Below, piece by piece: positions 1-64,000 of a stretch of DNA of 64,000 bases. Under the pieces are notes generated by a model that saw only the letters and a list, made by a program, of their open reading frames with translations, ran no database searches and was not told where the DNA came from. The stretch is from Pyrinomonadaceae bacterium (lineage in GTDB: Bacteria > Acidobacteriota > Blastocatellia > Pyrinomonadales > Pyrinomonadaceae). Position numbers and translations under genes: made by a program. Every line of letters begins with the position of its first letter. The first letter of the stretch is position 1. The DNA is taken from contig JAJQRF010000012.1 of the NCBI GenBank assembly GCA_021228405.1, positions 62,001 through 126,000 on the forward strand. The letters run 5' to 3'.

Positions 1-1593
1 GTAAGCGGGCGTGTCCGACGGTATCGAACGAATCGTCAAATTGCCGTTCTGCTCCGCCAGGTCCGCACCGATATAAGCACGATTCAAACCGCTTTCATCG
101 ACCGCCAGACGCAAGCCGAACGGATTCAGGAGCGCGTCGTAATCGATCTCTTCCGTGCCGCGCACATATTTCGTAAAGAAATCGTCGAGGCTTCTTCCAG
201 CCATCATTTCGGCAACTTTCTGAAAATCTTCGGGCGTGTAATTTTTGTCTTTTTTATAAAATTCGGCGTAAAGATAACGGAAAACATCGTCCAGAGATTT
301 TGCGCCGTTCGACGAACTGCGAATCGTCAGGTCGAGCATCATATTCACGATGTCGCCTTTGTCGTAATAGGAAATCTGGTTGTTAACCGCGTTTTCGTCA
401 GGACGGTAATACTTGATCCAGGCATCGAAACTCGCTTCTTCGAGCGAAGTTTCAAATCTGCCCGGACGATTTTGCAACTGCTGAAACATTCCCGCTTTGC
501 CGTTCAGCATTTCCTTGTCGCCGATGATTCCGGCGCGGCGCAAAAGCACCGATTCATAATAGGAAGTTGCGCCTTCGGCAACCCACAACAGCTTCGTGTA
601 ATTTTCGTTTTCGTAATCGAAAGGACCGAGCGCATCGGGACGAATCCGTTTGACATTCCAAAGATGAAAATATTCGTGCGCGACGAGTCCGAGAAAATCG
701 TTATGACGCGATTGCGGTTTGAAACCGAAGCGGCTCCATTGCAGAGCGGTCGAATTTAAATGTTCAAGCCCGCCGCCGCCGCGCAGATTCACGATAAAAG
801 TGTAATCGTTATACGGAAGCTCGCCGAAAATCTTGTAACATTCCTCGATGATCTTCGCCGTATCGGTGGCAATTTTGTTCATATCGTAATTGCCTTCGCC
901 CGAAAAAATATAACGATGCGGTTTGCCCTGAACCGTAAAATTTACTTCCTTGTAATCGCTGACCTCGAACGGCGAATCGTATAAAATATCGAAACTTTCA
1001 GCGCGAAACGTGTTTTCCTGCCCTGCGACCTTTGGCAGTCCGGTCGCTACCTTCCAGTTTTTATACGGTGTGACCTTCACCGTCGAAGGCGTTTTCAATT
1101 GATCTTTAATGAAAAATAAAAGCGCGGCGGGCGTGAAAAATGCGTGCTCGTCATTCAATTCGTTGGTGCGAACCGTCAGTTCGTTCGAGTAAACCTTATA
1201 ACTCGCGGTAATGGTTTTTGCGCCTTTCGTTTCGACCGTCCACGTATTTTTATTGGTTTTCTGCCAATTCAGATTATTTCCGCTTGCGTTTTTGACGGCA
1301 AAATCCTGCACGTGACGCGCATATTCGCGGACGAGATAACTTCCCGGTGTCCACACGGGCATTTTTAATTCCGTTTTGTCCGGCATCTGCGCCCAATCGA
1401 TCTTCATTTCGACTTCCAAAAGATGCGTCCAGGGTTTCGGCATCGAAACCGTAAAATTTATTTCGGGCGGCGTAACTTTTACTTCGATTGTCTGTGTTTT
1501 TGTCGTCTTTGCTCTCTTCTTCTGAGCCGGAGTTTCTTGATACATAGAAAAAATAAGCGCGAAAATAAATAATAGCAGAACTTTTGTTTTCAT
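1..1593 (-). CDS. M61 family (glycyl aminopeptidase-like) metallopeptidase, C-terminus cut by window edge
   Basis: The gene starts at the ATG complementary to 1591-1593 and runs off the left edge with 531 codons present. It opens with a hydrophobic signal peptide (MKTKVLLLFIFALIFS), so the product is exported. The zinc site HEYFH (H306, E307, H310), followed by LWNVKRIRP, and the later WVAEGATSYYE segment are the M61 hallmark. M61 enzymes normally carry a C-terminal PDZ domain, which would lie beyond the edge. It is divergent from the Uma2 gene at 1688. The family cleaves N-terminal Gly/Ala from peptides; the substrate here is unknown. Confidence 0.93.
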   Translation of the reverse strand, partial: MKTKVLLLFIFALIFSMYQETPAQKKRAKTTKTQTIEVKVTPPEINFTVSMPKPWTHLLEVEMKIDWAQMPDKTELKMPVWTPGSYLVREYARHVQDFAVKNASGNNLNWQKTNKNTWTVETKGAKTITASYKVYSNELTVRTNELNDEHAFFTPAALLFFIKDQLKTPSTVKVTPYKNWKVATGLPKVAGQENTFRAESFDILYDSPFEVSDYKEVNFTVQGKPHRYIFSGEGNYDMNKIATDTAKIIEECYKIFGELPYNDYTFIVNLRGGGGLEHLNSTALQWSRFGFKPQSRHNDFLGLVAHEYFHLWNVKRIRPDALGPFDYENENYTKLLWVAEGATSYYESVLLRRAGIIGDKEMLNGKAGMFQQLQNRPGRFETSLEEASFDAWIKYYRPDENAVNNQISYYDKGDIVNMMLDLTIRSSSNGAKSLDDVFRYLYAEFYKKDKNYTPEDFQKVAEMMAGRSLDDFFTKYVRGTEEIDYDALLNPFGLRLAVDESGLNRAYIGADLAEQNGNLTIRSIPSDTPAY

Positions 1594-1687
1594 AAATTTA
1601 TGTGTATTACTTTTGCCGTTCAGGTCAAATTATCGTTTGATTGTTTTCAATTCTACTACGAAACAATTATTTGCTAAAATTTCATTT

Positions 1688-2254
1688 ATGGGATTGCCGA
1701 AGCTCAAAACCAAGATCAGCGTGGAAGATTATCTCGAAGGAGAAAAAATCAGTCCGGTCAAACACGAATTTATCGAGGGTGAAGTTTACGCAATGGCTGG
1801 CACGACGATTCGCCACAATATCATCGCCGGAGAGATTTACGCCCGTTTGCTTGTAAAATTAGCCGATTCAAAATGCCAACCATTTATGTCTGATGTTAAA
1901 GTTCGTGCCAGCGCAAAGACTTTCTATTATCCTGATGTAATGGTTTCGTGCGAAGAAATCAATCAAAATTCGCTTTTATGTGAAAAACCGATCTTGATTG
2001 TCGAAGTCGTTTCGCCTTCGACCGAACATATCGACCGCCGTGAAAAACTGCTCTTTTATCAACAAATGCCGAGCGTGCAGGAATACGTCATCGTTGACCA
2101 GAAAAAGATGAATATTGAAGTTCACCAGCGGCAAAATGACGGTCGATGGATAACTTATTTTTTCGATGAAGCCGACGACGAGATCGAATTTCAATCCGTC
2201 GGTCTGACTTTGCCGATCACCGATATTTACAGGCGTGTTCGCTTTAACAAATAA
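1688..2254 (+). CDS. Uma2 family (DUF820) restriction-endonuclease-fold protein
   Basis: A 188-residue protein beginning MGLPKLKTKISVEDYLEG. The start at 1688 is preferred over the upstream in-frame codon at 1613 because the paralogue at 45629 begins with the same MGLxKLKTKIS sequence. The family has a PD-(D/E)xK nuclease-like fold; here the core is PDVMVSC, then LIVEVVSPSTE and a downstream DRREKL. Uma2 proteins are abundant in cyanobacteria and Acidobacteriota and their biological role is poorly known. A TAAAAT box ends 7 nt before the ATG with no Shine-Dalgarno, so the mRNA may be leaderless. The stop codon overlaps the start of the MFS gene (TAATG), suggesting translational coupling. Confidence 0.88.
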   Translation: MGLPKLKTKISVEDYLEGEKISPVKHEFIEGEVYAMAGTTIRHNIIAGEIYARLLVKLADSKCQPFMSDVKVRASAKTFYYPDVMVSCEEINQNSLLCEKPILIVEVVSPSTEHIDRREKLLFYQQMPSVQEYVIVDQKKMNIEVHQRQNDGRWITYFFDEADDEIEFQSVGLTLPITDIYRRVRFNK

Positions 2255-3492
2255 TGCAGTCAGAAGCACCAAAAGAAAAATTCTTAACCAAACCTCTCAT
2301 TATCATTTTTGTTACCATCTTTATCGATCTGGTCGGATTCGGTGTGGCAATTCCCGTTTTGCCGGAATATGCCAAAAATGAATTCGGCGCGTCGCCGTTC
2401 GTGATCGGCTGGCTGATCGCTTCATATTCGATTATGCAGTTTATCTCAACGCCTTTTCTCGGACAGCTTTCGGATAAATACGGGCGGCGACCCATTTTGT
2501 TCATCTCGCTTCTGGGAACTTCGACGGCGGCTTTAATTACGGGTTTGGCTTCGACGCTTCCGCTCCTGTTTTTCGGCAGAATCTTTGACGGCATCACGGG
2601 CGGCAATATTTCGACCGCACAAGCCTACATTGCCGACATAACTACGCGTGAAAACCGCGCTAAAGGAATGGGATTGATCGGCGCGGCGTTTGGTCTGGGC
2701 TTTATTTTCGGTCCCGCGATCGGCGGAATTTTGAGTAAATTCGGCACACACGTCCCGTTTTTCTTCGTTTCCGCGCTGGCGTTTACGAATGCTTGTCTGC
2801 TCTATTTCATTCTGCCCGAATCCCGGAAATTCACCGAAAACGCCGAAAGAAAAGGTCGCTTCGCCGAGATTTTCGACGGTTTCAGAGAATCGCGTTTCGC
2901 TTTGATGACGGTGATCTATTTTCTTTTGATCGTCGCCTTTTCGATTATGACGACAGTTTTTTCGCAATACACGATGTATCGTTTCGGCTACACGGCGGTT
3001 CAAAACGGTTATCTTTTTGCGTTCGTCGGCGTGTTGGCGATCTTGATGCAAGGCGGATTTTTTGCACGTTTGGCAAAGATTTTCGGCGAAGCGTGGCTCG
3101 TCGTGATCGGTTCCCTGCTTTTGTTTTTGAGTTTTCTCGCCGTTCCTTTCGTCAGTCCGGCGGCGGGCGGTTTGACGGCGTTGCTGGTCGGAACCGCTTG
3201 TTTTTCACTCGGAAATTCGCTTGCGTCGCCGGCGATTACAAGTCTGGCATCGAAGGAAGCGAACGACGAAGCACAGGGAAAAACTCTGGGAATTTTGCAA
3301 TCGGCGGCAAGTCTTGCCCGCGCCATCGGTCCGGCAATGTCCGCATTTTTGCTTTACAGTGCAAGCGCGCCGCAAAATATCGAAGACTTCACGCTTTTCC
3401 GCACGTTCTGGACGGCGGCAGGAATTATGTTTGCGGCAATGCTGTTTTCGGTTTATTTTCTGAAAGGCTCGAATCGGCGGGAATTTGCTTAA
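2254..3492 (+). CDS. MFS transporter, TetA-like DHA1 family
   Basis: A 412-residue inner-membrane protein with about 12 hydrophobic segments. It has the MFS loop motif GQLSDKYGRRP between helices 2 and 3 and the drug/H+ antiporter sequence GAAFGLGFIFGPAIGG of helix 5, which together place it in the DHA1 family near TetA/Bmr exporters. The substrate cannot be told from sequence. It overlaps the Uma2 stop by one base, so the two are probably co-translated, although no functional link is obvious. The next gene converges only 3 bp away, leaving no room for a separate terminator. Confidence 0.92.
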   Translation: MQSEAPKEKFLTKPLIIIFVTIFIDLVGFGVAIPVLPEYAKNEFGASPFVIGWLIASYSIMQFISTPFLGQLSDKYGRRPILFISLLGTSTAALITGLASTLPLLFFGRIFDGITGGNISTAQAYIADITTRENRAKGMGLIGAAFGLGFIFGPAIGGILSKFGTHVPFFFVSALAFTNACLLYFILPESRKFTENAERKGRFAEIFDGFRESRFALMTVIYFLLIVAFSIMTTVFSQYTMYRFGYTAVQNGYLFAFVGVLAILMQGGFFARLAKIFGEAWLVVIGSLLLFLSFLAVPFVSPAAGGLTALLVGTACFSLGNSLASPAITSLASKEANDEAQGKTLGILQSAASLARAIGPAMSAFLLYSASAPQNIEDFTLFRTFWTAAGIMFAAMLFSVYFLKGSNRREFA

Positions 3493-3495
3493 GAG

Positions 3496-6474
3496 TCAAC
3501 TAACGGCTCGTTGGATTTTTTCTTGTTTGTAAGCGACCGGAAAAACAAGCCGGAAAACCGTTCCCGTTCCCTTTTCACTTTTCGCTTCGATGGTTCCGGC
3601 GTGTTCCTGCACGATTCCATAAGAAACCGCCAGCCCCAACCCCGTTCCGCTTCCGACTTCTTTGGTCGTAAAGAAAGGATCGAAAATCTTGGTCAGATTT
3701 TCCTGAGAAATGCCTTCGCCCGTGTCGGAAACTTCGATGATGATTTCATCTTCGTTTTCAATGAAAGTTTTCAGCGCAATCGTGCCGCCGCCATACATCG
3801 CATCACGCGCATTCAGGATCAGATTTGTGAAAACCTGCTGTAATTTTCCGCCGTTTCCCTGAATCTTCGGCGGTTCCGAAAGGTAATTTTTAACGATCTC
3901 GATCTGCGATTTCCGAAGTTGTGGTTCGAGTAACTGGAGCGTATCGTCGAGCAGTTTATTAATGTCTATCTCCACAAAATCCGATGCGTTGCCGGTGCGC
4001 GAGAAATTTAAAAGATTGCCGACAATATTCGATGCGCGATCCGTCTGACGTTGCATTTTCTGCAAAAGCGCGTGTTTCGGATCGGTTTCGGGAATCATTC
4101 CGAGAAGCATCTGCGTGTAGCTCGAAACGCCCGTCAAAGGCGTGTTTACTTCGTGCGCGACACCTGCGGCAAGCAGTCCGATGCTCGAAAGTTTTTCGCT
4201 CTGTTGTAAAGTTTCTTCAAGTTTGACGCGTGACGTGACATTTTCCAAAACGACGATCGCTCCCGTTTGATCGTTTGAAACCGAACGCAACGGTGCAACT
4301 GCGACATTCAAAACCAACGATCTGCCGAAAGCATCGCGTGTCAAAAGTTTGTAAGCATTACGAACTTCGGTCAGATGCCAACGAGATTTGCCGAGAATGT
4401 TTTCCAGGTTCAATGCAAAACTTTCGTCGAAAATATCTTCGATATATTTTCCGACCGCCGCTTCGCGCTCTAAACCGATCATCTGTTCGACCGTCGAATT
4501 ACAGCGCGTAATGCACCCGTTTTCATCGACCGCCAACAAACCGACGTTAACGGATTCAACGATGGATTCGTTAAATTCCTTCAAAAGCGCGAGTTCCTCG
4601 GCGCGTTTTTTCTGTTCCTGATACAGCAAACTGTTTTCGATCGCAACCGCGATATAACCCGAAACCGTTTGCAAAATGTCTAAATCTTCCGAGGTCAAAA
4701 GCGAACCGTCGGAAGCACGTCCGAGTCCGATCACGGCAACCATTTTGCTTCGCACGACACACGGCACAAAGTAGTGAAGTTCCTGACGGATAATCACTTT
4801 ACCGTTGCCGTTGCCGTTTTCGTTACCGTTTAGATGAATCTTTTCGATCTCGGTAAACTCATCGGCACGAACGATTCCTTTTTCGGCTGATTTTTGCCTA
4901 ATCATCTGCCGAAAATCGTTCGGGATCGGAAAAGCTTCGCTTAAACCGAGCGATTTCGCAAGTTTATATTGTTCGGGAAAATTTTGATCTTCGATAAATA
5001 CGGCAACTTTTTCAACGTCTAAAACCTGTCGCAATCTTTCCGACAAAGCAGTTAAAAGCGGGTCGAGCGCAGTCGTTGCCGAAAGCGTTCTGCCGAAATC
5101 GAGCAAACCGTTGCGCAGGTCATAGCGTTCGCCGTAAAAAAAACGGTCGGCGCGTTCCTGCAAGTATTTTTTCAGCGGTTCGCTCAAAAGCACGATCGCC
5201 GCCATCGCAATTATCGCGATCAAAGCCCGAAGCGTGATTTCCGTCGTCGAAAGATTGTTGCCGACCGCCAGAAAAACGAGTCCGAGCGCAACCGCCCCGA
5301 TCATCATCGCAATCGCCACCGTCGTCATCGCATAAACGAGTGCACGGCGGACGACCACATCAACGTCCATCAAACGATAACGCACGACCGAATGACCGAA
5401 ACTTAAAGGAATCAGCGCAAGCGGCAGGATCGTTACCGCCGAGGTGACGGTATCTTCGGGAAGATAAACAAACCGCTTAACGATTTGAAAAATCGCAATC
5501 GGAAAAACTGCCGCAATCGTTCCCCACATCGCCCATTTCAAGCGTTGTCGAACGAGCGGTTGTTTGTTCTTAAAAAATCTCCAGACCAGAAATCCTGCAC
5601 CGGTGGTCGTTCCGATCACGAAATGATACAGATTTGCTTGATAGAGCGCGGCAAAAAGATTGAATTTATCGACGAATCTGCTTAATGATTCAGAAAATGC
5701 GGCATTCGGGAAAAATTGCGGTATGAGCGAAATAAAGACTATCGAAAGAGAAATAACGCTCGCCGGAACGTAAAGTAAAATCGTTTTCCAGCGCGATTCG
5801 TCGAAAACCTCGCTTCTGACCGGGTAACGTGTGCAAAAATGCAGAAATAAAGGGACGAACAGGGCAAAGGCTATTTCATCGAGAAGCTGAATCGCCAAAT
5901 CCAAATCTTCGCCGAGCCCGATGGCTTTATAACTTAAAAAAACGAACGCCGCCAGACAAACCGTCGCAAAATGGATGATAAATGGCGAATGTCCGCCTTG
6001 CTTGAGTAAAACGAAAAGCCCGACTCCGAGCCAGATCAAACCGACAACCGCCAGAAAAATAAGTGAAGAATTCCAACGCGGAAGCGCGTCGATCTTTCTC
6101 AGATCGGCGTAATAATAATTGTTGGCAAATGAATAGGAAGGTCGCTGGTAAAAATAAGTCAAGTGCCCGTCAACGCCGGCGACTTCGAGAAACATCAGAA
6201 CGTCCGCGGGCGAAGTGATCTCTTCCGTGTTATCGCCTTCAAGACCGATTCCGATGAGTTTATCGCCGGAAGCGATTCCGGCGCGTGCCGCCGCCAAACC
6301 GGGCGTGACTTTACCCGCATAAACTCCGTCTTTCTTCTGAATCCATTCAACGCCGTCGGTCGGCGGAAGGCTGTGATAAGTTCGTTGCGAGAGGTTCAAT
6401 GCGCCGCCGACAAGAAACAATACGCTTGCCAGCAACCATATTAAACTCCAACTTGTCAGCAACTTTCCCTTCAT
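3496..6474 (-). CDS. Membrane sensor histidine kinase (PDZ-multi-TM-GAF-PAS-HisKA-HATPase), orphan
   Basis: A 992-residue hybrid-architecture kinase. After an N-terminal membrane anchor comes a PDZ-like segment (about residues 40-115), then eight or so membrane helices to about residue 420. These are followed by a GAF domain (DPLLTALSERLRQVLDVEKV), a PAS domain (ESVNVGLLAVDENG), a HisKA domain with the phosphoacceptor in GVAHEVNTPLTG, and an HATPase_c domain with an N-box (NLILNARDAM), DTGEGIS and [11 protein letters not shown]. No response regulator lies next to it. Its catalytic end closely resembles that of the kinase at 49297, which sits beside an NtrC-type regulator. An Asn/Gly-rich stretch (NGNENGNGNGK) lies in the GAF region. 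The signal sensed is unknown. Confidence 0.93.
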   Translation of the reverse strand: MKGKLLTSWSLIWLLASVLFLVGGALNLSQRTYHSLPPTDGVEWIQKKDGVYAGKVTPGLAAARAGIASGDKLIGIGLEGDNTEEITSPADVLMFLEVAGVDGHLTYFYQRPSYSFANNYYYADLRKIDALPRWNSSLIFLAVVGLIWLGVGLFVLLKQGGHSPFIIHFATVCLAAFVFLSYKAIGLGEDLDLAIQLLDEIAFALFVPLFLHFCTRYPVRSEVFDESRWKTILLYVPASVISLSIVFISLIPQFFPNAAFSESLSRFVDKFNLFAALYQANLYHFVIGTTTGAGFLVWRFFKNKQPLVRQRLKWAMWGTIAAVFPIAIFQIVKRFVYLPEDTVTSAVTILPLALIPLSFGHSVVRYRLMDVDVVVRRALVYAMTTVAIAMMIGAVALGLVFLAVGNNLSTTEITLRALIAIIAMAAIVLLSEPLKKYLQERADRFFYGERYDLRNGLLDFGRTLSATTALDPLLTALSERLRQVLDVEKVAVFIEDQNFPEQYKLAKSLGLSEAFPIPNDFRQMIRQKSAEKGIVRADEFTEIEKIHLNGNENGNGNGKVIIRQELHYFVPCVVRSKMVAVIGLGRASDGSLLTSEDLDILQTVSGYIAVAIENSLLYQEQKKRAEELALLKEFNESIVESVNVGLLAVDENGCITRCNSTVEQMIGLEREAAVGKYIEDIFDESFALNLENILGKSRWHLTEVRNAYKLLTRDAFGRSLVLNVAVAPLRSVSNDQTGAIVVLENVTSRVKLEETLQQSEKLSSIGLLAAGVAHEVNTPLTGVSSYTQMLLGMIPETDPKHALLQKMQRQTDRASNIVGNLLNFSRTGNASDFVEIDINKLLDDTLQLLEPQLRKSQIEIVKNYLSEPPKIQGNGGKLQQVFTNLILNARDAMYGGGTIALKTFIENEDEIIIEVSDTGEGISQENLTKIFDPFFTTKEVGSGTGLGLAVSYGIVQEHAGTIEAKSEKGTGTVFRLVFPVAYKQEKIQRAVS

Positions 6475-6671
6475 GGCGGTAAATGAGATAAACTCAAACG
6501 TTTTTCGGATGCAAAATGTGTTCCAATATCAGAAACGATTTCATCTTTTACTAATTTTCGTATTTAATCTGTATTTCAGATAACTTTACAGTCATAAATT
6601 ATTAATACGACTGGATTTTCATTCAGTTTTTTGCTTTACAATCCAAGTTTTTGGAGTTTTTGAAAAACAAA

Positions 6672-6714
6672 AAAAGCAGCCGCGTAAAATTTCGCGTTTG
6701 CCGCTTTTCTTCCA
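6672..6714 (-). terminator. Probable terminator of the barrel-protein gene
   Basis: An imperfect inverted repeat (GCAAACGCG / CGCGGCTGC with a two-base mismatch, flanked by AAAA/TTTT) lies just downstream of the stop at 6735 and is followed by a run of T on the minus strand. The rest of the 6475-6734 gap shows nothing further that I recognise. Confidence 0.5.
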
Positions 6715-6734
6715 ACAAAAACAAGACCTGAATT

Positions 6735-8474
6735 TTAGAATCTGACAAGAATTCCGCCGCGCAGAATTCTGCCTTGAGAATTAAGTTTCAAGCTTCCCTC
6801 TTCGCCCGTCACTCCGGTTTGAAAATCAAATAAGTTTCTTGCATCCATTATCGCTTCGGCGCGAATCGGCAAGCCCAAAGTCGGCAAAGATTGCGTTACT
6901 AAAATGCTCAGGCTCGGGTCGTAGATCGCCAATCTGCCCTGAAAAGGATCGACGGCAAAAACGGTTGCCTGCGGCGATAAACGAAAAATGGTTTTGATGC
7001 TCGTTCCGGTTTTCAGATCGGCATTGACCTGTCCGTAAAAAGTCTGGAAAAAGTCGTTTTCAAAAACTTCCGCCGGATTTGTGACGGCTTTTTCCGAAAT
7101 CTTCTGCCCATTTCCGAAAGAATAACCTGCCGATGTCGAAAAACGACTGGTTAAGCGACGATTGTAAACGATCCTGATTCCCTGCGATTTGCCTTGTTGA
7201 TCGGCAACAAAATCATTGAACTCTTCACTGCCGACCGAACTGAACGGCAAACGCATCAGACCGACTCCGCGACCGAGCGTGGTGTCGAAAAAAGCATTTG
7301 CCTCGACGCTTGATTTGTTGTCTATGATGCGTTCGACCCCAAATTCCAGGCGGCGGCTCTTGTTCATCTGCGGCTTGCCTTTTTCAACCACAAAATCTTC
7401 GATCACAACAGGTTCCTGAAAAGCAATCGAGGTGCCTTCGAGGTCGATGGCATTTGCCCAGTTTTTTTCTTCGGTTTTACCTGTATAAGCGGTGCGGAAG
7501 CGCGTTTTATTATTTATGTCGAACTGCAATCCCAGGCGCGGACTGATCGAAAAATCGTTTCCGGCACCGAGAAAGCGTGAATAATCCATCCCAAGAACGA
7601 GAATTACGCCATCTTTAACCTTCCATTCATCCAAAGCCTGGATGGAAAACTGTCCGAGTTGTTTTTCCTGATTATTGACTTCGACTTTTCCAAATTTCCC
7701 AACTGATGAAGTGATCTGAAACTGATGATTCTCGTTTGCCCGAATTTTGGCTTTTGCTTCAAAAACCTGCGGAGCGTTTTTCGTTCCGGTCTGCGCGGAA
7801 ATAATTATCTCCGCATCTTCGCTAACCGGCAAAAGCGTGGCAAAATTTACGCCCGTGTAATTTTCTTCACCCGAATTTGCAAAATAAGTCTGAACAACGC
7901 TTTGACCTTTTCGACCTTTTTCTTCCGTTTCGGTTTCGGCAACTTCAACCGCTTCTTCGACTGTATTTTCATCGATCGGCGCATTGCCTTCCTTATTTTG
8001 GTAAACCGAACGGCTGGCATTTGCGGCGCGAATCCGCCATTTTGAACTGTTGCGGTCAAGTCGTTTTTCGGGCAGAGTGTTTCCGCTTCCCGAACGTTCG
8101 AGTTTGAAGCCGTAACTTAATTCGGTCGCACGATTGACCGAAACCTCGCCGAGCGTGACCGGATTAAAGCCTTGTGCAACTGCCAGAATCGTATAAGTTC
8201 CGGGCAAAATTTTTGCCAGAAAACTTCCGTCCGAAGCTGAACGAACTTGTTTTAGAAGCTTTGAAGTTCCGACCCGAAAGATCGAAACGTATGCGTTCGA
8301 GATCGGACTTCCGCCTTCGTCGCGCACGATTCCCTTGATTACGCCGAGATTTCCGTTTTTTACCACGACAACTTTCGCCTGTGTTTCAGGCGAAAGCAGA
8401 AAAACCGCCGAAAAAACGGTCAATGCAACAAAAATCGGCTTTAGAAAACTTTTTGGGGTATCAGAAGAAAACAT
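6735..8474 (-). CDS. Outer-membrane beta-barrel protein with N-terminal carboxypeptidase-regulatory-like domain
   Basis: A 579-residue protein. A signal peptide (KPIFVALTVFSAVFLL) is followed by a CarboxypepD_reg-like beta-sandwich at about residues 45-115 (IKGIVRDEGGSPISNAYV ... SDGSFLAKILPGTYTI). The remainder is rich in alternating polar/aromatic strands and ends in LVRF, the C-terminal aromatic signature recognised by the BAM complex. It resembles acidobacterial Oar/TonB-dependent-receptor-like proteins but is short, and I see no TonB box or plug domain between the sandwich and the barrel. A GGAGG ribosome site lies 11 nt upstream of the start. The transported substrate is unknown. Confidence 0.75.
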   Translation of the reverse strand: MFSSDTPKSFLKPIFVALTVFSAVFLLSPETQAKVVVVKNGNLGVIKGIVRDEGGSPISNAYVSIFRVGTSKLLKQVRSASDGSFLAKILPGTYTILAVAQGFNPVTLGEVSVNRATELSYGFKLERSGSGNTLPEKRLDRNSSKWRIRAANASRSVYQNKEGNAPIDENTVEEAVEVAETETEEKGRKGQSVVQTYFANSGEENYTGVNFATLLPVSEDAEIIISAQTGTKNAPQVFEAKAKIRANENHQFQITSSVGKFGKVEVNNQEKQLGQFSIQALDEWKVKDGVILVLGMDYSRFLGAGNDFSISPRLGLQFDINNKTRFRTAYTGKTEEKNWANAIDLEGTSIAFQEPVVIEDFVVEKGKPQMNKSRRLEFGVERIIDNKSSVEANAFFDTTLGRGVGLMRLPFSSVGSEEFNDFVADQQGKSQGIRIVYNRRLTSRFSTSAGYSFGNGQKISEKAVTNPAEVFENDFFQTFYGQVNADLKTGTSIKTIFRLSPQATVFAVDPFQGRLAIYDPSLSILVTQSLPTLGLPIRAEAIMDARNLFDFQTGVTGEEGSLKLNSQGRILRGGILVRF

Positions 8475-8733
8475 CTAAAAAGCGACCTCCAAACAAATTC
8501 AAGGGGAGAACTTATTTTCAGGAGAAGCTGAAATTCTATCCTAAAATCAGACCAAAAACCAATGAATATAAAAAGTCGCTTTTACAAGCAACTTTCGTAT
8601 TTTCTTTTGTAAAATCAAATGTGTCAAGCCTGTAAAGACACCTAAGTTTGGTTATGTGATGCCTCACAGAAAACAAAGGTTGTCGTATCGGAGAAGAATT
8701 TTCTCTTAATTTTCGCTCTGTTGCACAATAAAC
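8475..8733. other. Intergenic, no gene seen
   Basis: Upstream region of the barrel-protein gene and of the tRNA. It is AT-rich. No open frame with family similarity and no recognisable RNA was found. Confidence 0.6.
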
Positions 8734-8761
8734 TTGACAAACTTTTTTGAAAAGCTAGAAT
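8734..8761 (+). promoter_or_regulatory. Sigma70-type promoter of tRNA-Ser
   Basis: TTGACA at 8734-8739 and TAGAAT at 8756-8761 with a 16-bp spacer. The predicted transcription start near 8768 is about 28 nt before the tRNA. This is the best consensus promoter in the window. Confidence 0.8.
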
Positions 8762-8795
8762 AAAAAATTGCTTTTCGAGTTTGAAAACTTAGTGC

Positions 8796-8886
8796 GGAGA
8801 TGTGGCTGAGTGGCTGAAAGCGGCAGTTTGCTAAATTGTTGAGGATCAAAAGTCCTCCACAGGTTCGAATCCTGTCATCTCCGCCA
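8796..8886 (+). tRNA. tRNA-Ser(GCT)
   Basis: The acceptor arm GGAGATG pairs with CATCTCC (8876-8882). The discriminator base is G, as expected for serine, and CCA is encoded (8884-8886). The anticodon loop TTGCTAA gives GCT, reading AGC/AGU. A long variable arm (GAGGA...TCCTC) and the T arm ACAGG-TTCGAAT-CCTGT complete a class II tRNA. Confidence 0.95.
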
Positions 8887-8911
8887 TCTGATTTTAAGTA
8901 GCCGGTAATCA

Positions 8912-9043
8912 GCAGTCAGTAGTCAGTAGATTTTTCTTCTGAAAACTGATTTTTGATTATCGGCTAAAATTATTTTAGCGATTATATTTACATTGCCGGT
9001 CATAGCGTTTCAGTGATTTTTACTGACTACTGACCACTGACCA
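8912..9043. repeat. Word-type inverted repeat (AGTCAGT) between tRNA-Ser and gltX
   Basis: The left arm at 8912-8929 is built of repeated AGTCAGT words. The right arm at 9021-9043 is its near reverse complement (TACTGACTACTGACCACTG). It ends 6 nt before the gltX start. It belongs to the same architectural class as the repeats at 17616, 19261, 26108, 35457, 40474, 41861 and 42664. Confidence 0.75.
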
Positions 9044-9049
9044 CTTTAT

Positions 9050-10543
9050 ATGACAATCAGAGTTCGTTTTGCTCCAAGCCCGACGGGTTATTTACACATC
9101 GGTTCCGCGCGGACTGCGCTTTTCAATTATCTTTACGCCAAACACGTCGGCGGAAAATTTCTGCTTCGCATCGAAGACACGGACATCGCACGTTCGACCG
9201 ACGAATCGACGCGTTCGATTCTCGAAGGTTTGGAATGGCTCGGTTTCGCGCCCGATGAAGAGATCGTTTTTCAATCGAACAATGCCGACAAACATCGCGC
9301 CGCCGCTTTAAAATTATTGGAAGAAGGCAAAGCATATCGTGATTTTACGCCGAAGGAAGATCGCGGCGACAAAAACATCAAAGAAGCGATCGTTGAAAAA
9401 GCCCGCCAGAATCAAGGCGTAAAATCGATGCGCGACAATCCGTTTCGTGATTTGTCGAAAGAGGAAAGCGACCACCGCGCCGCGAACGGCGAACCTTTTG
9501 CAATTCGTTTGAAAGTTCCCGAGTTCGGAAAAACTTCCTTTGAAGACGGCGTTTACGGTTTGACCGAACGCGATTATGCGGAAATCGAAGATTTGGTTTT
9601 GCTTCGCTCGGACGGTCATCCGCTTTACAATCTCGCGGTCGTTTGCGACGACATCGAAATGGAGATCACCGACATTATTCGCGGGCAAGATCATTTGACG
9701 AACACGCACAAACAAATTCTCATTTATCAGGCGTTAGGCGCAACGCCGCCGCGTTTCGCGCATTTGCCGCTGATTCTCGCGCCGGGCGGGAAAAAGTTGT
9801 CGAAAAGAATTCACGGCGAGATCGTTTCGATGACGACTTACCGCGATCACGGTTTTTTAGCCGCCGCCTTTCGTAATTTTCTCGCACTTCTCGGCTGGTC
9901 GCCGAAAACCGAACAGGAAATTATGAATCTGGAAGAGCTCGTCAACGTATTTTCGCTCGAAGGAATTCATCGCAACAACGCGATTTTCAACTTCGACGCA
10001 AATAATCCGAAACGCTGGACGGACGATAAAGCCTTATGGATGAACGCCGAATATGTCCGCACGATGCCGATCGGCGAACTTTTGCCGTTCGTCAAAGCTG
10101 AATTAAAATCGGCGAAATTGTGGCGCGACGAATACGAAGACGACGACAAGGAATGGTTTGAAAAAACCGCCGACCTGATTCGTCAGAGATTTTTCACGCT
10201 CAAGGATTTTTCGTCGCAGGGACGTGCTTATTTTTCGGAAGATTTCGATTTCGACCAAGCCGCGATCGAAAAAAACCTGAAAAAATTTCCCGATCTGCAA
10301 ACTTGGCTTCCCGAACTTGCCGAAAAATTTGAACCGATGGAAAGTTTCACGCACGACGAGATCGAAACGGTCGTCAAACAATTTACGGAAGAAAAAGGCG
10401 CAAAGCTCGGCGTGATTATGAACGGTGCGCGCGCACTTTTGACGGGTTTAGCCGTCGGACCTTCGATGCTCGCAATTTTTGAAACGCTCGGCAAAGAAAA
10501 ATCCATTCTCAGATTGAAAAGCCAAGTCGCTTGGAATTTATAA
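9050..10543 (+). CDS. gltX: Glutamyl-tRNA synthetase
   Basis: A 497-residue class I aminoacyl-tRNA synthetase. The HIGH-type signature is in FAPSPTGYLHIGSARTALF, the glutamate-binding RIEDTD follows, and the KMSKS equivalent KKLSKRIHG lies at about residue 250. The C-terminal anticodon-binding all-helical domain follows. It charges tRNA-Glu (or tRNA-Glu/Gln if a GatCAB pathway is used). The start ATG follows directly on the AGTCAGT inverted repeat and there is no obvious Shine-Dalgarno. Confidence 0.98.
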   Translation: MTIRVRFAPSPTGYLHIGSARTALFNYLYAKHVGGKFLLRIEDTDIARSTDESTRSILEGLEWLGFAPDEEIVFQSNNADKHRAAALKLLEEGKAYRDFTPKEDRGDKNIKEAIVEKARQNQGVKSMRDNPFRDLSKEESDHRAANGEPFAIRLKVPEFGKTSFEDGVYGLTERDYAEIEDLVLLRSDGHPLYNLAVVCDDIEMEITDIIRGQDHLTNTHKQILIYQALGATPPRFAHLPLILAPGGKKLSKRIHGEIVSMTTYRDHGFLAAAFRNFLALLGWSPKTEQEIMNLEELVNVFSLEGIHRNNAIFNFDANNPKRWTDDKALWMNAEYVRTMPIGELLPFVKAELKSAKLWRDEYEDDDKEWFEKTADLIRQRFFTLKDFSSQGRAYFSEDFDFDQAAIEKNLKKFPDLQTWLPELAEKFEPMESFTHDEIETVVKQFTEEKGAKLGVIMNGARALLTGLAVGPSMLAIFETLGKEKSILRLKSQVAWNL

Positions 10544-10564
10544 TTTCAAGGAATCATTAAAATT

Positions 10565-11215
10565 ATGAAAGTTGCATTCTCTTTAATCATTGTTCTGCTC
10601 TGCTATTTCAACTTCAATGCTCAATCTAAAAATATTGATAAAGATGAGTATGAAAAAGCATTTAAATTTGCAGTTTCGGAAACTAATGCTGTCTATCCGC
10701 ATATTTTCGAGGTAAAAACCAATTTCGTTGAGGCAGGAAAAACTGTTCGCACAGTAACGGAAACAAATGAAAATGAGGCTCCGTTGCATCATCGAATCAA
10801 AGTAACAATTCTTGAAAATGGGAAAGAAACGAATAAATATCAAATAAACGTCGGGGCTGGAAATGTCTTTTGCAGTGATGACGGAAGAATTTGGAAACCA
10901 TCAAAATATGAATGTGATAGTCAGAGGATGATTTATGGTCCGAGAAATCCTGAAACCATTGAATATAGCGTAATTGAAAAAAAGTTAGCCGGAAAATCTG
11001 TCAAAATTTATCGTAAGTATTCAGTATTTGCTCCAACAAAAGAGGGCGAAAAAAGGACGTTTAGTGAAGAAATTTCAACAATAGATTCGCGCGGATTTTT
11101 TATAACGGTTGAAACTTCTCAAGGAACTCTTGATCCAAAAGCAGTAACACTAACCAGAAAGCAGACTTGGACTTTGAAAGCTAAAATTAAACCGATTGTT
11201 TCTCCAATAAAGTAA
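10565..11215 (+). CDS. Secreted protein of unknown function, AT-rich
   Basis: A 216-residue protein with a signal peptide (MKVAFSLIIVLLCYFNFNAQS). The mature part has alternating beta-rich sequence (RIKVTILENGKETNKYQINV, TWTLKAKIKPI) and two cysteines in GNVFCSDDGRIWKPSKYECD. I recognise no family. The DNA is visibly more AT-rich and uses more AAA/ATT codons than its neighbours gltX and the radical SAM gene, which could reflect transfer or relaxed constraint. It lies 21 bp after gltX. Confidence 0.75.
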   Translation: MKVAFSLIIVLLCYFNFNAQSKNIDKDEYEKAFKFAVSETNAVYPHIFEVKTNFVEAGKTVRTVTETNENEAPLHHRIKVTILENGKETNKYQINVGAGNVFCSDDGRIWKPSKYECDSQRMIYGPRNPETIEYSVIEKKLAGKSVKIYRKYSVFAPTKEGEKRTFSEEISTIDSRGFFITVETSQGTLDPKAVTLTRKQTWTLKAKIKPIVSPIK

Positions 11216-11234
11216 TCAATTACGATCTTTCCAG

Positions 11235-11280
11235 AAAAAAGACACAGCGAAATTTGATATAATTTTGCCGTGTCTTTTTT
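11235..11280 (+). terminator. Hairpin AAAAAAGACAC/GTGTCTTTTTT overlapping the next start codon
   Basis: An 11-bp perfect stem (11235-11245 with 11270-11280), a 24-nt loop and a terminal T-run. It resembles an intrinsic terminator for the gene ending at 11215, though the loop is large. The right arm begins exactly with the GTG start of the radical SAM gene. Confidence 0.5.
11258..11263 (+). promoter_or_regulatory. TATAAT -10 box 6 nt before the radical SAM start
   Basis: A perfect TATAAT lies in the loop of the hairpin at 11235-11280 and ends 6 nt before the GTG, predicting transcription from the start codon itself. No convincing -35 box is seen. Confidence 0.45.
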
Positions 11281-12169
11281 ATTAAAACCGATTCTCGCGC
11301 GTAATGCTTTATCTTCGACTTACGGCAAAAATATTGCGATTAATCCTTATCAAGGCTGTGTTTTTGCGTGTGAATTTTGTTCGGCGATCAAGATGAATTT
11401 CTTTACCGGACGCACGACGGAAAAATGGGACAAAACGGGTTGGGGCGAATGGATCGATTACAAAACCAATCTCGTCGAACTTCTCGAAAAAGAACGTGAA
11501 AAAGTTAAAAAATCGAAAATTTATTTCGGCAACGCGACCGATATTTATATGCCGATCGAGCGCAAATTGCGGCTCGTTCCGCCGATTTTGGAATTTTTTA
11601 TCGAAAATCCGCCGCTCGAATTGGAAGTGCAGACGCGCGGAACTTCGCGTGATGTGGCTCGTGACATTCCGCTTTTACGGCAACTGTCGAAAAAGACTTC
11701 CGTGCTTGTCAGTTATTCGATTCACACCGACCGCGACGACGTAAAACGAATTTTCGAGCCGAAAGCACCTAGTTTGAACGAAAGAGAAAAAGGTTTGCGG
11801 CTTTATCACGAAGCCGGAATCGAAACGCGGCTTTCGTGTATGCCGATCTTGCCTTTGAATCCTGAAAACTACGCGGAAAGATTTGCGCCGTTTATCACGA
11901 AAAGAGTTTGGATTGCCTCGATGAATCATAAACAATTGACGCAAAATTTATTCAGAAAACATTTTCCCGAATGGCTCGATGAACGTCACGTTGAAAAAGT
12001 GATGCGGCAAACCCGCGAAGCCTTTGAAAAACGCGGCGTAAAATGTCATTACAACTCAATCACGCCCGATGCCAAAAAAGAACGTTGGGAAAAACGTCGG
12101 ACAAAAATTCAAATTACGAAATCTGCTAAAAAACCGAAAGCGGATGATAATCAGCCGTCGCTTTTCTAA
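11270..12169 (+). CDS. Radical SAM protein, SPL/Rv2578c-like
   Basis: A 299-residue protein. The iron-sulfur motif is NPYQGCVFACEFCSAI at about residue 25, a CX3CX2C site binding the [4Fe-4S] cluster and S-adenosylmethionine, as in the spore photoproduct lyase/Rv2578c-like group (usual form NPYxGCxHGCxYCYA). The HG-YCY part is unusual here (FA-FCS). A TIM-barrel-type middle (VQTRGTSRDVARDIPLL, LVSYSIHTD) follows. No ATG precedes the motif, so the start is GTG at 11270. The Lys/Arg-rich C-terminus lacks a further domain. The substrate is unknown. Confidence 0.85.
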   Translation: MSFLLKPILARNALSSTYGKNIAINPYQGCVFACEFCSAIKMNFFTGRTTEKWDKTGWGEWIDYKTNLVELLEKEREKVKKSKIYFGNATDIYMPIERKLRLVPPILEFFIENPPLELEVQTRGTSRDVARDIPLLRQLSKKTSVLVSYSIHTDRDDVKRIFEPKAPSLNEREKGLRLYHEAGIETRLSCMPILPLNPENYAERFAPFITKRVWIASMNHKQLTQNLFRKHFPEWLDERHVEKVMRQTREAFEKRGVKCHYNSITPDAKKERWEKRRTKIQITKSAKKPKADDNQPSLF

Positions 12170-12231
12170 AAATCGTTTTATGAACGTATAATTCAAGCGC
12201 AAGTTTTCCGAATTCGGCTTGTTCTGAATAT

Positions 12232-14814
12232 ATGAAAAATATTTTTATAAAACTGCGTTTTTTTTTGATTTTTTCGATATTTTTACTTTCGGTTTCGGCA
12301 AATTTTGCCCAAACCGACAAACTCGCAATCGCCGAGCAAAGCTATGACAAAGCGGTATTTTTAGCAGATGAACATTCGGCGGCATCGCAGCGTTTGGCGT
12401 TGGAAAAATTTCAGTCTGCGCTGATATTGTTTCGTGAAATCGGCAACAAAACGGGCGAAGCAAAAACGCTTTTTCAGATCGGAACCATTCATTTTACGCT
12501 TGGCGAAAGCGGCGAGGCATCGAAAAATGCAGTCGAAGCGTTAAAGATCGCGCAAAAATCGGACGAGAAATTTTGGGAAGCAAAATCTTTTAATTTACTC
12601 GGTTTGATTTACGGAAATCTCGGAAATTACAAAAGTGCGCTCGAATTTTTTGAAAATTCTCTCGCGGTTTTCAAACAAATCGACGATTTCGATGAAGCTG
12701 TTCCCGTTATCAACAATATCGGCAAAGTTTATGAAAAAACGGGCGATTACGAAAAAGCTCTGGCTTTTTATCAAATTCCGCTCGAATATCTCGAATTCCA
12801 CGAAGACGAACTTTCGATCGCTCTGACGCGCGACAATATCGGCGGCGTTTATTTTCGCAAAGGCGAAAACCTAAAGGCTCTGGAAGAAGAAGAAAAAGCA
12901 CTTGCAATTTACCGCAAGTTCGGAAACATCGCACGCGAAGCCAATGCTCTCAATAATATCGGCGCAAATTATTTAAAACTCGGAAATTCACAAAAGGCAA
13001 TCGAATCGATCAATCAGGCTTTGCCGCTTTTGCGCGCAACCGGAAATAAACGAACCGAAGCCGTCGCATTATCAAACTTAATGGCGGCTTGGAAAATCTC
13101 AAACAGTCCCGAAACGGCGATTTTTTACGGTAAACAAACCGTCAATCTTTATCAGGAAATGCGCCGCAACGTGCAGTTTTTGGACAAAGAAACGCAGAAA
13201 TTTTATCTTGATTCAATTTCTGCAAATTATCGTTTTCTGGCTGATCTCTTAATTGAAAACGGCAAATTCGCACAAGCCGAACAGGTTTTGCGATTGCTCA
13301 AAGAAGAAGAATTTTTCGATTTCGTGAAGCGCGACGCGAAAGAAATAAAAACGCTGAATCAGCGCGTAATTCTGAATGACAAAGAAAACGAATTGCTCAA
13401 ACGATACACGGTTTTAGCGGATAAAATCGTGGAAATCGGCGAAGAATTTCAAAAACTCGAAAATAAAAAACGGATTCTTTCGCGCACGAACGAAACTCTT
13501 TCAGCCGAAGAACAGAAAAAATACGATGAATTTTCCGCGCAGATCACCGAGGCGAACACAGCTTTCAGACTTTTTCTCGACAAAGAATTAATCAGAGAGA
13601 TCGGTGCGGAAAAGACGAAAAAGATCGAGATCGACCGCGACCTGCAAAACAAACTGAAAAAATGGGGCGACGGAACGGTTGCCGTTTACACGGTCGTGAC
13701 GGAAAACCGCTGCCGCATTATTTTGACTACGCCGATCGTTCAAATCGACGGCAAAACCGAGATCAAAGCCGCCGTTTTGAATAAGAAAATCTTCGATTTC
13801 CGCAACGCTCTGCAAAATCCGACGCTCGATCCGCGACCGCTTGGAAAGGAAATTTACGACATTTTACTGAAGCCGATCGAAAAGGAATTGAACGCCGCCG
13901 GAGCGAAAACGCTCGTGTGGTCGTTGGACGGCAGTTTGCGCTACATTCCGCTTGCCGCGCTTTCGCCGGACGGTAAAAATTATCTCGTCGAAAAATATCA
14001 AAACGTCATCATCACCCCGAAAACACGCGACGATCTTTCCGACTCGAACGCCGAATGGAAGGCGTTGGGAATGGGCGTTTCCGAAGCGCAAACCGTCGTT
14101 TATCCCGACCTTCCCAATGAAAGGATCGATGTCAGCGCGTTGCCGTTTACGAAAAACGAACTAAACGCGATCATTCGTGACGAAACGAATCCGAACGAAA
14201 ACGGCGTTCTCGACGGACGCAAGTTTTTCGACAAGGATTTTACGCGCAAAAATTTTATCGATTCGCTCGCGCAGGAAACAGCGGACGGAAACCGGAAATT
14301 TACGGTCGTGCATCTCGCCAGTCATTTCCGACTGGGAAATAATTGGACGGATTCGTTTTTGCTTTTGGGAAACGGAAAATTTTTGACGCTTGAAGAATTG
14401 AGCAGCTCGCCCGAAATCGATTTCGGCGAAGTCGAGCTCGTCACGCTTTCCGCCTGTAACACCGCCTTCGGCACGGACGCGAACGGCAAAGAGATCGATT
14501 CGCTCGCGGAAGCGATTCAAACCAAAAGCGCAAAAGCGGTTCTCGCCACGCTCTGGGAAGTTTCGGACGAAAGCACCGCTTCACTAATGAGCAATTTTTA
14601 CAAATTACGCAAGGAAAATTTCCAAATAACCAAAGCCGAAGCAATGCAAAAAGCGCAAAAACTGCTGATCGAAGGCAACTCGAAATCGCCGAAACCCGCG
14701 CCCGTCATTTCCGCTGACAAAACAAATCCGCCGAAATTTACGACCGAAAAAGATTGCCCGTTCGCGCACCCGTTTTTCTGGTCGGGTTTCGTTTTGATCG
14801 GAAACTGGCGATGA
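12232..14814 (+). CDS. Secreted TPR-CHAT domain protein (caspase-like peptidase family)
   Basis: An 860-residue protein with a signal peptide (FFLIFSIFLLSVSANFAQ), pointing to the periplasm or outside. Six to eight tetratricopeptide repeats occupy about residues 60-290 (e.g. GLIYGNLGNYKSALEFFENS). A coiled-coil-like Glu/Lys-rich linker covers about 350-460, and a C-terminal CHAT domain begins at about 560. The caspase-type dyad is present: H698 in HLASHF and C742 in LSACNTAFG. CHAT proteases often act with TPR sensors and are used in bacterial defence and cell-death pathways; here no gasdermin or other substrate gene is adjacent. A TATAAT box lies at 12187-12192. Confidence 0.92.
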   Translation: MKNIFIKLRFFLIFSIFLLSVSANFAQTDKLAIAEQSYDKAVFLADEHSAASQRLALEKFQSALILFREIGNKTGEAKTLFQIGTIHFTLGESGEASKNAVEALKIAQKSDEKFWEAKSFNLLGLIYGNLGNYKSALEFFENSLAVFKQIDDFDEAVPVINNIGKVYEKTGDYEKALAFYQIPLEYLEFHEDELSIALTRDNIGGVYFRKGENLKALEEEEKALAIYRKFGNIAREANALNNIGANYLKLGNSQKAIESINQALPLLRATGNKRTEAVALSNLMAAWKISNSPETAIFYGKQTVNLYQEMRRNVQFLDKETQKFYLDSISANYRFLADLLIENGKFAQAEQVLRLLKEEEFFDFVKRDAKEIKTLNQRVILNDKENELLKRYTVLADKIVEIGEEFQKLENKKRILSRTNETLSAEEQKKYDEFSAQITEANTAFRLFLDKELIREIGAEKTKKIEIDRDLQNKLKKWGDGTVAVYTVVTENRCRIILTTPIVQIDGKTEIKAAVLNKKIFDFRNALQNPTLDPRPLGKEIYDILLKPIEKELNAAGAKTLVWSLDGSLRYIPLAALSPDGKNYLVEKYQNVIITPKTRDDLSDSNAEWKALGMGVSEAQTVVYPDLPNERIDVSALPFTKNELNAIIRDETNPNENGVLDGRKFFDKDFTRKNFIDSLAQETADGNRKFTVVHLASHFRLGNNWTDSFLLLGNGKFLTLEELSSSPEIDFGEVELVTLSACNTAFGTDANGKEIDSLAEAIQTKSAKAVLATLWEVSDESTASLMSNFYKLRKENFQITKAEAMQKAQKLLIEGNSKSPKPAPVISADKTNPPKFTTEKDCPFAHPFFWSGFVLIGNWR

Positions 14815-14826
14815 CTCGATTTATCT

Positions 14827-15264
14827 TTATTCGTTTGAAATCACGCGGCTTTTGACGGGTGACGAAAGCACGATCGAAGTCGTCGTGATGCCATAAGGGA
14901 CTAATTTATCGATCAGATTCTGCAAATGTTCGACGTTTGCGACGGCGACTTTCATAATAAAAGAATCGTTTCCCGTGCCGCGATGACATTCCAAAACTTC
15001 CTTTGAATTTTCGACGACTTCGATAATGCGCGAGTAATCAACGCCCGAAATGCTCATCCGAATAAAAGCCGTGATCGGTAAACCGACTTTTGCCGTATCG
15101 ATCTCCGCCGCGTAACCTTTGATGATTTTCGCGTCTTCCATTTTGCGGACGCGTTCGATCACCGCAGGGGTCGTCAAGCCGACGCGCCGACCGAGTTCGG
15201 CAAACGAAATTCGTGCATTTTCCTGCAATTCCTTTAAAATTTTCCAGTCAATCGAATCGATCAT
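14827..15264 (-). CDS. Lrp/AsnC family transcriptional regulator
   Basis: A 145-residue protein from the ATG at 15264 ([18 protein letters not shown]), where the family alignment begins; longer in-frame starts add non-homologous residues. The N-terminal winged helix ([21 protein letters not shown]) is followed by the RAM ligand-binding domain (residues about 65-140). It is transcribed away from phhA-hppD-hmgA, and Lrp/AsnC regulators commonly control adjacent amino-acid catabolic operons, so regulation of tyrosine degradation is likely but inferred. It converges with the CHAT gene 12 bp away. Confidence 0.93.
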
Positions 15265-15555
15265 AATATTTTTGAACGCGGATTTGGCTGATTTCAGCGG
15301 ATAAATCATAAAATAAAAATCCGGGCAATCTGCCCGATTTGCTCGATCCGCGTTCAATTATTTGTGTCATTTTAATTTTGCTTTAGATCGTAAAGTAAAT
15401 ATACAAAACAAACTTAAAATCTAAAGTAATCTTACCATACAAACTAAAATCACCTATTCAAATAAATTATCGTTTCGATTAAGATACATAATAAGCGGAT
15501 AACTTATCTTTATTCCCGCAGATCGTATTTTTGACGCAAGGAGTTTTTACGAAAA
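15265..15555. promoter_or_regulatory. Divergent promoter region between lrp-like gene and phhA
   Basis: An AT-rich 291-bp intergenic stretch between divergent genes, the expected place for the regulator's operators. I see no clear dyad operator. A ribosome site AAGGAG lies at 15539-15544, 11 nt before the phhA start. Confidence 0.5.
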
Positions 15556-16458
15556 ATGCTGAATGAAACTGCCGCAACGCCGATCGGAGCCGACTTTAAA
15601 ATATCGAACTACGCCGTCACCGACGCAGACTTGCCGGGTTTTACGGATTTGAAGTTTGAACATATCAACGAACTTCATCTTGACCATCCCGGCGCAAACG
15701 ATGTCGCTTACCGCGAACGTCGCGATTACATCGCGAAATGTGCGAAAAGCTTCCGTGAAACGGGCAAGATAACGGACGTTGAATACACGCCGCGCGAGCA
15801 GAGAGTCTGGCGTTACGTGGCGGAAGAACTGGAAGAATTACAGCAAAAATACGCGAGTCCTTTCTATCTTCGCGCGAAAAAAGATTTAGGTATTACGACC
15901 GAAAAAATCCCGCAATTATCGGAAATGAATCGCCGTTTGAAGGAGTTGACGGGCTTCCGGCTTGCGCCGATCGAAGGGCTTGTCGAAACGCGCGGATTTT
16001 TGTCGTGGCTTTCGTATCGCGTGATGCTCTGCACGCAATACATCCGGCATCATTCGCACCCGGCATACACGCCCGAACCCGATATCGTTCACGAAGCGAT
16101 CGGACATATTCCGATGTTTACGAATCCGAATTTTGCCGACTTTTCCCAATTCATCGGACACGGCGCACGAATCGCTTCGGACAAACAACTCGAAGAATTA
16201 GGACGGCTTTACTGGTTTACGGTCGAGTTCGGAATGGTCGAACACGAAGGCGACATCAAGGCTTACGGCGCAGGACTTCTTTCATCTTTCGGCGAATTGG
16301 AACACGCGTTTTCCGATCAGGTCGACCGCCGCAAATTCGATCTCGAAGAAGTCATCAATCAGGATTACAGCTATTCCGATATGCAGAAGATTTTGTATGT
16401 CATTCCGAGTTATGCGGAATTGAAGGAACAGACGCGTAAGTATATTGAGAGTTTTTAG
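15556..16458 (+). CDS. phhA: Phenylalanine 4-monooxygenase (aromatic amino acid hydroxylase)
   Basis: A 300-residue pterin-dependent non-heme iron hydroxylase. The facial triad is visible: H179 and H184 in [12 protein letters not shown] and E224 in YWFTVEFG, followed by the family signature [16 protein letters not shown]. It converts phenylalanine to tyrosine using tetrahydrobiopterin and O2. Tryptophan or tyrosine hydroxylase activity is possible by sequence alone, but the adjacent hppD and hmgA make phenylalanine hydroxylation feeding tyrosine breakdown the best reading. It lies 35 bp upstream of hppD. Confidence 0.95.
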
Positions 16459-16493
16459 CTGACAGGAAGTTTAAGAGGTTTAGGGAAATAATT

Positions 16494-17606
16494 ATGACAG
16501 ACGAAAAAAATCCATTAGGTTTGAAAAAGATACATCACGTCGAGTTTTACGTCGGCAACGCGAAACAGGCGGAGTTTTATTATCGCAAGGCGTTCGGCTT
16601 TTCGCGCGTCGCTTATTCGGGACTCGAAACGGGCAACCGCGAAACGACGAGCTATGTGATGCGGCAGAATCGCGTCAATTTCGTTTTGACCACGCCGCTC
16701 ACGCCCGATCATCCTTCTGCCGAACACATCAAACAACACGGCGACGGCGTGCGCGACATCGCGTTTCTGGTCGAAGATGCGGACGCGGCATTTAACGAAG
16801 CGGTGAAACGCGGCGCGAAACCGTATATCGAACCGCACGATTGGCAGGATGAAAACGGCAACGTCCGCAAAGCCGCGATTCATACATACGGCGACACGAT
16901 CCATTCATTTATTTCGTATAACAACAACAACGGACACAATTATTCGGGACCTTTTCTGCCCGGTTTTACCTCACAAGAAGTCGAAGGCGAAGAAGTCGGC
17001 ATTCAACTGGTCGATCACATCGTCGGCAACGTCGAACTCGGCAAAATGAATTACTGGTGCGATTTTTACCGCGACGTGATGGGATTTTCGCGCTACATCA
17101 CTTTTGACGACAACGACATTTCGACCGAATATTCCGCGCTGATGTCGATCGTTATGTCGGACGGCGGACACAACATCAAATTCCCGATCAACGAACCGGC
17201 GGAAGGCAAAGGCGGCAAATCGCAGATTCAGGAATACATCGATTTTTACCGCTCGGCTGGCGCACAGCACGTCGCGCTTTTGTGCAAAGACGTGCGCGAA
17301 ACGGTTGCGAAATTACAGGCAAACGGAATCGAATTTCTGCGCGTTCCCGACACTTATTACGAAGAAATTCCCGAACGCGTCGGCGCGATCGACGAAGACA
17401 TCGAAGATTTGAAACGCCTCGGAATCTTGGTTGACCGCGACGACGAAGGTTATCTTTTACAGATTTTCACTAAACCCGTCGAAGATCGCCCGACCGTTTT
17501 CTACGAAATTCTCCAACGCAAAGGCTGTAAAGGTTTTGGCAAAGGAAATTTCAAAGCATTGTTCGTTTCGATCGAAGAAGAACAACGCCGACGCGGAAAT
17601 CTTTAA
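16494..17606 (+). CDS. hppD: 4-hydroxyphenylpyruvate dioxygenase
   Basis: A 370-residue enzyme with two vicinal-oxygen-chelate halves. Iron ligands are H175 (VDHIVGNV), H259 (QHVALLCKD) and E338 (VFYEILQRKG), with the C-terminal GFGKGNFKALF helix that closes the active site. It converts 4-hydroxyphenylpyruvate to homogentisate. An AGGG ribosome site precedes the ATG. It is the middle gene of phhA-hppD-hmgA. The tyrosine aminotransferase that supplies its substrate is not in the window. Confidence 0.97.
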   Translation: MTDEKNPLGLKKIHHVEFYVGNAKQAEFYYRKAFGFSRVAYSGLETGNRETTSYVMRQNRVNFVLTTPLTPDHPSAEHIKQHGDGVRDIAFLVEDADAAFNEAVKRGAKPYIEPHDWQDENGNVRKAAIHTYGDTIHSFISYNNNNGHNYSGPFLPGFTSQEVEGEEVGIQLVDHIVGNVELGKMNYWCDFYRDVMGFSRYITFDDNDISTEYSALMSIVMSDGGHNIKFPINEPAEGKGGKSQIQEYIDFYRSAGAQHVALLCKDVRETVAKLQANGIEFLRVPDTYYEEIPERVGAIDEDIEDLKRLGILVDRDDEGYLLQIFTKPVEDRPTVFYEILQRKGCKGFGKGNFKALFVSIEEEQRRRGNL

Positions 17607-17615
17607 TTGGTTAAA

Positions 17616-17680
17616 AATGCAAAGTTAAAAGTTAAAAACACTTACTTTGATTTTGCATTTTTAATTTTTAACTTTGCATT
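17616..17680. repeat. Word-type inverted repeat (GTTAAAA) between hppD and hmgA
   Basis: The left arm 17616-17638 (AATGCAAAGTTAAAAGTTAA...) and right arm 17654-17680 are near reverse complements. It fills the whole gap between two genes of one operon and ends 4 nt before the hmgA start, leaving no Shine-Dalgarno for hmgA. Confidence 0.75.
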
Positions 17681-17684
17681 AATT

Positions 17685-18989
17685 ATGACACCGACGACAA
17701 GCGAAGAAATACTGAAATACAACCGCGGATTCGGCAACGAGTTTGCGACCGAAGCGGTGAAGGGCGCGTTGCCTGTGGGAATGAATTCGCCGCAGAAAGC
17801 ACCGCTCGGGCTTTATGCCGAACAGTTTTCGGGAACGGCTTTTACCGTTCCGCGCGTTCACAATCGACGAACTTGGACGTATCGCATTCGCCCGTCGGTG
17901 CTTCATAAACCGTTTACGCGGATCGAAAACGATCTGATCGTTTCAAATTTCAATGCGCTCGAAACTACGCCGAATCAACTGCGCTGGAATCCTTTGCCGA
18001 TGCCGCAAACGGAAACGGATTTTATCGACGGAATGACAACGATTGCGGGAAACGGCGATCTTTTTTCGCAAGCCGGCATCGCGATTCACATTTTCGCCTG
18101 TAATAAATCGATGACCGAACGATTTTTCTACAACGCCGACGGCGAAATGCTCGTCGTCGCGGAGAAAAACCGCATTCGTTTTTTGACCGAACTCGGTATT
18201 TTGGAGATCGGTTCGGGCGAAATCGCCGTTATTCCGCGCGGTTTGAAGTTCCGCGTCGAGCTTCCCGACGGCGAAGCGCGTGGTTATATCTGCGAAAACT
18301 ACGGCGCACAGTTTCGTCTGCCCGATCTTGGACCGATCGGCGCGAACGGGTTGGCGAATTCGCGCGATTTTGAAACGCCCGTTGCGTGGTTCGAGGATAA
18401 GGAAGGCGATTTTGAATTGGTCGCAAAGTTCGGCGGAAATCTTTGGAGTTGCGAGATCACACATTCGCCCTGCGATGTCGTCGGCTGGCACGGAAACTAT
18501 GCGCCTTACAAATACGATCTGCGAAGATTCAACACAATTGGAAGCATTTCCTTCGATCATCCCGACCCTTCGATCTTTACCGTTCTAACTTCGCCTTCGG
18601 GCGAAACGGGCGTGGCAAACTGCGATTTCGTGATCTTTCCCGACCGTTGGCTCGTCGCCGAAAATACGTTCCGTCCGCCGTGGTATCACCGCAATTATAT
18701 GTCGGAATATATGGGTTTGTGCTACGGGCAATACGACGCAAAGGAAGAAGGCTTCGTTGCAGGCGGCGGTTCGCTTCATAATTGTATGTCGGCGCACGGT
18801 CCCGACCTCGACGCGTTTGAAAAGGCTTCCAATGCCGACCTGCAACCGCAAAAACTTTCGGGAACGATGGCGTTTATGTTTGAATCGCGCTACATCATCC
18901 GCCCGACGAAGTTTGCGATGGAAACTTCCGAATTACAGCACGAATATTTTGAAGTCTGGCAGAAATTAAAGAAGAATTTCAAAGCGTGA
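17685..18989 (+). CDS. hmgA: Homogentisate 1,2-dioxygenase
   Basis: A 434-residue protein from the ATG at 17685 ([20 protein letters not shown]). An in-frame upstream extension to 17607 would translate the inverted repeat and is rejected. The iron-site region is intact: [13 protein letters not shown] (His and Glu ligands) and [12 protein letters not shown] (second His). It opens the ring of homogentisate to maleylacetoacetate. The isomerase and fumarylacetoacetase that complete the pathway are absent from this window. Confidence 0.97.
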
Positions 18990-18996
18990 ATTGATT

Positions 18997-19052
18997 AAAA
19001 CAGAGAAAAGCGGAGCGTTCTTATAAGAGAGCGTTCCGCTTTTCTCTGTTTT
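18997..19052 (+). terminator. Strong terminator after hmgA
   Basis: A 25-bp stem with two G-U pairs (18997-19021 with 19028-19052), a 6-nt loop and a T-run. The two arms contain AGAGAAAAGCGGA and its complement. It closes the tyrosine operon. Confidence 0.9.
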
Positions 19053-19260
19053 TGCCTTTCAATTAATGCACTGCTTATGGTTTTGCCTCTGATTCGGTTG
19101 TTTGATTTGCCGATTTCTCCACGATTGTCCTTGAAAACGATAATAACTTTTTGTCGAGCAAACGGCGCGATGTTGTTCCGGATAGGATTGAAACCATAAT
19201 TAACGAATCGGTCATAAGTTTGCACAAAAATAGGGTTGCGCGGGGATATGCGCGGGAGCA

Positions 19261-19344
19261 ATTACGAATTTCAAATTACGAATTACGAATTTTTCAAATA
19301 TTTTACGGGATTTTTTGAAATTCGTAATTCGTAATTCGTAATTG
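19261..19344. repeat. Word-type inverted repeat (ATTACGA)
   Basis: The left arm at 19261-19290 and right arm at 19317-19344 consist of repeated ATTACGA/TTCGTAA words. It abuts the 3' end of the minus-strand gene at 19349 and shares its word with the repeat at 26108. The remaining gap from 19053 to 19260 holds no gene I can support. Confidence 0.8.
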
Positions 19345-19348
19345 CAAC

Positions 19349-20035
19349 TTACGGGTTGACCGTGACATAGACGATGTCCGAAGGCTGTCCGTAGTTTTGG
19401 TTTTTCTTTTTCAGCTGGACGCGGGCTTGAAATTGTTCGGGCTGTCCGGGGACGGTCGGGGTAATGACGACATCGACCGATTTGCCGTTGGCGGTTTTGA
19501 CCAATTCCCAGCTGACCGCGCCTTTTCGCAGGATGAGAACGTCCCACATATCCGCGTCGCTTCTGTTGGAAACGATAACTGAAAACGTATAACCCGTTTG
19601 CGCCGAATCCGTCTGAATTTTGGGTTTAACGATTCCGGGAACGACATTGTTTGACGCGTCGATCAGATCGAGCGCGAGTTTTGCGGCTTCGGTGGCGGTC
19701 TTTTGACGCTTCCAGAGCTGGTCGCGGTCGCGCGAACGTTTCTCGATTCCCGCAGATGTCGGCGCGGTCAGCGAAAGCGTCGGCGCGCTCATCATTTCCC
19801 CGACGGAATCGCCGTCATTTCCGCGAATCAAGGCGCGTTTAATGCCGTGTGCCGTCGTTTTGTATTCATTGACGAGTTCGCAAAACTCCATAATTGCTTC
19901 CATATTGTCGCAATCTCTGCTAAGTTCGGCGATGTCGGCGGCACTTGCTCCGACTTCCGCTTTAAATTGTTCGATCGATTGCTTCTGAATCCGTAAATGA
20001 TTCAAAAGCCCTGCATCGCTGTCATAATCAGGCAT
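19349..20035 (-). CDS. Hypothetical protein, unknown family
   Basis: A 228-residue protein without signal peptide or membrane segment. The N-terminal half is helical and charged (HLRIQKQSIEQFKAEVG...). The C-terminal half (about residues 135-228) looks like a beta-sandwich of fibronectin-III or CARDB character (TGYTFSVIVSNRSDADMWDV, PTVPGQPEQFQARV). A good Shine-Dalgarno (GGAGG) lies upstream of the ATG. It is flanked by repeats on both sides. I do not recognise the family. Confidence 0.75.
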   Translation of the reverse strand: MPDYDSDAGLLNHLRIQKQSIEQFKAEVGASAADIAELSRDCDNMEAIMEFCELVNEYKTTAHGIKRALIRGNDGDSVGEMMSAPTLSLTAPTSAGIEKRSRDRDQLWKRQKTATEAAKLALDLIDASNNVVPGIVKPKIQTDSAQTGYTFSVIVSNRSDADMWDVLILRKGAVSWELVKTANGKSVDVVITPTVPGQPEQFQARVQLKKKNQNYGQPSDIVYVTVNP

Positions 20036-20110
20036 TTGGTTTATCCTCCGTTAGAATTTATTTGCATATTAGCATAAGTTTTTTTGATTGCAACAACATT
20101 TTTACATCAA

Positions 20111-20425
20111 AAAACATCCGCGGCGGATCAAAAACCATCCGTGACAAAAGCAAATTCATCTGCGACGAAGCCGATCGCAAGTCAGACAGAGCCTGTCGGA
20201 GTTCCGACGGATCAAATCGCAAGTCAGACGGAGCCTGTCGGAGTTAAGACAGAGCCGATCGCAAGTCAGACGGGAACAATCGCAACTGCGACGAAGACTG
20301 CCGGAGTCGGTTTTGAATTTGTCGCAGTTGATTTTGAGTTTGCCGGAGTCGGTTTTGAGTTTGTCGCAGTTGATTTTGAGTTTGTCGGAGTCGGTTTTGA
20401 GCCCGTCGCAGTTACTTTAACGCAA
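20111..20425. repeat. 21-bp periodic array A (15 units)
   Basis: Fifteen consecutive units start at 20111 and every 21 bp after it (20132, 20153, 20174 ... 20405) with no indels. The later units share a core such as GTCGGAGTTNNGAC or GTCGCAGTTGATTTTGAG; the first three are degenerate. Odd and even units alternate (GCCGGAGTCGG versus GTCGCAGTTGA), giving a 42-bp superperiod at the right end. Open frames here exist because 21 is divisible by 3 and are not evidence of coding. It abuts the repeat cluster at 20433. Confidence 0.9.
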
Positions 20426-20432
20426 AAGGATT

Positions 20433-20645
20433 GGTAAAAACTTAAACTAATTTCCTTTGAACGTAAACTTAACAAAAAAATTCTGAAAGGATTCTGTCCG
20501 TTGATGTGCGGAAAGGCTTTGCCTTTCCGTAAATCAAAATGATCGGTAAAAACTTAAACTAATTTTCTTTGAACATAAACTTAATAAAAAAGTTCTGAAA
20601 GGGCTCTGCCCGCTGATGTGCGAAAAGGCTTTGCCTTTCCGCAAG
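20433..20645. repeat. Two direct copies of a ~100-bp repeat (113-bp spacing)
   Basis: Copies start at 20433 and 20546 with GGTAAAAACTTAAACTAATT, differ at scattered positions and both end in the palindrome GGCTTTGCCTTTCC. They follow array A immediately. Confidence 0.85.
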
Positions 20646-20659
20646 ATTATTCCCGATTT

Positions 20660-20701
20660 CTGAGGCTCTGCCTCCGGTTTGATTCGGAGGTAGAGCCTCA
20701 G
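20660..20701. repeat. Hairpin repeat CTGAGGCTCTGCCTCC
   Basis: Arms at 20660-20675 and 20686-20701 pair along 16 bp with one mismatch and a 10-nt loop. Confidence 0.8.
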
Positions 20702-20714
20702 ATTATTGAAAAGC

Positions 20715-20852
20715 GATTTACGGAAAGGCAAAGCCTTTCCGCACATCAGGCGGCAAAGCCGCGATTGATTTATTTTTAACAAATCATAAATTTGAGCTTT
20801 GATTTACGGAAAGGCAAAGCCTTCCCGCACATCGGGCAACAAAGCCGCGATT
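20715..20852. repeat. Two copies of a ~52-bp repeat with GGAAAGGCAAAGCC
   Basis: Copies at 20715-20767 and 20801-20852 share GATTTACGGAAAGGCAAAG and then GCACATCRGG. They are in the opposite orientation to the related ends of the 20433 and 20546 copies, so the island contains both orientations. Confidence 0.8.
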
Positions 20853-20893
20853 GCCGGATTTAAATACTACAACAAAATTAAGTTAGATTGAAT

Positions 20894-21042
20894 AAAAACT
20901 CCCCTTCTTAAAAAAGGAGGGGTGACGCGAAGCGGCGGGGTGGTTAGTGCAAGTTTAGAAATTCGAGTGATCGATCTTGCAATCAAACCACCCCGTCCGC
21001 GAAGCGCGTCCACCCCTCCTTAAAAAAGGAGGGGAGTTTTTT
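20894..21042. repeat. Large inverted-repeat element with CTCCCC...GGGGAG ends
   Basis: The ends AACTCCCCTTCTTAAAAAAG and its reverse complement flank inner arms GGCGGGGTGGTT / AACCACCCCG around about 40 bp of unique sequence. The overall form is a short non-coding, MITE-like element. Similar CTCCCCTCC...GGAGGGGTG elements are, from memory, widespread in bacterial intergenic regions. Confidence 0.75.
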
Positions 21043-21069
21043 GGTTTCATTTAATATTGTGTGAATACT

Positions 21070-21197
21070 TAAGTAGTGAGGCAAAATTATAAATATTAAT
21101 GCGCGTTTAGAGTCCCGCCTTCAGGCGGCTTCACCGCAACGAAAAGCCGCCTGAAGACGGGACTCTAAACTATAAATCTATTTTGCCCGACTACTTA
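21070..21197. repeat. MITE-like element with nested inverted repeats
   Basis: The inner hairpin pairs 21105-21131 with 21144-21170 (27 bp, one mismatch; GTTTAGAGTCCCGCC). The outer arms TAAGTAGTGAGGCAAAAT and a near reverse complement at about 21175-21197 enclose it. No open frame lies inside. Confidence 0.75.
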
Positions 21198-21235
21198 TTT
21201 TGAACAGATCATAGTTTGAGCTTTGTTTAGGTTAT

Positions 21236-21330
21236 TCAAACTAAATCTTGAACTCTGAAGGCTAAAAATTTCAAACTAAACTTTGAACTCTGAAGGTTAA
21301 AAATTTCAAATTAAACTTTGAACTCTGAAC
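21236..21330. repeat. 35-bp direct tandem repeat, 2.7 copies
   Basis: Units start at 21236, 21271 and 21306 with TCAAACTAAACTTTGAACTC. The last copy ends at the stop codon of the DHH gene. Confidence 0.85.
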
Positions 21331-22289
21331 TAATCGGGAAATTGAAGCTGTGCGATGATTTCCTTCATATATTGCTTGCCTAAATCCAGATCATCGGGTT
21401 TTAAGGAAACCGCGCCGACCACGGCGTGACCGCCGCCGCCGTATCTTTCGCAGATTTCGGCGATATTGTGCAGACGCGGACGCGGCGACCACGGATTCGA
21501 GCCGACGGAAATCTTCGTGCGGAATTTGCTCTGCGTGAGCGAAACGTTGTAGGTCGTTTCGGGGAAAAAATAATACGGGATAAATTTGTTGTAGCCTTCG
21601 ATGCCGTCTTCGGTGAGGTCAAAGCTGACCACGCCGCGTTCGTATTTCGAGCGGGCTTTGATAATCTCGACGCTTTTCCAGTGCAGTTCGAGAATCGGCG
21701 CGAGTTTCGCCTGAATTTCTTCGCTTTCAATGATCTCGTCGAGCGTTTTTTCCATCAAATCCCTGATAATTTTCTCGACAAACTTTTCGTCCTTTTCGCC
21801 TTCGATGACCTGCATCAGCTTTAACGCCGACGAACGAAGCTCGACGCATTGCGCCGGTGATTCATAAAGCGCGCCGTCGATGATATGCGCCCATTCGATC
21901 AGTTCGGCAAGGCGTTCGTCTTCAAAACCGAACTTTTCCTTGGCGATTCGCGCAATAAATTCGGCGCAGGACTTGCTCTGCGTGTCGAGAAACTTTTTGC
22001 CGCTCGTGTCGGCTTTGAAATGCGCTTCGTCGGCTTCGGACAAAAACGCCGATTGGTGATGATCGAACCACCACGTCAGGCGGTCGTCGGGGCAATATTT
22101 GAAATCGACGATGGCATTTTCGTCGCCGTCGAACTGATCGCAGTCAAACGCATTGCCGGCGCGGTGCATCGTCGGCGTGTAGAAGATTTCCGCTTCGTTA
22201 TCGACAACGGTGCGGTAAAATTTGCTGAAAATCGCGGCGGAAGAAACGCCGTCGAAACAATTTCCGTGATAAAGTATGCGAAGTTTCAT
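21330..22289 (-). CDS. DHH/DHHA1 superfamily phosphoesterase
   Basis: A 319-residue protein from the ATG at 22289 (MKLRILYHGNCFDG). Motif I is YHGNCFDGVSSA, the DHH motif is WFDHHQSAF, and the DHHA1-type C-terminal motif is RYGGGGHAVVGAV. Family members hydrolyse cyclic dinucleotides, nanoRNA, polyphosphate or exopolyphosphate with Mn2+; this one is of the NrnA/oligoribonuclease-like general type, but the substrate cannot be set by sequence alone. A longer in-frame start at 22352 is not supported by similarity. Confidence 0.88.
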   Translation of the reverse strand: MKLRILYHGNCFDGVSSAAIFSKFYRTVVDNEAEIFYTPTMHRAGNAFDCDQFDGDENAIVDFKYCPDDRLTWWFDHHQSAFLSEADEAHFKADTSGKKFLDTQSKSCAEFIARIAKEKFGFEDERLAELIEWAHIIDGALYESPAQCVELRSSALKLMQVIEGEKDEKFVEKIIRDLMEKTLDEIIESEEIQAKLAPILELHWKSVEIIKARSKYERGVVSFDLTEDGIEGYNKFIPYYFFPETTYNVSLTQSKFRTKISVGSNPWSPRPRLHNIAEICERYGGGGHAVVGAVSLKPDDLDLGKQYMKEIIAQLQFPD

Positions 22290-22360
22290 ATAATTTTCAA
22301 TGCCTTTCGAGGCAAAACATTTTAGAGTAGTTGGCGAAAAGGTTTTCGTCAAGCAAAGTT

Positions 22361-22807
22361 ATGAATATTCGTTTGGCAAACGCGTCGGATGCCGCCGATC
22401 TCGTCGAATTTAATCAGGCAATGGCACTCGAAACCGAAGGAAAAAGGCTCGATTCGCAAGTTCTGAAAAGCGGGGTCGAAGCCGTCTTTCAGGACGAAAA
22501 GAAAGGCTTTTACGTCGTGACCGAAGCGGACGCTGAAATAGTCGGCGGTTTGATGGTTACGTTTGAATGGAGCGATTGGCGCAACAGCTGGTTCTGGTGG
22601 ATTCAGAGCGTCTATATTCTGCCCGAATATCGCGGTCGCAGTATCTATCGTCTGATGTATGAATTTGTCAAAAACAAGGCAAATCAGGAAAAAAACGTCT
22701 GCGGTTTCCGCCTTTACGTCGAAAAGGAAAACGTCAACGCGCAAAAAGTTTACGAAAAACTCGGAATGGAAAGCTCGCACTATCTGATGTATGAAGAAAT
22801 GATTTAA
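22361..22807 (+). CDS. GNAT family N-acetyltransferase
   Basis: A 148-residue protein from MNIRLANASDAADLVEFNQA. The acetyl-CoA pyrophosphate loop is in ILPEYRGRSIYRLMYEFV (motif A, Q/RxxGxG/A form relaxed to YRGRSI), and the C-terminal VYEKLGMESSHYLMYEE is typical of the fold. It is divergent from the DHH gene. The acceptor substrate is unknown. Confidence 0.9.
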   Translation: MNIRLANASDAADLVEFNQAMALETEGKRLDSQVLKSGVEAVFQDEKKGFYVVTEADAEIVGGLMVTFEWSDWRNSWFWWIQSVYILPEYRGRSIYRLMYEFVKNKANQEKNVCGFRLYVEKENVNAQKVYEKLGMESSHYLMYEEMI

Positions 22808-22814
22808 AAGAAAA

Positions 22815-22851
22815 AAGCCGTGGATTTATCTGAGTAATAAATCCACGGCTT
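22815..22851 (-). terminator. Terminator hairpin between GNAT and the zinc-ribbon protein gene
   Basis: A 14-bp perfect stem AAGCCGTGGATTTA (22815-22828 with 22838-22851). On the minus strand it is followed by a T-run, so it best serves the minus-strand gene at 22976, though it can stop both. Confidence 0.7.
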
Positions 22852-22975
22852 GTAAAACATTTAAAGAGCAAAATTTGAAAGTGAAAATTGTAGATATGAG
22901 TTAAGCAGATATAAATGTTCACCCTATAAAGAATATGAAATGCACTCCCAAGTTTTGCTCTTCAAACTTCAAATA

Positions 22976-23227
22976 TCATTCCGCACTATGTATCGGCGGA
23001 TAATAGAAACTACCAAATGTTCTCAAAGTTTCAGGATCAAAATGTCTTCGCGCCCCGCAACCCAAACACACTCTATAACCCGTTTTTCCGCGTGAAAAAG
23101 GTCGGCTCAAATCCTGGTGCCCGCACCCGAATAGTTTTGCAAAAAAGCCGACCTTCTCACCGAAAAAATTGTTGTCAACCGCATTTTCTTCCACGCCTAA
23201 ACGATTTTGAATAAAAGTTGCTGACAT
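22976..23227 (-). CDS. Small protein with putative zinc-binding CxxC site
   Basis: An 83-residue protein with a good Shine-Dalgarno (AAGGGG) upstream. Three cysteines fall in LFGCGHQDLSRPF and YRVCLGCGARRHFD, giving a likely C-x2-H ... C-x2-C zinc ribbon with CGH and CLGC. The end is aromatic and conserved-looking (FYYPPIH). I do not recognise a named family. It has its own terminator, supporting a real gene. Confidence 0.7.
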   Translation of the reverse strand: MSATFIQNRLGVEENAVDNNFFGEKVGFFAKLFGCGHQDLSRPFSRGKTGYRVCLGCGARRHFDPETLRTFGSFYYPPIHSAE

Positions 23228-23531
23228 GACCTACCCCTTGCTCGTTCTAAATGCCCTTGTTCGTAAAAAAACCTAAAAAACCTAACTTCCGCTTGCCCGT
23301 TTGATACCTCACGAATATTAGTTACCGGAGATGCTTTACTTATTAGCAACCACCGTGCCATAAACCAAAAACGTGCCTGTTACGATTTAACTGTTGAAAT
23401 ATATGAACTTTTGCAAATCATACGTTTTTCATACAGGTGTCTTTAATACATACATTTTTTATTTAAAGTTTTGCCGACTGTCTGATTTTAGTTCACTGTG
23501 AATCATTTTCGGTTTGTGTTTTAATAAATCT
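23228..23531. other. Intergenic, 304 bp, no feature recognised
   Basis: An AT-rich divergent region with a loosely repeated CATACxTTTTT. No RNA gene or operator is recognised. Confidence 0.5.
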
Positions 23532-23819
23532 ATGAATAAACTCAGCGAAGCGGAATTTTCACGTTTGTGCGACGGAATTTATCAAGACCGTAAGATAATC
23601 TGGAAACATAATCCGGTCGGCACAAAGGAAGAAATCCTGCTCTGGATGCTGATGAGCGTTTTGGTCAGCTATCTCAGTCTTTCGGAAATGGAAACGCCTT
23701 GCTTTACGGGAAAACCTGATTCGGAAACATACAAACAAGCAATAATTTTTATTTTGCGGGATAGAAAAACCGAAGATTTTGATGCGGAGAAATATCTCGC
23801 TGATCTGGTAAAAGAATGA
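23532..23819 (+). CDS. Small hypothetical protein coupled to MBL hydrolase
   Basis: A 95-residue protein from MNKLSEAEFSRLCDGIYQDR. It is mostly helical, with one hydrophobic segment (LLWMLMSVLVSYLSL). No family is recognised. Its stop overlaps the start of the MBL-fold hydrolase gene by 4 nt (ATGATAA arrangement at 23816-23819), which suggests co-translation and a functional partnership, an inference only. Confidence 0.75.
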   Translation: MNKLSEAEFSRLCDGIYQDRKIIWKHNPVGTKEEILLWMLMSVLVSYLSLSEMETPCFTGKPDSETYKQAIIFILRDRKTEDFDAEKYLADLVKE

Positions 23820-24508
23820 TAATCGAAACCTTTGTCTTAACGCCGTTTCAGCAAAATACGCGTGTTCTGGTCTGCGGAGAAACGAAAAAAGCGATCTGCA
23901 TCGATCCCGGCGCGGAATCCGGCGAACTCGTTTCTTTTTTGAACAACAATAATTACGAACTGCAAGCCGTCACGCTGACGCACGCGCATCTCGATCACGC
24001 GGGCGGCGTAAAAGCTCTGCACGAAAGTTTTCCGAAAGCGGAAATTTTACTGCACAAAGACGACGAAGATTTGTATTACGGACTTCCGCAACAGCCTTTG
24101 ATGATGGGTTTGCCGCAGCATCAGTTGAAAGCACTCGGTTTTGAATACGACCCGCCGCCGAAGCTGACGCGAAATTGGGAAGACGGCGAAGTTTACGCGG
24201 TCGGAAACCTGCGTTTCAAGGTTCTTCACTGTCCAGGGCACACGCGCGGACACGTCGTTTTTGCCGAAGAAACCGAGAAAAAGGTCTTTGTCGGCGATTG
24301 TCTGTTTGAAGGCTCGATCGGCAGAACCGATCTTCCCGGCGGCGATTACGATCAATTGATAAATTCGATCAGGAAAAAAATTCTCACGCTCGGCGATGAT
24401 TTTATCGTTTATTCGGGACACGGAAACGAAACGACCACCGGCAGAGAAAAACAAACGAATCCGTTTCTGACGCGCTCAACTCCGACGTTGCGCGGACGTT
24501 TTATTTAA
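23816..24508 (+). CDS. MBL-fold metallo-hydrolase, glyoxalase II-like
   Basis: A 230-residue cytosolic hydrolase. Metal ligands are in THAHLDHAGG, CPGHTRGHVVF, FVGDCLFEGSIGRTD and YSGHGNETTTGREK, the full set for a dinuclear zinc/iron site. The GRTDLPGGD segment is typical of the YcbL/hydroxyacylglutathione hydrolase subgroup. The likely reaction is thioester hydrolysis. It overlaps the small upstream gene. Confidence 0.92.
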   Translation: MIIETFVLTPFQQNTRVLVCGETKKAICIDPGAESGELVSFLNNNNYELQAVTLTHAHLDHAGGVKALHESFPKAEILLHKDDEDLYYGLPQQPLMMGLPQHQLKALGFEYDPPPKLTRNWEDGEVYAVGNLRFKVLHCPGHTRGHVVFAEETEKKVFVGDCLFEGSIGRTDLPGGDYDQLINSIRKKILTLGDDFIVYSGHGNETTTGREKQTNPFLTRSTPTLRGRFI

Positions 24509-24518
24509 GGTCAAAGAA

Positions 24519-24556
24519 AAAAAGGAAGGGTTTTGAGATACGAACTCTTCCTTTTT
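24519..24556. terminator. Bidirectional terminator
   Basis: A 14-bp stem AAAAAGGAAGGGTT / AACTCTTCCTTTTT (one G-U pair) between the convergent MBL and hemoglobin genes, with T-runs on both strands. Confidence 0.85.
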
Positions 24557-24563
24557 CCTTCTT

Positions 24564-25040
24564 TTACTTCTGCTTTTCGACAATATCCTTCTTCAATCCG
24601 CCGATCGCCGTCAAAACTTCCATTTTTTCCTTTTCAGGCACTTTGAATTTATTCAGCGTATCCGTCAGATGCTTGACGCTGATATTCCATTCTTCTTCGG
24701 TAATTTCCAAACCCGTGTGAACGGTTTTCATATCGCGACCGTTGTATGCACAAGGTCCGCCGGTTGCCATACAAAGAAAATCGATGACGTGCTGTCGCAG
24801 TCTTTTGGTCGAATCATCGCTCAAACCGATGAAAAACTTGCCGAGTTTCTTGTCGTTAATTAATCTGCCCGCAAAATCGTCAGTCACGGCGGCAAGCGCG
24901 TCATAACCGCCGAGTCGTTCGTAAAGCGGCTTTTCCTTGCCCACCATTGTCTGCGCCGAAACGGATAACGAACCGATCAGGACGAACGCGAAAAAAAACA
25001 AAACAGGGGTCGTTTTTCTATACAAATAAAGTGATTTCAT
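24564..25040 (-). CDS. Group 1 truncated hemoglobin with signal peptide
   Basis: A 158-residue protein. A signal peptide (VLFFFAFVLIGSLSVSAQ) precedes the trHb1 fold: LYERLGGYDALAAVTDDF, the E-helix end FLCMATGGPCAYNG, and the proximal histidine in MKTVHTGLEIT. Group 1 truncated hemoglobins bind O2 and NO and can act as NO dioxygenases or redox proteins; almost all are cytosolic, so a periplasmic location is noteworthy. AAGGAG lies 8 nt upstream of the ATG. Confidence 0.92.
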   Translation of the reverse strand: MKSLYLYRKTTPVLFFFAFVLIGSLSVSAQTMVGKEKPLYERLGGYDALAAVTDDFAGRLINDKKLGKFFIGLSDDSTKRLRQHVIDFLCMATGGPCAYNGRDMKTVHTGLEITEEEWNISVKHLTDTLNKFKVPEKEKMEVLTAIGGLKKDIVEKQK

Positions 25041-25189
25041 TTTTTAGCTCCTTAATAAATAGAATCTGAAATAGTTTTCAGACGAATTTTCGAGCTTTAC
25101 CGAAAAACGGATTCACTTTTTTCACGAAAATATTTACGGCGTGTTATGCTTGAAAAAATTCTTAAATTTCAAATTACTCGGAGAAAAAA

Positions 25190-26107
25190 ATGCGAAAATT
25201 TTTGTTTGGTATCTTAACCCTGGTTTCCTGTGTTTCGCTCGCTTCGGCGCACGTTTCCCTGTTGAATGATGTCCATAAGCACTCGGATAAACAACAAACC
25301 GTTATCAAAACGGAAAAAGTGAACGGAAACGTTTACGTGCTGTTCGGACAAGGCGGAAATATCGGCGTTTCGTCGGGCACGGACGGGATTCTGATGATCG
25401 ACGATCAATTCGACCGTCTTGCCGAACAGATCAAAGCCGCGCTGAAAACGCTCGGCTCGGAAAAACCGCGCTTTCTTTTTAACACGCATTGGCACGGCGA
25501 TCACACCGGCGGAAATATGATTTTCGGGAAAGACGCGATCATCGTCGCGCACGAAAACGTCCGGAAACGTCTTTCGACACCGAATTCGGGCGGCAGAGAG
25601 TTCAAACCGCTCGATGCGGTCGGGTTGCCGATGATTACTTACGGACAAGGTTTGTCGATTCATTTCAACGGCGAAGAAGTTCGCGCCGTCCATTTTCCGA
25701 GCGGACACACCGACGGCGACACAGCAATATTTTTTACCGGCTCGAATGTCGTCCATCTCGGCGATGACTTTTTCGCAGGAAAATTTCCCTTCGTCGATCT
25801 CAACAGCGGCGGAAGCGTCGAAGGTTTAGCGAAAAATATCGGCGAATTGATCAAGCTAATTCCTGCCGATGCAAAAATAATTCCCGGTCACGGACCGATT
25901 TCCAACGTCAACGACTTGAAGAATTATCATCAAATGCTCATCGAAACGACGACTTTGGTAAGGGATAAAATGAAAACCAAAACGCTCGATGCGATCAAAA
26001 AGGAAGGTTTGCCGGATAAGTATAAGGATTGGGGAACCGGTTTTATCAAAACCGATGCCTGGATCGAAACGATCTATAAAAGCTATTCGCCCGAAGCGAA
26101 GAAATAA
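25190..26107 (+). CDS. Secreted MBL-fold metallo-hydrolase
   Basis: A 305-residue protein with a signal peptide (FLFGILTLVSCVSLASA). The zinc motif NTHWHGDHTGGN, the third-ligand segment FPSGHTDGDTAIFF, HLGDDFF and IIPGHGPISN are all present, so it is likely catalytically competent. It resembles QPE/beta-lactamase-like periplasmic hydrolases (class B family) rather than glyoxalase II. Whether it hydrolyses beta-lactams cannot be decided here. GGAG lies upstream of the ATG. Confidence 0.9.
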   Translation: MRKFLFGILTLVSCVSLASAHVSLLNDVHKHSDKQQTVIKTEKVNGNVYVLFGQGGNIGVSSGTDGILMIDDQFDRLAEQIKAALKTLGSEKPRFLFNTHWHGDHTGGNMIFGKDAIIVAHENVRKRLSTPNSGGREFKPLDAVGLPMITYGQGLSIHFNGEEVRAVHFPSGHTDGDTAIFFTGSNVVHLGDDFFAGKFPFVDLNSGGSVEGLAKNIGELIKLIPADAKIIPGHGPISNVNDLKNYHQMLIETTTLVRDKMKTKTLDAIKKEGLPDKYKDWGTGFIKTDAWIETIYKSYSPEAKK

Positions 26108-26181
26108 ATTACGAATTATCAATTACGAATTACGAATGAAGGAAAACCAAATTCGTAATTCGTAATTTGAAATTCGTAATT
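26108..26181. repeat. Word-type inverted repeat (ATTACGA) between convergent genes
   Basis: The left arm 26108-26137 and right arm 26151-26181 are made of ATTACGA/TTCGTAA words. It fills the whole gap between the MBL stop and the aldolase stop, so it may double as a bidirectional terminator. It is the same family as 19261-19344. Confidence 0.8.
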
Positions 26182-27258
26182 CTAAGCTACTGTGACTTCT
26201 TCAGCCAGATAAACGTCTTGAATCGCGTGAAGCAGTTTCGCGCCTTCCGCCATCGGACGTTGGAAAGCTTTGCGACCCGAGATCAAGCCCATTCCGCCGC
26301 CGCGTTTGTTGATAACCGCGGTGCGGATTGCGTCCACCGTATCGCTTTCGCCTTTTGATTCGCCGCCCGAATTGATAAGTCCGGCGCGTCCCATATAACA
26401 ATTTGCAACCTGATAACGAACGAGGTCGATCGGATGATCGCTCGAAAGTTCGCTATAGATTTTCGGATTCGTTTTGCCGTAACTGCTTTCGACGTTCAGC
26501 ATATTATAGCCGCCGTTTCTTTCGGGCAGTTTTTGTTTGATGATGTCCGCCTGAATCGTCACGCCGAGATGATTTGCCTGTCCGGTCAAATCAGCCGAAG
26601 TGTGCATATCGCCGTCCGCGCCTTTGAATTTATTGTTGCGTAAGTAGCACCAGAGAATCGTCGCCATTCCAAGCTCGTGCGCGTAGGCAAACGCTTCGGA
26701 AACTTCCGTGATCTGACGCGTCGATTCGTCCGAACCGAAATAGATCGTCGCACCGACCGCCACCGCCCCCATATTTTTCGCCTGTTCGATCGTGCCGAAC
26801 ATCACCTGGTCGAACTTGTTCGGGTAAGTCAAAAGTTCGTTGTGATTGATCTTGACGACAAACGGAATTTTATGCGCGTATTTGCGGGCGACCATTCCGA
26901 GCACGCCGTAAGTCGAAGCAACCGCGTTGCAACCGCCTTCGATGGCAAGCTTGACGATATTTTCGGGGTCGAAATACGCCGGATTAGGAGCGAAACTCGC
27001 GCCCGCACTGTGCTCGATCCCCTGATCGACGGGCAAAATCGAAAGATAACCCGTTTTCGCCAATCTGCCGTTATCGAAAAGCGTTTGAAGTGAACGTAAA
27101 ACATTCGGATTCCGGTCCGAATCCAACCAAACCTTGTCAACGAAATCCGCACCCGGAACGTGCAGACTTTCCTTCGGAATCTTCGGCGTGGAATAGCCGA
27201 GCAGACTTTCCGCGTCCGCTCCCAAAAGTTCCTGAATCTTACTGTAATTTACAGCCAT
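26182..27258 (-). CDS. fbaB: Class I fructose-bisphosphate aldolase (FbaB/DhnA type)
   Basis: A 358-residue enzyme, close to the 350 residues of E. coli FbaB. The DhnA-type features include [31 protein letters not shown] and the Schiff-base lysine region [13 protein letters not shown], followed by the phosphate-binding glycine-rich INSGGESKG and [10 protein letters not shown]. It cleaves fructose-1,6-bisphosphate to dihydroxyacetone phosphate and glyceraldehyde-3-phosphate in glycolysis/gluconeogenesis. AGGAG lies upstream of the ATG. Confidence 0.95.
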
Positions 27259-27499
27259 TTTATTTCTCCTGAAAATTATAGAATTTTATAAAAACAAATG
27301 ATTTTGCCGAGATTATAACATAAAATATTTTTTCTGCCTTATCGAAATAATTCTTTACTTTGTGCTTCTATTTTTTGTAAAATAAGCACGAAAATTAATA
27401 CAAATTAATTATCAGCCCCGTAAACCCGAAAATTTAAGGACTTAGCCCGCATCTTATTTATGCGGTGGACATTATCGTTAGTATATTTTTGAGGCATTA

Positions 27500-29485
27500 A
27501 TGAAATCCTTGCTCTTCCGAAAGCATTACTCGATGCTTTTCGTTTTCTGCTGTCTATTTATATTCTCACACACCGTTTTTGCCGATGAAACTTATTGGAA
27601 GCCCGTCACCCCGGCAGAGCTTCAAATCAAAACTCCGCAGGTCGAACCCGATGCCGATGCCGAAGCGATCTTCTGGGAAGTCCGCCTCGATAACAAAAAA
27701 GCCAACAGACTTTCATATAAACATTATGTCCGCGTCAAGATTTTTACCGAGCGCGGGCGCGAAAAATTCAGTAAATTCGATATTCCGTTTCTGAAAGGAA
27801 AAAAAGTCGAGGACGTTGCCGCCCGCGTTATCAAACCCGACGGTACGATCATTCCGCTTTTACAGAGCGACATTTTTGAACGCGAAATTGTGACGCTCAG
27901 AAAGATCAAGATCAAGGCGAAATCTTTTGCGGTTCCGGGTATCGAACCCGGCGTTATCGTCGAATATCAATACCGTGAAATATTTAAGAACGATTCGGCA
28001 GGCGGCGAAAGAATGATTTTCCAGCGCGATATTCCGCTTCAAAAAGTAACTTATTATGTGCGTCCGTATGAAAATATGACGCTGATTCCCAAGTTTTACA
28101 ATATGCCTGAAGCCCGTTTCGTAAAAGCACCGACTGAAGAAGGTTTCAGTATGATTACGGTCGATAATGTTCCTGCCCTGAAAGAGGAACCTTATATGCC
28201 GCCCGATGACGAAGTCCGGCGTTGGGGATATTTATCGTATCAATCTTTCGATTCGCTTTTTCAATGGAGCCGTGTCAGCCAATATTACGGAAGTTTTTTG
28301 ACGGAAATATTTAAACCGAACAAGGAAATCGAGCAAAAGGCAGTTGAAATAACTTCCGGTGCAGTTACGCAGGAAGACAAACTCCGAAAGATTTATGATT
28401 TCGTGCAAAAAAACATCAGGAATATCACCTTCGATCCAAGGCTGACCGACGACCAGCGTGAAAGTGTGCAATTTAAGGAAATAGTTCAGGTTTTGAGAAT
28501 GCGCACGGGAAATGTGCAGCTCATCGACCTGCTTTTTGCGGCATTGGCAAAATCCTACGGATTTGAAGTTAATCTTTTGCTGACCGGAGACCGCAGTGAA
28601 AATTTTTTTACGCCGGAAAAATATAACAATCCCGGATTTATCAATCCGGCAGGAATCGCTGTCAAAGTTGACAAGGAATGGAAGTTTTTCAATCCTGGTT
28701 TACCGTTTCTGCCTTATGGAAAGATGGTTTGGTATGAAGAAAACCTAAACTCGATGCTTGTCGGCGAGAACGGTTATATCTGGAAACAAACGCCGCTTTC
28801 CGACATTTCAACAACCGTTGTGAGGCGTAACGCGAAATTCAAACTTACCGGGGAAGGAGCACTTGAAGGCACAGTGAAGTTTTTATACGCGGGACATATG
28901 GCGATCAACCGCCGCCGCGAAGTTTATATGAGTTCGCCGGAAAAACGCGAAGAAGCCTTTAAGGAAGAGATCAAAAAAAATATCAGTGCCGCAGAAATAT
29001 CGGAGTTTGCCATCGAAAACTTTGAGGATAACGAAAAGCCGCTGACTTATTCCTTCAAGATCAAAGTTCCGAATTATGCCCAGAAAACGGGCAAACGGCT
29101 TTTCGTCCAACCCGGTTTTTTTGAATACGGAAGCACTCCCGTTTTTTCATCTTCGACGCGCACGAACGACATTTACTTTCCGTATCCGTGGTCGGAAAAA
29201 GATTATGTGGAAATAGAATTGCCGACAGGCTTTTCGCTCGACAATGCAGATGCGCCCGGAGATGTCGGCGACCCGGCTAAGATCGGGCAATTGAAAATTG
29301 CGATGAGTCTTGATAACGCAAAAAACACTTTGAAATATCAACGCACTTTTCACTTCGGCGGCGGCGGCAATATTCTTTTTCCCGCTTCGTCGTATCAGCC
29401 CCTGAAAAGCTTGTTTGATTCGTTTCATAAAGCCGATACGCATACGATCACGCTGAAAAGCAGTAGTCCTGAAACTAAACAGTAA
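27500..29485 (+). CDS. Secreted DUF3857 protein, transglutaminase-like domain degenerate (copy 1)
   Basis: A 661-residue protein with a signal peptide (MLFVFCCLFIFSHTVFA). The DUF3857 domain covers about residues 60-210 (FTERGREKFSKFDIPF, RVIKPDGTIIPL) and a transglutaminase-like region about 270-410. Compared with copy 3 (31600), the catalytic Cys position holds Val (RTGNVQLIDLLFAALA), the His position Asn (FINPAG) and the Asp position Asn (FFNPG), so it should be inactive. It is strongly similar to copy 2. A beta-rich C-terminal domain ends the protein. Confidence 0.88.
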   Translation: MKSLLFRKHYSMLFVFCCLFIFSHTVFADETYWKPVTPAELQIKTPQVEPDADAEAIFWEVRLDNKKANRLSYKHYVRVKIFTERGREKFSKFDIPFLKGKKVEDVAARVIKPDGTIIPLLQSDIFEREIVTLRKIKIKAKSFAVPGIEPGVIVEYQYREIFKNDSAGGERMIFQRDIPLQKVTYYVRPYENMTLIPKFYNMPEARFVKAPTEEGFSMITVDNVPALKEEPYMPPDDEVRRWGYLSYQSFDSLFQWSRVSQYYGSFLTEIFKPNKEIEQKAVEITSGAVTQEDKLRKIYDFVQKNIRNITFDPRLTDDQRESVQFKEIVQVLRMRTGNVQLIDLLFAALAKSYGFEVNLLLTGDRSENFFTPEKYNNPGFINPAGIAVKVDKEWKFFNPGLPFLPYGKMVWYEENLNSMLVGENGYIWKQTPLSDISTTVVRRNAKFKLTGEGALEGTVKFLYAGHMAINRRREVYMSSPEKREEAFKEEIKKNISAAEISEFAIENFEDNEKPLTYSFKIKVPNYAQKTGKRLFVQPGFFEYGSTPVFSSSTRTNDIYFPYPWSEKDYVEIELPTGFSLDNADAPGDVGDPAKIGQLKIAMSLDNAKNTLKYQRTFHFGGGGNILFPASSYQPLKSLFDSFHKADTHTITLKSSSPETKQ

Positions 29486-29570
29486 ATTTTTAAGAAAATA
29501 AGCCATTTTCTAATCGAATTGACTGAACATATCAGCCGATTCTTTATATTCCAGAGAGGTAAATTAAATT

Positions 29571-31529
29571 ATGTATTATCCCGCCAAGCAATCCGTTTTG
29601 CTTTTTCTTTTTTGTCTGATTTTGCTGTGCCCGCAAAATCTTTTTGCCGGCGACGAGTGGCGACCGGTTACGCCTATCGAACTGCAAGCCAAAACTCCAC
29701 AGGTTGAACCCGATGCCGATGCCGAAGCGATCTTCTGGGAAGTCCGCGTCGATGACACCAGTGCCGATCTGGTGATGAATCACTACATCCGCGTTAAGGT
29801 CTTTACCGAACGCGGACGTGAAAAATACAGCAAGATCGATATTCCGTTTCAGAAAGGCATCAAAATCAAAAATATTATGGCTCGCGTCATTAAACCGGAC
29901 GGATCGATGGTCGAATTAGCCAAAGCCGATATTTTTGAACGGGAGATCGTGAAAGCGGATAAAATTAAAGTAAAAGCAAAATCTTTCGCCGTTCCCAATA
30001 TCGAATCAGGTGTAATTCTTGAATATCGCTATCAGGAAATCCACCAGAGCAGTTGGGCGAACAATATGCGGATGTTTTTCCAACACGATATTCCCATCCA
30101 AAATATTACCTATTATTTCAGACCCTCAAACAACGGAAGGTCTTTGACCTTCAATATGAAAGAAAACTTTGTCAAAGATAAAGATGGCTATTATAAAGCC
30201 TCATTGACAAACGTTCCGGCGATCAAAGAAGAATCGCAGATGCCGCCCGAAGACGAAGTTCGCGCCTGGTCATTGATCTATTATTGGAATCAAAAAGACG
30301 ACAATATGGACATCTGGGCGACGATCGGCGGTGTGATCGTGCAGGTTTGGGATGTCAAAGATACGCTCAAACCCGCCAAAGACATAAAAGCCGCCGCCCA
30401 GCAAATAATTGCCGGAGCGACCGCGCCGGACGAACAGCTTGCTAAATTATTCGACTTCTGCAAAACGAAAGTAAAAAATATCACCTACGACACGCAGTTG
30501 ACCGAGGAGCAGAAAGACGAGATAAAACCGAACAAATCGGCTTCCAATACTTATAAAAAGTTACAGGGAACGGATGAAGACATCAATGAGCTTTTCGCTG
30601 CGCTTGCCGCCTCGCTCGGCTATGAAACCAGGCTGGCTTTCGGCGGGGACCGAAGCAAGAAGTTTTTTAATCCGACTCAGACGCACGCCTCCTTTGTCCA
30701 CTTTTCGGCGGTCGGCGTGAAGGCAAATAACGAATGGAAATACTTTGATCCGGGCAATCCGTTTGTTCCTTACGGAATGCTTGCCTGGCAGGAAGAAGAT
30801 ACTTCCGTCCTGTTGCTCGGTTATAAAGATTTTATGACGGCAAAAACTCCGTATTCAAAAGTGGATAACTCGCTTGCGAAACGCACCGGAAGATTCAAAC
30901 TGCTTGAAGACGGAACACTCGAAGGAAAAGTCAAAATCGAATACACCGGACAGCTTGCCTACACCTATAAAATGGATAACTACAAGGAATCGGCGGCAAA
31001 ACGCGAAGAGATGTTGAAGGATTCTGTAAAAAGCCGTATCAGCACCGCAGAAATTTCTGAAATAAGCGTGGAAAATGCCGCCGACAGTGAGAAACCTTTT
31101 GTCTATCAATATACCGTCAAAATTCCGAATTATGCGCAGAAAACCGGAAAACGGCTGTTCCTGCAACCCGGCTTTTTTGAGTATGGCGTAAGTCCGATGT
31201 TTTCCACGGCAACCCGCCAATATCCCATCTTTTTCCATTTTCCATGGTCGGAAAATGATGATATTGAAATACAATTGCCGAAAGATTTCTCATTGGATAA
31301 TGCCGAATCGCCGGAAAAACTTGCCGATCCGAGCAGGATCAGCTTACTGGATATTTCAATCGGGATCGATAAAACAAAAAATGTATTAAAATATAATCGG
31401 TATTTCTATTTCGGAAATAACGGGAAAACCCTTTTCGGCAAAGAGGTATATCAGCCGCTGAAAGGTTTGTTCGATGCTTTCCATAAAGCGGATACCCACA
31501 CGATCACGCTTAAACAAGCTGGTAATTAA
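29571..31529 (+). CDS. Secreted DUF3857 protein, transglutaminase-like domain partly degenerate (copy 2)
   Basis: A 652-residue paralogue of copy 1 with a signal peptide (VLLFLFCLILLCPQNLFA) and the same architecture. The catalytic Cys position is Asp (GTDEDINELFAALA), but the His (FVHFSAVGV) and Asp (KYFDPG) positions are kept. No other cysteine is near, so transglutaminase or peptidase activity is unlikely. It follows copy 1 by 85 bp with a GAGAGG site and no terminator, so the two are probably co-transcribed. Confidence 0.88.
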   Translation: MYYPAKQSVLLFLFCLILLCPQNLFAGDEWRPVTPIELQAKTPQVEPDADAEAIFWEVRVDDTSADLVMNHYIRVKVFTERGREKYSKIDIPFQKGIKIKNIMARVIKPDGSMVELAKADIFEREIVKADKIKVKAKSFAVPNIESGVILEYRYQEIHQSSWANNMRMFFQHDIPIQNITYYFRPSNNGRSLTFNMKENFVKDKDGYYKASLTNVPAIKEESQMPPEDEVRAWSLIYYWNQKDDNMDIWATIGGVIVQVWDVKDTLKPAKDIKAAAQQIIAGATAPDEQLAKLFDFCKTKVKNITYDTQLTEEQKDEIKPNKSASNTYKKLQGTDEDINELFAALAASLGYETRLAFGGDRSKKFFNPTQTHASFVHFSAVGVKANNEWKYFDPGNPFVPYGMLAWQEEDTSVLLLGYKDFMTAKTPYSKVDNSLAKRTGRFKLLEDGTLEGKVKIEYTGQLAYTYKMDNYKESAAKREEMLKDSVKSRISTAEISEISVENAADSEKPFVYQYTVKIPNYAQKTGKRLFLQPGFFEYGVSPMFSTATRQYPIFFHFPWSENDDIEIQLPKDFSLDNAESPEKLADPSRISLLDISIGIDKTKNVLKYNRYFYFGNNGKTLFGKEVYQPLKGLFDAFHKADTHTITLKQAGN

Positions 31530-31536
31530 CCGGAGA

Positions 31537-31567
31537 GGATAAGCGTAAATTCGGTTTACGCTTATCC
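31537..31567 (+). terminator. 13-bp hairpin with TTCGG loop between DUF3857 copies 2 and 3
   Basis: A perfect stem GGATAAGCGTAAA (31537-31549 with 31555-31567), loop TTCGG, then a moderately T-rich tail (GTCCGTCTTTT). It can act as a terminator or attenuator separating copy 3 from copies 1-2. Confidence 0.7.
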
Positions 31568-31599
31568 GTCCGTCTTTTATTTATTGGAGATTTTAGAAT

Positions 31600-33564
31600 A
31601 TGTATCCTCGTTTACTAACTGCGATTTTTTCAGTTTTGTTTTTAACCGCAAACTTTTACGCCGGAGATGAAATTCCGGGTTGGATGCACCAAGCCGGTCA
31701 ATTGCCCGTGCCGGCTTATGACAAGGATGTTCCTGCGGTAGTTTTACACGATGAAGAGCAAGTCACGCTCGATTCCGACGGGAAATTGGTCACGGTTGAA
31801 AATTACGCCGTCAAACTAATCAACCGCGAAGGGCGCGGATTTGCCAAGGCAGTCGCTTATTATCTCGTCAGTTCGGGCAAGATTCGGGATATTCAGGGTT
31901 GGCTTTTAAGACCGAACGGAAGCGTCAAATATTACGATAAAAAAATGATCGTCGATGCGATCAGCGATTCCGACGACGTTTACAACGAAGGAAGAGTCAA
32001 AATAATCGATGCTTCCGATGACATCGAAGTGGGCGGAATTTTCGGATATACCGTAATCTCGGAAGATACGCCGCTTTTTTATCAGGATATTTGGAGTTTT
32101 CAAAGCAGACTTCCGACACTCGTTTCGCGCTACAGTTTAAATCTGCCGACGGGTTGGAAGGCTTCGAGCATCACCTTTAATACGGCGGAATTAAAACCGC
32201 AGGTCAGCGGCACCAGCTATACGTGGGAAATGCGGAATCTGATGCCGATTCCGCCCGAACCTTTAAGTCCTTCAGTGGGGAACATCGCGCCGCGCATTTC
32301 GGTCAATTACGCGCCGGAAAACAACGCTAAAACCGTCAACCGTGCGTTTGCAAATTGGACGGATGTTTCGCGTTGGGCAACGGAAATGCACACACCGCAG
32401 GTAATAATTACCGACGAAATTGCCATTAAAGCAAAAGAGTTGACGGCAAATGCCAAAACCGAACTCGAAAAGATTCGCGCCATCGGAAATTTTGTCCAGA
32501 ATCTACAATATATTTCCATCGACATCGGAGTAGGTTACGGAAACGGTTATCGTCCGCGTTCTTCGGTTCAGGTTTTGAACCGCGGTTACGGCGATTGTAA
32601 GGATAAAGCAAATTTAATGCGGGCAATGCTTAAAACGCTGAAGATCGAAGCTTACCCGATCGCAATTTATTCGGGCGATCCGACGTTCGTGCGTGAAGAA
32701 TGGGCTTCACCGCGCCAGTTCAATCATTGCATTATCGCGGTTAAGGTCAGCGACGAAACGAACGCACCGACCATCCTCAATCACGAAAAACTCGGTCGGC
32801 TTTTGATATTCGATGCGACCGACTCCTATACGCCGGTCGGCGATCTGCCCGATTATCTGCAAGGCAGCAACGCGCTAATTATTGCCGGGGACGACGGCGG
32901 GCTGGCGAAAATGCCGACCACGCCGCCTGACACCGATCTTTTGGAACGCACCATTGAAGCCAATCTGACCGAAATGGGCGAACTGAAAGGAAAGATCAGC
33001 GAACGCACGAAAGGTCAGGCTTCGACGGCTTTTCGCCGCGAAATCCGTGAGCTTTCCGCCTCCGACTACAAAAAAGCCGTCGAAGGCTGGCTGACCCGCG
33101 GCGCAACGGGCGCGCAGTTAGTGAGTATGACTCCGAAAGACCGGGAAAGTGAAGCGGGTTTCGATCTCGATGTCGAATTTTCCGCGCCGCGCTACGGTCA
33201 GCTGATGCAGAATCGCTTACTCATTTTCAAACCCGTCATCGTCGGCAGAAGAAACGCCGTTTTTCTGACCGAAGCAAAGCGGAATAATCCGATCGAGATG
33301 GATTCAAATGCAATGAGGGAAACGATCATCTTCAATCTTCCGGCGAATTTTACGGTCGATGAAGTTCCCGATCCGGTGAATCTGGAAACGCCTTTCGGAA
33401 AGTATTCGACAAAATACGAAGTGAAAGACGGTAAACTTCATTTCAGCCGCTTCTTAACGACAAAGCGAATGACGATTCCCGTTGACAAATATGTTTCCGT
33501 CAAGGATTTTTATGCAAAAATTCTTGCCGCCGAACAAGCTCCGGTCGTCCTTTTGCGCAAATAG
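31600..33564 (+). CDS. Secreted DUF3857-transglutaminase protein with intact catalytic triad (copy 3)
   Basis: A 654-residue protein with a signal peptide (LLTAIFSVLFLTANFYA). DUF3857 occupies about residues 50-220 and the transglutaminase core about 270-420. The triad is intact: C333 in RGYGDCKDKANLM, H376 in FNHCIIAV and D405 in LIFDATDSY. The C-terminal beta domain resembles those of copies 1 and 2, but the overall sequence is more distant from them than they are from each other. Bacterial transglutaminase-like enzymes of this type are often peptidases or amidases; the substrate is unknown. Confidence 0.9.
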   Translation: MYPRLLTAIFSVLFLTANFYAGDEIPGWMHQAGQLPVPAYDKDVPAVVLHDEEQVTLDSDGKLVTVENYAVKLINREGRGFAKAVAYYLVSSGKIRDIQGWLLRPNGSVKYYDKKMIVDAISDSDDVYNEGRVKIIDASDDIEVGGIFGYTVISEDTPLFYQDIWSFQSRLPTLVSRYSLNLPTGWKASSITFNTAELKPQVSGTSYTWEMRNLMPIPPEPLSPSVGNIAPRISVNYAPENNAKTVNRAFANWTDVSRWATEMHTPQVIITDEIAIKAKELTANAKTELEKIRAIGNFVQNLQYISIDIGVGYGNGYRPRSSVQVLNRGYGDCKDKANLMRAMLKTLKIEAYPIAIYSGDPTFVREEWASPRQFNHCIIAVKVSDETNAPTILNHEKLGRLLIFDATDSYTPVGDLPDYLQGSNALIIAGDDGGLAKMPTTPPDTDLLERTIEANLTEMGELKGKISERTKGQASTAFRREIRELSASDYKKAVEGWLTRGATGAQLVSMTPKDRESEAGFDLDVEFSAPRYGQLMQNRLLIFKPVIVGRRNAVFLTEAKRNNPIEMDSNAMRETIIFNLPANFTVDEVPDPVNLETPFGKYSTKYEVKDGKLHFSRFLTTKRMTIPVDKYVSVKDFYAKILAAEQAPVVLLRK

Positions 33565-33586
33565 TCTGCCCCAAAATACTAATTGG

Positions 33587-33612
33587 AAGGAGCGATTTTC
33601 AGATCGCTCCTT
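33587..33612. terminator. Terminator after DUF3857 copy 3, overlapping topoisomerase stop
   Basis: A 10-bp stem AAGGAGCGAT / ATCGCTCCTT with a 6-nt loop, followed by TCTTATTC. Its right half encodes the end of the convergent topoisomerase gene. Confidence 0.65.
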
Positions 33613-34669
33613 TCTTATTCAATTCGGTTCTGAACAGTTTCATCAGAGCCTTTTCCTCTGCTTCTTCCTGAATCTTTCTGATCTTTCGCTTTTTTCGCGG
33701 AACAAATTCATCGATCGTAATTCCTGATTCGTAAGATTTGATGATCTTCGGATGAATGTATGAACTCCGGCAAACGGTCGGCGTATTGCCGAGCTGTTCG
33801 GCGACTTTTTTGACCGCATTGAGAACGTTCTTCTTCAAAAGTTTTTCGTCATCACAGCAACCGATTTCCGCCAATTCGAGCGCGGCAAGCAAAGTTCCGC
33901 CCCACGTTCTGAAATCTTTGGCTGAATATTCGGGTGAAGTCGCCGCCTTTAAGTAATTATTGATGTCGGTCGGTTTGATCGAGTGCGGTTTGCCGCTGTC
34001 ATCCAGATAATGAAACAGCTTTCGTGCTTTTCCGATCGATTTCAAATCCTTCATCAAACCTGCCAATTCTTCGTCAACCAGAACTTTGCGGTGTTTGATG
34101 TGATGTTTGCCGACGAAACTGAAGATCAATTCGCCTTTTTTGCCGATTTCGAGATGGCGATTCTGTAAGGTCGTAATGCCGAACGTCTTGTAGTTTTTCA
34201 CGGATTTTTCCGTGCCGACGCGAATATAAAGCGAATTTATCAGGCGCGTCATCACGGCTAAAACCTTTTCACGCGGAAAACCTTCGAGCGAAAGATGTGC
34301 GTTTGTCGTTTGACGAAGCTTCGGCAGAAATTCGCCGAACTTTTCGATCTTTGCAAATTTTTTCTGCTGTTGCTTTTCGGCAAATTTCGGATGATACAAA
34401 TATTGAATTCTTCCCGTCGTATCCATCCCGACGGCTTGCAAACTGCTCGACGCGGCAGGCGAGATACGCACATATTTCCACGCCGGCGGAATAACGAGCG
34501 ATTTTATTCTTTCCAGAATCTTCTCATCAGTAACGTTTTTGCCGTTTTTATCTATGTAATGAAATCCCTTCGTTTTTCCGCCTTTACGCCGAATCCATTT
34601 CGCACGCTTCCCTTTTTCGATGTTCTGTTTTGCTTTGTGTGTGTCAAAAATCGGTGTGTTTTTTATCAT
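33599..34669 (-). CDS. DNA topoisomerase IB (bacterial poxvirus-type)
   Basis: A 356-residue enzyme. The N-terminal domain (KWIRRKGGKTKGFHYID ... VIPPAWKYVRISP) is followed by the catalytic domain with the active-site arginine in YIRVGTEKSVKNYKTFG, lysine in the LQNRHLEI hairpin region, DFRTWGGT, and the nucleophilic tyrosine in CRSSYIHPKI. It relaxes both positive and negative supercoils through a 3'-phosphotyrosine. These enzymes occur patchily in bacteria. AAGG lies upstream of the ATG. Confidence 0.94.
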   Translation of the reverse strand: MIKNTPIFDTHKAKQNIEKGKRAKWIRRKGGKTKGFHYIDKNGKNVTDEKILERIKSLVIPPAWKYVRISPAASSSLQAVGMDTTGRIQYLYHPKFAEKQQQKKFAKIEKFGEFLPKLRQTTNAHLSLEGFPREKVLAVMTRLINSLYIRVGTEKSVKNYKTFGITTLQNRHLEIGKKGELIFSFVGKHHIKHRKVLVDEELAGLMKDLKSIGKARKLFHYLDDSGKPHSIKPTDINNYLKAATSPEYSAKDFRTWGGTLLAALELAEIGCCDDEKLLKKNVLNAVKKVAEQLGNTPTVCRSSYIHPKIIKSYESGITIDEFVPRKKRKIRKIQEEAEEKALMKLFRTELNKKGAI

Positions 34670-34866
34670 TTTACTTTACCTTTTGCCCTATATTTTAAGT
34701 ATATGAAACGCTTATCATCTTTACAATCTTTTTTCGTAAAATCCCGATAAATACTGGATAAAATTGTATTTTTCGATTGTTTTCGTGAAACGAAAATGCT
34801 ATGATTTAGACAACTTGTTTCACAGATGCAACATCTAATCAAACAAGAAAGGACGAGGAGAAAATT

Positions 34867-35409
34867 ATGACCGAAACATTATTTGAAATGAACGAACAAA
34901 GCGAAATTCAGAGCAAAAAAGATATGATTTTGTCGCTTTTCAAAAACGGTACGACCGAGATCGAAGCGATTGCGGCGGTTTCAGGCGCAAAGCCGAGCTA
35001 CGTCGGATCGGTCTTGCAGAAAGAAGGTTTGATCGACAATTATTTCGATCTATACACCTCGACAGGTTATCCGATGAATGTGTATTCAAAACATTTTCGC
35101 GGCAAGCTCGGCTTTAAAAACGTCGAAACAGCAAAACGCGGTGTCGAAACCTTGGAAACGGCTTATCGCTATTTCGACAAAAATCAAGACCGCGCCGGGC
35201 AACATCACACGCTCGAAATGGGTTTGACGATGCTCGACCGCGCCCGTTGGACGGGAAAGTTGGAAGAAGCCGAAGTTTACCGCCGCTGGATCGTCGGCAA
35301 ACTCAGCAAACCGCTCGTCGAAAACGCCAAACCGATGGCAGTAGAAGTGAAGAAAGCGGAAACGGAAATCGAAGAAACGAAAGAACCGCGATTAAAAATT
35401 GCGGCTTAA
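34867..35409 (+). CDS. Hypothetical protein with predicted N-terminal helix-turn-helix
   Basis: A 180-residue cytosolic protein. Residues about 20-55 (MILSLFKNGTTEIEAIAAVS, then GAKPSYVGSVLQKEGLI) look like a winged HTH of the resolvase/MarR-like kind. Residues about 85-150 form an amphipathic all-helical domain rich in aromatic and charged residues (DRAGQHHTLEMGLTMLDRAR), and the tail is Glu/Lys-rich. A strong Shine-Dalgarno (AGGACGAGGAG) precedes the ATG. It is divergent from the topoisomerase gene. I do not recognise the family. Confidence 0.8.
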   Translation: MTETLFEMNEQSEIQSKKDMILSLFKNGTTEIEAIAAVSGAKPSYVGSVLQKEGLIDNYFDLYTSTGYPMNVYSKHFRGKLGFKNVETAKRGVETLETAYRYFDKNQDRAGQHHTLEMGLTMLDRARWTGKLEEAEVYRRWIVGKLSKPLVENAKPMAVEVKKAETEIEETKEPRLKIAA

Positions 35410-35456
35410 GGATAAGCATTAAATTGCTGTGGTAGCTACTTTAAAGGTTAATTAAT

Positions 35457-35534
35457 GAAACCACAGATTTACACGGATACCCACAGCTTCATTTTGTAAT
35501 TTTTCAGTATTAATCTGCGTAAATCTGTGGTTTC
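35457..35534. repeat. Word-type inverted repeat (ACCACAGATTTAC)
   Basis: The left arm GAAACCACAGATTTACACGG (35457-) pairs with a right arm at 35513-35534. It sits between the HTH protein and ruvB. Confidence 0.8.
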
Positions 35535-35567
35535 AATTTTTCTTTTTATTTACAAATGAGGTAATCA

Positions 35568-36623
35568 ATGGGTTTAGAATTGGTCGAAAGTCCTGTCAGA
35601 AGCAATGCTTTAACGATCGGACAGGCAACGCTCGAAGACGTAAATGCCGAACAGAGTTTGCGTCCGAAATCGCTTGACGAATACATCGGACAGGCGAAGA
35701 TCATCAATAATTTACGGATTTTTCTGAAAGCGGCTCTGCGGCGCGGCGAAGCGTTGGATCACGTTTTGCTTTTCGGACCGCCGGGATTGGGAAAAACGAG
35801 TTTGGCGGTGATTGTCGCCAACGAACTTGGCGCAAATTTGAAAACGGTGCACGCTCCGGCAGTCGAAAAATCAGGCGATCTGGCGGCGATTTTGACGAAT
35901 CTGGAAGAAGGCGACGTGCTTTTCATTGACGAGATTCATCGTCTGCGACCGCAGATCGAAGAAATTCTTTATCCCGCAATGGAAGATTTCCAGCTCGATC
36001 TCGTCATCGGACAAGGAACGGCGGCGCGGACTTTAAAACTGGATTTGCCGAAATTCACGCTGGTCGGTGCAACGACACGCGCCGGGATGGTTTCCGCACC
36101 GCTTCGCGGACGTTTCGGAATCGTTAACCACTTAGATTTTTATCCGCGCAAGGATTTGGAAATCATCGTGCATCGTTCGGCGGAAATTTTGAATGTCGAG
36201 ATCGAATCTTCGGGTGCGACCGAGCTTGCGCGACGTGCCCGCGGAACTCCGCGAATCGCCAATAGACTTTTACGGCGCGTTCGTGATTACGCCGAAGTTT
36301 TGGGCGATGGAAGAATTTCGGGAACGATTGCGCAGAAAGCGTTGGATTCGATGGAAGTTGACCGTTTCGGGCTGGATGAAGTCGATAGAAAACTTTTGAC
36401 GACGATCATCGAAAAATTTGACGGCGGACCGGTCGGAGTCGGGACGATTGCGGCTTCGATCAGCGAAGACCGCGAATCTATCGAAGAGATGATCGAACCG
36501 TATCTGATCCAGATCGGCTTTCTGAACCGCACGCCGCGCGGCAGAATCTGCACGGCGGCGGCTTACAAACATTTCGGTTTCGACCCGCCTGCATCGCAGG
36601 AAATTCAGGCAATGGCAAGCTGA
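35568..36623 (+). CDS. ruvB: Holliday junction branch-migration helicase RuvB
   Basis: A 351-residue AAA+ ATPase. Walker [12 protein letters not shown], Walker [10 protein letters not shown], sensor [18 protein letters not shown] and the C-terminal winged helix ending [15 protein letters not shown] are all intact. It drives branch migration with RuvA at recombination intermediates. GAGG lies upstream of the ATG. RuvA and RuvC are not in this window. Confidence 0.98.
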
Positions 36624-36634
36624 TTTTGATAGCT

Positions 36635-36738
36635 GCAAAAAGGCACAAAAAGCTCAAAGAAATGCTTTTTGCCAATTAAAAAAGAGTGAATAAATTTTGT
36701 CTATTCACTCTTTTTTGCGTTTTTTGTGCCTTTTTGCG
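36635..36738. terminator. Terminator after ruvB inside a nested inverted repeat
   Basis: The inner 15-bp stem AAAAAAGAGTGAATA (36678-36692 with 36702-36716) has a T-run on both strands and is a good bidirectional terminator between convergent ruvB and the M16 gene. It is enclosed by a second pair of arms, TGCAAAAAGGCACAAAAA (36635-36652) and TTTTTGTGCCTTTTTGCG (36721-36738). Confidence 0.8.
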
Positions 36739-36750
36739 ACGACTTATTTC

Positions 36751-39543
36751 TTACTCGACCGGATTTCCTTCCGCATCCAAATAGCGAATCGAGCTTCCCC
36801 AACCTTGAATTTCTTTAAGTTTGGGTTCGATAACCGATTTGTCGCCGACAATCAAAACCGCCATCTGATCGGGCGTTAAGTATTTATTGGCGACACGATT
36901 TACGTCTTCGACGGTTACTTTCTGAATGTTTGAAATGTAATCGTTGAAATACGAATCGGGCAAACCGTAAGTAACGAGATTTGCAAGCTGTGCGCTGATC
37001 TGTCCGACGGTTTCAAAACCTGCGGGGTAACGGCGGATCATACTTTGCTTGTTGTATTCAAGTTCGGCTTGCGTGACGGGAATCGCGCCGCGAATGCCGT
37101 TCAATTCCTTCATAAATTCGACGACCGATTCCTTCGTGACAGCCGTTTGAACGTCAGCCGAAGCCTCGAAAGGACCTGCGCCCTTGCGGAAACTCCAACC
37201 CGTTCTTGCGCCGTAAGTGTAGCCTTTATCTTCGCGGAGATTCATATTTACGCGCGCCGAAAACTGTCCGCCAAGAATCGAATTCATCACCTGGAGCGGG
37301 AAGAAATCGGGATTATCACGCGCAACGCCGACCTGTCCGATGCTCACGACCGATTGCGCCGCGCCGGGTTTGTCAACGACGTAAATTCCCGGCTGTTTGA
37401 AGGTTACTGCGCCCGGCGTTTCGAGTTTCGGAACGTCGCCCGCCTTCCAATCGCTGAAAGCCTTTTCGAGTTTTGGCAAAAGCGTCTTTGAATCGGCATC
37501 GCCGACGACGATCAAAGCGGCGTTGTTCGGGCGGTAATACGTCGAATAAAATTTTTCGAGTTCGGCTTTGGTCAAGGCTTTGACCGATTCTTCGCTTCCC
37601 GTCAGAGCCTTTCCGTAAGGATGATCTTTGCCGTAAAGCAATTTGTTGTAAACCACGCCCGAAATCGCATTCGCATTGTCTTTGCGCTGAATGAAACCGA
37701 CCAGAGCGCGGCGGCGAAGCGTTTCGAGTTCGTCAGACGGAAACGTGGGATTTTTGATGACATCAGCGTAAATATCCAATGCTTTGTCGAGATTTCGCGT
37801 CAAAGTCTGCATCGAAACGGTTGCCGAATCCCAACCCGAACCTGCATTGACACTCGCACCGATCGTCTGCAACTGATTTGCGATCTCGACCGCCGAACGC
37901 GTTTTCGTTCCCGAAGTCAGCAAGTTCGCCGTGAACGAAGCCAAACCTGCACGATCTTGAGGGTCAGCCGTTCCGCCGGAATTCAGCACGAGATTCATCG
38001 AAACTATGGGAAGTTCTTTCTGTTGAACGATCCACACATTCAAACCGTTGGAAAGTTTCTGCTTTTCGATGGCGGGCAGATTAAATTTCGGATCAGGTTG
38101 CGGTTTCGGCAGATTTGCGGAGTAATCCTTTTTGTCTTCCGTCTTTTTCGCTTCGGTCGAAGTCGGCTGATTTGCCGCCGAATTTCTTTGCGAAGCGGCT
38201 TTATCCTTACGCGGAACGAAGCTCATCACCAAACGATTGTTCGTCAAATAAGTGTTCGCAACGCGCTGAACGTCCGCCGGCGTAACTTTACGGTATTTGT
38301 CGAGATCGGATTGAAAGAGATCGGGTTTACCGAAAAATGTCGCGTTCGCATTCATCGAATCGGCTTTGCCGAGAACGGTTTGCAATCCGAAAATGGTTTG
38401 CGATTCGATCGCGTTGTAAGCGCGTTCCATTTCTTCAGCCGTCGGCGGTTCTTTTTTGATGCGTTCGATCTCGGCGTTAATTTCCTTTTCGATCTCGTCG
38501 AGAGATTTCTGCGGACGCGCCGTTGAAGAGATTTGGAATTGTCCGGCGATTTCGCGCGTCGAATGAAACGCTCCGGCATCCTGCGAAAGCTGTTTGCCGT
38601 AAACCAGATTGCTTTGCAGACGCGAACCGCGACCGCTCGACAAAATCCTGCCGAGAATATCGAGCGCGGGTTCGTCCGCGCTTCCCTGCGGAACGGAATG
38701 CCAAACCATATACAGACGCGGAAGCTGAACGGAATCTTCAAAAGATTTGCGGATTTCGCCGTCGAGTTTCGGTATCGGCGGATTCGGGCGTGTGATCGCC
38801 GCACCCGTCGGAATCACACCGAAATATTTTTCAACCCATTTCTTCGTCTGTTTCGGGTTGATGTCGCCCGCGATCACCAGAGTCGTATTGTTCGGCACAT
38901 AATATTGACGGAAAAACGCTTTCACGTCATCGAGCGAAGCCGCGCTCAAATCTTCGAGCGAACCGATCGTCGTCCAGCTATACGGATGATCTTTCGGATA
39001 CATAATTTCCGCGATCTTCTCGAAAGCCGTTCCATACGGCTGATTGTCAACGCGCTGGCGGCGTTCGTTTTTCACCACGTCGCGCTGATTATTGAGTTTT
39101 TCAAGCGTCATCGCGTCGAGCAAACCGCCGAGGCGGTCGGCTTCCATAAAAAGCGCGAGTTCCAGAAAGTTTGACGGCACGACCTCGTAATAATTCGTTC
39201 GGTCGGTATTGGTCGAACCGTTGAGGTTCGCGCCCGCTTCCTGCAAAGGCTTGAAATAATCGTCGTTATAGTTTTTTGAACCTTGAAACATCATATGTTC
39301 AAAAAGATGCGCGAACCCCGTGCGCCCGACGACCTCATTTTTCGAGCCGACGTGATACCAAAGATTTACGGCGGCGATCGGCGTTGAATGATCTTCGTGC
39401 AGAATCACGCGCAGACCGTTTTTCAATTTAAATTCGGTATATTTGATCGGCGGCAGTTTTTCGCCATTTTGCGCAAAAACCCTATTTGCTGACATAACAA
39501 ATGCTACTAAAAGAAATAAAACGAAAAATCGCTTCATTGACAT
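36751..39543 (-). CDS. Secreted M16 family zinc protease, two-half (pitrilysin-type)
   Basis: A 930-residue protein with a signal peptide (FFVLFLLVAFVMSANRVFA). The N-terminal half has the inverted zinc motif in HLFEHMMFQG with downstream NGSTNTDRTNYYE. The C-terminal half has the M16C fold (LNSGGTADPQDRAGLASF) but lacks HxxEH, so it is the inactive partner half. A Ser/Thr/Ala/Lys-rich linker joins them. It degrades peptides in the periplasm, as inferred from the family. AAGGAG is 6 nt before the chosen ATG. Confidence 0.94.
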   Translation of the reverse strand: MSMKRFFVLFLLVAFVMSANRVFAQNGEKLPPIKYTEFKLKNGLRVILHEDHSTPIAAVNLWYHVGSKNEVVGRTGFAHLFEHMMFQGSKNYNDDYFKPLQEAGANLNGSTNTDRTNYYEVVPSNFLELALFMEADRLGGLLDAMTLEKLNNQRDVVKNERRQRVDNQPYGTAFEKIAEIMYPKDHPYSWTTIGSLEDLSAASLDDVKAFFRQYYVPNNTTLVIAGDINPKQTKKWVEKYFGVIPTGAAITRPNPPIPKLDGEIRKSFEDSVQLPRLYMVWHSVPQGSADEPALDILGRILSSGRGSRLQSNLVYGKQLSQDAGAFHSTREIAGQFQISSTARPQKSLDEIEKEINAEIERIKKEPPTAEEMERAYNAIESQTIFGLQTVLGKADSMNANATFFGKPDLFQSDLDKYRKVTPADVQRVANTYLTNNRLVMSFVPRKDKAASQRNSAANQPTSTEAKKTEDKKDYSANLPKPQPDPKFNLPAIEKQKLSNGLNVWIVQQKELPIVSMNLVLNSGGTADPQDRAGLASFTANLLTSGTKTRSAVEIANQLQTIGASVNAGSGWDSATVSMQTLTRNLDKALDIYADVIKNPTFPSDELETLRRRALVGFIQRKDNANAISGVVYNKLLYGKDHPYGKALTGSEESVKALTKAELEKFYSTYYRPNNAALIVVGDADSKTLLPKLEKAFSDWKAGDVPKLETPGAVTFKQPGIYVVDKPGAAQSVVSIGQVGVARDNPDFFPLQVMNSILGGQFSARVNMNLREDKGYTYGARTGWSFRKGAGPFEASADVQTAVTKESVVEFMKELNGIRGAIPVTQAELEYNKQSMIRRYPAGFETVGQISAQLANLVTYGLPDSYFNDYISNIQKVTVEDVNRVANKYLTPDQMAVLIVGDKSVIEPKLKEIQGWGSSIRYLDAEGNPVE

Positions 39544-39708
39544 CGAAAACTCCTTCTTTAAATATTCAGATAAATAGAAAAATAGGTTAAGACGGCTTAT
39601 TTTTCAATGAACCGCCATAACCTGAGATTTGTTTGGACTTTTATACGTTTGATAAGCGATTAGGTTTCAAAACCGCAGATCATCGGTATTTTTTCGCGTT
39701 CAGAAAAG

Positions 39709-40449
39709 CTATTCCATTTCCGATTCGTCAATATCGAAGTTTGCATAAACTTTCTGCACGTCGTCGTTGTCGTCGATCGCGTCGTAGAGTTTGAGCATTT
39801 TTTTCACGTCGTCGCCTTCGAGCCGGATATAATTTTGCGGAATCATCGAGAGTTCCGATGCCTGCGGTTCAACTCCGGCGGCTTTGACCGCGTCGAGCAC
39901 GGCGTGAAAACTTTCGGGCGCAGTGTAGATTTCAAAAACTTCGCCTTCATCCTGCATATCGTCCGCCCCGGCTTCGATGGCGATCTCGAAAAGTTCTTCT
40001 TCGGATTTTGCTTCCTTATCGACGATAATCAAGCCTTTTTTGTCGAACATCCACGCGACCGAGCCTGATTCGCCGAGATTTCCGCCGTTTTTCGAGAACA
40101 GGTGCCGAAGTTCGGCAACCGTTCGATTGCGGTTGTCGGTCATCGTTTCGACGAGCATCGCCACGCCGCCGATGCCGTAGCCTTCGTAAGTGATTTCTTC
40201 GTAATTCACACCTTCAAGCTCGCCCGTTCCGCGTTTGATCGCACGGTCGATCGTGTCGTTCGGCATATTGACGGCTTTCGCGTCGGCGACGACTTTACGC
40301 AGACGTGCATTCTGATCGACATCACCACTGCCGCCGACTCGCGCGGCGACCGTGATTTCCTTTATCAATTTAGTGAAAATCTTCCCGCGTTTGGCATCTA
40401 ACGCGCCTTTTTTATGTTTAATTGTGTGCCACTTAGAATGTCCTGACAT
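39709..40449 (-). CDS. yebC: YebC/PmpR family (TACO1) protein
   Basis: A 246-residue protein with the invariant N-terminus [23 protein letters not shown] and the acidic surface region ([18 protein letters not shown]) of the family. YebC proteins have been described as transcription regulators and, more recently, as factors that help ribosomes through proline-rich stretches. An AGAAGG site lies upstream. It is followed on the same strand by the M16 gene. Confidence 0.96.
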
Positions 40450-40473
40450 TTATTATTTTACCTTCTCTATTTA

Positions 40474-40573
40474 AGTTTCAGATTCCAGACTTCAAATTGC
40501 AAATTCCAGATTTGTCGATGAGATTTGTTTTTTCTTTTTGGAATTTGGAATCGGAAATCTGAAATTTGCAATA
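40474..40573. repeat. Word-type inverted repeat (TTTCAGATTCCAGA)
   Basis: The left arm at 40474-40512 (words TTTCAGATT, CCAGA, AAATTGCAAATT) and right arm at 40539-40573 are near reverse complements. It separates yebC from the yggU-side genes. Confidence 0.75.
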
Positions 40574-40674
40574 TATCACGGCGTTTTTTCTTTCGGCAAA
40601 CGCGCAAATTTACATTTATTTTAGCGTTTCTTCACGGCAAATTCATTTCGGTCAGGTTTAATTAAGCAAAAACA

Positions 40675-40953
40675 ATGAAAAGAGATACAAGTATTTTGGT
40701 TTTATGTGCATTATTTTTGATTGCCGACGCGCTTTGTTTCAATGAAACGATTCGATTTCGGCATATTTTGGAAAACCTGCCTTTCTTAATTTTGCTGTTT
40801 TGCCAGACAGTTTCGGCGTTTTTGGGTGCGGGTTTGGCTTATTTCATCGTAAAACGCAGATTTTCCAGACGCTTCACGCTAAACTTTGGATTTTTTCAGC
40901 CGTTACGCCGGATATTTTTATCTGTTTCGACTTTGAAGTTTGTCCGCCGGTGA
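40675..40953 (+). CDS. Possible small two-helix membrane protein
   Basis: A 92-residue frame with two hydrophobic segments (ILVLCALFLIADAL; LPFLILLFCQTVSAFLGAGL) followed by basic residues. The last 80 bp overlap the 3' end of the oppositely oriented DUF167 gene and there is no Shine-Dalgarno, so it may not be real. No family is recognised. Confidence 0.35.
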   Translation: MKRDTSILVLCALFLIADALCFNETIRFRHILENLPFLILLFCQTVSAFLGAGLAYFIVKRRFSRRFTLNFGFFQPLRRIFLSVSTLKFVRR

Positions 40954-41173
40954 TCTCGATCTCGGATTTTGAAACGCCGAAGGTTTTCGCAAAAAGCCTG
41001 ACTAATTCGGCATTTGCCGCGCCGTCAACGGGCGGTGACGCAATGCGAACCCGCAACGCGCCGTCGTGTTCGCCGACGATCTCGCTTTTCGACGCGCGCG
41101 GCACGACACGCACGCTGAAAATTATCGAATCGTCTTTTTCCGTTATTTTTAATGTCACATTTTTTTTGAACAC
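40874..41173 (-). CDS. yggU: DUF167/YggU family protein
   Basis: A 99-residue protein with the family core VRVVPRASKSEIVGEHDGALRV and ASPPVDGAANAELVRLFA, then ITGGQTSKSKQIKI. Function is unknown; it is commonly linked with yggT and yggS, as here. Confidence 0.93.
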   Translation of the reverse strand: MFKKNVTLKITEKDDSIIFSVRVVPRASKSEIVGEHDGALRVRIASPPVDGAANAELVRLFAKTFGVSKSEIEITGGQTSKSKQIKISGVTAEKIQSLA

Positions 41174-41267
41174 GAATTGGGCGAATCGGGCGGATTAAAC
41201 CGATTTGATCTTATGGAAAAATCCGAAAAATCTGCCGAATCCGCCAATCCCCGTTCCGATTTTTTAT

Positions 41268-41858
41268 TTACAACAAAACACCTGCAACCGCGATTTTCAG
41301 AAAGTTAAGCAACAACAAAACGATAATTGCCGAAATGTCGAAAACACCGAGCGGCGGGATCATTCGGCGAAACGGTTCGAGGATCGGATCGGTAACTTTT
41401 CGCAGAAAACGCATCACCGGATGCGTAAAAGACAGGACCCACGAAAAAACGATGCGAATCACGATCAGGAGCGAATAGATCGTCAGAAATCCGACCAGAA
41501 TATGCCCGACGATAAACGTAATGCTTGAATTTCTCACGCCGAGTGTAATGCCGTCGATCATTCCCAGAACGCCGGCGAAAAGCTGTAAGGTGAAATATCC
41601 GAGCACACACGCAACCAGGATCGAGATGAGCGGCGCAATACGCGTGTCGATCCGAAATTGGGCAAGAACAACCGCCGCCGGATGAACGATGCGGTCGGTC
41701 GCCCTTTTTAATTTAAACGCAAATCTGCCGACCGCCCCGAACGGGTTCGGGTCTGTATAATTAAATATCAGGCGTAAAACCATCAGCAAAACCACGATCA
41801 TCACGATAAACGCGATGAATCCCTGAATGACCGGGTAAAGTAACTGTCCAAGCATCAT
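41268..41858 (-). CDS. yggT: YggT family membrane protein
   Basis: A 196-residue protein with four to five hydrophobic helices. It carries two YGGT modules, each with the RLIFNYTDPNPF / RIVFSWVLSFTHPVMRFL pattern and a proline-containing end (TDPILEPFRRMIPP). Family members are linked to osmotic stress and cell division. It lies in the same order as in many bacteria: yggS, yggT, yggU. Confidence 0.93.
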   Translation of the reverse strand: MMLGQLLYPVIQGFIAFIVMIVVLLMVLRLIFNYTDPNPFGAVGRFAFKLKRATDRIVHPAAVVLAQFRIDTRIAPLISILVACVLGYFTLQLFAGVLGMIDGITLGVRNSSITFIVGHILVGFLTIYSLLIVIRIVFSWVLSFTHPVMRFLRKVTDPILEPFRRMIPPLGVFDISAIIVLLLLNFLKIAVAGVLL

Positions 41859-41860
41859 AA

Positions 41861-41928
41861 TTTCAGTTTCCGGTTTCAGATTTGAAGTTTCAAGTTTTCT
41901 TTATCGATTAGATCAAACCTGAAACTAG
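41861..41928. repeat. Word-type inverted repeat (CAGTTTCCGGTTTCAG)
   Basis: The left arm 41861-41893 and short right arm 41913-41928 (CAAACCTGAAACTAG). The right arm includes the yggS stop codon. Confidence 0.6.
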
Positions 41929-42620
41929 AACCCCGAAGCCTTATAATTTCTTTCGCCGAAGATCGCCGTCCCGACGCGCACGAGCGTTGCGCCTTCTTCG
42001 ACGGCAACTTCAAAATCGTGACTCATTCCCATCGAAAGCTCGCCGTTCGGGATGATCTCGTCACGAAGCTCGCGCAGTTTTCTAAAAAACGGGCGAACCA
42101 TTTCGACATCTTCAAAAAACGGCGGAATCGTCATCAAACCTTTCAACTCAACACATTCGCAATCACGTAAAAATTCCGTCAATTTTGGCAAATCTTCTTC
42201 TTTGATGCCGTTTTTCGCCACTTCATTTGCCAGATCGACCTGAATTAAAACTTTTAATTTCGCACGCTTTTCCTCTTTACAGATACGTTCGAGCCGCGCT
42301 GCAAGTTCGACCGAATCGAGCGTATGAATCACGTCGAAAAGCCTGACCGCCTTACGCGCCTTATTGCCCTGCAAATGTCCGATCAGGTGCCATTCCACCG
42401 CCCCGCGCCCGATCTCGTTTATCTTCGCTTCGGCTTCCTGCACCTTGTTCTCACCCAAAATTTTCGCGCCCGCCGCAATCGCTTCACGCAAAACCGCGCC
42501 CGGATGAGTTTTTGAAACCGCAACGAGCTTTATTTCGTCCGCATTTCGTCCCGCCCTGGTTGCGGCTTCGGCAATTTTATTGTTTATTTCGGCTAAATTT
42601 TCACGCAAAACGTCTTGCAT
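41925..42620 (-). CDS. yggS: YggS/PLPBP family pyridoxal-phosphate homeostasis protein
   Basis: A 231-residue TIM-barrel protein. The PLP-binding lysine is in VAVSKTHPG, with the companions LGENKVQEAEAKI, EWHLIGHLQGNKAR and the phosphate-binding LSMGMSHDFEVAVEEG. It keeps free PLP and amino/keto-acid balance and has no known catalytic turnover. A TATATT -10 box lies 7 nt before the ATG with no Shine-Dalgarno, suggesting a leaderless transcript. Confidence 0.95.
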   Translation of the reverse strand: MQDVLRENLAEINNKIAEAATRAGRNADEIKLVAVSKTHPGAVLREAIAAGAKILGENKVQEAEAKINEIGRGAVEWHLIGHLQGNKARKAVRLFDVIHTLDSVELAARLERICKEEKRAKLKVLIQVDLANEVAKNGIKEEDLPKLTEFLRDCECVELKGLMTIPPFFEDVEMVRPFFRKLRELRDEIIPNGELSMGMSHDFEVAVEEGATLVRVGTAIFGERNYKASGF

Positions 42621-42663
42621 AACTTCAAATATAACAAATCCGCCGGATTTTTTGAGAAATTAT

Positions 42664-42843
42664 CCGCAGATGAATGCGGACAAGAAAAGATTCTACCGAC
42701 GAAATACACGAAAAATACGAAATTAAAAACAAAAAACTTCTAAATAACTTTCTTTTTTTCGTTTCTTTCGTGTATTTCACAGGGAAACATATCAAAAAAA
42801 TCTTCCTTCATATCTGTGTCTATCCGTGTTCCTCTGTGGATAA
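42664..42843. repeat. Nested word-type inverted repeat between yggS and tRNA-Leu
   Basis: Outer arms TATCCGCAGATGAATGCGGA and TCCGTGTTCCTCTGTGGATA enclose inner arms CGAAATACACGAAA (42700-) and TTTCGTGTATTTC (42766-42779). Two different words are nested in one element. Confidence 0.75.
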
Positions 42844-42865
42844 AAAACAAAAAAGTTCATCTGCC

Positions 42866-42894
42866 TTGAATTTTTCGCGCTAAATTCGTATTAT
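42866..42894 (+). promoter_or_regulatory. Sigma70-type promoter of tRNA-Leu
   Basis: TTGAAT at 42866-42871 and TATTAT at 42889-42894 with a 17-bp spacer. The predicted start is about 6 nt before the tRNA. Confidence 0.75.
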
Positions 42895-42906
42895 CGAAAT
42901 TCCGAC

Positions 42907-42993
42907 GCGGACGTGGCGGAACTGGTAGACGCGCAGGTTTCAGAAGCCTGTGGGCTTAAGCCCGTGATGGTTCGATTCCATTCGTCCGCACCA
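42907..42993 (+). tRNA. tRNA-Leu(CAG)
   Basis: The acceptor arm GCGGACG pairs with CGTCCGC, followed by discriminator A and encoded CCA (42991-42993). The anticodon loop TTCAGAA gives CAG, reading CUG. A class II variable arm (TGGGCTTAAGCCCG) and the T arm ATGG-TTCGATT-CCAT are present. Confidence 0.95.
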
Positions 42994-43015
42994 AATTTTA
43001 AGAATGAAAGTTGAG

Positions 43016-43045
43016 GGATGAGGGATAAAATTTCCTCATCCTTTT
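43016..43045 (+). terminator. Terminator after tRNA-Leu
   Basis: An 8-bp stem GGATGAGG / CCTCATCC (43016-43023, 43034-43041) followed by a T-run. It ends 17 nt before rsmG. Confidence 0.75.
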
Positions 43046-43061
43046 CTTTTTAAGTAATCAA

Positions 43062-43727
43062 ATGCGTCACGAATTTCTCGAATCGATCAATAAAAATCAG
43101 GCGATTTTCGGTGTCAAACTCTCCGGCGAAATTATCGAAAGGCTCGCCGATTATTACGAACTCATCCAAAAACACAACGAAATTCTGCATCTCGTTGCGC
43201 CTTCTCCAGCGGAAGAGTTTGCGACGCGTCACATTCTCGAATCCTTAACCTTACTCGAATATTTGCCGAAAAATGCGCGTTTTGCCGACATCGGAACGGG
43301 CGCGGGACTTCCCTCGATTCCCTGCCTGATCGTCCGCCCGGATTTGCACGCAATACTTATCGAATCGAAACCGAAAAAGGTTAAATTTCTCGAAGAAGCC
43401 GCCGCCGCACTGAATTTAGGAGAACGCGCAAAGATCGTCAACAAACAATTTGAAGAAACTCCGAAGGCGAATATTTTCTTCGTGACTTGCCGCGCCCTCG
43501 ACAAATTTACCGAAAAACTGCCGAAAATCCTGAAATGGTCGGGCAAAGCCGATCTGCTCTTTTTCGGCGGTGAAAATTTGCGCGAGGCATTGGAAAAGGA
43601 AAAGATCAGGTTTTCCACGAAATTGATGCCGCTTTCCGAACAGCGATTTCTCTTCACGGCGAACTTTAGAAATCAAACCAATCCGTTAGATAAAAAAAGT
43701 ATGAAGCGCATTTTCAGAACGAAATAA
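43062..43727 (+). CDS. rsmG: 16S rRNA (guanine527-N7)-methyltransferase
   Basis: A 221-residue class I methyltransferase. The SAM-binding motif ARFADIGTGAGLPSIP, IESKPKKVKFLEE and VTCRALDKF with the family's C-terminal FFGG loop are intact. It methylates G527 in the 530 loop of 16S rRNA; loss gives low-level streptomycin resistance in other bacteria. It is often near gid/par genes, not so here. Confidence 0.95.
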   Translation: MRHEFLESINKNQAIFGVKLSGEIIERLADYYELIQKHNEILHLVAPSPAEEFATRHILESLTLLEYLPKNARFADIGTGAGLPSIPCLIVRPDLHAILIESKPKKVKFLEEAAAALNLGERAKIVNKQFEETPKANIFFVTCRALDKFTEKLPKILKWSGKADLLFFGGENLREALEKEKIRFSTKLMPLSEQRFLFTANFRNQTNPLDKKSMKRIFRTK

Positions 43728-43811
43728 TTTTTTCCGCGCGGCTGAAACTTTATCGAAAGTCGCGGCATCATAAAAATTCAGTAGTAAAAACGCCGTCTTT
43801 GGGAGATTCAG

Positions 43812-44699
43812 ATGACTATTCGCTGTTTATTTTTCGCGCTCGTTTTTCTTTCCGCCGCTTTGTCCGTCGATGCCCAGCCGCAAACTTCCGAAACCGCCGT
43901 GCGGGTTTTGCGCGAAATCGGCGGAAGAGATTTTTCCTGCACGACCGACAGCGGCGTAATGACGAAAGCAGGTTTTGAAAAACTCATCTCCGACAAGCAA
44001 TGCGCCGACCTGAAAAGCAAACTGAACGTAGATTTTGAAAAGGAATCGCTGATCGGTTTCCGCGCAGGCAGTGATTGCCATATGCAGGCTTCGGCAAAAG
44101 TTTTTCAGAACGACGCGGCGAAAAAATACGTCGTCAAAGTCGATGTCAAATACGGCGGTTGCCGTGCGGCGGGTAATTATCAGGGTTGGCTCGTGGTCGA
44201 AAAATTAAAGCCCGGTTACACGGTCGAATTTACGGAAAGAAACTTAAAAAAGATTTACACGGAATGGCTCGAAAAAGATGTTACTTATTTTCCCGCCAAA
44301 CCTTCTGCGGAAAATCTTGAAACCAAACAGATCGATCTGAAAGGTTGTATCCAGACAAATGTTGTTAACGAATTCGTCATTAAAACGCAGTATCAATATT
44401 TAAAGTCGCTTCGCAAAGATGCGGGCAATTACTGGTGTGTGCAAAATCTTGCGCCGATCGATTTTGAAAAATATTCGCTTCTCGGCATCGGAATGACGAC
44501 CGATTACTGCACCGTTCCGCGCGGACTCGAATATAAATTGAGTAAGGACGCGGAAAACAAACAATATCTTTTCAGCGTCAGCTATCTGCAAGCGGAACAG
44601 CTCTGCCGCCGATTGGGGCATTACGACTTATGGCTTCTCGTTCCAAAGCTCGAAGAGGATTATTCGGTAAAATTCGATTTGCAGGAAAGACCAAACTGA
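43812..44699 (+). CDS. Secreted Cys-containing protein with internal duplication
   Basis: A 295-residue protein with a signal peptide (CLFFALVFLSAALSVDA). Two copies of a roughly 110-residue module are recognisable: DFEKESLIGFRAGSDC ... KYVVKVDVKYGGC ... WLVVEKLKPGYTVEF in the first, and DFEKYSLLGIGMTTDYC ... QYLFSVSYLQAEQLC ... LWLLVPKLEEDYSVKF in the second. Cysteine positions correspond, suggesting conserved disulfides. The fold may be PrcB-like, but this is a guess. No catalytic motif is seen. GGGAG lies upstream of the ATG. Confidence 0.8.
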   Translation: MTIRCLFFALVFLSAALSVDAQPQTSETAVRVLREIGGRDFSCTTDSGVMTKAGFEKLISDKQCADLKSKLNVDFEKESLIGFRAGSDCHMQASAKVFQNDAAKKYVVKVDVKYGGCRAAGNYQGWLVVEKLKPGYTVEFTERNLKKIYTEWLEKDVTYFPAKPSAENLETKQIDLKGCIQTNVVNEFVIKTQYQYLKSLRKDAGNYWCVQNLAPIDFEKYSLLGIGMTTDYCTVPRGLEYKLSKDAENKQYLFSVSYLQAEQLCRRLGHYDLWLLVPKLEEDYSVKFDLQERPN

Positions 44700-44748
44700 T
44701 CCCGGATCTGAATAAATCTTGAATATTTAATCTTACAGCTTCCCGCGT

Positions 44749-44778
44749 TTGTGAAATAAACCTGATTTTATATAGAAT
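44749..44778 (+). promoter_or_regulatory. Promoter placing the start site at the ZIP ATG
   Basis: TTGTGA (44749-44754), an 18-bp spacer and TAGAAT (44773-44778), which ends 7 nt before the ATG at 44786. This predicts a leaderless mRNA. Confidence 0.55.
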
Positions 44779-44785
44779 CTTCACG

Positions 44786-45583
44786 ATGCCTTTGACAAAC
44801 GATCCATTTACGAATGCGGTTGCGGCTTCGGCAATTGCCGGTTTCGGCGCAACGACATTAGGTGCGGTTCCGGCTTTTTTTCTCAAACGTCTAAACGAAA
44901 AATTAAACAACAATCTGCTTAGTTTTGCGGCGGGCGTAATGCTTGCCGCGACCGTTTTTTCGCTTCTTTTGCCGTCCATCGACAACTCAAAAAAGCAGGG
45001 CGCATCGACGACGAGCGCGGTTTTACAGACGATAATCTTTCTCTTTGTCGGCGGTTTCACACTCTGGCTCATCAACGAATTCATCCCGCACGAACATTTC
45101 GGGAAAGGTCACGAAGGCGGCACTCAAGACGCGCGCAAACTGCGTAAAATCTGGCTTTTCGTAATCGCGATCGCCATTCATAATTTTCCCGAAGGGCTTT
45201 CGGTCGGCGTGGCGAACGGGACGGGCGAATTCGGCGTTGGTCTGGGCGCAACGCTCGGCATCGGTCTGCAAAACATTCCCGAAGGTTTGTCGGTCGCCGT
45301 CGCGCTTCATTCGCAGGGCTACTCCAAAAAATACGCGTTCGGCATTTCGGCTCTGACGGGTTTGGTCGAAATCTTCGGCGGCGCGGTCGGCGGTTCGGTC
45401 ATTTTACTCTCTTCGCACGTTTTGCCGTGGGCATTGGCGTTTGCCGGCGGCGCGATGCTTTTCATCGTCAGCGACGAAATAATCCCCGAAACGCACCGCA
45501 AAGGTTTTGAAAACGGCGCGACCTTTTCGCTCTTTGTCGGCTTCGGTCTGATGATGTTTCTCGACGCGGTTTTCGCGCAGTAA
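44786..45583 (+). CDS. ZIP family divalent metal transporter
   Basis: A 265-residue inner-membrane protein with eight predicted helices. The metal-binding signatures are HNFPEGLSVGVANG in helix 4 and IGLQNIPEGLSVAVAL in helix 5, and a His-containing cytoplasmic loop (HEHFGKGHEGG) lies between helices 3 and 4. It is of the ZupT/GufA type and imports zinc or other divalent metals. It has no Shine-Dalgarno. Confidence 0.93.
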   Translation: MPLTNDPFTNAVAASAIAGFGATTLGAVPAFFLKRLNEKLNNNLLSFAAGVMLAATVFSLLLPSIDNSKKQGASTTSAVLQTIIFLFVGGFTLWLINEFIPHEHFGKGHEGGTQDARKLRKIWLFVIAIAIHNFPEGLSVGVANGTGEFGVGLGATLGIGLQNIPEGLSVAVALHSQGYSKKYAFGISALTGLVEIFGGAVGGSVILLSSHVLPWALAFAGGAMLFIVSDEIIPETHRKGFENGATFSLFVGFGLMMFLDAVFAQ

Positions 45584-45628
45584 ATTTTAATAGAAATTAT
45601 TGAGATAAAAGGTTAAAATGACAAAATA

Positions 45629-46189
45629 ATGGGACTTGCAAAACTCAAAACCAAAATCAGCATTGAAGAATATCTCGACGGCGAAGAGTTGAGCGAAATT
45701 CGTTATGAATACATCAACGGCGAAGTTTACGCGATGGCTGGCGCGAGCCAGAATCATAATCGAATTATCAGAAATTTTCTTACTTCGTTATCGAATCACC
45801 TGCAAAATTCCCCGTGTGAGCCTTTCAGCGAAAATATCAAAGTCCGGGCGGCTGAAGAGGTTTTTTATTATCCCGATGTGCTGGTAACTTGCGAAGGCAA
45901 TTTTTCAAATCCTTTTTATGCCGAACAGCCTGTTTTGATTATCGAAGTCATTTCGCCTTCGACCGCGCAGATCGACCGCCGGGAAAAACTTCACGCTTAC
46001 CGGCAAATGCCGAGCGTTCACGAATATGTCGTCGTCGAACAGGAAAAAATCTCGATCGAAATTCATCGCCGGCAGGAAAACGGCAACTGGATCACGTATT
46101 TTTTTACGCGCACCGATGAAGATTTCACGCTCGAATCCGTCGATCTTACTTTGAGAATCGATGAAGCTTACAAACCCGTGAATTTTTAA
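45629..46189 (+). CDS. Uma2 family (DUF820) protein, paralogue of 1688-2254
   Basis: A 186-residue protein starting MGLAKLKTKISIEEYLDG. It is similar along its full length to the Uma2 protein at 1688 (VYAMAG, PDVLVTC, LIIEVISPSTAQIDRREKL, YVVVEQEKISIEIHRRQENG). The PD-(D/E)xK-like acidic positions are kept. A TAAAAT box lies 9 nt before the ATG, again with no Shine-Dalgarno. It is followed by the 21-bp array B. Confidence 0.88.
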   Translation: MGLAKLKTKISIEEYLDGEELSEIRYEYINGEVYAMAGASQNHNRIIRNFLTSLSNHLQNSPCEPFSENIKVRAAEEVFYYPDVLVTCEGNFSNPFYAEQPVLIIEVISPSTAQIDRREKLHAYRQMPSVHEYVVVEQEKISIEIHRRQENGNWITYFFTRTDEDFTLESVDLTLRIDEAYKPVNF

Positions 46190-46304
46190 TTTCATACCGA
46201 ATCCACAGATCAGGCAATTAAACGTTATCAAAACAAAAAGAACGGTGATCGACCGTTCTTTTTGTTTCGTATTGATCTTGAGCAGATAGAAAGGCGGCGA
46301 CTGC

Positions 46305-46640
46305 CGGGATTTTTGCAGTCCGACGGGCTTGCGCATCGTTCAAATGGAGCTAAAAGATGCAGTTTCGGGGTTCCGAACCGCAAAGATGGAGCTTTTTGCT
46401 CCAAAATCGCGGCTTTTTGCTCCTCGACCGGGGTTCCGGGCACCACCTTTGCCACTTTTTGCTCCGCTCGTGGAGCAAAAAGCTCCATCTTTGCGGCTTT
46501 TGGCTCCTCAATCGGAGCAAAAAGCTCCAAACTTCCTGCTTTTTGCTTCATCACCGGAGTTCAGAGCACCAACTTCGCGGCTTTTTGCTGTCTGAGCGAA
46601 GCCCGAAACTCCAATTGAGGAGTTTTTTGCTCCATTCGGT
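46305..46640. repeat. 21-bp periodic array B (16 units)
   Basis: Sixteen units start at 46305 and every 21 bp after it (46326, 46347 ... 46620) without indels. The core is GGAGCTTTTTGCTCC or its reverse complement GGAGCAAAAAGCTCC, occurring in both orientations in the same register, with 6-7 variable bases between cores; the third, ninth and tenth-type units carry GGTTCCGGGCACC or GAGTTCAGAGCACC variants. Open frames in several phases result from the 21-bp period. It fills the gap between Uma2 and the SNase-like gene. Confidence 0.9.
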
Positions 46641-46730
46641 TCGGATTTAAAATTAAAAATCCGAACACGTTCGGCATTCGGATTTCCGGTCGTCCGCAAT
46701 ATATTTCAACTGCTCCGGTCGAATTCTGGT

Positions 46731-47843
46731 TTAATTCGATGCGCTGATCAGATTTTGCAGAAGCGTCAAAATTTCCGAATCGACCTTATCGGAAAAAGTA
46801 CCGACCTTGACGGAAACGTTTTTCCCGTTGGCGATCTTTTCGAGGATCGGTTTTTTGACCTCATACAAAAGCCCTTCGCGCACACTGTTTTCACCCTGTT
46901 TCGAGAACCTTTTCGCTTTGCCGAGGTTTATTTTTATCTTATCGACGGTCACGATCAGCTCGTTGTATTTTAGAAAACGAAAATCTCTCGATTCCGAATC
47001 GACACCGACGAGATACGCGTTTTTTCTGCCCGCGTCCTCGTTTCCGTCATAGTAAAGATACGCGATCTGAACCGTTAAAGCCTGTCTGCCGTCATCTTCG
47101 GGCACATTCAGCTTGAACATCGGTGTCGCAACCATCCCGAATTTCAACGAAGGCTCGTAGCCGACGAGCAAACCGCCGATGTTCTGAAAATTTGCGGGCA
47201 ATTTGATGCTCGTTTCGGGTGCCGCCGCCAGTTTTTGCGACTCGGAACTTAATTCGCGGCGAACGACGATCTTTTGCGGTTTCGTGGTTGTGCCGAATTG
47301 TTCGAGCGTCGTTCTTTCTTCTTTGGCAATTTCGCCCTGCTGACGGCGTTTTTCATCCTCTTCGGCACGAAGTTCCCAAGCCGGCTTCAGATTTTCCACG
47401 CTCCAAATGCCGCGTTTTTCCATTCTCGCCTGTTTTTCATTGTCCTGATAAGTGCGGCTTTCAAATTCGCTCTGCCCGGTTTTTTCGGGCAAAGCATACC
47501 AAGCCGCGCCGTCGCGGATCATTTGATTGCTGATGTCAACGCCGTTAAGACTCAATAATCCGACCGTGTATTTCGGCGTTACGCGCAACGGTTTGAACTC
47601 GACCATTTTGCCGAACGTCAGCGAACTCAGATGATTTTTTACTTCCTTTGAAAAGGTCTGCTCGGGTCCGGGCACCTCGATAAACTGCAGAACTGCCGTC
47701 ACTTTTCCGGCGGGAAGTTCGATCACAACGGTTTTTCCGTCAAGCACATCAACGACTTTTCCGAGAAATTTACCTTGCGAAAATGCCGAATTTGCCAACA
47801 AAAAAGTCAGGCAAACGAGAAGAAATACCTTTAAATTTTTCAT
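46731..47843 (-). CDS. Secreted SNase-like (thermonuclease fold) protein, active site degenerate
   Basis: A 370-residue protein with a signal peptide (VFLLVCLTFLLANSAFS). Residues about 25-150 match the staphylococcal nuclease OB fold (KFLGKVVDVLDGKTVVIELP ... GAAWYA, then RGIW). The two catalytic arginines look replaced (VLQFIEVPGPEQ and TPKYTVGLL where nucleases have RL..DTPE and YGR), so nuclease activity is doubtful. Residues 190-370 form an unrecognised beta-rich domain. It begins 5 nt after the NtrC-like regulator's stop, so it is in the same operon. Confidence 0.8.
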   Translation of the reverse strand: MKNLKVFLLVCLTFLLANSAFSQGKFLGKVVDVLDGKTVVIELPAGKVTAVLQFIEVPGPEQTFSKEVKNHLSSLTFGKMVEFKPLRVTPKYTVGLLSLNGVDISNQMIRDGAAWYALPEKTGQSEFESRTYQDNEKQARMEKRGIWSVENLKPAWELRAEEDEKRRQQGEIAKEERTTLEQFGTTTKPQKIVVRRELSSESQKLAAAPETSIKLPANFQNIGGLLVGYEPSLKFGMVATPMFKLNVPEDDGRQALTVQIAYLYYDGNEDAGRKNAYLVGVDSESRDFRFLKYNELIVTVDKIKINLGKAKRFSKQGENSVREGLLYEVKKPILEKIANGKNVSVKVGTFSDKVDSEILTLLQNLISASN

Positions 47844-47848
47844 AAATT

Positions 47849-49255
47849 TCAGCGTGTTTCAAGATTATATTCGCGCAAACGGCGATAAAGCGTCGAAGGA
47901 GAAATGCCGAGAAGCTCCGCAGTTTTACCGCGATGCCAACCCGTCTGGTCGAGCGCGTTCAGGATTTGCTGACGCTCGATGTCGCGCAGATTGGTCGGCG
48001 AAACATTTGCGGGCACGTTCTGAAACGTGTTCGTCACGTTCGTCTGCGGTTCGCTGTAACTGAACGAAACCATCGTTTTTTCAGAATTGTGAACGACTTC
48101 CGGCGGCAACTCCTTGGTCGTGATCTTACCGTTATCACAAAGCAGAGCGGCGCGTTCGAGGCAGTTTCTCAATTGGCGGACGTTTCCCGTCCAACTGTAG
48201 TTCGTCAGCGCGTCGATGGCTTGCGGCGAAAGTTCGGGCGCGTTTACGCCGACGACTTTGTGCAAAAGATGCCGCGCGAGCGGTTCGATGTCTTCACGAC
48301 GTTCGCGCAGAGGCGGAATGTAGATTTCAAAACTGTTGATGCGGTAGAGCAGATCGGCACGAAAAACGCCTTCGGCAACCGATTGGCGCGTGTTGCGGTT
48401 GGTCGCGGCGACGAGCCGCACATCGACCTCGACCTTTTTCACGCCGCCGACGCGGAAAAACGCCCGCGTTTCGAGGGCGCGGAGAAGTTTTGACTGCAAT
48501 TGCGACGGCATTTCCATCACTTCGTCAAGAAAAAGAGTGCCGCCGTCGGCGATCTCGAAAAGTCCGAGCTTTCTGGCGCGCGCTCCCGAAAACGCACCCG
48601 CTTCGTGTCCGAAAAGTTCCGATTCGAGCAGAGAATCCTGCAAAGCGGCGCAGTTCAGGTCGATAAAAGTTTTGTTTGTCCGGCGGCTCAAACGATGGAT
48701 CGCCTGCGCGATCAGTTCCTTTCCCGTTCCCGATTCGCCCGTGATTAAAACGGAAGTATCCGAAGGAGCAACGCGTTGGACGAGCCGCAAAACTTCCTTC
48801 ATCTGCGGCGATTCGGCGACAATGTCGGGCAAATCTTTGTTGGTTGTGCGTTCGAGCTGGGCGCGAAGCCGCTGATTATCGATCTTAAGCTGTTGTTTTT
48901 CGGCGGCTTGCGTGACCAGCGCGGCAAGTTCGGCGATGCGGTATGGTTTGGTGAGATAATCATACGCGCCGAGCTTCATCGACTCGATCGCGGTTTCGAC
49001 CGTTCCCTGCCCGGTCAGCAGGATCACTTCGGGCGGATTTTGCGATTTTTCACGCAAACGCCGGAGCAGGGAAATCCCGTCGAGGCGCGGCATATTGATG
49101 TCGCACAAAAGCACATCGAAATCCTGCGTTTCGAGTAATTCCCACGCCGCTTCGCCATCCGAAGCCGTTTCAACTTCGTGCCCCTGCCGGCTCAGTTCCT
49201 TCTGAACCACCAGCCGCAGATTTTTTTCATCGTCAACTACTAAAAGTTTTGCCAT
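47849..49255 (-). CDS. Sigma54-dependent NtrC-family response regulator
   Basis: A 468-residue protein from MAKLLVVDDEKNLRLVV; an in-frame TTG at 49270 is less likely. The receiver domain has the phosphorylated Asp in LLCDINMPRLDG. The AAA+ domain has Walker A GESGTGKELIAQ and Walker B GGTLFLDEV; its sigma54-contact loop reads GAFSGA instead of GAFTGA. A Fis-type HTH (HRGKTAELLGISPSTLYRRL) ends it. It activates sigma54 promoters after phosphorylation. The kinase gene lies 41 bp upstream. Confidence 0.95.
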   Translation of the reverse strand: MAKLLVVDDEKNLRLVVQKELSRQGHEVETASDGEAAWELLETQDFDVLLCDINMPRLDGISLLRRLREKSQNPPEVILLTGQGTVETAIESMKLGAYDYLTKPYRIAELAALVTQAAEKQQLKIDNQRLRAQLERTTNKDLPDIVAESPQMKEVLRLVQRVAPSDTSVLITGESGTGKELIAQAIHRLSRRTNKTFIDLNCAALQDSLLESELFGHEAGAFSGARARKLGLFEIADGGTLFLDEVMEMPSQLQSKLLRALETRAFFRVGGVKKVEVDVRLVAATNRNTRQSVAEGVFRADLLYRINSFEIYIPPLRERREDIEPLARHLLHKVVGVNAPELSPQAIDALTNYSWTGNVRQLRNCLERAALLCDNGKITTKELPPEVVHNSEKTMVSFSYSEPQTNVTNTFQNVPANVSPTNLRDIERQQILNALDQTGWHRGKTAELLGISPSTLYRRLREYNLETR

Positions 49256-49296
49256 AAATTTGGAGAACAAATCTTATTTTGAAAGTTAAATTCCGG

Positions 49297-50943
49297 TTAA
49301 GATTTGTTGGGGAGAAAAATGGAAAAAGTCGTTCCTTTTCCGATGTTTGAACGAACGCTCAAGCGTCCGCCGTGTTCGGTGATGATGCCGTAACAGACGG
49401 CTAAACCGAGTCCGGTTCCCTTGCCGACTTCTTTGGTCGTAAAGAAAGGCTCGAATATCTTCGACATATCTTCGGGTGAAATCCCGACTCCGGTGTCTTC
49501 GACTTCGAGAATAATGCGGGTATTTTGCGGGAAGGCACGGAAAGTGAGCGTTCCGCCGTCGGGCATTGCGTCGATCGCGTTTGTGGCGAGTGCGATGACG
49601 GCTTGCTGAATTTGTCCGCTGTCGCCCGTAATAAGCGGCAGATTTTCGTCAACTTCAAATTTGAACTGAATGTTGTCGCCGCGCCGCTGATGCGAAATTA
49701 AATTTGCTGACGATCTTAAAACATCGCGCACGTCCATCGGATGGCGGTTTCCGGCGCGAACGCGGCTGAAATCGAGCAATCCCGTCGTGATCGATTTACA
49801 GCGAAAGGCTTCCGATTTGATTAAACCTAAATATTCCTTCAAATCGTCAACTTCTTCCGATTCGCCGAACGCACCTTCGGCAACTCTTTGTTCCAAAGCC
49901 TCGGCGCAAGCCGCGATCGTCGCCAGCGGATTATTGATCTCGTGAACGACCCCGGCGGCAAGCCGACCGACGGCGGCGAGCTTTTCGGCGCGTCCGACGG
50001 CGTGAATCGCTTCGACGCGCACCGTCACATCTTCGCCGACCGTGATAACGTGCGTGACTTCGCCCGATTCGGCATCGCGCATCGGAACCTTGCTGACGAG
50101 CCAATGCGTCGGCGTTCCCTTTTCGTTGACGGTTTGCTGTTCGATGCGCTCGATTCTGCCCGTCCGAAATGCACGTTCAAATTCCTGTTTCAAACGTCCC
50201 TGCGGATATTTCGCCAAAACTTCAAAAACGTTGCGCCCGATGACGGCATCGCGCGGCATTCCCTGCACACCGTTTTCGCGGTGACGATTCCACGTCACGA
50301 TTCGATAGTCGCGGTCGATGACATAAATTGAAACCGGCAAAGCATCCAACACGGCTTCGGTGAATTTGCGATGTTCTTCACGCGCCAGGCTGATCGAAGT
50401 ATTGATCGCCGTTTCGTAATGCGACGAAAGATTGACCGACATCGCCGCCATCTGAGTTGCGGCATCGATCAGACGCGCTTTCACTTCACTGAAGTCTTCT
50501 TTTTCCTTAAATCCCACCAAAACCGCGCCTTTGACCGTTCCGTTGATGTGAAGCGGCGAAACGTATTCGAGCTTGTGAACGCGGTCTTTCAGCAAAAATT
50601 CTTCTTCATTTTCCTGCAGATACGAAACTTGCGGCGGCAGAAAATCGTGCCATTTTTCAAACTCTCTTTTCCGCAGAAACTCCTTCCTGACTTCGCCTTT
50701 TCTGTCAAACGCACAACTTATCAAGCCGATATTTCCGAGTTCCATCACGAACGCCGAGATTTCCGCACCGACCCCTTGCAGAATGGCTTCCGCAACGCGC
50801 AGTGCGGCTTTTTTCGGATGAACCGTGAACAACAAACGACGACCGAGTTCGGAAATAAATTTTAATTCGAGCGAACAATCATTCGCTTCACCATCAGGCA
50901 AATGCACACGACCGTTTCGCTTGGCAGTTATCGGGGCTATCAT
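49297..50943 (-). CDS. Soluble NtrB-like sensor histidine kinase
   Basis: A 548-residue protein without membrane segments. A GAF-like N-terminus (about residues 25-185) is followed by a PAS domain ([20 protein letters not shown]), a HisKA domain with the phosphoacceptor in [13 protein letters not shown], and HATPase_c ([28 protein letters not shown]). It is the likely partner of the adjacent NtrC-like regulator; the same operon includes the SNase-like gene. Its ligand is unknown. Confidence 0.95.
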
Positions 50944-51133
50944 TTCGGGTTTATTATGTAATCGACAAACTTTCGTGGAAAATCTGTCATCAGAGGAGAT
51001 GAACCGGTTGAGTTTTGAAGGAGAAACCTTCTATTTAATTTAATCGGATTTTATATGTTTTGTCAATGTTTAATTCTCTCGGAGTAAAATTTGACACTCC
51101 GCATTTTTCTGTTAAAAATTGAGTTATCAGATT

Positions 51134-51835
51134 ATGAAAAACAATTTCCTGTGCCATCTGAAAAATTTTACTCGTCTGACGTTCGTTTTCCTGCTGTTTT
51201 CGGTATTCTTTACGGCAAAACTCGACGCGCAGGAAGTTGTCGATAAAACCATCGTCACCGTCAGCGACGGCGTGCGAACCGAGCTTATCACTTATTCCGA
51301 TCTGCTGTGGCAGATCGCGTTACAGCCGAACACGCCGCTCGCGCCGCCGAGTTCTCAGGATTTGAAGATCGCGCTACAGGTCGTTATCAATCAAAGACTT
51401 TTCGCGCTCGAAGCCGAAAGATTGCCACGCGCAACTCCTTCCGAATCCGAGATCGACGCGAAAATAAAGGAAGTTCTGGCTTATTTCCCTTCGACCGCCG
51501 AATTTGAAAAACGTTTGAAGATCGTCGGGTTCAGTTCGGTTAAAGACGAAAACTTTCAGCGTTTGATGGCGCAGCGGGTGGCTATCGATAAATATCTGGA
51601 TTTTCGCTTTCGTTCGTTTGCGGTCATTACCGCCGAGGAAGAGAACCGCTATTATCGTGAGATATTCGTGCCGGATTTCAGGAAAAGATTTCCCGGTCTT
51701 TTATTGCCCTCACTGGATGAAAAACGTGCCGAGATAAATCAAATCTTAATGGAAGACAAAGTTGCGGGCGACATCGAAGATTTTCTCGATGATGCGAAAA
51801 GACGCGCCGTGATCGTGCCCTTGAGCGAAGTTTAG
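51134..51835 (+). CDS. Secreted SurA N-domain-like protein without PPIase domain
   Basis: A 233-residue protein from the ATG at 51134, with a signal peptide (LTFVFLLFSVFFTAKLDA). The sequence is all-helical after a short beta start (VVINQRLFALEAERLPRATPSESEIDAKI) and resembles the SurA/PpiD chaperone N-terminal domain, with no parvulin domain following. It may be a periplasmic chaperone-like factor; I cannot name a function. The next gene is the M28 peptidase. Confidence 0.65.
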   Translation: MKNNFLCHLKNFTRLTFVFLLFSVFFTAKLDAQEVVDKTIVTVSDGVRTELITYSDLLWQIALQPNTPLAPPSSQDLKIALQVVINQRLFALEAERLPRATPSESEIDAKIKEVLAYFPSTAEFEKRLKIVGFSSVKDENFQRLMAQRVAIDKYLDFRFRSFAVITAEEENRYYREIFVPDFRKRFPGLLLPSLDEKRAEINQILMEDKVAGDIEDFLDDAKRRAVIVPLSEV

Positions 51836-51937
51836 TTTTACAAGGATTTTATCTTTAGGCTTGAAACTTTTTCCTGCATTTCAAGTATTATTGCTTTCTC
51901 TATTTATCAGAAAAATTTTAATTTATCGGAGTATTAA

Positions 51938-53605
51938 ATGAAAATTAATCCAAAAAATTATTTGGCGAAAACATTTTCGTCGGTAATGCTTGTTGCGCTC
52001 TTAACTGTTCAAAGTTTTGCGCAAACTGCCGTTCAGACAAAATCCGCTCTTTCCGCAACGGAAACGGAATTGACGGAAAAGATCACCATCGCTTCGATCA
52101 AAGAAGCGACTTCGACGCTTTCCGCGCCTGATATGGAAGGTCGCGGAACGATGCAGCGGGGCGGCGATAAAGCGGCAAACTGGATTGCCGCACGGTTTCA
52201 ATCGCTCGGTTTGAAGCCGCTCGGTGATAAAGGCTCGTATCTTCAAAAGATCGATTTTAAGGAAACGGTTTTTACGCCTGAAACTTCGTTGAAAGTGGGC
52301 GAGGAAACCTTGAAGGTCGGAGCCGATTTCGGAATTTTGCCTTTCTCGGCAGGAAATAAATCGGCAAACGGCGAAATGATCTTTATCGCTTACGGGATCG
52401 TGGCGGATTCAATCAAACGCAACGATCTGCAAGGTGTCGATGTTTCGGGCAAATTCGTCGTGATGCTGGAAGGTCCGCCTTCATACATTCCGAAAAAAGA
52501 CTGGAAAGCCGCCAAAGCCGACCGCATTTTTATTCAATCATTGTTTATGAAAGGCGTTGCCGGGATCATTTTTATCGGTCACGGCAGAGAAGAGCAAACG
52601 CCGGATGAAATGGTCGATTATTTCAGCCGCCGCCAGATTCAGATGCCGGACGAAGAAAACGGACCGTCGCAGATGCCGCCGATTCTTTATGTCAACAACA
52701 ACGCGGCGGGCAAACTTTTCAAAGCCTCGGGCGTTTCCCTGCAAGATGCGCTTGCGCAAGCCGAAAAAAACGATTTCAAACCGATCAAATTAAAACAGCA
52801 GGCAAAGGTCAACATTAAACTGAAATCGAGCAAAGGCACTTCAAACAATGTCGTCGGTTATCTCGAAGGCTCCGACCCGAAATTAAAGGAAGAAGCTGTG
52901 TTGTTCAGCGCGCATTACGATGCTTACGGCATCGAAAACGGCAAGATTTATCACGGCGCGGCGGACAATGCGCTCGGCACGGCGGAAATGCTGGCGGTCG
53001 CCGAAGCGTATTCAAAAATGAGCGTCAAACCGAAACGTTCGCTTGTTTTCGTCGCGGTGACGGGCGAGGAATACGGACTTTACGGCTCGAAATACTGGGC
53101 AAAAAATCCGACGTGGAATATTAAAAAAGTTTCGGCAAATCTGAATCTCGACGGCGTTGGCACGGAAGTTTACGGTCCCGTGAAAACGATGGTCGGTTAC
53201 GGCGCGGAACATTCGACGCTCGGCGCGATGCTCGAAGATGTTTCGACGACGCTCGGCATCAAAGTCGTCGGCGATCCGGTTCCCGACGAAAAAGTTTTTT
53301 ACCGTTCGGATCATTATTCGTTTGTCGAACGCGGAGTTCCGGCGTTGATGCTGATGGGCGCGCCCGAAGGCGATATTCAGGTATCGATGAAGCGAATGAA
53401 GGAATGGGAAAAAACCGCTTATCATCAACCGGCTGACACGATCCAGGAAAATTGGGCGTGGGAAGGTGCGGAAACCGTTGCGGAAGTAATGGGAATCTTG
53501 GGCTGGCGCATTTCCGAAATGAATAATATGCCCGCGTGGATTTCGACTTCGCGCTTTGCCAAGCTCGAACGCGGCAATACAAAGGAATTGCCCGAAGAAA
53601 ATTAA
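51938..53605 (+). CDS. Secreted M28 family aminopeptidase with PA domain
   Basis: A 555-residue protein with a signal peptide (SSVMLVALLTVQSFAQ). A PA-type insertion (about residues 130-270) precedes the peptidase core with all zinc ligands: SAHYDAYG, GAADNALGTAEM, VTGEEYGLYGSKYW, NLNLDGVG and RSDHYSFVERGVPAL. It releases N-terminal amino acids in the periplasm or outside. Alternative: glutaminyl cyclase-like. Confidence 0.94.
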   Translation: MKINPKNYLAKTFSSVMLVALLTVQSFAQTAVQTKSALSATETELTEKITIASIKEATSTLSAPDMEGRGTMQRGGDKAANWIAARFQSLGLKPLGDKGSYLQKIDFKETVFTPETSLKVGEETLKVGADFGILPFSAGNKSANGEMIFIAYGIVADSIKRNDLQGVDVSGKFVVMLEGPPSYIPKKDWKAAKADRIFIQSLFMKGVAGIIFIGHGREEQTPDEMVDYFSRRQIQMPDEENGPSQMPPILYVNNNAAGKLFKASGVSLQDALAQAEKNDFKPIKLKQQAKVNIKLKSSKGTSNNVVGYLEGSDPKLKEEAVLFSAHYDAYGIENGKIYHGAADNALGTAEMLAVAEAYSKMSVKPKRSLVFVAVTGEEYGLYGSKYWAKNPTWNIKKVSANLNLDGVGTEVYGPVKTMVGYGAEHSTLGAMLEDVSTTLGIKVVGDPVPDEKVFYRSDHYSFVERGVPALMLMGAPEGDIQVSMKRMKEWEKTAYHQPADTIQENWAWEGAETVAEVMGILGWRISEMNNMPAWISTSRFAKLERGNTKELPEEN

Positions 53606-53619
53606 TTCCTTTTCCAAAT

Positions 53620-53671
53620 AAAGACAAAAATAGCGGCAATATTTGAATATTTGCCGCTTTTGTCTTTTTTT
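53620..53671 (+). terminator. Terminator after the M28 gene
   Basis: Arms AAAGACAAAA(ATA)GCGGCAA and TTGCCGCTTTTGTCTTT (53651-53667) pair with a 3-nt bulge and are followed by TTTTTTTTCG. Confidence 0.85.
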
Positions 53672-53763
53672 TCGTCAAAACGCGCCGATTTTCCCGAAAT
53701 TCGTTGTTTTCGCATTTCGTTTTGTTTTATCATTAGAAATCTTTTTCCAGAAAGGCTTCCGAA

Positions 53764-56700
53764 ATGAAAAAACGTATTGCTTTACTCGCGCTTTTTATCG
53801 CCGCCGTTTTTATTTTTCAAACGAAAACGGAAAAAACCGTCGTTCATTCGTCTGAACCAACCGCGTTCCAAAACCTGCAACCGCAAACCGCAAAAGCAAC
53901 TGCCTTCGCCGTTTCGCCAAAGGTCAGCGAAATTGCCCTGCAAACGCCGAAAGCTGAAATAAAAGGCGCGCCCGAGATTCGTTTCACCTCGGAAAATCAG
54001 ATAAAAATTTCGCCGACCGCAAACGCTTTTTATAATGAGGATAGTGCGTTGGCGAAATTTTCGGCGTTGCCGATGCCGCGCCCGTCGCTTTCGTTTGAAG
54101 GCATTATGAACCGCACGAACGGCGAGATTTTCAATTTTTACTATCTTCCTTCGGACACGAACGGCGATGCCGGTCAAAATCATTACGTGCAGACCGTCAA
54201 CGCGCTGATGCGGATTTACGACAAACAAGGCAATCCGGTCACGCCGCCTTTCAAGATGAGCAATATTTTCGCGTCGCTCAACACGCAATGCGCCGAAAGC
54301 GACGACGGGTCGCCGATAGTTTTATACGATTCGCTCGCCGACCGCTGGCTTTTGAGCCAATACTGCAACGATTTTCCGCCGTTTCGACAGATGGTCGCGA
54401 TCTCGCAGACGGGCGACCCGACCGGCGCGTATTTTCTGTATGAATTCGTGATGCCGAACTTCAAATTGAACGATTTTTCAAAATTCGGCGTTTGGACGGA
54501 CGGCTATTATATGTCCGACGAACAATTTGTCGGCAGTGATTTTACGGGAATGGGCGTTTTTGCGTTCGACCGTCAGAAAATGCTCAAGGGCGACGCTTCG
54601 GCAAGCTATATTTATTTCGATCTGGCGATTCCGCCGACGATGACGCGTTTGGGAAATCTGCTTCCGTCCGATCTCGACGGGCTGAACGCGCCGCCGCCGA
54701 ACGCGCCGAATATTTTCGCGGGCTATACCGCGACCGAATACGGCGCACCGCAGGACGCGCTCCGGCTTTTCGAGTTTCGCGCCGATTTTCAAAATCCCGC
54801 CAATTCGACCTTTACCGAACGCGCCGACAGCCCGCTGGCGGTTGCCGATTTCAACCCGACATCGCTCGAAGGGCGCGCCGACATTACCCAACCCGCACCG
54901 GGCGACCTGCTCGACGCACAATCAGACCGACTGAATTTCCGCGCCGCTTACCGCAATTTCGGAACGCACGAATCGCTCGTTTTGAACCAAACCGTCCGCA
55001 CCACGCCGACGAGTTCGATCTATCGCGCCGGAGTCCGGGTTTACGAGCTTCGCCGCACGAATAACGTTTTTACGGTTCACGAACAGGCGACCATCGGCGA
55101 TCAGGAGCATTCGCGCTGGGTGGCGAGCGCGGCGCAGGATAACCAGGGAAATATTGGTGTCGGCTACAGCAAATCGAACGAATTTTTCAAGCCTTCGATA
55201 ATGTATTCGGGCAAATTGGCAAGCGAACCGCAGGGCGAATTCCGCGCCGAAGAATTTTTGCAGGAAGGCAAAGGCGTGCAGACGGCGTTCGGTTTCCGTT
55301 GGGGGGATTATACGGGAATGACCGTCGACCCCGTTGACGACTGCACTTTTTGGATGACGAATCAGTATTATTCCGAAGCGAGTCAAGCGGAAAGTCCTTT
55401 CAGCTGGCTGACGCGCATCGGGAGTTTCAAATTTGCCGAATGCACCGCCGCGCCGCGTTCGGCGATCACCGGAACGGTAACGAACTCTGCAAGCGGTCAA
55501 CCGATCCCGAACGCCTTCATCACCGCGTCGGCTTATTCGCGTCTGACAACTTCAAACGGCAGTTACGGCAATCTTTTCGTTTTGCCGAACACATATTCGA
55601 TCACGGCTTCGGCAAAAGGTTTCAGATCGAAGACATTTACCGTAACCGTTTCAAACGGGCAAACGCTGACGCAAAACTTCGCACTCGATCCCGTTGCCGT
55701 TTTGGAAAACACAGCGGCGCAGATCACGGCGGAAAGCTGTGCGCCGAATAACGCGGTCGATCCGGGCGAAACCGTGACGGTGAACATCACGTTCCGCAAC
55801 ACTGGTTTGCGTGACACGCAAAATCTAACCGCAATTTTGCAGGCGACGGGCGGCGTTACGAATCCGTCCGCACCGCAAAGTTACGGCGTTTTGAACGCGA
55901 ACGGCGCAGGCGTTGCGCGTCCGTTTACATTTACGGTAAGTCCGAACCTGCCTTGCGGCGCAAATGCCGTTCTGACCTTTGCACTTTCGGACGGCGCGGA
56001 AAATCTCGGAAATCTTTTGGTAACTCTGCCGACCGGCGCAAAACGCATCGCCTTGCAGGAAAATTTCGATTCCGTCACCGCACCCGAACTTCCAAACGGC
56101 TGGACGACTTCCATAACGGGCGGACAGCAACTCTGGACGACGAAAACGACGCGCGTCCAGTCCGCGCCGAACGCCGCTTTTTCGCCTGCGCCGATTCAGG
56201 TCGGCGTTAACGAACTTGTTTCACCCGTTTTCGCGGTTACGACAGCCAATGCCGAAATAAGTTTCCGCAATTGGTATGATCTCGAAACGACGTTCTTGCG
56301 AAATCGTTTGTATGACGGCGCGGTTTTGGAGATCAAGATCGGTGCGGACGAATGGCAAGACATCGAAACGGCGGGCGGCGTGTTTCGGCAAGGCGGTTAC
56401 GACGGCGTTTTGGAAGCCGCGTTTCAAAATCCGCTCGGCGGCAGACGCGGTTGGTCGGGTAAGAGCGGAATCGATCAAACAGCCGCGTTCGTCACTTCGA
56501 GAGCAAAACTTCCCGCTTCCGCCGCCGGACAAAACGTGCAGTTTCGCTGGCGCGTCGGAACCGATCTCGGGACATTTCGCGAAGGCTTATATTTCGACGA
56601 TCTGATCGTCACGGACGGCAGCGTTTGCGCTTGCAACGTTGCGCCGACGACCGCCGCGCCGTTCGATTTCGACCGTGACGGGAAAACCGACATCAGCGTT

Positions 56701-57498
56701 TTCAGTCCGAGCGACAGCGCGAACGAAGCCGACTTTTTCGTGCGCAACAGTTCGACAAATTCCAACACGGGCACTTCCTGGGGAAGCGTCGGCGATAAAG
56801 CCGTCAACGCCGATTTCGACGGCGATTTCAAGACCGATTTCGCCGTTTTCCGTCCGTCGAACGGAACCTGGTATATTTTGCAAAGCGCGGATTCGACCGT
56901 CAGGATCACGCCTTTCGGACTGGCAACGGATAAACCCGTTCCCGCCGATTTCGACGGCGACGGCAAAGCCGACATCAGCGTTTTCCGTCCGTCAAACGGC
57001 GTTTGGTATCGCTTGAACAGCGCGAATAATCAATTTGCCGCCAACGCCTTCGGGCAAAACGGCGACATTCCCGTAAACGCCGATTTCGACGGCGACGCAA
57101 AAAGCGATCTGGCGGTTTTCCGTCCTTCTAACGGCGCGTGGTTCGTGCTGAAAAGTGCAAATAACGAATTTTCCGCCGTAAATTTCGGCACCGGCGGCGA
57201 CAAACCCGTGGTCGGTGATTACGACGGCGACGGCAAAGCCGATTACGTCGTTTTCCGTCCGACCGACGGAAACTGGTATCTTCTGCGAAGTCAGCAAGGC
57301 TTTTCGGTCGTCAATTTCGGTTTGAGTTCCGACAAACCTCTGCAAGCCGATTTCGATGGCGATGGAAGGGCGGACATCGCCGTTTTCCGTCCGGCAAACA
57401 GATTCTGGTTTTATCTGAAAAGTTCGGACAACAGCTTCAACTGGTATCCGTTCGGCGCAAACGGCGCAACGCCCGTGCCTTCGATATTTGTTGAATAA
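53764..57498 (+). CDS. Large secreted protein with carboxypeptidase-regulatory and FG-GAP/VCBS repeats
   Basis: A 1244-residue protein with an N-terminal hydrophobic segment (RIALLALFIAAVFIFQ). A long region with beta-propeller-like repeats (about 90-560) is followed by a CarboxypepD_reg domain (AITGTVTNSASGQPIPNAFI, about 570-650), a beta-sandwich region (about 650-960) and six 44-46-residue VCBS repeats at the C-terminus. Each repeat has a calcium-type DxDxDGxxD (e.g. ADFDGDGKADISVFRPSNG). Likely a cell-surface or secreted calcium-binding adhesin/propeller; the ligand is unknown. Confidence 0.9.
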   Translation: MKKRIALLALFIAAVFIFQTKTEKTVVHSSEPTAFQNLQPQTAKATAFAVSPKVSEIALQTPKAEIKGAPEIRFTSENQIKISPTANAFYNEDSALAKFSALPMPRPSLSFEGIMNRTNGEIFNFYYLPSDTNGDAGQNHYVQTVNALMRIYDKQGNPVTPPFKMSNIFASLNTQCAESDDGSPIVLYDSLADRWLLSQYCNDFPPFRQMVAISQTGDPTGAYFLYEFVMPNFKLNDFSKFGVWTDGYYMSDEQFVGSDFTGMGVFAFDRQKMLKGDASASYIYFDLAIPPTMTRLGNLLPSDLDGLNAPPPNAPNIFAGYTATEYGAPQDALRLFEFRADFQNPANSTFTERADSPLAVADFNPTSLEGRADITQPAPGDLLDAQSDRLNFRAAYRNFGTHESLVLNQTVRTTPTSSIYRAGVRVYELRRTNNVFTVHEQATIGDQEHSRWVASAAQDNQGNIGVGYSKSNEFFKPSIMYSGKLASEPQGEFRAEEFLQEGKGVQTAFGFRWGDYTGMTVDPVDDCTFWMTNQYYSEASQAESPFSWLTRIGSFKFAECTAAPRSAITGTVTNSASGQPIPNAFITASAYSRLTTSNGSYGNLFVLPNTYSITASAKGFRSKTFTVTVSNGQTLTQNFALDPVAVLENTAAQITAESCAPNNAVDPGETVTVNITFRNTGLRDTQNLTAILQATGGVTNPSAPQSYGVLNANGAGVARPFTFTVSPNLPCGANAVLTFALSDGAENLGNLLVTLPTGAKRIALQENFDSVTAPELPNGWTTSITGGQQLWTTKTTRVQSAPNAAFSPAPIQVGVNELVSPVFAVTTANAEISFRNWYDLETTFLRNRLYDGAVLEIKIGADEWQDIETAGGVFRQGGYDGVLEAAFQNPLGGRRGWSGKSGIDQTAAFVTSRAKLPASAAGQNVQFRWRVGTDLGTFREGLYFDDLIVTDGSVCACNVAPTTAAPFDFDRDGKTDISVFSPSDSANEADFFVRNSSTNSNTGTSWGSVGDKAVNADFDGDFKTDFAVFRPSNGTWYILQSADSTVRITPFGLATDKPVPADFDGDGKADISVFRPSNGVWYRLNSANNQFAANAFGQNGDIPVNADFDGDAKSDLAVFRPSNGAWFVLKSANNEFSAVNFGTGGDKPVVGDYDGDGKADYVVFRPTDGNWYLLRSQQGFSVVNFGLSSDKPLQADFDGDGRADIAVFRPANRFWFYLKSSDNSFNWYPFGANGATPVPSIFVE

Positions 57499-57527
57499 AT
57501 AAAATAATTTTCCCGCGAATAAATGTA

Positions 57528-57575
57528 AAAAACGCGCAAAAGAAAAAACTTTAATACTTTCTTTTGCGCGTTTTT
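57528..57575 (+). terminator. Terminator after the VCBS gene
   Basis: An 18-bp stem AAAAACGCGCAAAAGAAA (57528-57545 with 57558-57575), 12-nt loop, ending in T. Confidence 0.9.
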
Positions 57576-57749
57576 CGCGTTTACTCGGCGATATTGTTTT
57601 TGAAAGCAAAAAAGCCTTCGTTTACAAGATCAAAATCGCAGGTTTGATCTCAAATCCGTAAATCAGTAAAACGGCAGAAACGACAAAATATGTATGAAAT
57701 TCATACTTGAAATGGGAAAAAAATTCTCGCTTTTGCGGGAATCGTGCCT

Positions 57750-58022
57750 GATTCCCGAGAATCTCGCGCAGATTCCTAAGAATTCCGGAAAGGTTCTTAA
57801 GGATTTTACAGAGATTCTTAAGACTTCCGCGCCGATTCTTCGGAGAGTTTTGCGGATTCCTTTGAGCTTCGGAAAGATTCTTTTGAATGTTTGGCAGATT
57901 CGTGAGAACGGGCGAAAGGCTCTTGAGAGTTTTAATCGGATTCCCAAGAGCGGCTCACCGATTCCCGAGAATCAGCCGCCGATCCATCGGAATTTCCCGC
58001 CGATTTTATCGATTTGATTGTA
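57750..58022. repeat. 21-bp periodic array C (13 units)
   Basis: Thirteen units start at 57750 and every 21 bp after it (57771, 57792 ... 58002) with no indels. Each begins GATTC or a near match followed by YNNGA, e.g. GATTCCCGAGAATC or GATTCTTAAGA, then 7-10 variable bases. In phase +2 the frame would read heptapeptides starting Ile-Pro or Ile-Leu. The region 57576-57749 and 58023-58095 holds nothing else that I recognise. Confidence 0.9.
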
Positions 58023-58095
58023 ATTTGAAACAGCAAGCGGGAATCTATGACCACGATTGATAATTGATAAATATATTCTTGCTCTCCGCTATCGC

Positions 58096-59214
58096 TTACT
58101 CTCTTACAACCAATTTCCGTTTTGCTTCGACGAGCAGACCGTCGCGGCGCGAAGTTACGACGATCTCACGTTCTTCGCCCTTTGCCGATTCGCTCAAAGC
58201 GCGTTTCGGAACGTATGTGACGACATAGCTCGAATCGATCATTCGGGCGACCAGCGCACCTTTTTCGAGCATTTCTTCGCCGTCTTCAGGCAAAATAAAT
58301 TCGCCGTTCGTGTTTTCCGCCAATGTCTGCAACGCTTTTTCGCTCGTTTCCAAATCTTCCTTGCGCTGTTTCAATTTTTTCATCATTGCGCGGTCGAGAT
58401 TGATCGTCGGACCGATCTTCGGCGCAGTCGCAACGTCGCGCGCGCCGTTCGGCAGTGTGGCGGCGATTTCGGGTGGAATCGCTCGCGGCGGCGGTGTTTT
58501 GGAAATCATTTTCGTGCGCGGCGCGATGTCGGTCGTTTCCATTTTCGTGTAGCTGATGACGTGAACATTGATGTCGGTCGCCAGCAATTTCCGCATCGCC
58601 GCCGCTTTTTCTTCCGTGCTTGCAAAACTGTCCGTGCCGTCCGAGATCAGCACGATATGTTTGTTGTCGAGCGGATTTTTCCGCAAAAAATCTTCCGCCA
58701 AGTCGAGCGCGCCGACAAAAGCCGAACGTTTGCCGAAATTGGATTTTTTCTTGATCGCTTCGACGATCTGCGCCTTATCGCTCGTCCATTCGGCGAGAAT
58801 TTCGGCTTTGTCTGCATATTGCAAAACCGCGATCTGATCGCCTTCCTTCAACGCATTGACGACCGACAAAGCCGCATTTCGTGTCAGTTGTAAACTCTTT
58901 TTCTGGCGCATCTCGCCGCCCGTGTCCAGCACGATCAGAACATTGGCGGGAATTCTGCGAACGCTCGAAGCCTGATGAAGCGTGTTGTTTTCGGTGATGA
59001 CCAAATCTTCGGCTTTCACGCCGTTGAAAAATTTTCCTTCTTCATCGAACGCGATGACGTTCAGCTTTACTTCCTCGGTAAAAATCTTTTCCGTGTCGTC
59101 GTCGGTTTTCGGTGTCGGTGTCGGTGTCGGTGTGTTTCTGCCCGATTGAGCATTGGCAAAACCTGCAAAGATAAGCAGAAACAAAGGAAATAAAAATTTG
59201 ATTCGCGCAGACAT
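58096..59214 (-). CDS. Secreted VWFA-related acidobacterial-type protein
   Basis: A 372-residue protein from MSARIKFLFPLFLLIFAGFANAQ, with a signal peptide. A Thr-Pro repeat linker (TPTPTPTPK) is encoded by a TCGGTG microsatellite at about 59110-59142. The VWA domain (about residues 85-260) has LIVLDTGGEM where a canonical MIDAS has DxSxS, but keeps LISDGTDSF. Family TIGR03436-like. Metal-dependent ligand binding may be altered. Confidence 0.85.
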   Translation of the reverse strand: MSARIKFLFPLFLLIFAGFANAQSGRNTPTPTPTPKTDDDTEKIFTEEVKLNVIAFDEEGKFFNGVKAEDLVITENNTLHQASSVRRIPANVLIVLDTGGEMRQKKSLQLTRNAALSVVNALKEGDQIAVLQYADKAEILAEWTSDKAQIVEAIKKKSNFGKRSAFVGALDLAEDFLRKNPLDNKHIVLISDGTDSFASTEEKAAAMRKLLATDINVHVISYTKMETTDIAPRTKMISKTPPPRAIPPEIAATLPNGARDVATAPKIGPTINLDRAMMKKLKQRKEDLETSEKALQTLAENTNGEFILPEDGEEMLEKGALVARMIDSSYVVTYVPKRALSESAKGEEREIVVTSRRDGLLVEAKRKLVVRE

Positions 59215-59309
59215 AAAACCTCTCAACTTTCTAAACTGTTTTTATGATGCCGTAAAAATTGAAAAAGTATGCTTTTTTCGTCGGAAGAATTTTGTAAAGA
59301 TTCGGTAAA

Positions 59310-60383
59310 TCAATCGAGTTTCGGATTTTCCTCGACAAAACGGATCAGGTTGGCGACATATTCGCGGAAGTTCGGGCACGAAACGTTGTAAGGCTTCAAA
59401 AGCGTTTCGCCGACTTTCGTATCGTAATTCTGCTTGACGTGAAAGTAAGGCACGGCGGAGTTGGGCAAGCCGCTGATCTCGGACGAAAAAGGCGTGTTCA
59501 TAAACTTTTCGAGCAAGGTCGCAGGTGGTGTGATGACCGATTCCTTGCCCGTAAAAACTTTCGCGATCTCGTCGAAAAGTTCTTCCGTGTTGAGCGGCGC
59601 AGGATCGGCAAGCGCGACGGTTTTGCCGATTGATTCCTTATCCTTCGACAAAACCGCCATTCCTTCGACCACGAAATCGACCGGCACGAGATTGAGTTTC
59701 ACATCCTTGTTTCCGACATTGATAAGGCGAAAAACCGACGGAAATTTCTGCAAATAGAGGATCAGATAATAAATTCCGTCATATTTCGCCGTTTCGCCCG
59801 TTTTTGAATCGCCGACGACAACCGAAGGACGAAAGATCGTGACGGGAAAATCCTTCTTTAATTCTTCGGTTTCGAGTTCCGCCAAATATTTCGTTTCCTC
59901 ATAATAATTGCGGAATCCCGCATCGTGCACGAGCTCCGTTTCGAGAATTTCGCCGCCGCGTTTTCCGGCGATGTAACAAGTCGAAACGTAGTTATAACGC
60001 CGCAGACCAGGCAGTGTTTTGACAAATTCATTGACGTTTCGTGTGCCTTCGACATTGACGCGATAAGCTAAGTCCTTCTGGACTGCGAGATCGTAAATCG
60101 CCGCGAGGTGAAAAACGTCGGTCGTTTCGCGGCGGACGATGTCGAGATCGCTTGCCGAAATTCCGAGATTGTCGAGCGTGATGTCGCCTTCGATCAACGC
60201 AAAATTTTCGAGCGGAGTTTGCGTATTCCGGGCGATCTTTTCGACCGCATCTTTGGCTTTTTCGACAAAACTTTTCTGCACCAGAAGATAAAACTGCACG
60301 TCCGCTTTCGCCAGCCGCGCCACCAATCTTTCGGCAATAAACCCCGGGAAACCTGTCAGAAAAATCGTTTCGGAAAAACTCAT
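59310..60383 (-). CDS. SDR family NAD(P)-dependent reductase, male-sterility/thioester-reductase-like
   Basis: A 357-residue extended SDR. The nucleotide-binding motif is LTGFPGFIAERL, with DVFHLAAIYDL, the YxxxK catalytic pair in YYEETKYLAE, and substrate-side IFRPSVVVGDS. The pattern is that of NAD_binding_4 proteins related to fatty acyl-CoA or thioester reductases. A TATACT box ends 6 nt before the ATG with no Shine-Dalgarno. Confidence 0.88.
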   Translation of the reverse strand: MSFSETIFLTGFPGFIAERLVARLAKADVQFYLLVQKSFVEKAKDAVEKIARNTQTPLENFALIEGDITLDNLGISASDLDIVRRETTDVFHLAAIYDLAVQKDLAYRVNVEGTRNVNEFVKTLPGLRRYNYVSTCYIAGKRGGEILETELVHDAGFRNYYEETKYLAELETEELKKDFPVTIFRPSVVVGDSKTGETAKYDGIYYLILYLQKFPSVFRLINVGNKDVKLNLVPVDFVVEGMAVLSKDKESIGKTVALADPAPLNTEELFDEIAKVFTGKESVITPPATLLEKFMNTPFSSEISGLPNSAVPYFHVKQNYDTKVGETLLKPYNVSCPNFREYVANLIRFVEENPKLD

Positions 60384-60450
60384 AATTAAAGTATAAATGA
60401 ATGATGATTCATTTTAAAAGACGATGTCGCGGAACATTTCCATTTCAACG

Positions 60451-60474
60451 AAAAACGCCGCTAAATACGGCGTT
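60451..60474 (-). terminator. Terminator of the LolA-like gene
   Basis: A 7-bp stem AACGCCG/CGGCGTT (60454-60460, 60468-60474) followed by a T-run on the minus strand, 40 bp past the stop at 60514. Confidence 0.65.
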
Positions 60475-60513
60475 ACGTGTAAATTAGTGAGAAAAGTTTT
60501 GGCAACTTTCCCG

Positions 60514-61317
60514 TTAAAACTTCACATCTTTTTTGGCTTCCTTCGGGCTGTTCGGCTTATTAAAAACGGAATCGGGAATTTTCTTATTGTATTCGATATT
60601 TTCAAAATTGATGCGCGACGAAGGCGCGCCGTTTGAAAAGCGGTCGATGATAAAAGGTGCTTTGATGCCCTGTATTTCGATAAATTGTGCGTAACGGTCT
60701 TCTTCGGTAGTTTCCTCGTTGTCGGGATTTGTCATTTTATAGATCGCCTTGACGGGCAAATTTTCGTCGGAAAACTCGAATTCAACCGTAAAACCGTCCT
60801 TATAGACAAGTTTAACGGCATCGTTGCGCTTTCCGAGCGTCGCCGGACGTTTGCCGACGTATGTCAAAACGCCGTCCTTTCGCCAACCGCCGCGCAAAAG
60901 ATTGTCGAGACTGACACGAATTCCGCGTTTAAAATTCTCGATCTGCGCCGCATTTTGATCTCTTATCATTTCCGCGCCGCCGTCGAAAACCCAACCCGCA
61001 TCACCGACATTCGTCTGCACGGTTTTCACTCCGCCGCCTTTAAATTCCGTGCGTTCCTTGTCGGGAAAAACGAGAATATCGACAAACGACTGAAACGAAA
61101 TCACCGCGCCGTCGCGCATAACGCTGAACTTTCCGCGGCTGATCTGCGATTTTATATTCAAATAATTTTCACCGCCGAGTTTTTCGGCGGCTTTTTTGAT
61201 GATCGCTTCGGCTTTTTCGTCCGTTTTTTGAGTTTGAGAAAACGCAATCGACGAAAAGACGAAAACCAGTAAACAGAATTTTATTGACTGAAAGAATACA
61301 GAGTTGAAATATTTCAT
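60514..61317 (-). CDS. Secreted LolA-like fold protein, unknown role
   Basis: A 267-residue protein with a signal peptide (IKFCLLVFVFSSIAFSQ). The mature protein has the alternating strand pattern of LolA/LppX-like domains (KFSVMRDGAVISFQSFVDIL, YKDGFTVEFEFSDENLPV). A short Ala/Lys/Asn-rich C-terminus follows. It is downstream of the clp gene, separated by a terminator, and no function is assigned. Confidence 0.75.
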   Translation of the reverse strand: MKYFNSVFFQSIKFCLLVFVFSSIAFSQTQKTDEKAEAIIKKAAEKLGGENYLNIKSQISRGKFSVMRDGAVISFQSFVDILVFPDKERTEFKGGGVKTVQTNVGDAGWVFDGGAEMIRDQNAAQIENFKRGIRVSLDNLLRGGWRKDGVLTYVGKRPATLGKRNDAVKLVYKDGFTVEFEFSDENLPVKAIYKMTNPDNEETTEEDRYAQFIEIQGIKAPFIIDRFSNGAPSSRINFENIEYNKKIPDSVFNKPNSPKEAKKDVKF

Positions 61318-61322
61318 AGTAA

Positions 61323-61356
61323 AAAGGCTTTGGTGAGATTTTACACCAAAGCCTTT
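61323..61356 (-). terminator. Terminator of the clp gene
   Basis: A 13-bp stem AAAGGCTTTGGTG (61323-61335 with 61344-61356), 8-nt loop, T-run on the minus strand. Confidence 0.85.
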
Positions 61357-61388
61357 GATACGAAAAGTAATTTTCGAGTTGTATCCGC

Positions 61389-63668
61389 CTAGTTCAAACT
61401 GAAAGCATCAACCGGTCTGACGACGATTTCGCCGTCTTCCGCGTCAACGATAAAGCGCATCGCGGCTTTCCATTGATTCGTGATCGGGAGTTTTACTTTC
61501 TGATCGATGTAGCGTTTTAGGAAACGCGCACCGTAAGCCGGACTATAACCTTTTTCGGTCAGAACGTTCAGAGCGTTTTCGGTGATTTCCACCGATTTTC
61601 CCTGCCGTTCCATATTGCGTTTTACTTTTGCCAGGTAAAGTTTTGCGATTTCGCGAACTTCATCCATCACGAGCGGTGAAAAGACGACGATCTCATCGAT
61701 GCGGTTTCTGAATTCGGGCGAAAATCTTGTTTCCGCCGCTTTCATCACATCGCCTTTGATCTCTTTCATCTCGCCGCGTGACTTCATCCCGAAGCCGAGC
61801 GGTTTTTCATATTTCTTGAAGTTTTCCGAACCCAGATTCGAGGTCATAATGACGATCGCATCCGAAAGATAAACCTTCTTGCCGCGTCCGTCCGTCAGCC
61901 AACCTTCGTCAAAGGCTTGCAGGAAAATGTTCATCAGATACGGGTTGGCTTTTTCGACTTCGTCCAAAAGCAAAACCGTGTATGGATTTTCCCGAAGCTG
62001 TTCGGTCAAAATTCCGCCGCGTTCACTTCCGACGATGCCGCGCGGCATCCCGATCAGTTTTTCGATGCCGACCGTGCCTTCGCCGTATTCGCTCATATCG
62101 ATGCGGATCATTTTCTCTTCGTCGCCGAACATAAATTCTGCAACCGCTTTCGCAAGTTCGGTTTTACCAACGCCCGTCGGTCCGAGAAAAAGCAGAACGC
62201 CGTCGGGCGCGTAGTGATTTTCTTTCAAAGGACCTTTGTTCAAACGAAGTCTTTCCGCTACGGCACGAACTGCTTCTTTTTGTCCGATGACACGATTTGC
62301 CAACGCATCTTCCATCACCGAAAAACGGTCGGAGGTGTCGCGGTAGATCATATCCTGCGGAATGCGCGATTCCTGCGAAATAACCTGGATAATGTGTTCG
62401 GGTTTGACCACCATCGATGAAGGTTCGTTGATTTCGACCTTGACTGAAGCCGTGTCGAGCCAACCGATCGCTTTATCGGGCAAATGCAGATTGCGAATGT
62501 ATTTCGGCGACATTTCCAAAGCCGTATTAATCGCTTCGTCGGAAATCGTGACCGAATAATTTTTCTCCAGACGCGGTCTTAAACCGAGCAAAATTTCGCG
62601 CGTTTCAGCAATTGAAGGTTCGTCAACTTTAACTAAACGAAAACGTCTTGCAAGGGCTTCGTCTTCGCCGATGTATTCCTTGTATTCGGTCAAAGTCGTT
62701 GCGCCGATGATTCGCAGTTCACCGCGTGCAAGCGACGCTTTGAACATATTTGCGGCATCCGAACTCGTTCCCATCGCCGCGCCCGCACCGATGATCGTAT
62801 GCGCTTCGTCGATGAAAAGAATGATGTTTTCCTTTTCCTTAACTTCGTCGATAATGCCTTTGATGCGTTCTTCAAACATTCCGCGAAGCATCGTTCCGGC
62901 GACTAATCCGCCCATTTGAAGCTGAACGATATGCGCGTCGCGCAATCTTGCCGGAACTTTTTCCGGTTCGAGTTCGATCAATCGTGCAAGTCCTTCGACC
63001 ACCGCTGTTTTGCCGACACCTGGTTCACCGACGAGCATCGGCGAATTTGAGCGTTCGCGGTGCGAAAGAATTTCGATCATTTGCAGAATTTCCTTTTCGC
63101 GTCCGATCGTCGGCGGAATCTTGTCCTGTCTTGCCAATTTGTTCAGCGAAACGCCGAAATGCTTCAGAAATGAAGGCAGTTCATATTTTTGGCGAACTCT
63201 TTCTTCTTCTTTTTCGCGTTTGCGGATGCGTGTCCGCGCCGTTTGTCCCACTTCTTCGGACGGCACTCCGAGATTTTGCAGAACTTCATTCAAAATGCTT
63301 CTTTCGTCATTGGAAAGAACGTAAAAAATATCACTTCCCTCGATCACGCGGCGACCTTGCGAACGCGCTCTGTCCATCGCTTTTTTGAAAACTTCGGTTG
63401 TTTCAGGAGCGATCTTAAAACCTTTCCCAAGATGCTGACGACCGGTTTCCATACGTTTTTCGATCAAAAGTTTGACCGAACGCGGATCAACCGCCAAATC
63501 GCGCATTGTTTCGTTGAAAAGTTCTGCTTCTTCATTTGTCAGCGCGTGCAGAATATGTTCGACTGAAACATAATTCTGATCGCGCCGCTTCGATTCATCC
63601 AAAGCAACTTCCAAAACACGCCGTCCGCTCTCGCTGAACTTATCCTTGTATGCGTCAATGTCTGCCAT
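61389..63668 (-). CDS. Divergent ClpA/ClpC-type AAA+ ATPase subunit of Clp protease
   Basis: A 759-residue protein. An N-domain (about residues 1-150) is followed by D1 (Walker A GEPGVGKT, Walker B LFIDEAHT) and D2 (GPTGVGKTELAK, VLLLDEVEKA); Arg-finger segments RRFRL and FRNRID are intact. The C-terminal LGF-type ClpP-docking loop (EKPLGFGMK) is present. No middle coiled-coil domain is visible, so it is ClpA-like in length. Unusually, the pore-loop Tyr is missing in both rings: MLRG (260-263) for KYRG and GIVG (544-547) for GYVG. GAGAG lies upstream of the ATG. Confidence 0.93.
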   Translation of the reverse strand: MADIDAYKDKFSESGRRVLEVALDESKRRDQNYVSVEHILHALTNEEAELFNETMRDLAVDPRSVKLLIEKRMETGRQHLGKGFKIAPETTEVFKKAMDRARSQGRRVIEGSDIFYVLSNDERSILNEVLQNLGVPSEEVGQTARTRIRKREKEEERVRQKYELPSFLKHFGVSLNKLARQDKIPPTIGREKEILQMIEILSHRERSNSPMLVGEPGVGKTAVVEGLARLIELEPEKVPARLRDAHIVQLQMGGLVAGTMLRGMFEERIKGIIDEVKEKENIILFIDEAHTIIGAGAAMGTSSDAANMFKASLARGELRIIGATTLTEYKEYIGEDEALARRFRLVKVDEPSIAETREILLGLRPRLEKNYSVTISDEAINTALEMSPKYIRNLHLPDKAIGWLDTASVKVEINEPSSMVVKPEHIIQVISQESRIPQDMIYRDTSDRFSVMEDALANRVIGQKEAVRAVAERLRLNKGPLKENHYAPDGVLLFLGPTGVGKTELAKAVAEFMFGDEEKMIRIDMSEYGEGTVGIEKLIGMPRGIVGSERGGILTEQLRENPYTVLLLDEVEKANPYLMNIFLQAFDEGWLTDGRGKKVYLSDAIVIMTSNLGSENFKKYEKPLGFGMKSRGEMKEIKGDVMKAAETRFSPEFRNRIDEIVVFSPLVMDEVREIAKLYLAKVKRNMERQGKSVEITENALNVLTEKGYSPAYGARFLKRYIDQKVKLPITNQWKAAMRFIVDAEDGEIVVRPVDAFSLN

Positions 63669-64000
63669 AATTTTCTCTCAAATAAATATATTTCTTTGAT
63701 GCCGAAAACCGAAAATTCTCTGCCTTAATATAATATCACTTTGAAAACTGCTGCGGTGAAAAAAATTGTCGATGATTAGTCAAAATAATCATTTACATTT
63801 GCAGTTTCGTTTTCAAACTAATCTCTTCTTCCGGCTTGCGAGAAAGCGATCTTCCCAAAATAAAACAAAAGCATTTTGTCTTTTCACGATAAAATGCGTT
63901 CTCTAAATTCTTTGCGAATGATGAAGTTCAGGGGAAAACGCCACTCGCCTTCATTTTGGAATTGCTTTATTTCTTTAAGGTTAGCGGAAATTTACGAAAA
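63669..64000. other. Right-edge intergenic region, no gene seen
   Basis: AT-rich sequence upstream of the clp gene. A small inverted repeat GCATTTT...AAAATGC lies near 63870-63900. No open frame or RNA gene is recognised before the window ends. Confidence 0.5.

Follow-up and report, generated by a model that had tools for sequence, protein, structure and literature searches.

The locus considered here, an array of short tandem repeats between a Uma2-family gene and a group of kinase, regulator and nuclease genes, raises the question of how repeat units can occur in both orientations while keeping a single 21-bp register. The array (array B) occupies positions 46345–46638 (no strand assigned) of the window, i.e., the whole stretch of 64,000 nucleotides analysed here, and consists of 14 units of 21 bp, each made of a 15-bp core, GGAGC-N5-GCTCC, and a spacer of ~6 bp. 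The preliminary description had it extend over 46305–46640; the array itself is real, but it starts at 46345 rather than at 46305. Its further claim, a register without phase shift, holds: laid out in rows of 21 bases, all 14 units have exactly this length and fall into a single frame. The mean match at lags 21/42/63 amounts to 0.52, as against 0.30–0.31 at the neighbouring periods 20 and 22 (periods 14 and 28 reach 0.41) and a maximum of 0.40 among 60 sequences of 64 kb simulated with a first-order Markov model.

The T-core units of array B start at 46387, 46408, 46450, 46492 (TTTTG), 46534, 46576 and 46618, the A-core units (GGAGCAAAAAGCTCC) at 46471 and 46513, and five diverged units at 46345, 46366, 46429, 46555 and 46597. 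The core centre is TTTTT, or nearly so, in seven units and AAAAA in two, while the further centres (TAAAA, TCCGA, TCCGG, TCAGA, CCGAA) are so varied that the T and A cores are to be seen as two members of a wider set. The best T-core unit, GGAGCTTTTTGCTCC, lies at 46388–46402 (+), and the two A-core units lie at 46472–46486 (+) and 46514–46528 (+). Both clean A-core units sit in the odd phase, whereas every even-phase unit between 46408 and 46618 is of the T type, mostly with a degenerate left arm (GCGGC, GCCAC, CCTGC), which amounts to a 42-bp alternation; TRF also detects the array, with this same period of 42 bp.

How far are these units truly inverted? The arms GGAGC and GCTCC are complementary, and flipping the core alters only the central 5 bp (TTTTT/AAAAA), so that the “reverse complement of the core” reported earlier comes down to these five bases and to just two clean A-core units. 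A real inverted copy is nevertheless present, in the form of a 26-bp perfect inverted repeat of core and spacer (left arm at 46378–46403, +; right arm at 46471–46496, −), the cores of which are exactly 84 bp (4 × 21) apart. Because it takes in ~10 bp of spacer, this repeat is stronger evidence for inversion than the core flip. The register is kept on flipping because, with two palindromic cores placed on a grid of 21 bp, an inversion between them leaves that grid as it was, and the length is unchanged because any in-place inversion preserves it. Core palindromy, one of the two explanations initially proposed, is thus borne out by the complementary arms on the 21-bp grid: together with length-preserving inversion it explains the flip in array B, and a dedicated enzyme is unnecessary.

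Pfam searches confirm the genomic setting described beforehand. The Uma2-family gene (45629–46189, +; PF05685, E 1.6e-33) is the left neighbour of array B, and the gene of an SNase-domain protein (46731–47843, −; PF00565, E 2.2e-8) is the right one, followed by those of an NtrC-type sigma-54 response regulator (47849–49270, −) and of a PAS histidine kinase (49297–50943, −). No relatives of the SNase protein were confirmed in GTDB contigs. The array thus lies between the 3′ ends of convergent genes and has a hairpin on either side: past Uma2, a perfect 16-bp hairpin that has A/T runs and looks terminator-like by inspection (46231–46267, no strand assigned), and, where the SNase gene ends, another terminator-like one, reading leftward (46655–46687, −). 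Since such hairpins already flank the array, termination is probably supplied by them and need not be its own task. As had been cautioned, open frames are uninformative about coding at this locus, each of the six frames having only 1–3 stops over 46305–46640.

Array B is not alone. By nearest hits the host genome (5.72 Mb) belongs to Pyrinomonadaceae, a neighbouring peptidase having its confirmed hits, among named genomes, in Pyrinomonadaceae and other Acidobacteria MAGs. In a census that covered 2.0 Mb of it, with arrays counted by their identity averaged over one, two and three periods, 64 arrays were found at base period 21 and 13 at period 20, while all other base periods yielded at most 7, except 42, the double of 21; likewise, the averaged autocorrelation of the arrays peaks only at 21, 42 and 63. 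Trimming left 63 arrays, most of them 160–350 bp long and a few of them questionable (one extends over 5 kb at the end of a contig, another lacks a consensus). Comparison of their column profiles gave 25 pairs above every shuffled comparison, which form 11 multi-locus motif groups, in addition to many singletons. GGAGC arrays, for instance, are found at C19:23527, C17:12488 and the array B locus. The window itself holds one or more sibling 21-bp arrays with a different motif at 20065–20502 and another, with a GATTCTTAAGAATnnnn-type core, at 57755–57973 (57688–58054 in a wider delimitation), neither with an assigned strand; the motif of the latter recurs in arrays at C17:55824, C7:17975 and C7:238688. 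Arrays are mostly outside predicted genes (49/59; 28/30 in the first array set), as judged by a simple hexamer gene caller whose individual assignments may be wrong. Among the gaps that hold them, divergent gene pairs are not significantly depleted (p 0.13) nor convergent pairs significantly enriched (p 0.07), and in a test of DNA curvature the phased A-tract signal is only weakly above shuffle. An ancestry from 7-bp repeats (3 × 7) was rejected, the pooled arrays being devoid of lag-7 or lag-14 signal. Literature searches, of partial coverage, returned no description of 21-bp arrays in Acidobacteria. Two further observations concern repeats. L022:8968–9308 and L035:11924–12125 have the motif TGATATGAGCATCTTTCAC in common, in arrays with a period of 20.5 (two units take 41 bp), so that no reading frame is kept; L040:726–2627 holds repeats of another kind, of 63 bp and 84 bp, clustered and with inverted segments inside them.

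Within the arrays, units deviate from their consensus at about a quarter of positions, yet unevenly across columns: the best columns, in the core, diverge by ~1–5% and the worst, in the nearly random spacer, by more than 50%, with significant heterogeneity (p < 0.01) in 32/56 arrays, to which shared descent of the units can contribute. The spacing is far more rigid. Same-strand steps measure exactly 21 bp in 462 cases, against four of 20 and one of 22, and in a second count 372/386 steps are in register (~14 off-register) for 3214 substitutions, even if detection by lag favours regular arrays and somewhat overstates this rigidity; few off-register copies appeared when 150–210 bp of flanks were scanned around the arrays. 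Dyad symmetry is significant in 18/30 arrays, and inverted units were called in 31/61, some of the single calls near array edges being due to chance, while the neighbouring forward units are mostly still on the grid. When an inverted unit stands between forward units, the two spacings usually sum to 42 (22+20, 18+24, 21+21), which means that the flip preserves total length, as in-place inversion predicts.

The taxonomic distribution of the arrays was examined in six other genomes of the class, sampled over 80–200 kb each with the thresholds of the host census, and no sample held more than one comparable array (G013, 200 kb). Arrays of 7 bp are common in the group, and relatives carry short tandem arrays of 7–9 bp. 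At the family level, where the relatives compared belong to other genera, no array matching the motif of array B was found in the 118 other genomes searched; two apparent matches in genus g9 were rejected as single short stretches in ordinary sequence. More generally, searches at the sensitivity used showed no conservation of the arrays in relatives, and in G013 the match to the orthologue of one array-linked HTH gene (73% identity) spans ~70 bp around the gene start but excludes the array, so that the arrays seem to turn over quickly. Relatives also show 7–8-bp tandem repeats followed by their own reverse complements, which form long hairpins between or after genes (L062:406–516, L183:6437–6555, L180:8680–8783, L107:7309–7821), and one of them, G022, has a CRISPR-like array with the repeat GTTTCAATCCCACACTGGTCCGATTAAAAC (L096:15–520 and 2315–2555).

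Taken together, conserved half-sites, free spacers, fixed phase and orientation tolerance are what characterises tandem sites bound by proteins along a single helix face, 21 bp being about two turns of DNA. We hold with moderate confidence that array B belongs to a genome-wide set of intergenic arrays of helically phased, orientation-tolerant putative protein-binding sites, in which flips arise by length-preserving inversion. Units would be bound by DNA-binding proteins, and a spacing of 20–21 bp would put successive sites on the same helix face and favour their cooperative filling. Selection for helical phase may maintain the spacing, and the outcome may be local control of chromatin or of promoters, each array having its own motif and some motifs being common to several loci. 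Palindromic cores would act as short inverted repeats between which inversion or template switching could occur with length preserved, the regular grid bringing inverted cores back into place, and either orientation would be tolerated since a near-palindromic site reads almost alike both ways. A putative bound protein, as envisaged beforehand, would agree with what is seen of phase, cores and orientation. A spacing shared across many motifs nonetheless calls for either a large number of proteins or a single one indifferent to the motif.

Among the neighbours of the arrays, several paralogous small genes had an array on their 5′ side, and all 138 multi-member gene families of the 2.0-Mb sample were tested for such arrays. 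Four small families ranked first, with a 20–21-bp array (period 20, 20.5 or 21) 5′ of every testable member: a family of ~220 residues (5/5 members; p 7e-5), a Cro/C1-type HTH_26 family (4/4; p 5e-4), a ~120-residue family with a basic RKSERKSGLTRKK-like C-terminal tail (4/5, and 5/5 after inspection) and a further family (2/2). These P values are uncorrected, and only the ~220-residue family survives, on its own, a correction for 138 tests. The HTH_26 paralogues with 5′ arrays are found at C19:44807, C19:432518, C20:63814 and C4:38677, and this family has 9 matches in the host genome vs. 0–3 in relatives, HTH homologues being present in G013, G023 and G058; the RKSERKSGLTRKK-tail family (C19:107646, C19:254775, C19:462706, C7:127949, C7:200892) has no Pfam match for the member tested. 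Array motifs differ between paralogues, including those of HTH_26, which would fit a co-divergence of arrays and readers if the two are coupled, but is also expected from fast array turnover. It is a tentative and rather unlikely extension of our reading that the whole constitutes a candidate DNA-address system, in which many array motifs with one two-turn spacing would be paired, on the 5′ side, with small paralogous proteins (HTH_26 and Pfam-less families) of co-diversifying specificities. None of the four families has a member next to array B, and the association does not directly explain this array.

The most serious competitor of phased binding sites, if itself somewhat improbable, is that the arrays are neutral minisatellites, born in this lineage from replication slippage or recombination as tandem units of a strongly preferred length of 20–21 bp and then decaying by substitution, palindromic units having the advantage that their hairpins promote the slippage. 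Such an origin would account for the many unrelated motifs, the restriction of the arrays to one lineage, the apparent turnover at an orthologous gene and the other short tandem arrays (7–9 bp) of relatives. It accounts less well for the uneven conservation of core and spacer columns, for register shifts that are very few given the number of substitutions, for the same motifs at unlinked loci and for arrays lying 5′ of the same gene families; moreover, we know of no slippage process with so sharp a preference for 21 bp. The phase may be set by selection or by a duplication ruler.

It is unlikely that the arrays act as RNA, their transcripts forming hairpins for termination, stability or regulation. 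Array B does outperform shuffles in folding, with z −7.7 and −6.8 for the two strands, and arrays are commoner in 3′ gaps (81/311) than in 5′ gaps (54/352), these counts not being independent, but good folding is expected of inverted repeats of any origin, terminator-like hairpins already stand on both sides of array B, and no Rfam model matches at gathering score, the sub-threshold matches being mostly microRNA models. Units kept as hairpins should show complementary changes in their arms, whereas compensatory changes are not enriched (43 cells, against 70.8 ± 6.5 after shuffling; 704 changes are one-sided), which argues against per-unit hairpins of RNA or DNA alike. This shortage suggests that a unit tends to retain one or both of its halves in good state, though it could also stem from the way half-degenerate units alternate every 42 bp.

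It is very improbable that the arrays are REP/BIME-like mobile palindromes spread by RAYT transposases. They are dispersed, extragenic, palindromic and of alternating orientation, and PF01797 genes are present (9 matches in the host genome), but their motifs are many and unrelated, compensatory changes are absent, and the number of RAYT genes is within the range of array-less relatives (for example, also 9 in G002, 15 in G009). That the arrays encode a protein of heptapeptide repeats is scarcely plausible: the period is a multiple of three (21 bp = 7 codons) and long ORFs cross array B (46262–46618, +; 46228–46554, −), but not a single frame is open in 19/61 arrays, equivalent positions are also taken by arrays with periods of 20 and 20.5, which break the reading frame, and the hexamer gene caller predicts no gene over array B. 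Least credible of all is a site-specific recombinase actively flipping units as a switch, although inverted units do keep register, from which the preliminary description took a site-specific mechanism to be a possible implication: the pattern is also what one expects of ordinary inversion between palindromes, flips occur in about half of the arrays, whose motifs are unrelated, the arms are only 5 bp long in array B, and no recombinase was found among its five adjacent genes tested. Altogether, the arrays are a genome-wide, motif-diverse, phase-locked class that does not match REP/BIME, coding repeats or known RNA families in the tests applied.

If selection on phase is real, the host genome would offer ~180 natural experiments on site placement (extrapolated from 64 in 2.0 Mb), with spacing fixed and orientation, motif and copy number varied, along with a defined search for array-reading proteins, and would link intergenic repeats to small gene families of no known role. 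If the arrays are neutral, they would bring to light a way of duplicating DNA by a sharp 20–21-bp ruler, which is likewise unexplained.

Among known systems, iterons and the tandem operators of plasmid replication or partition loci are tandem sites about two helical turns apart, some of them dyad-symmetric. The arrays resemble them in their two-turn spacing (462 steps of 21 bp; some of 20/20.5), in the dyad symmetry of some and in the combination of a conserved site with a variable spacer (32/56 arrays); unlike iterons, they number ~60 in 2 Mb of chromosome contigs, with many motifs and no linked replication gene. With REP/BIME, reported to be protein-binding sites and to keep their palindromes through complementary mutations (PMC2817692), they share dispersed, palindromic units of alternating orientation and a largely extragenic location, but they differ in their 20–21-bp unit, fixed phase and array-specific motifs (at least 11 shared groups plus many singletons for 63 arrays, instead of one or a few motifs), as well as in the lack of compensatory changes and in a RAYT number no higher than in array-less relatives. 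BRE of Bordetella, a VNTR minisatellite, is one repeat sequence found in tandem, in varying number, at several intergenic loci (PMC3110155); our arrays also have tandem units at several intergenic loci, except that here many motifs share one period. Beggiatoaceae are reported to carry abundant intergenic TAACTGA direct repeats, a single 7-base motif proposed to be regulatory (PMC4679880), and thus, like the host, many intergenic sets of short repeats in one lineage, while the 21-bp period, the many motifs and the inverted units distinguish the host arrays from what is described there. As for the flips, two reports describe sequence by short palindromes of the chloroplast trnH-psbA spacer that flips in place with length unchanged (PMC2903610) and microinversions, i.e., small palindrome-associated flips in place without length change (PMC3123225); the in-place flip and the conserved length are shared but, compared to these accounts, flips in the host take place inside tandem arrays, each core coming back near a fixed grid. 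Set beside these systems, the arrays look like an undescribed class of evenly spaced putative protein-binding sites.
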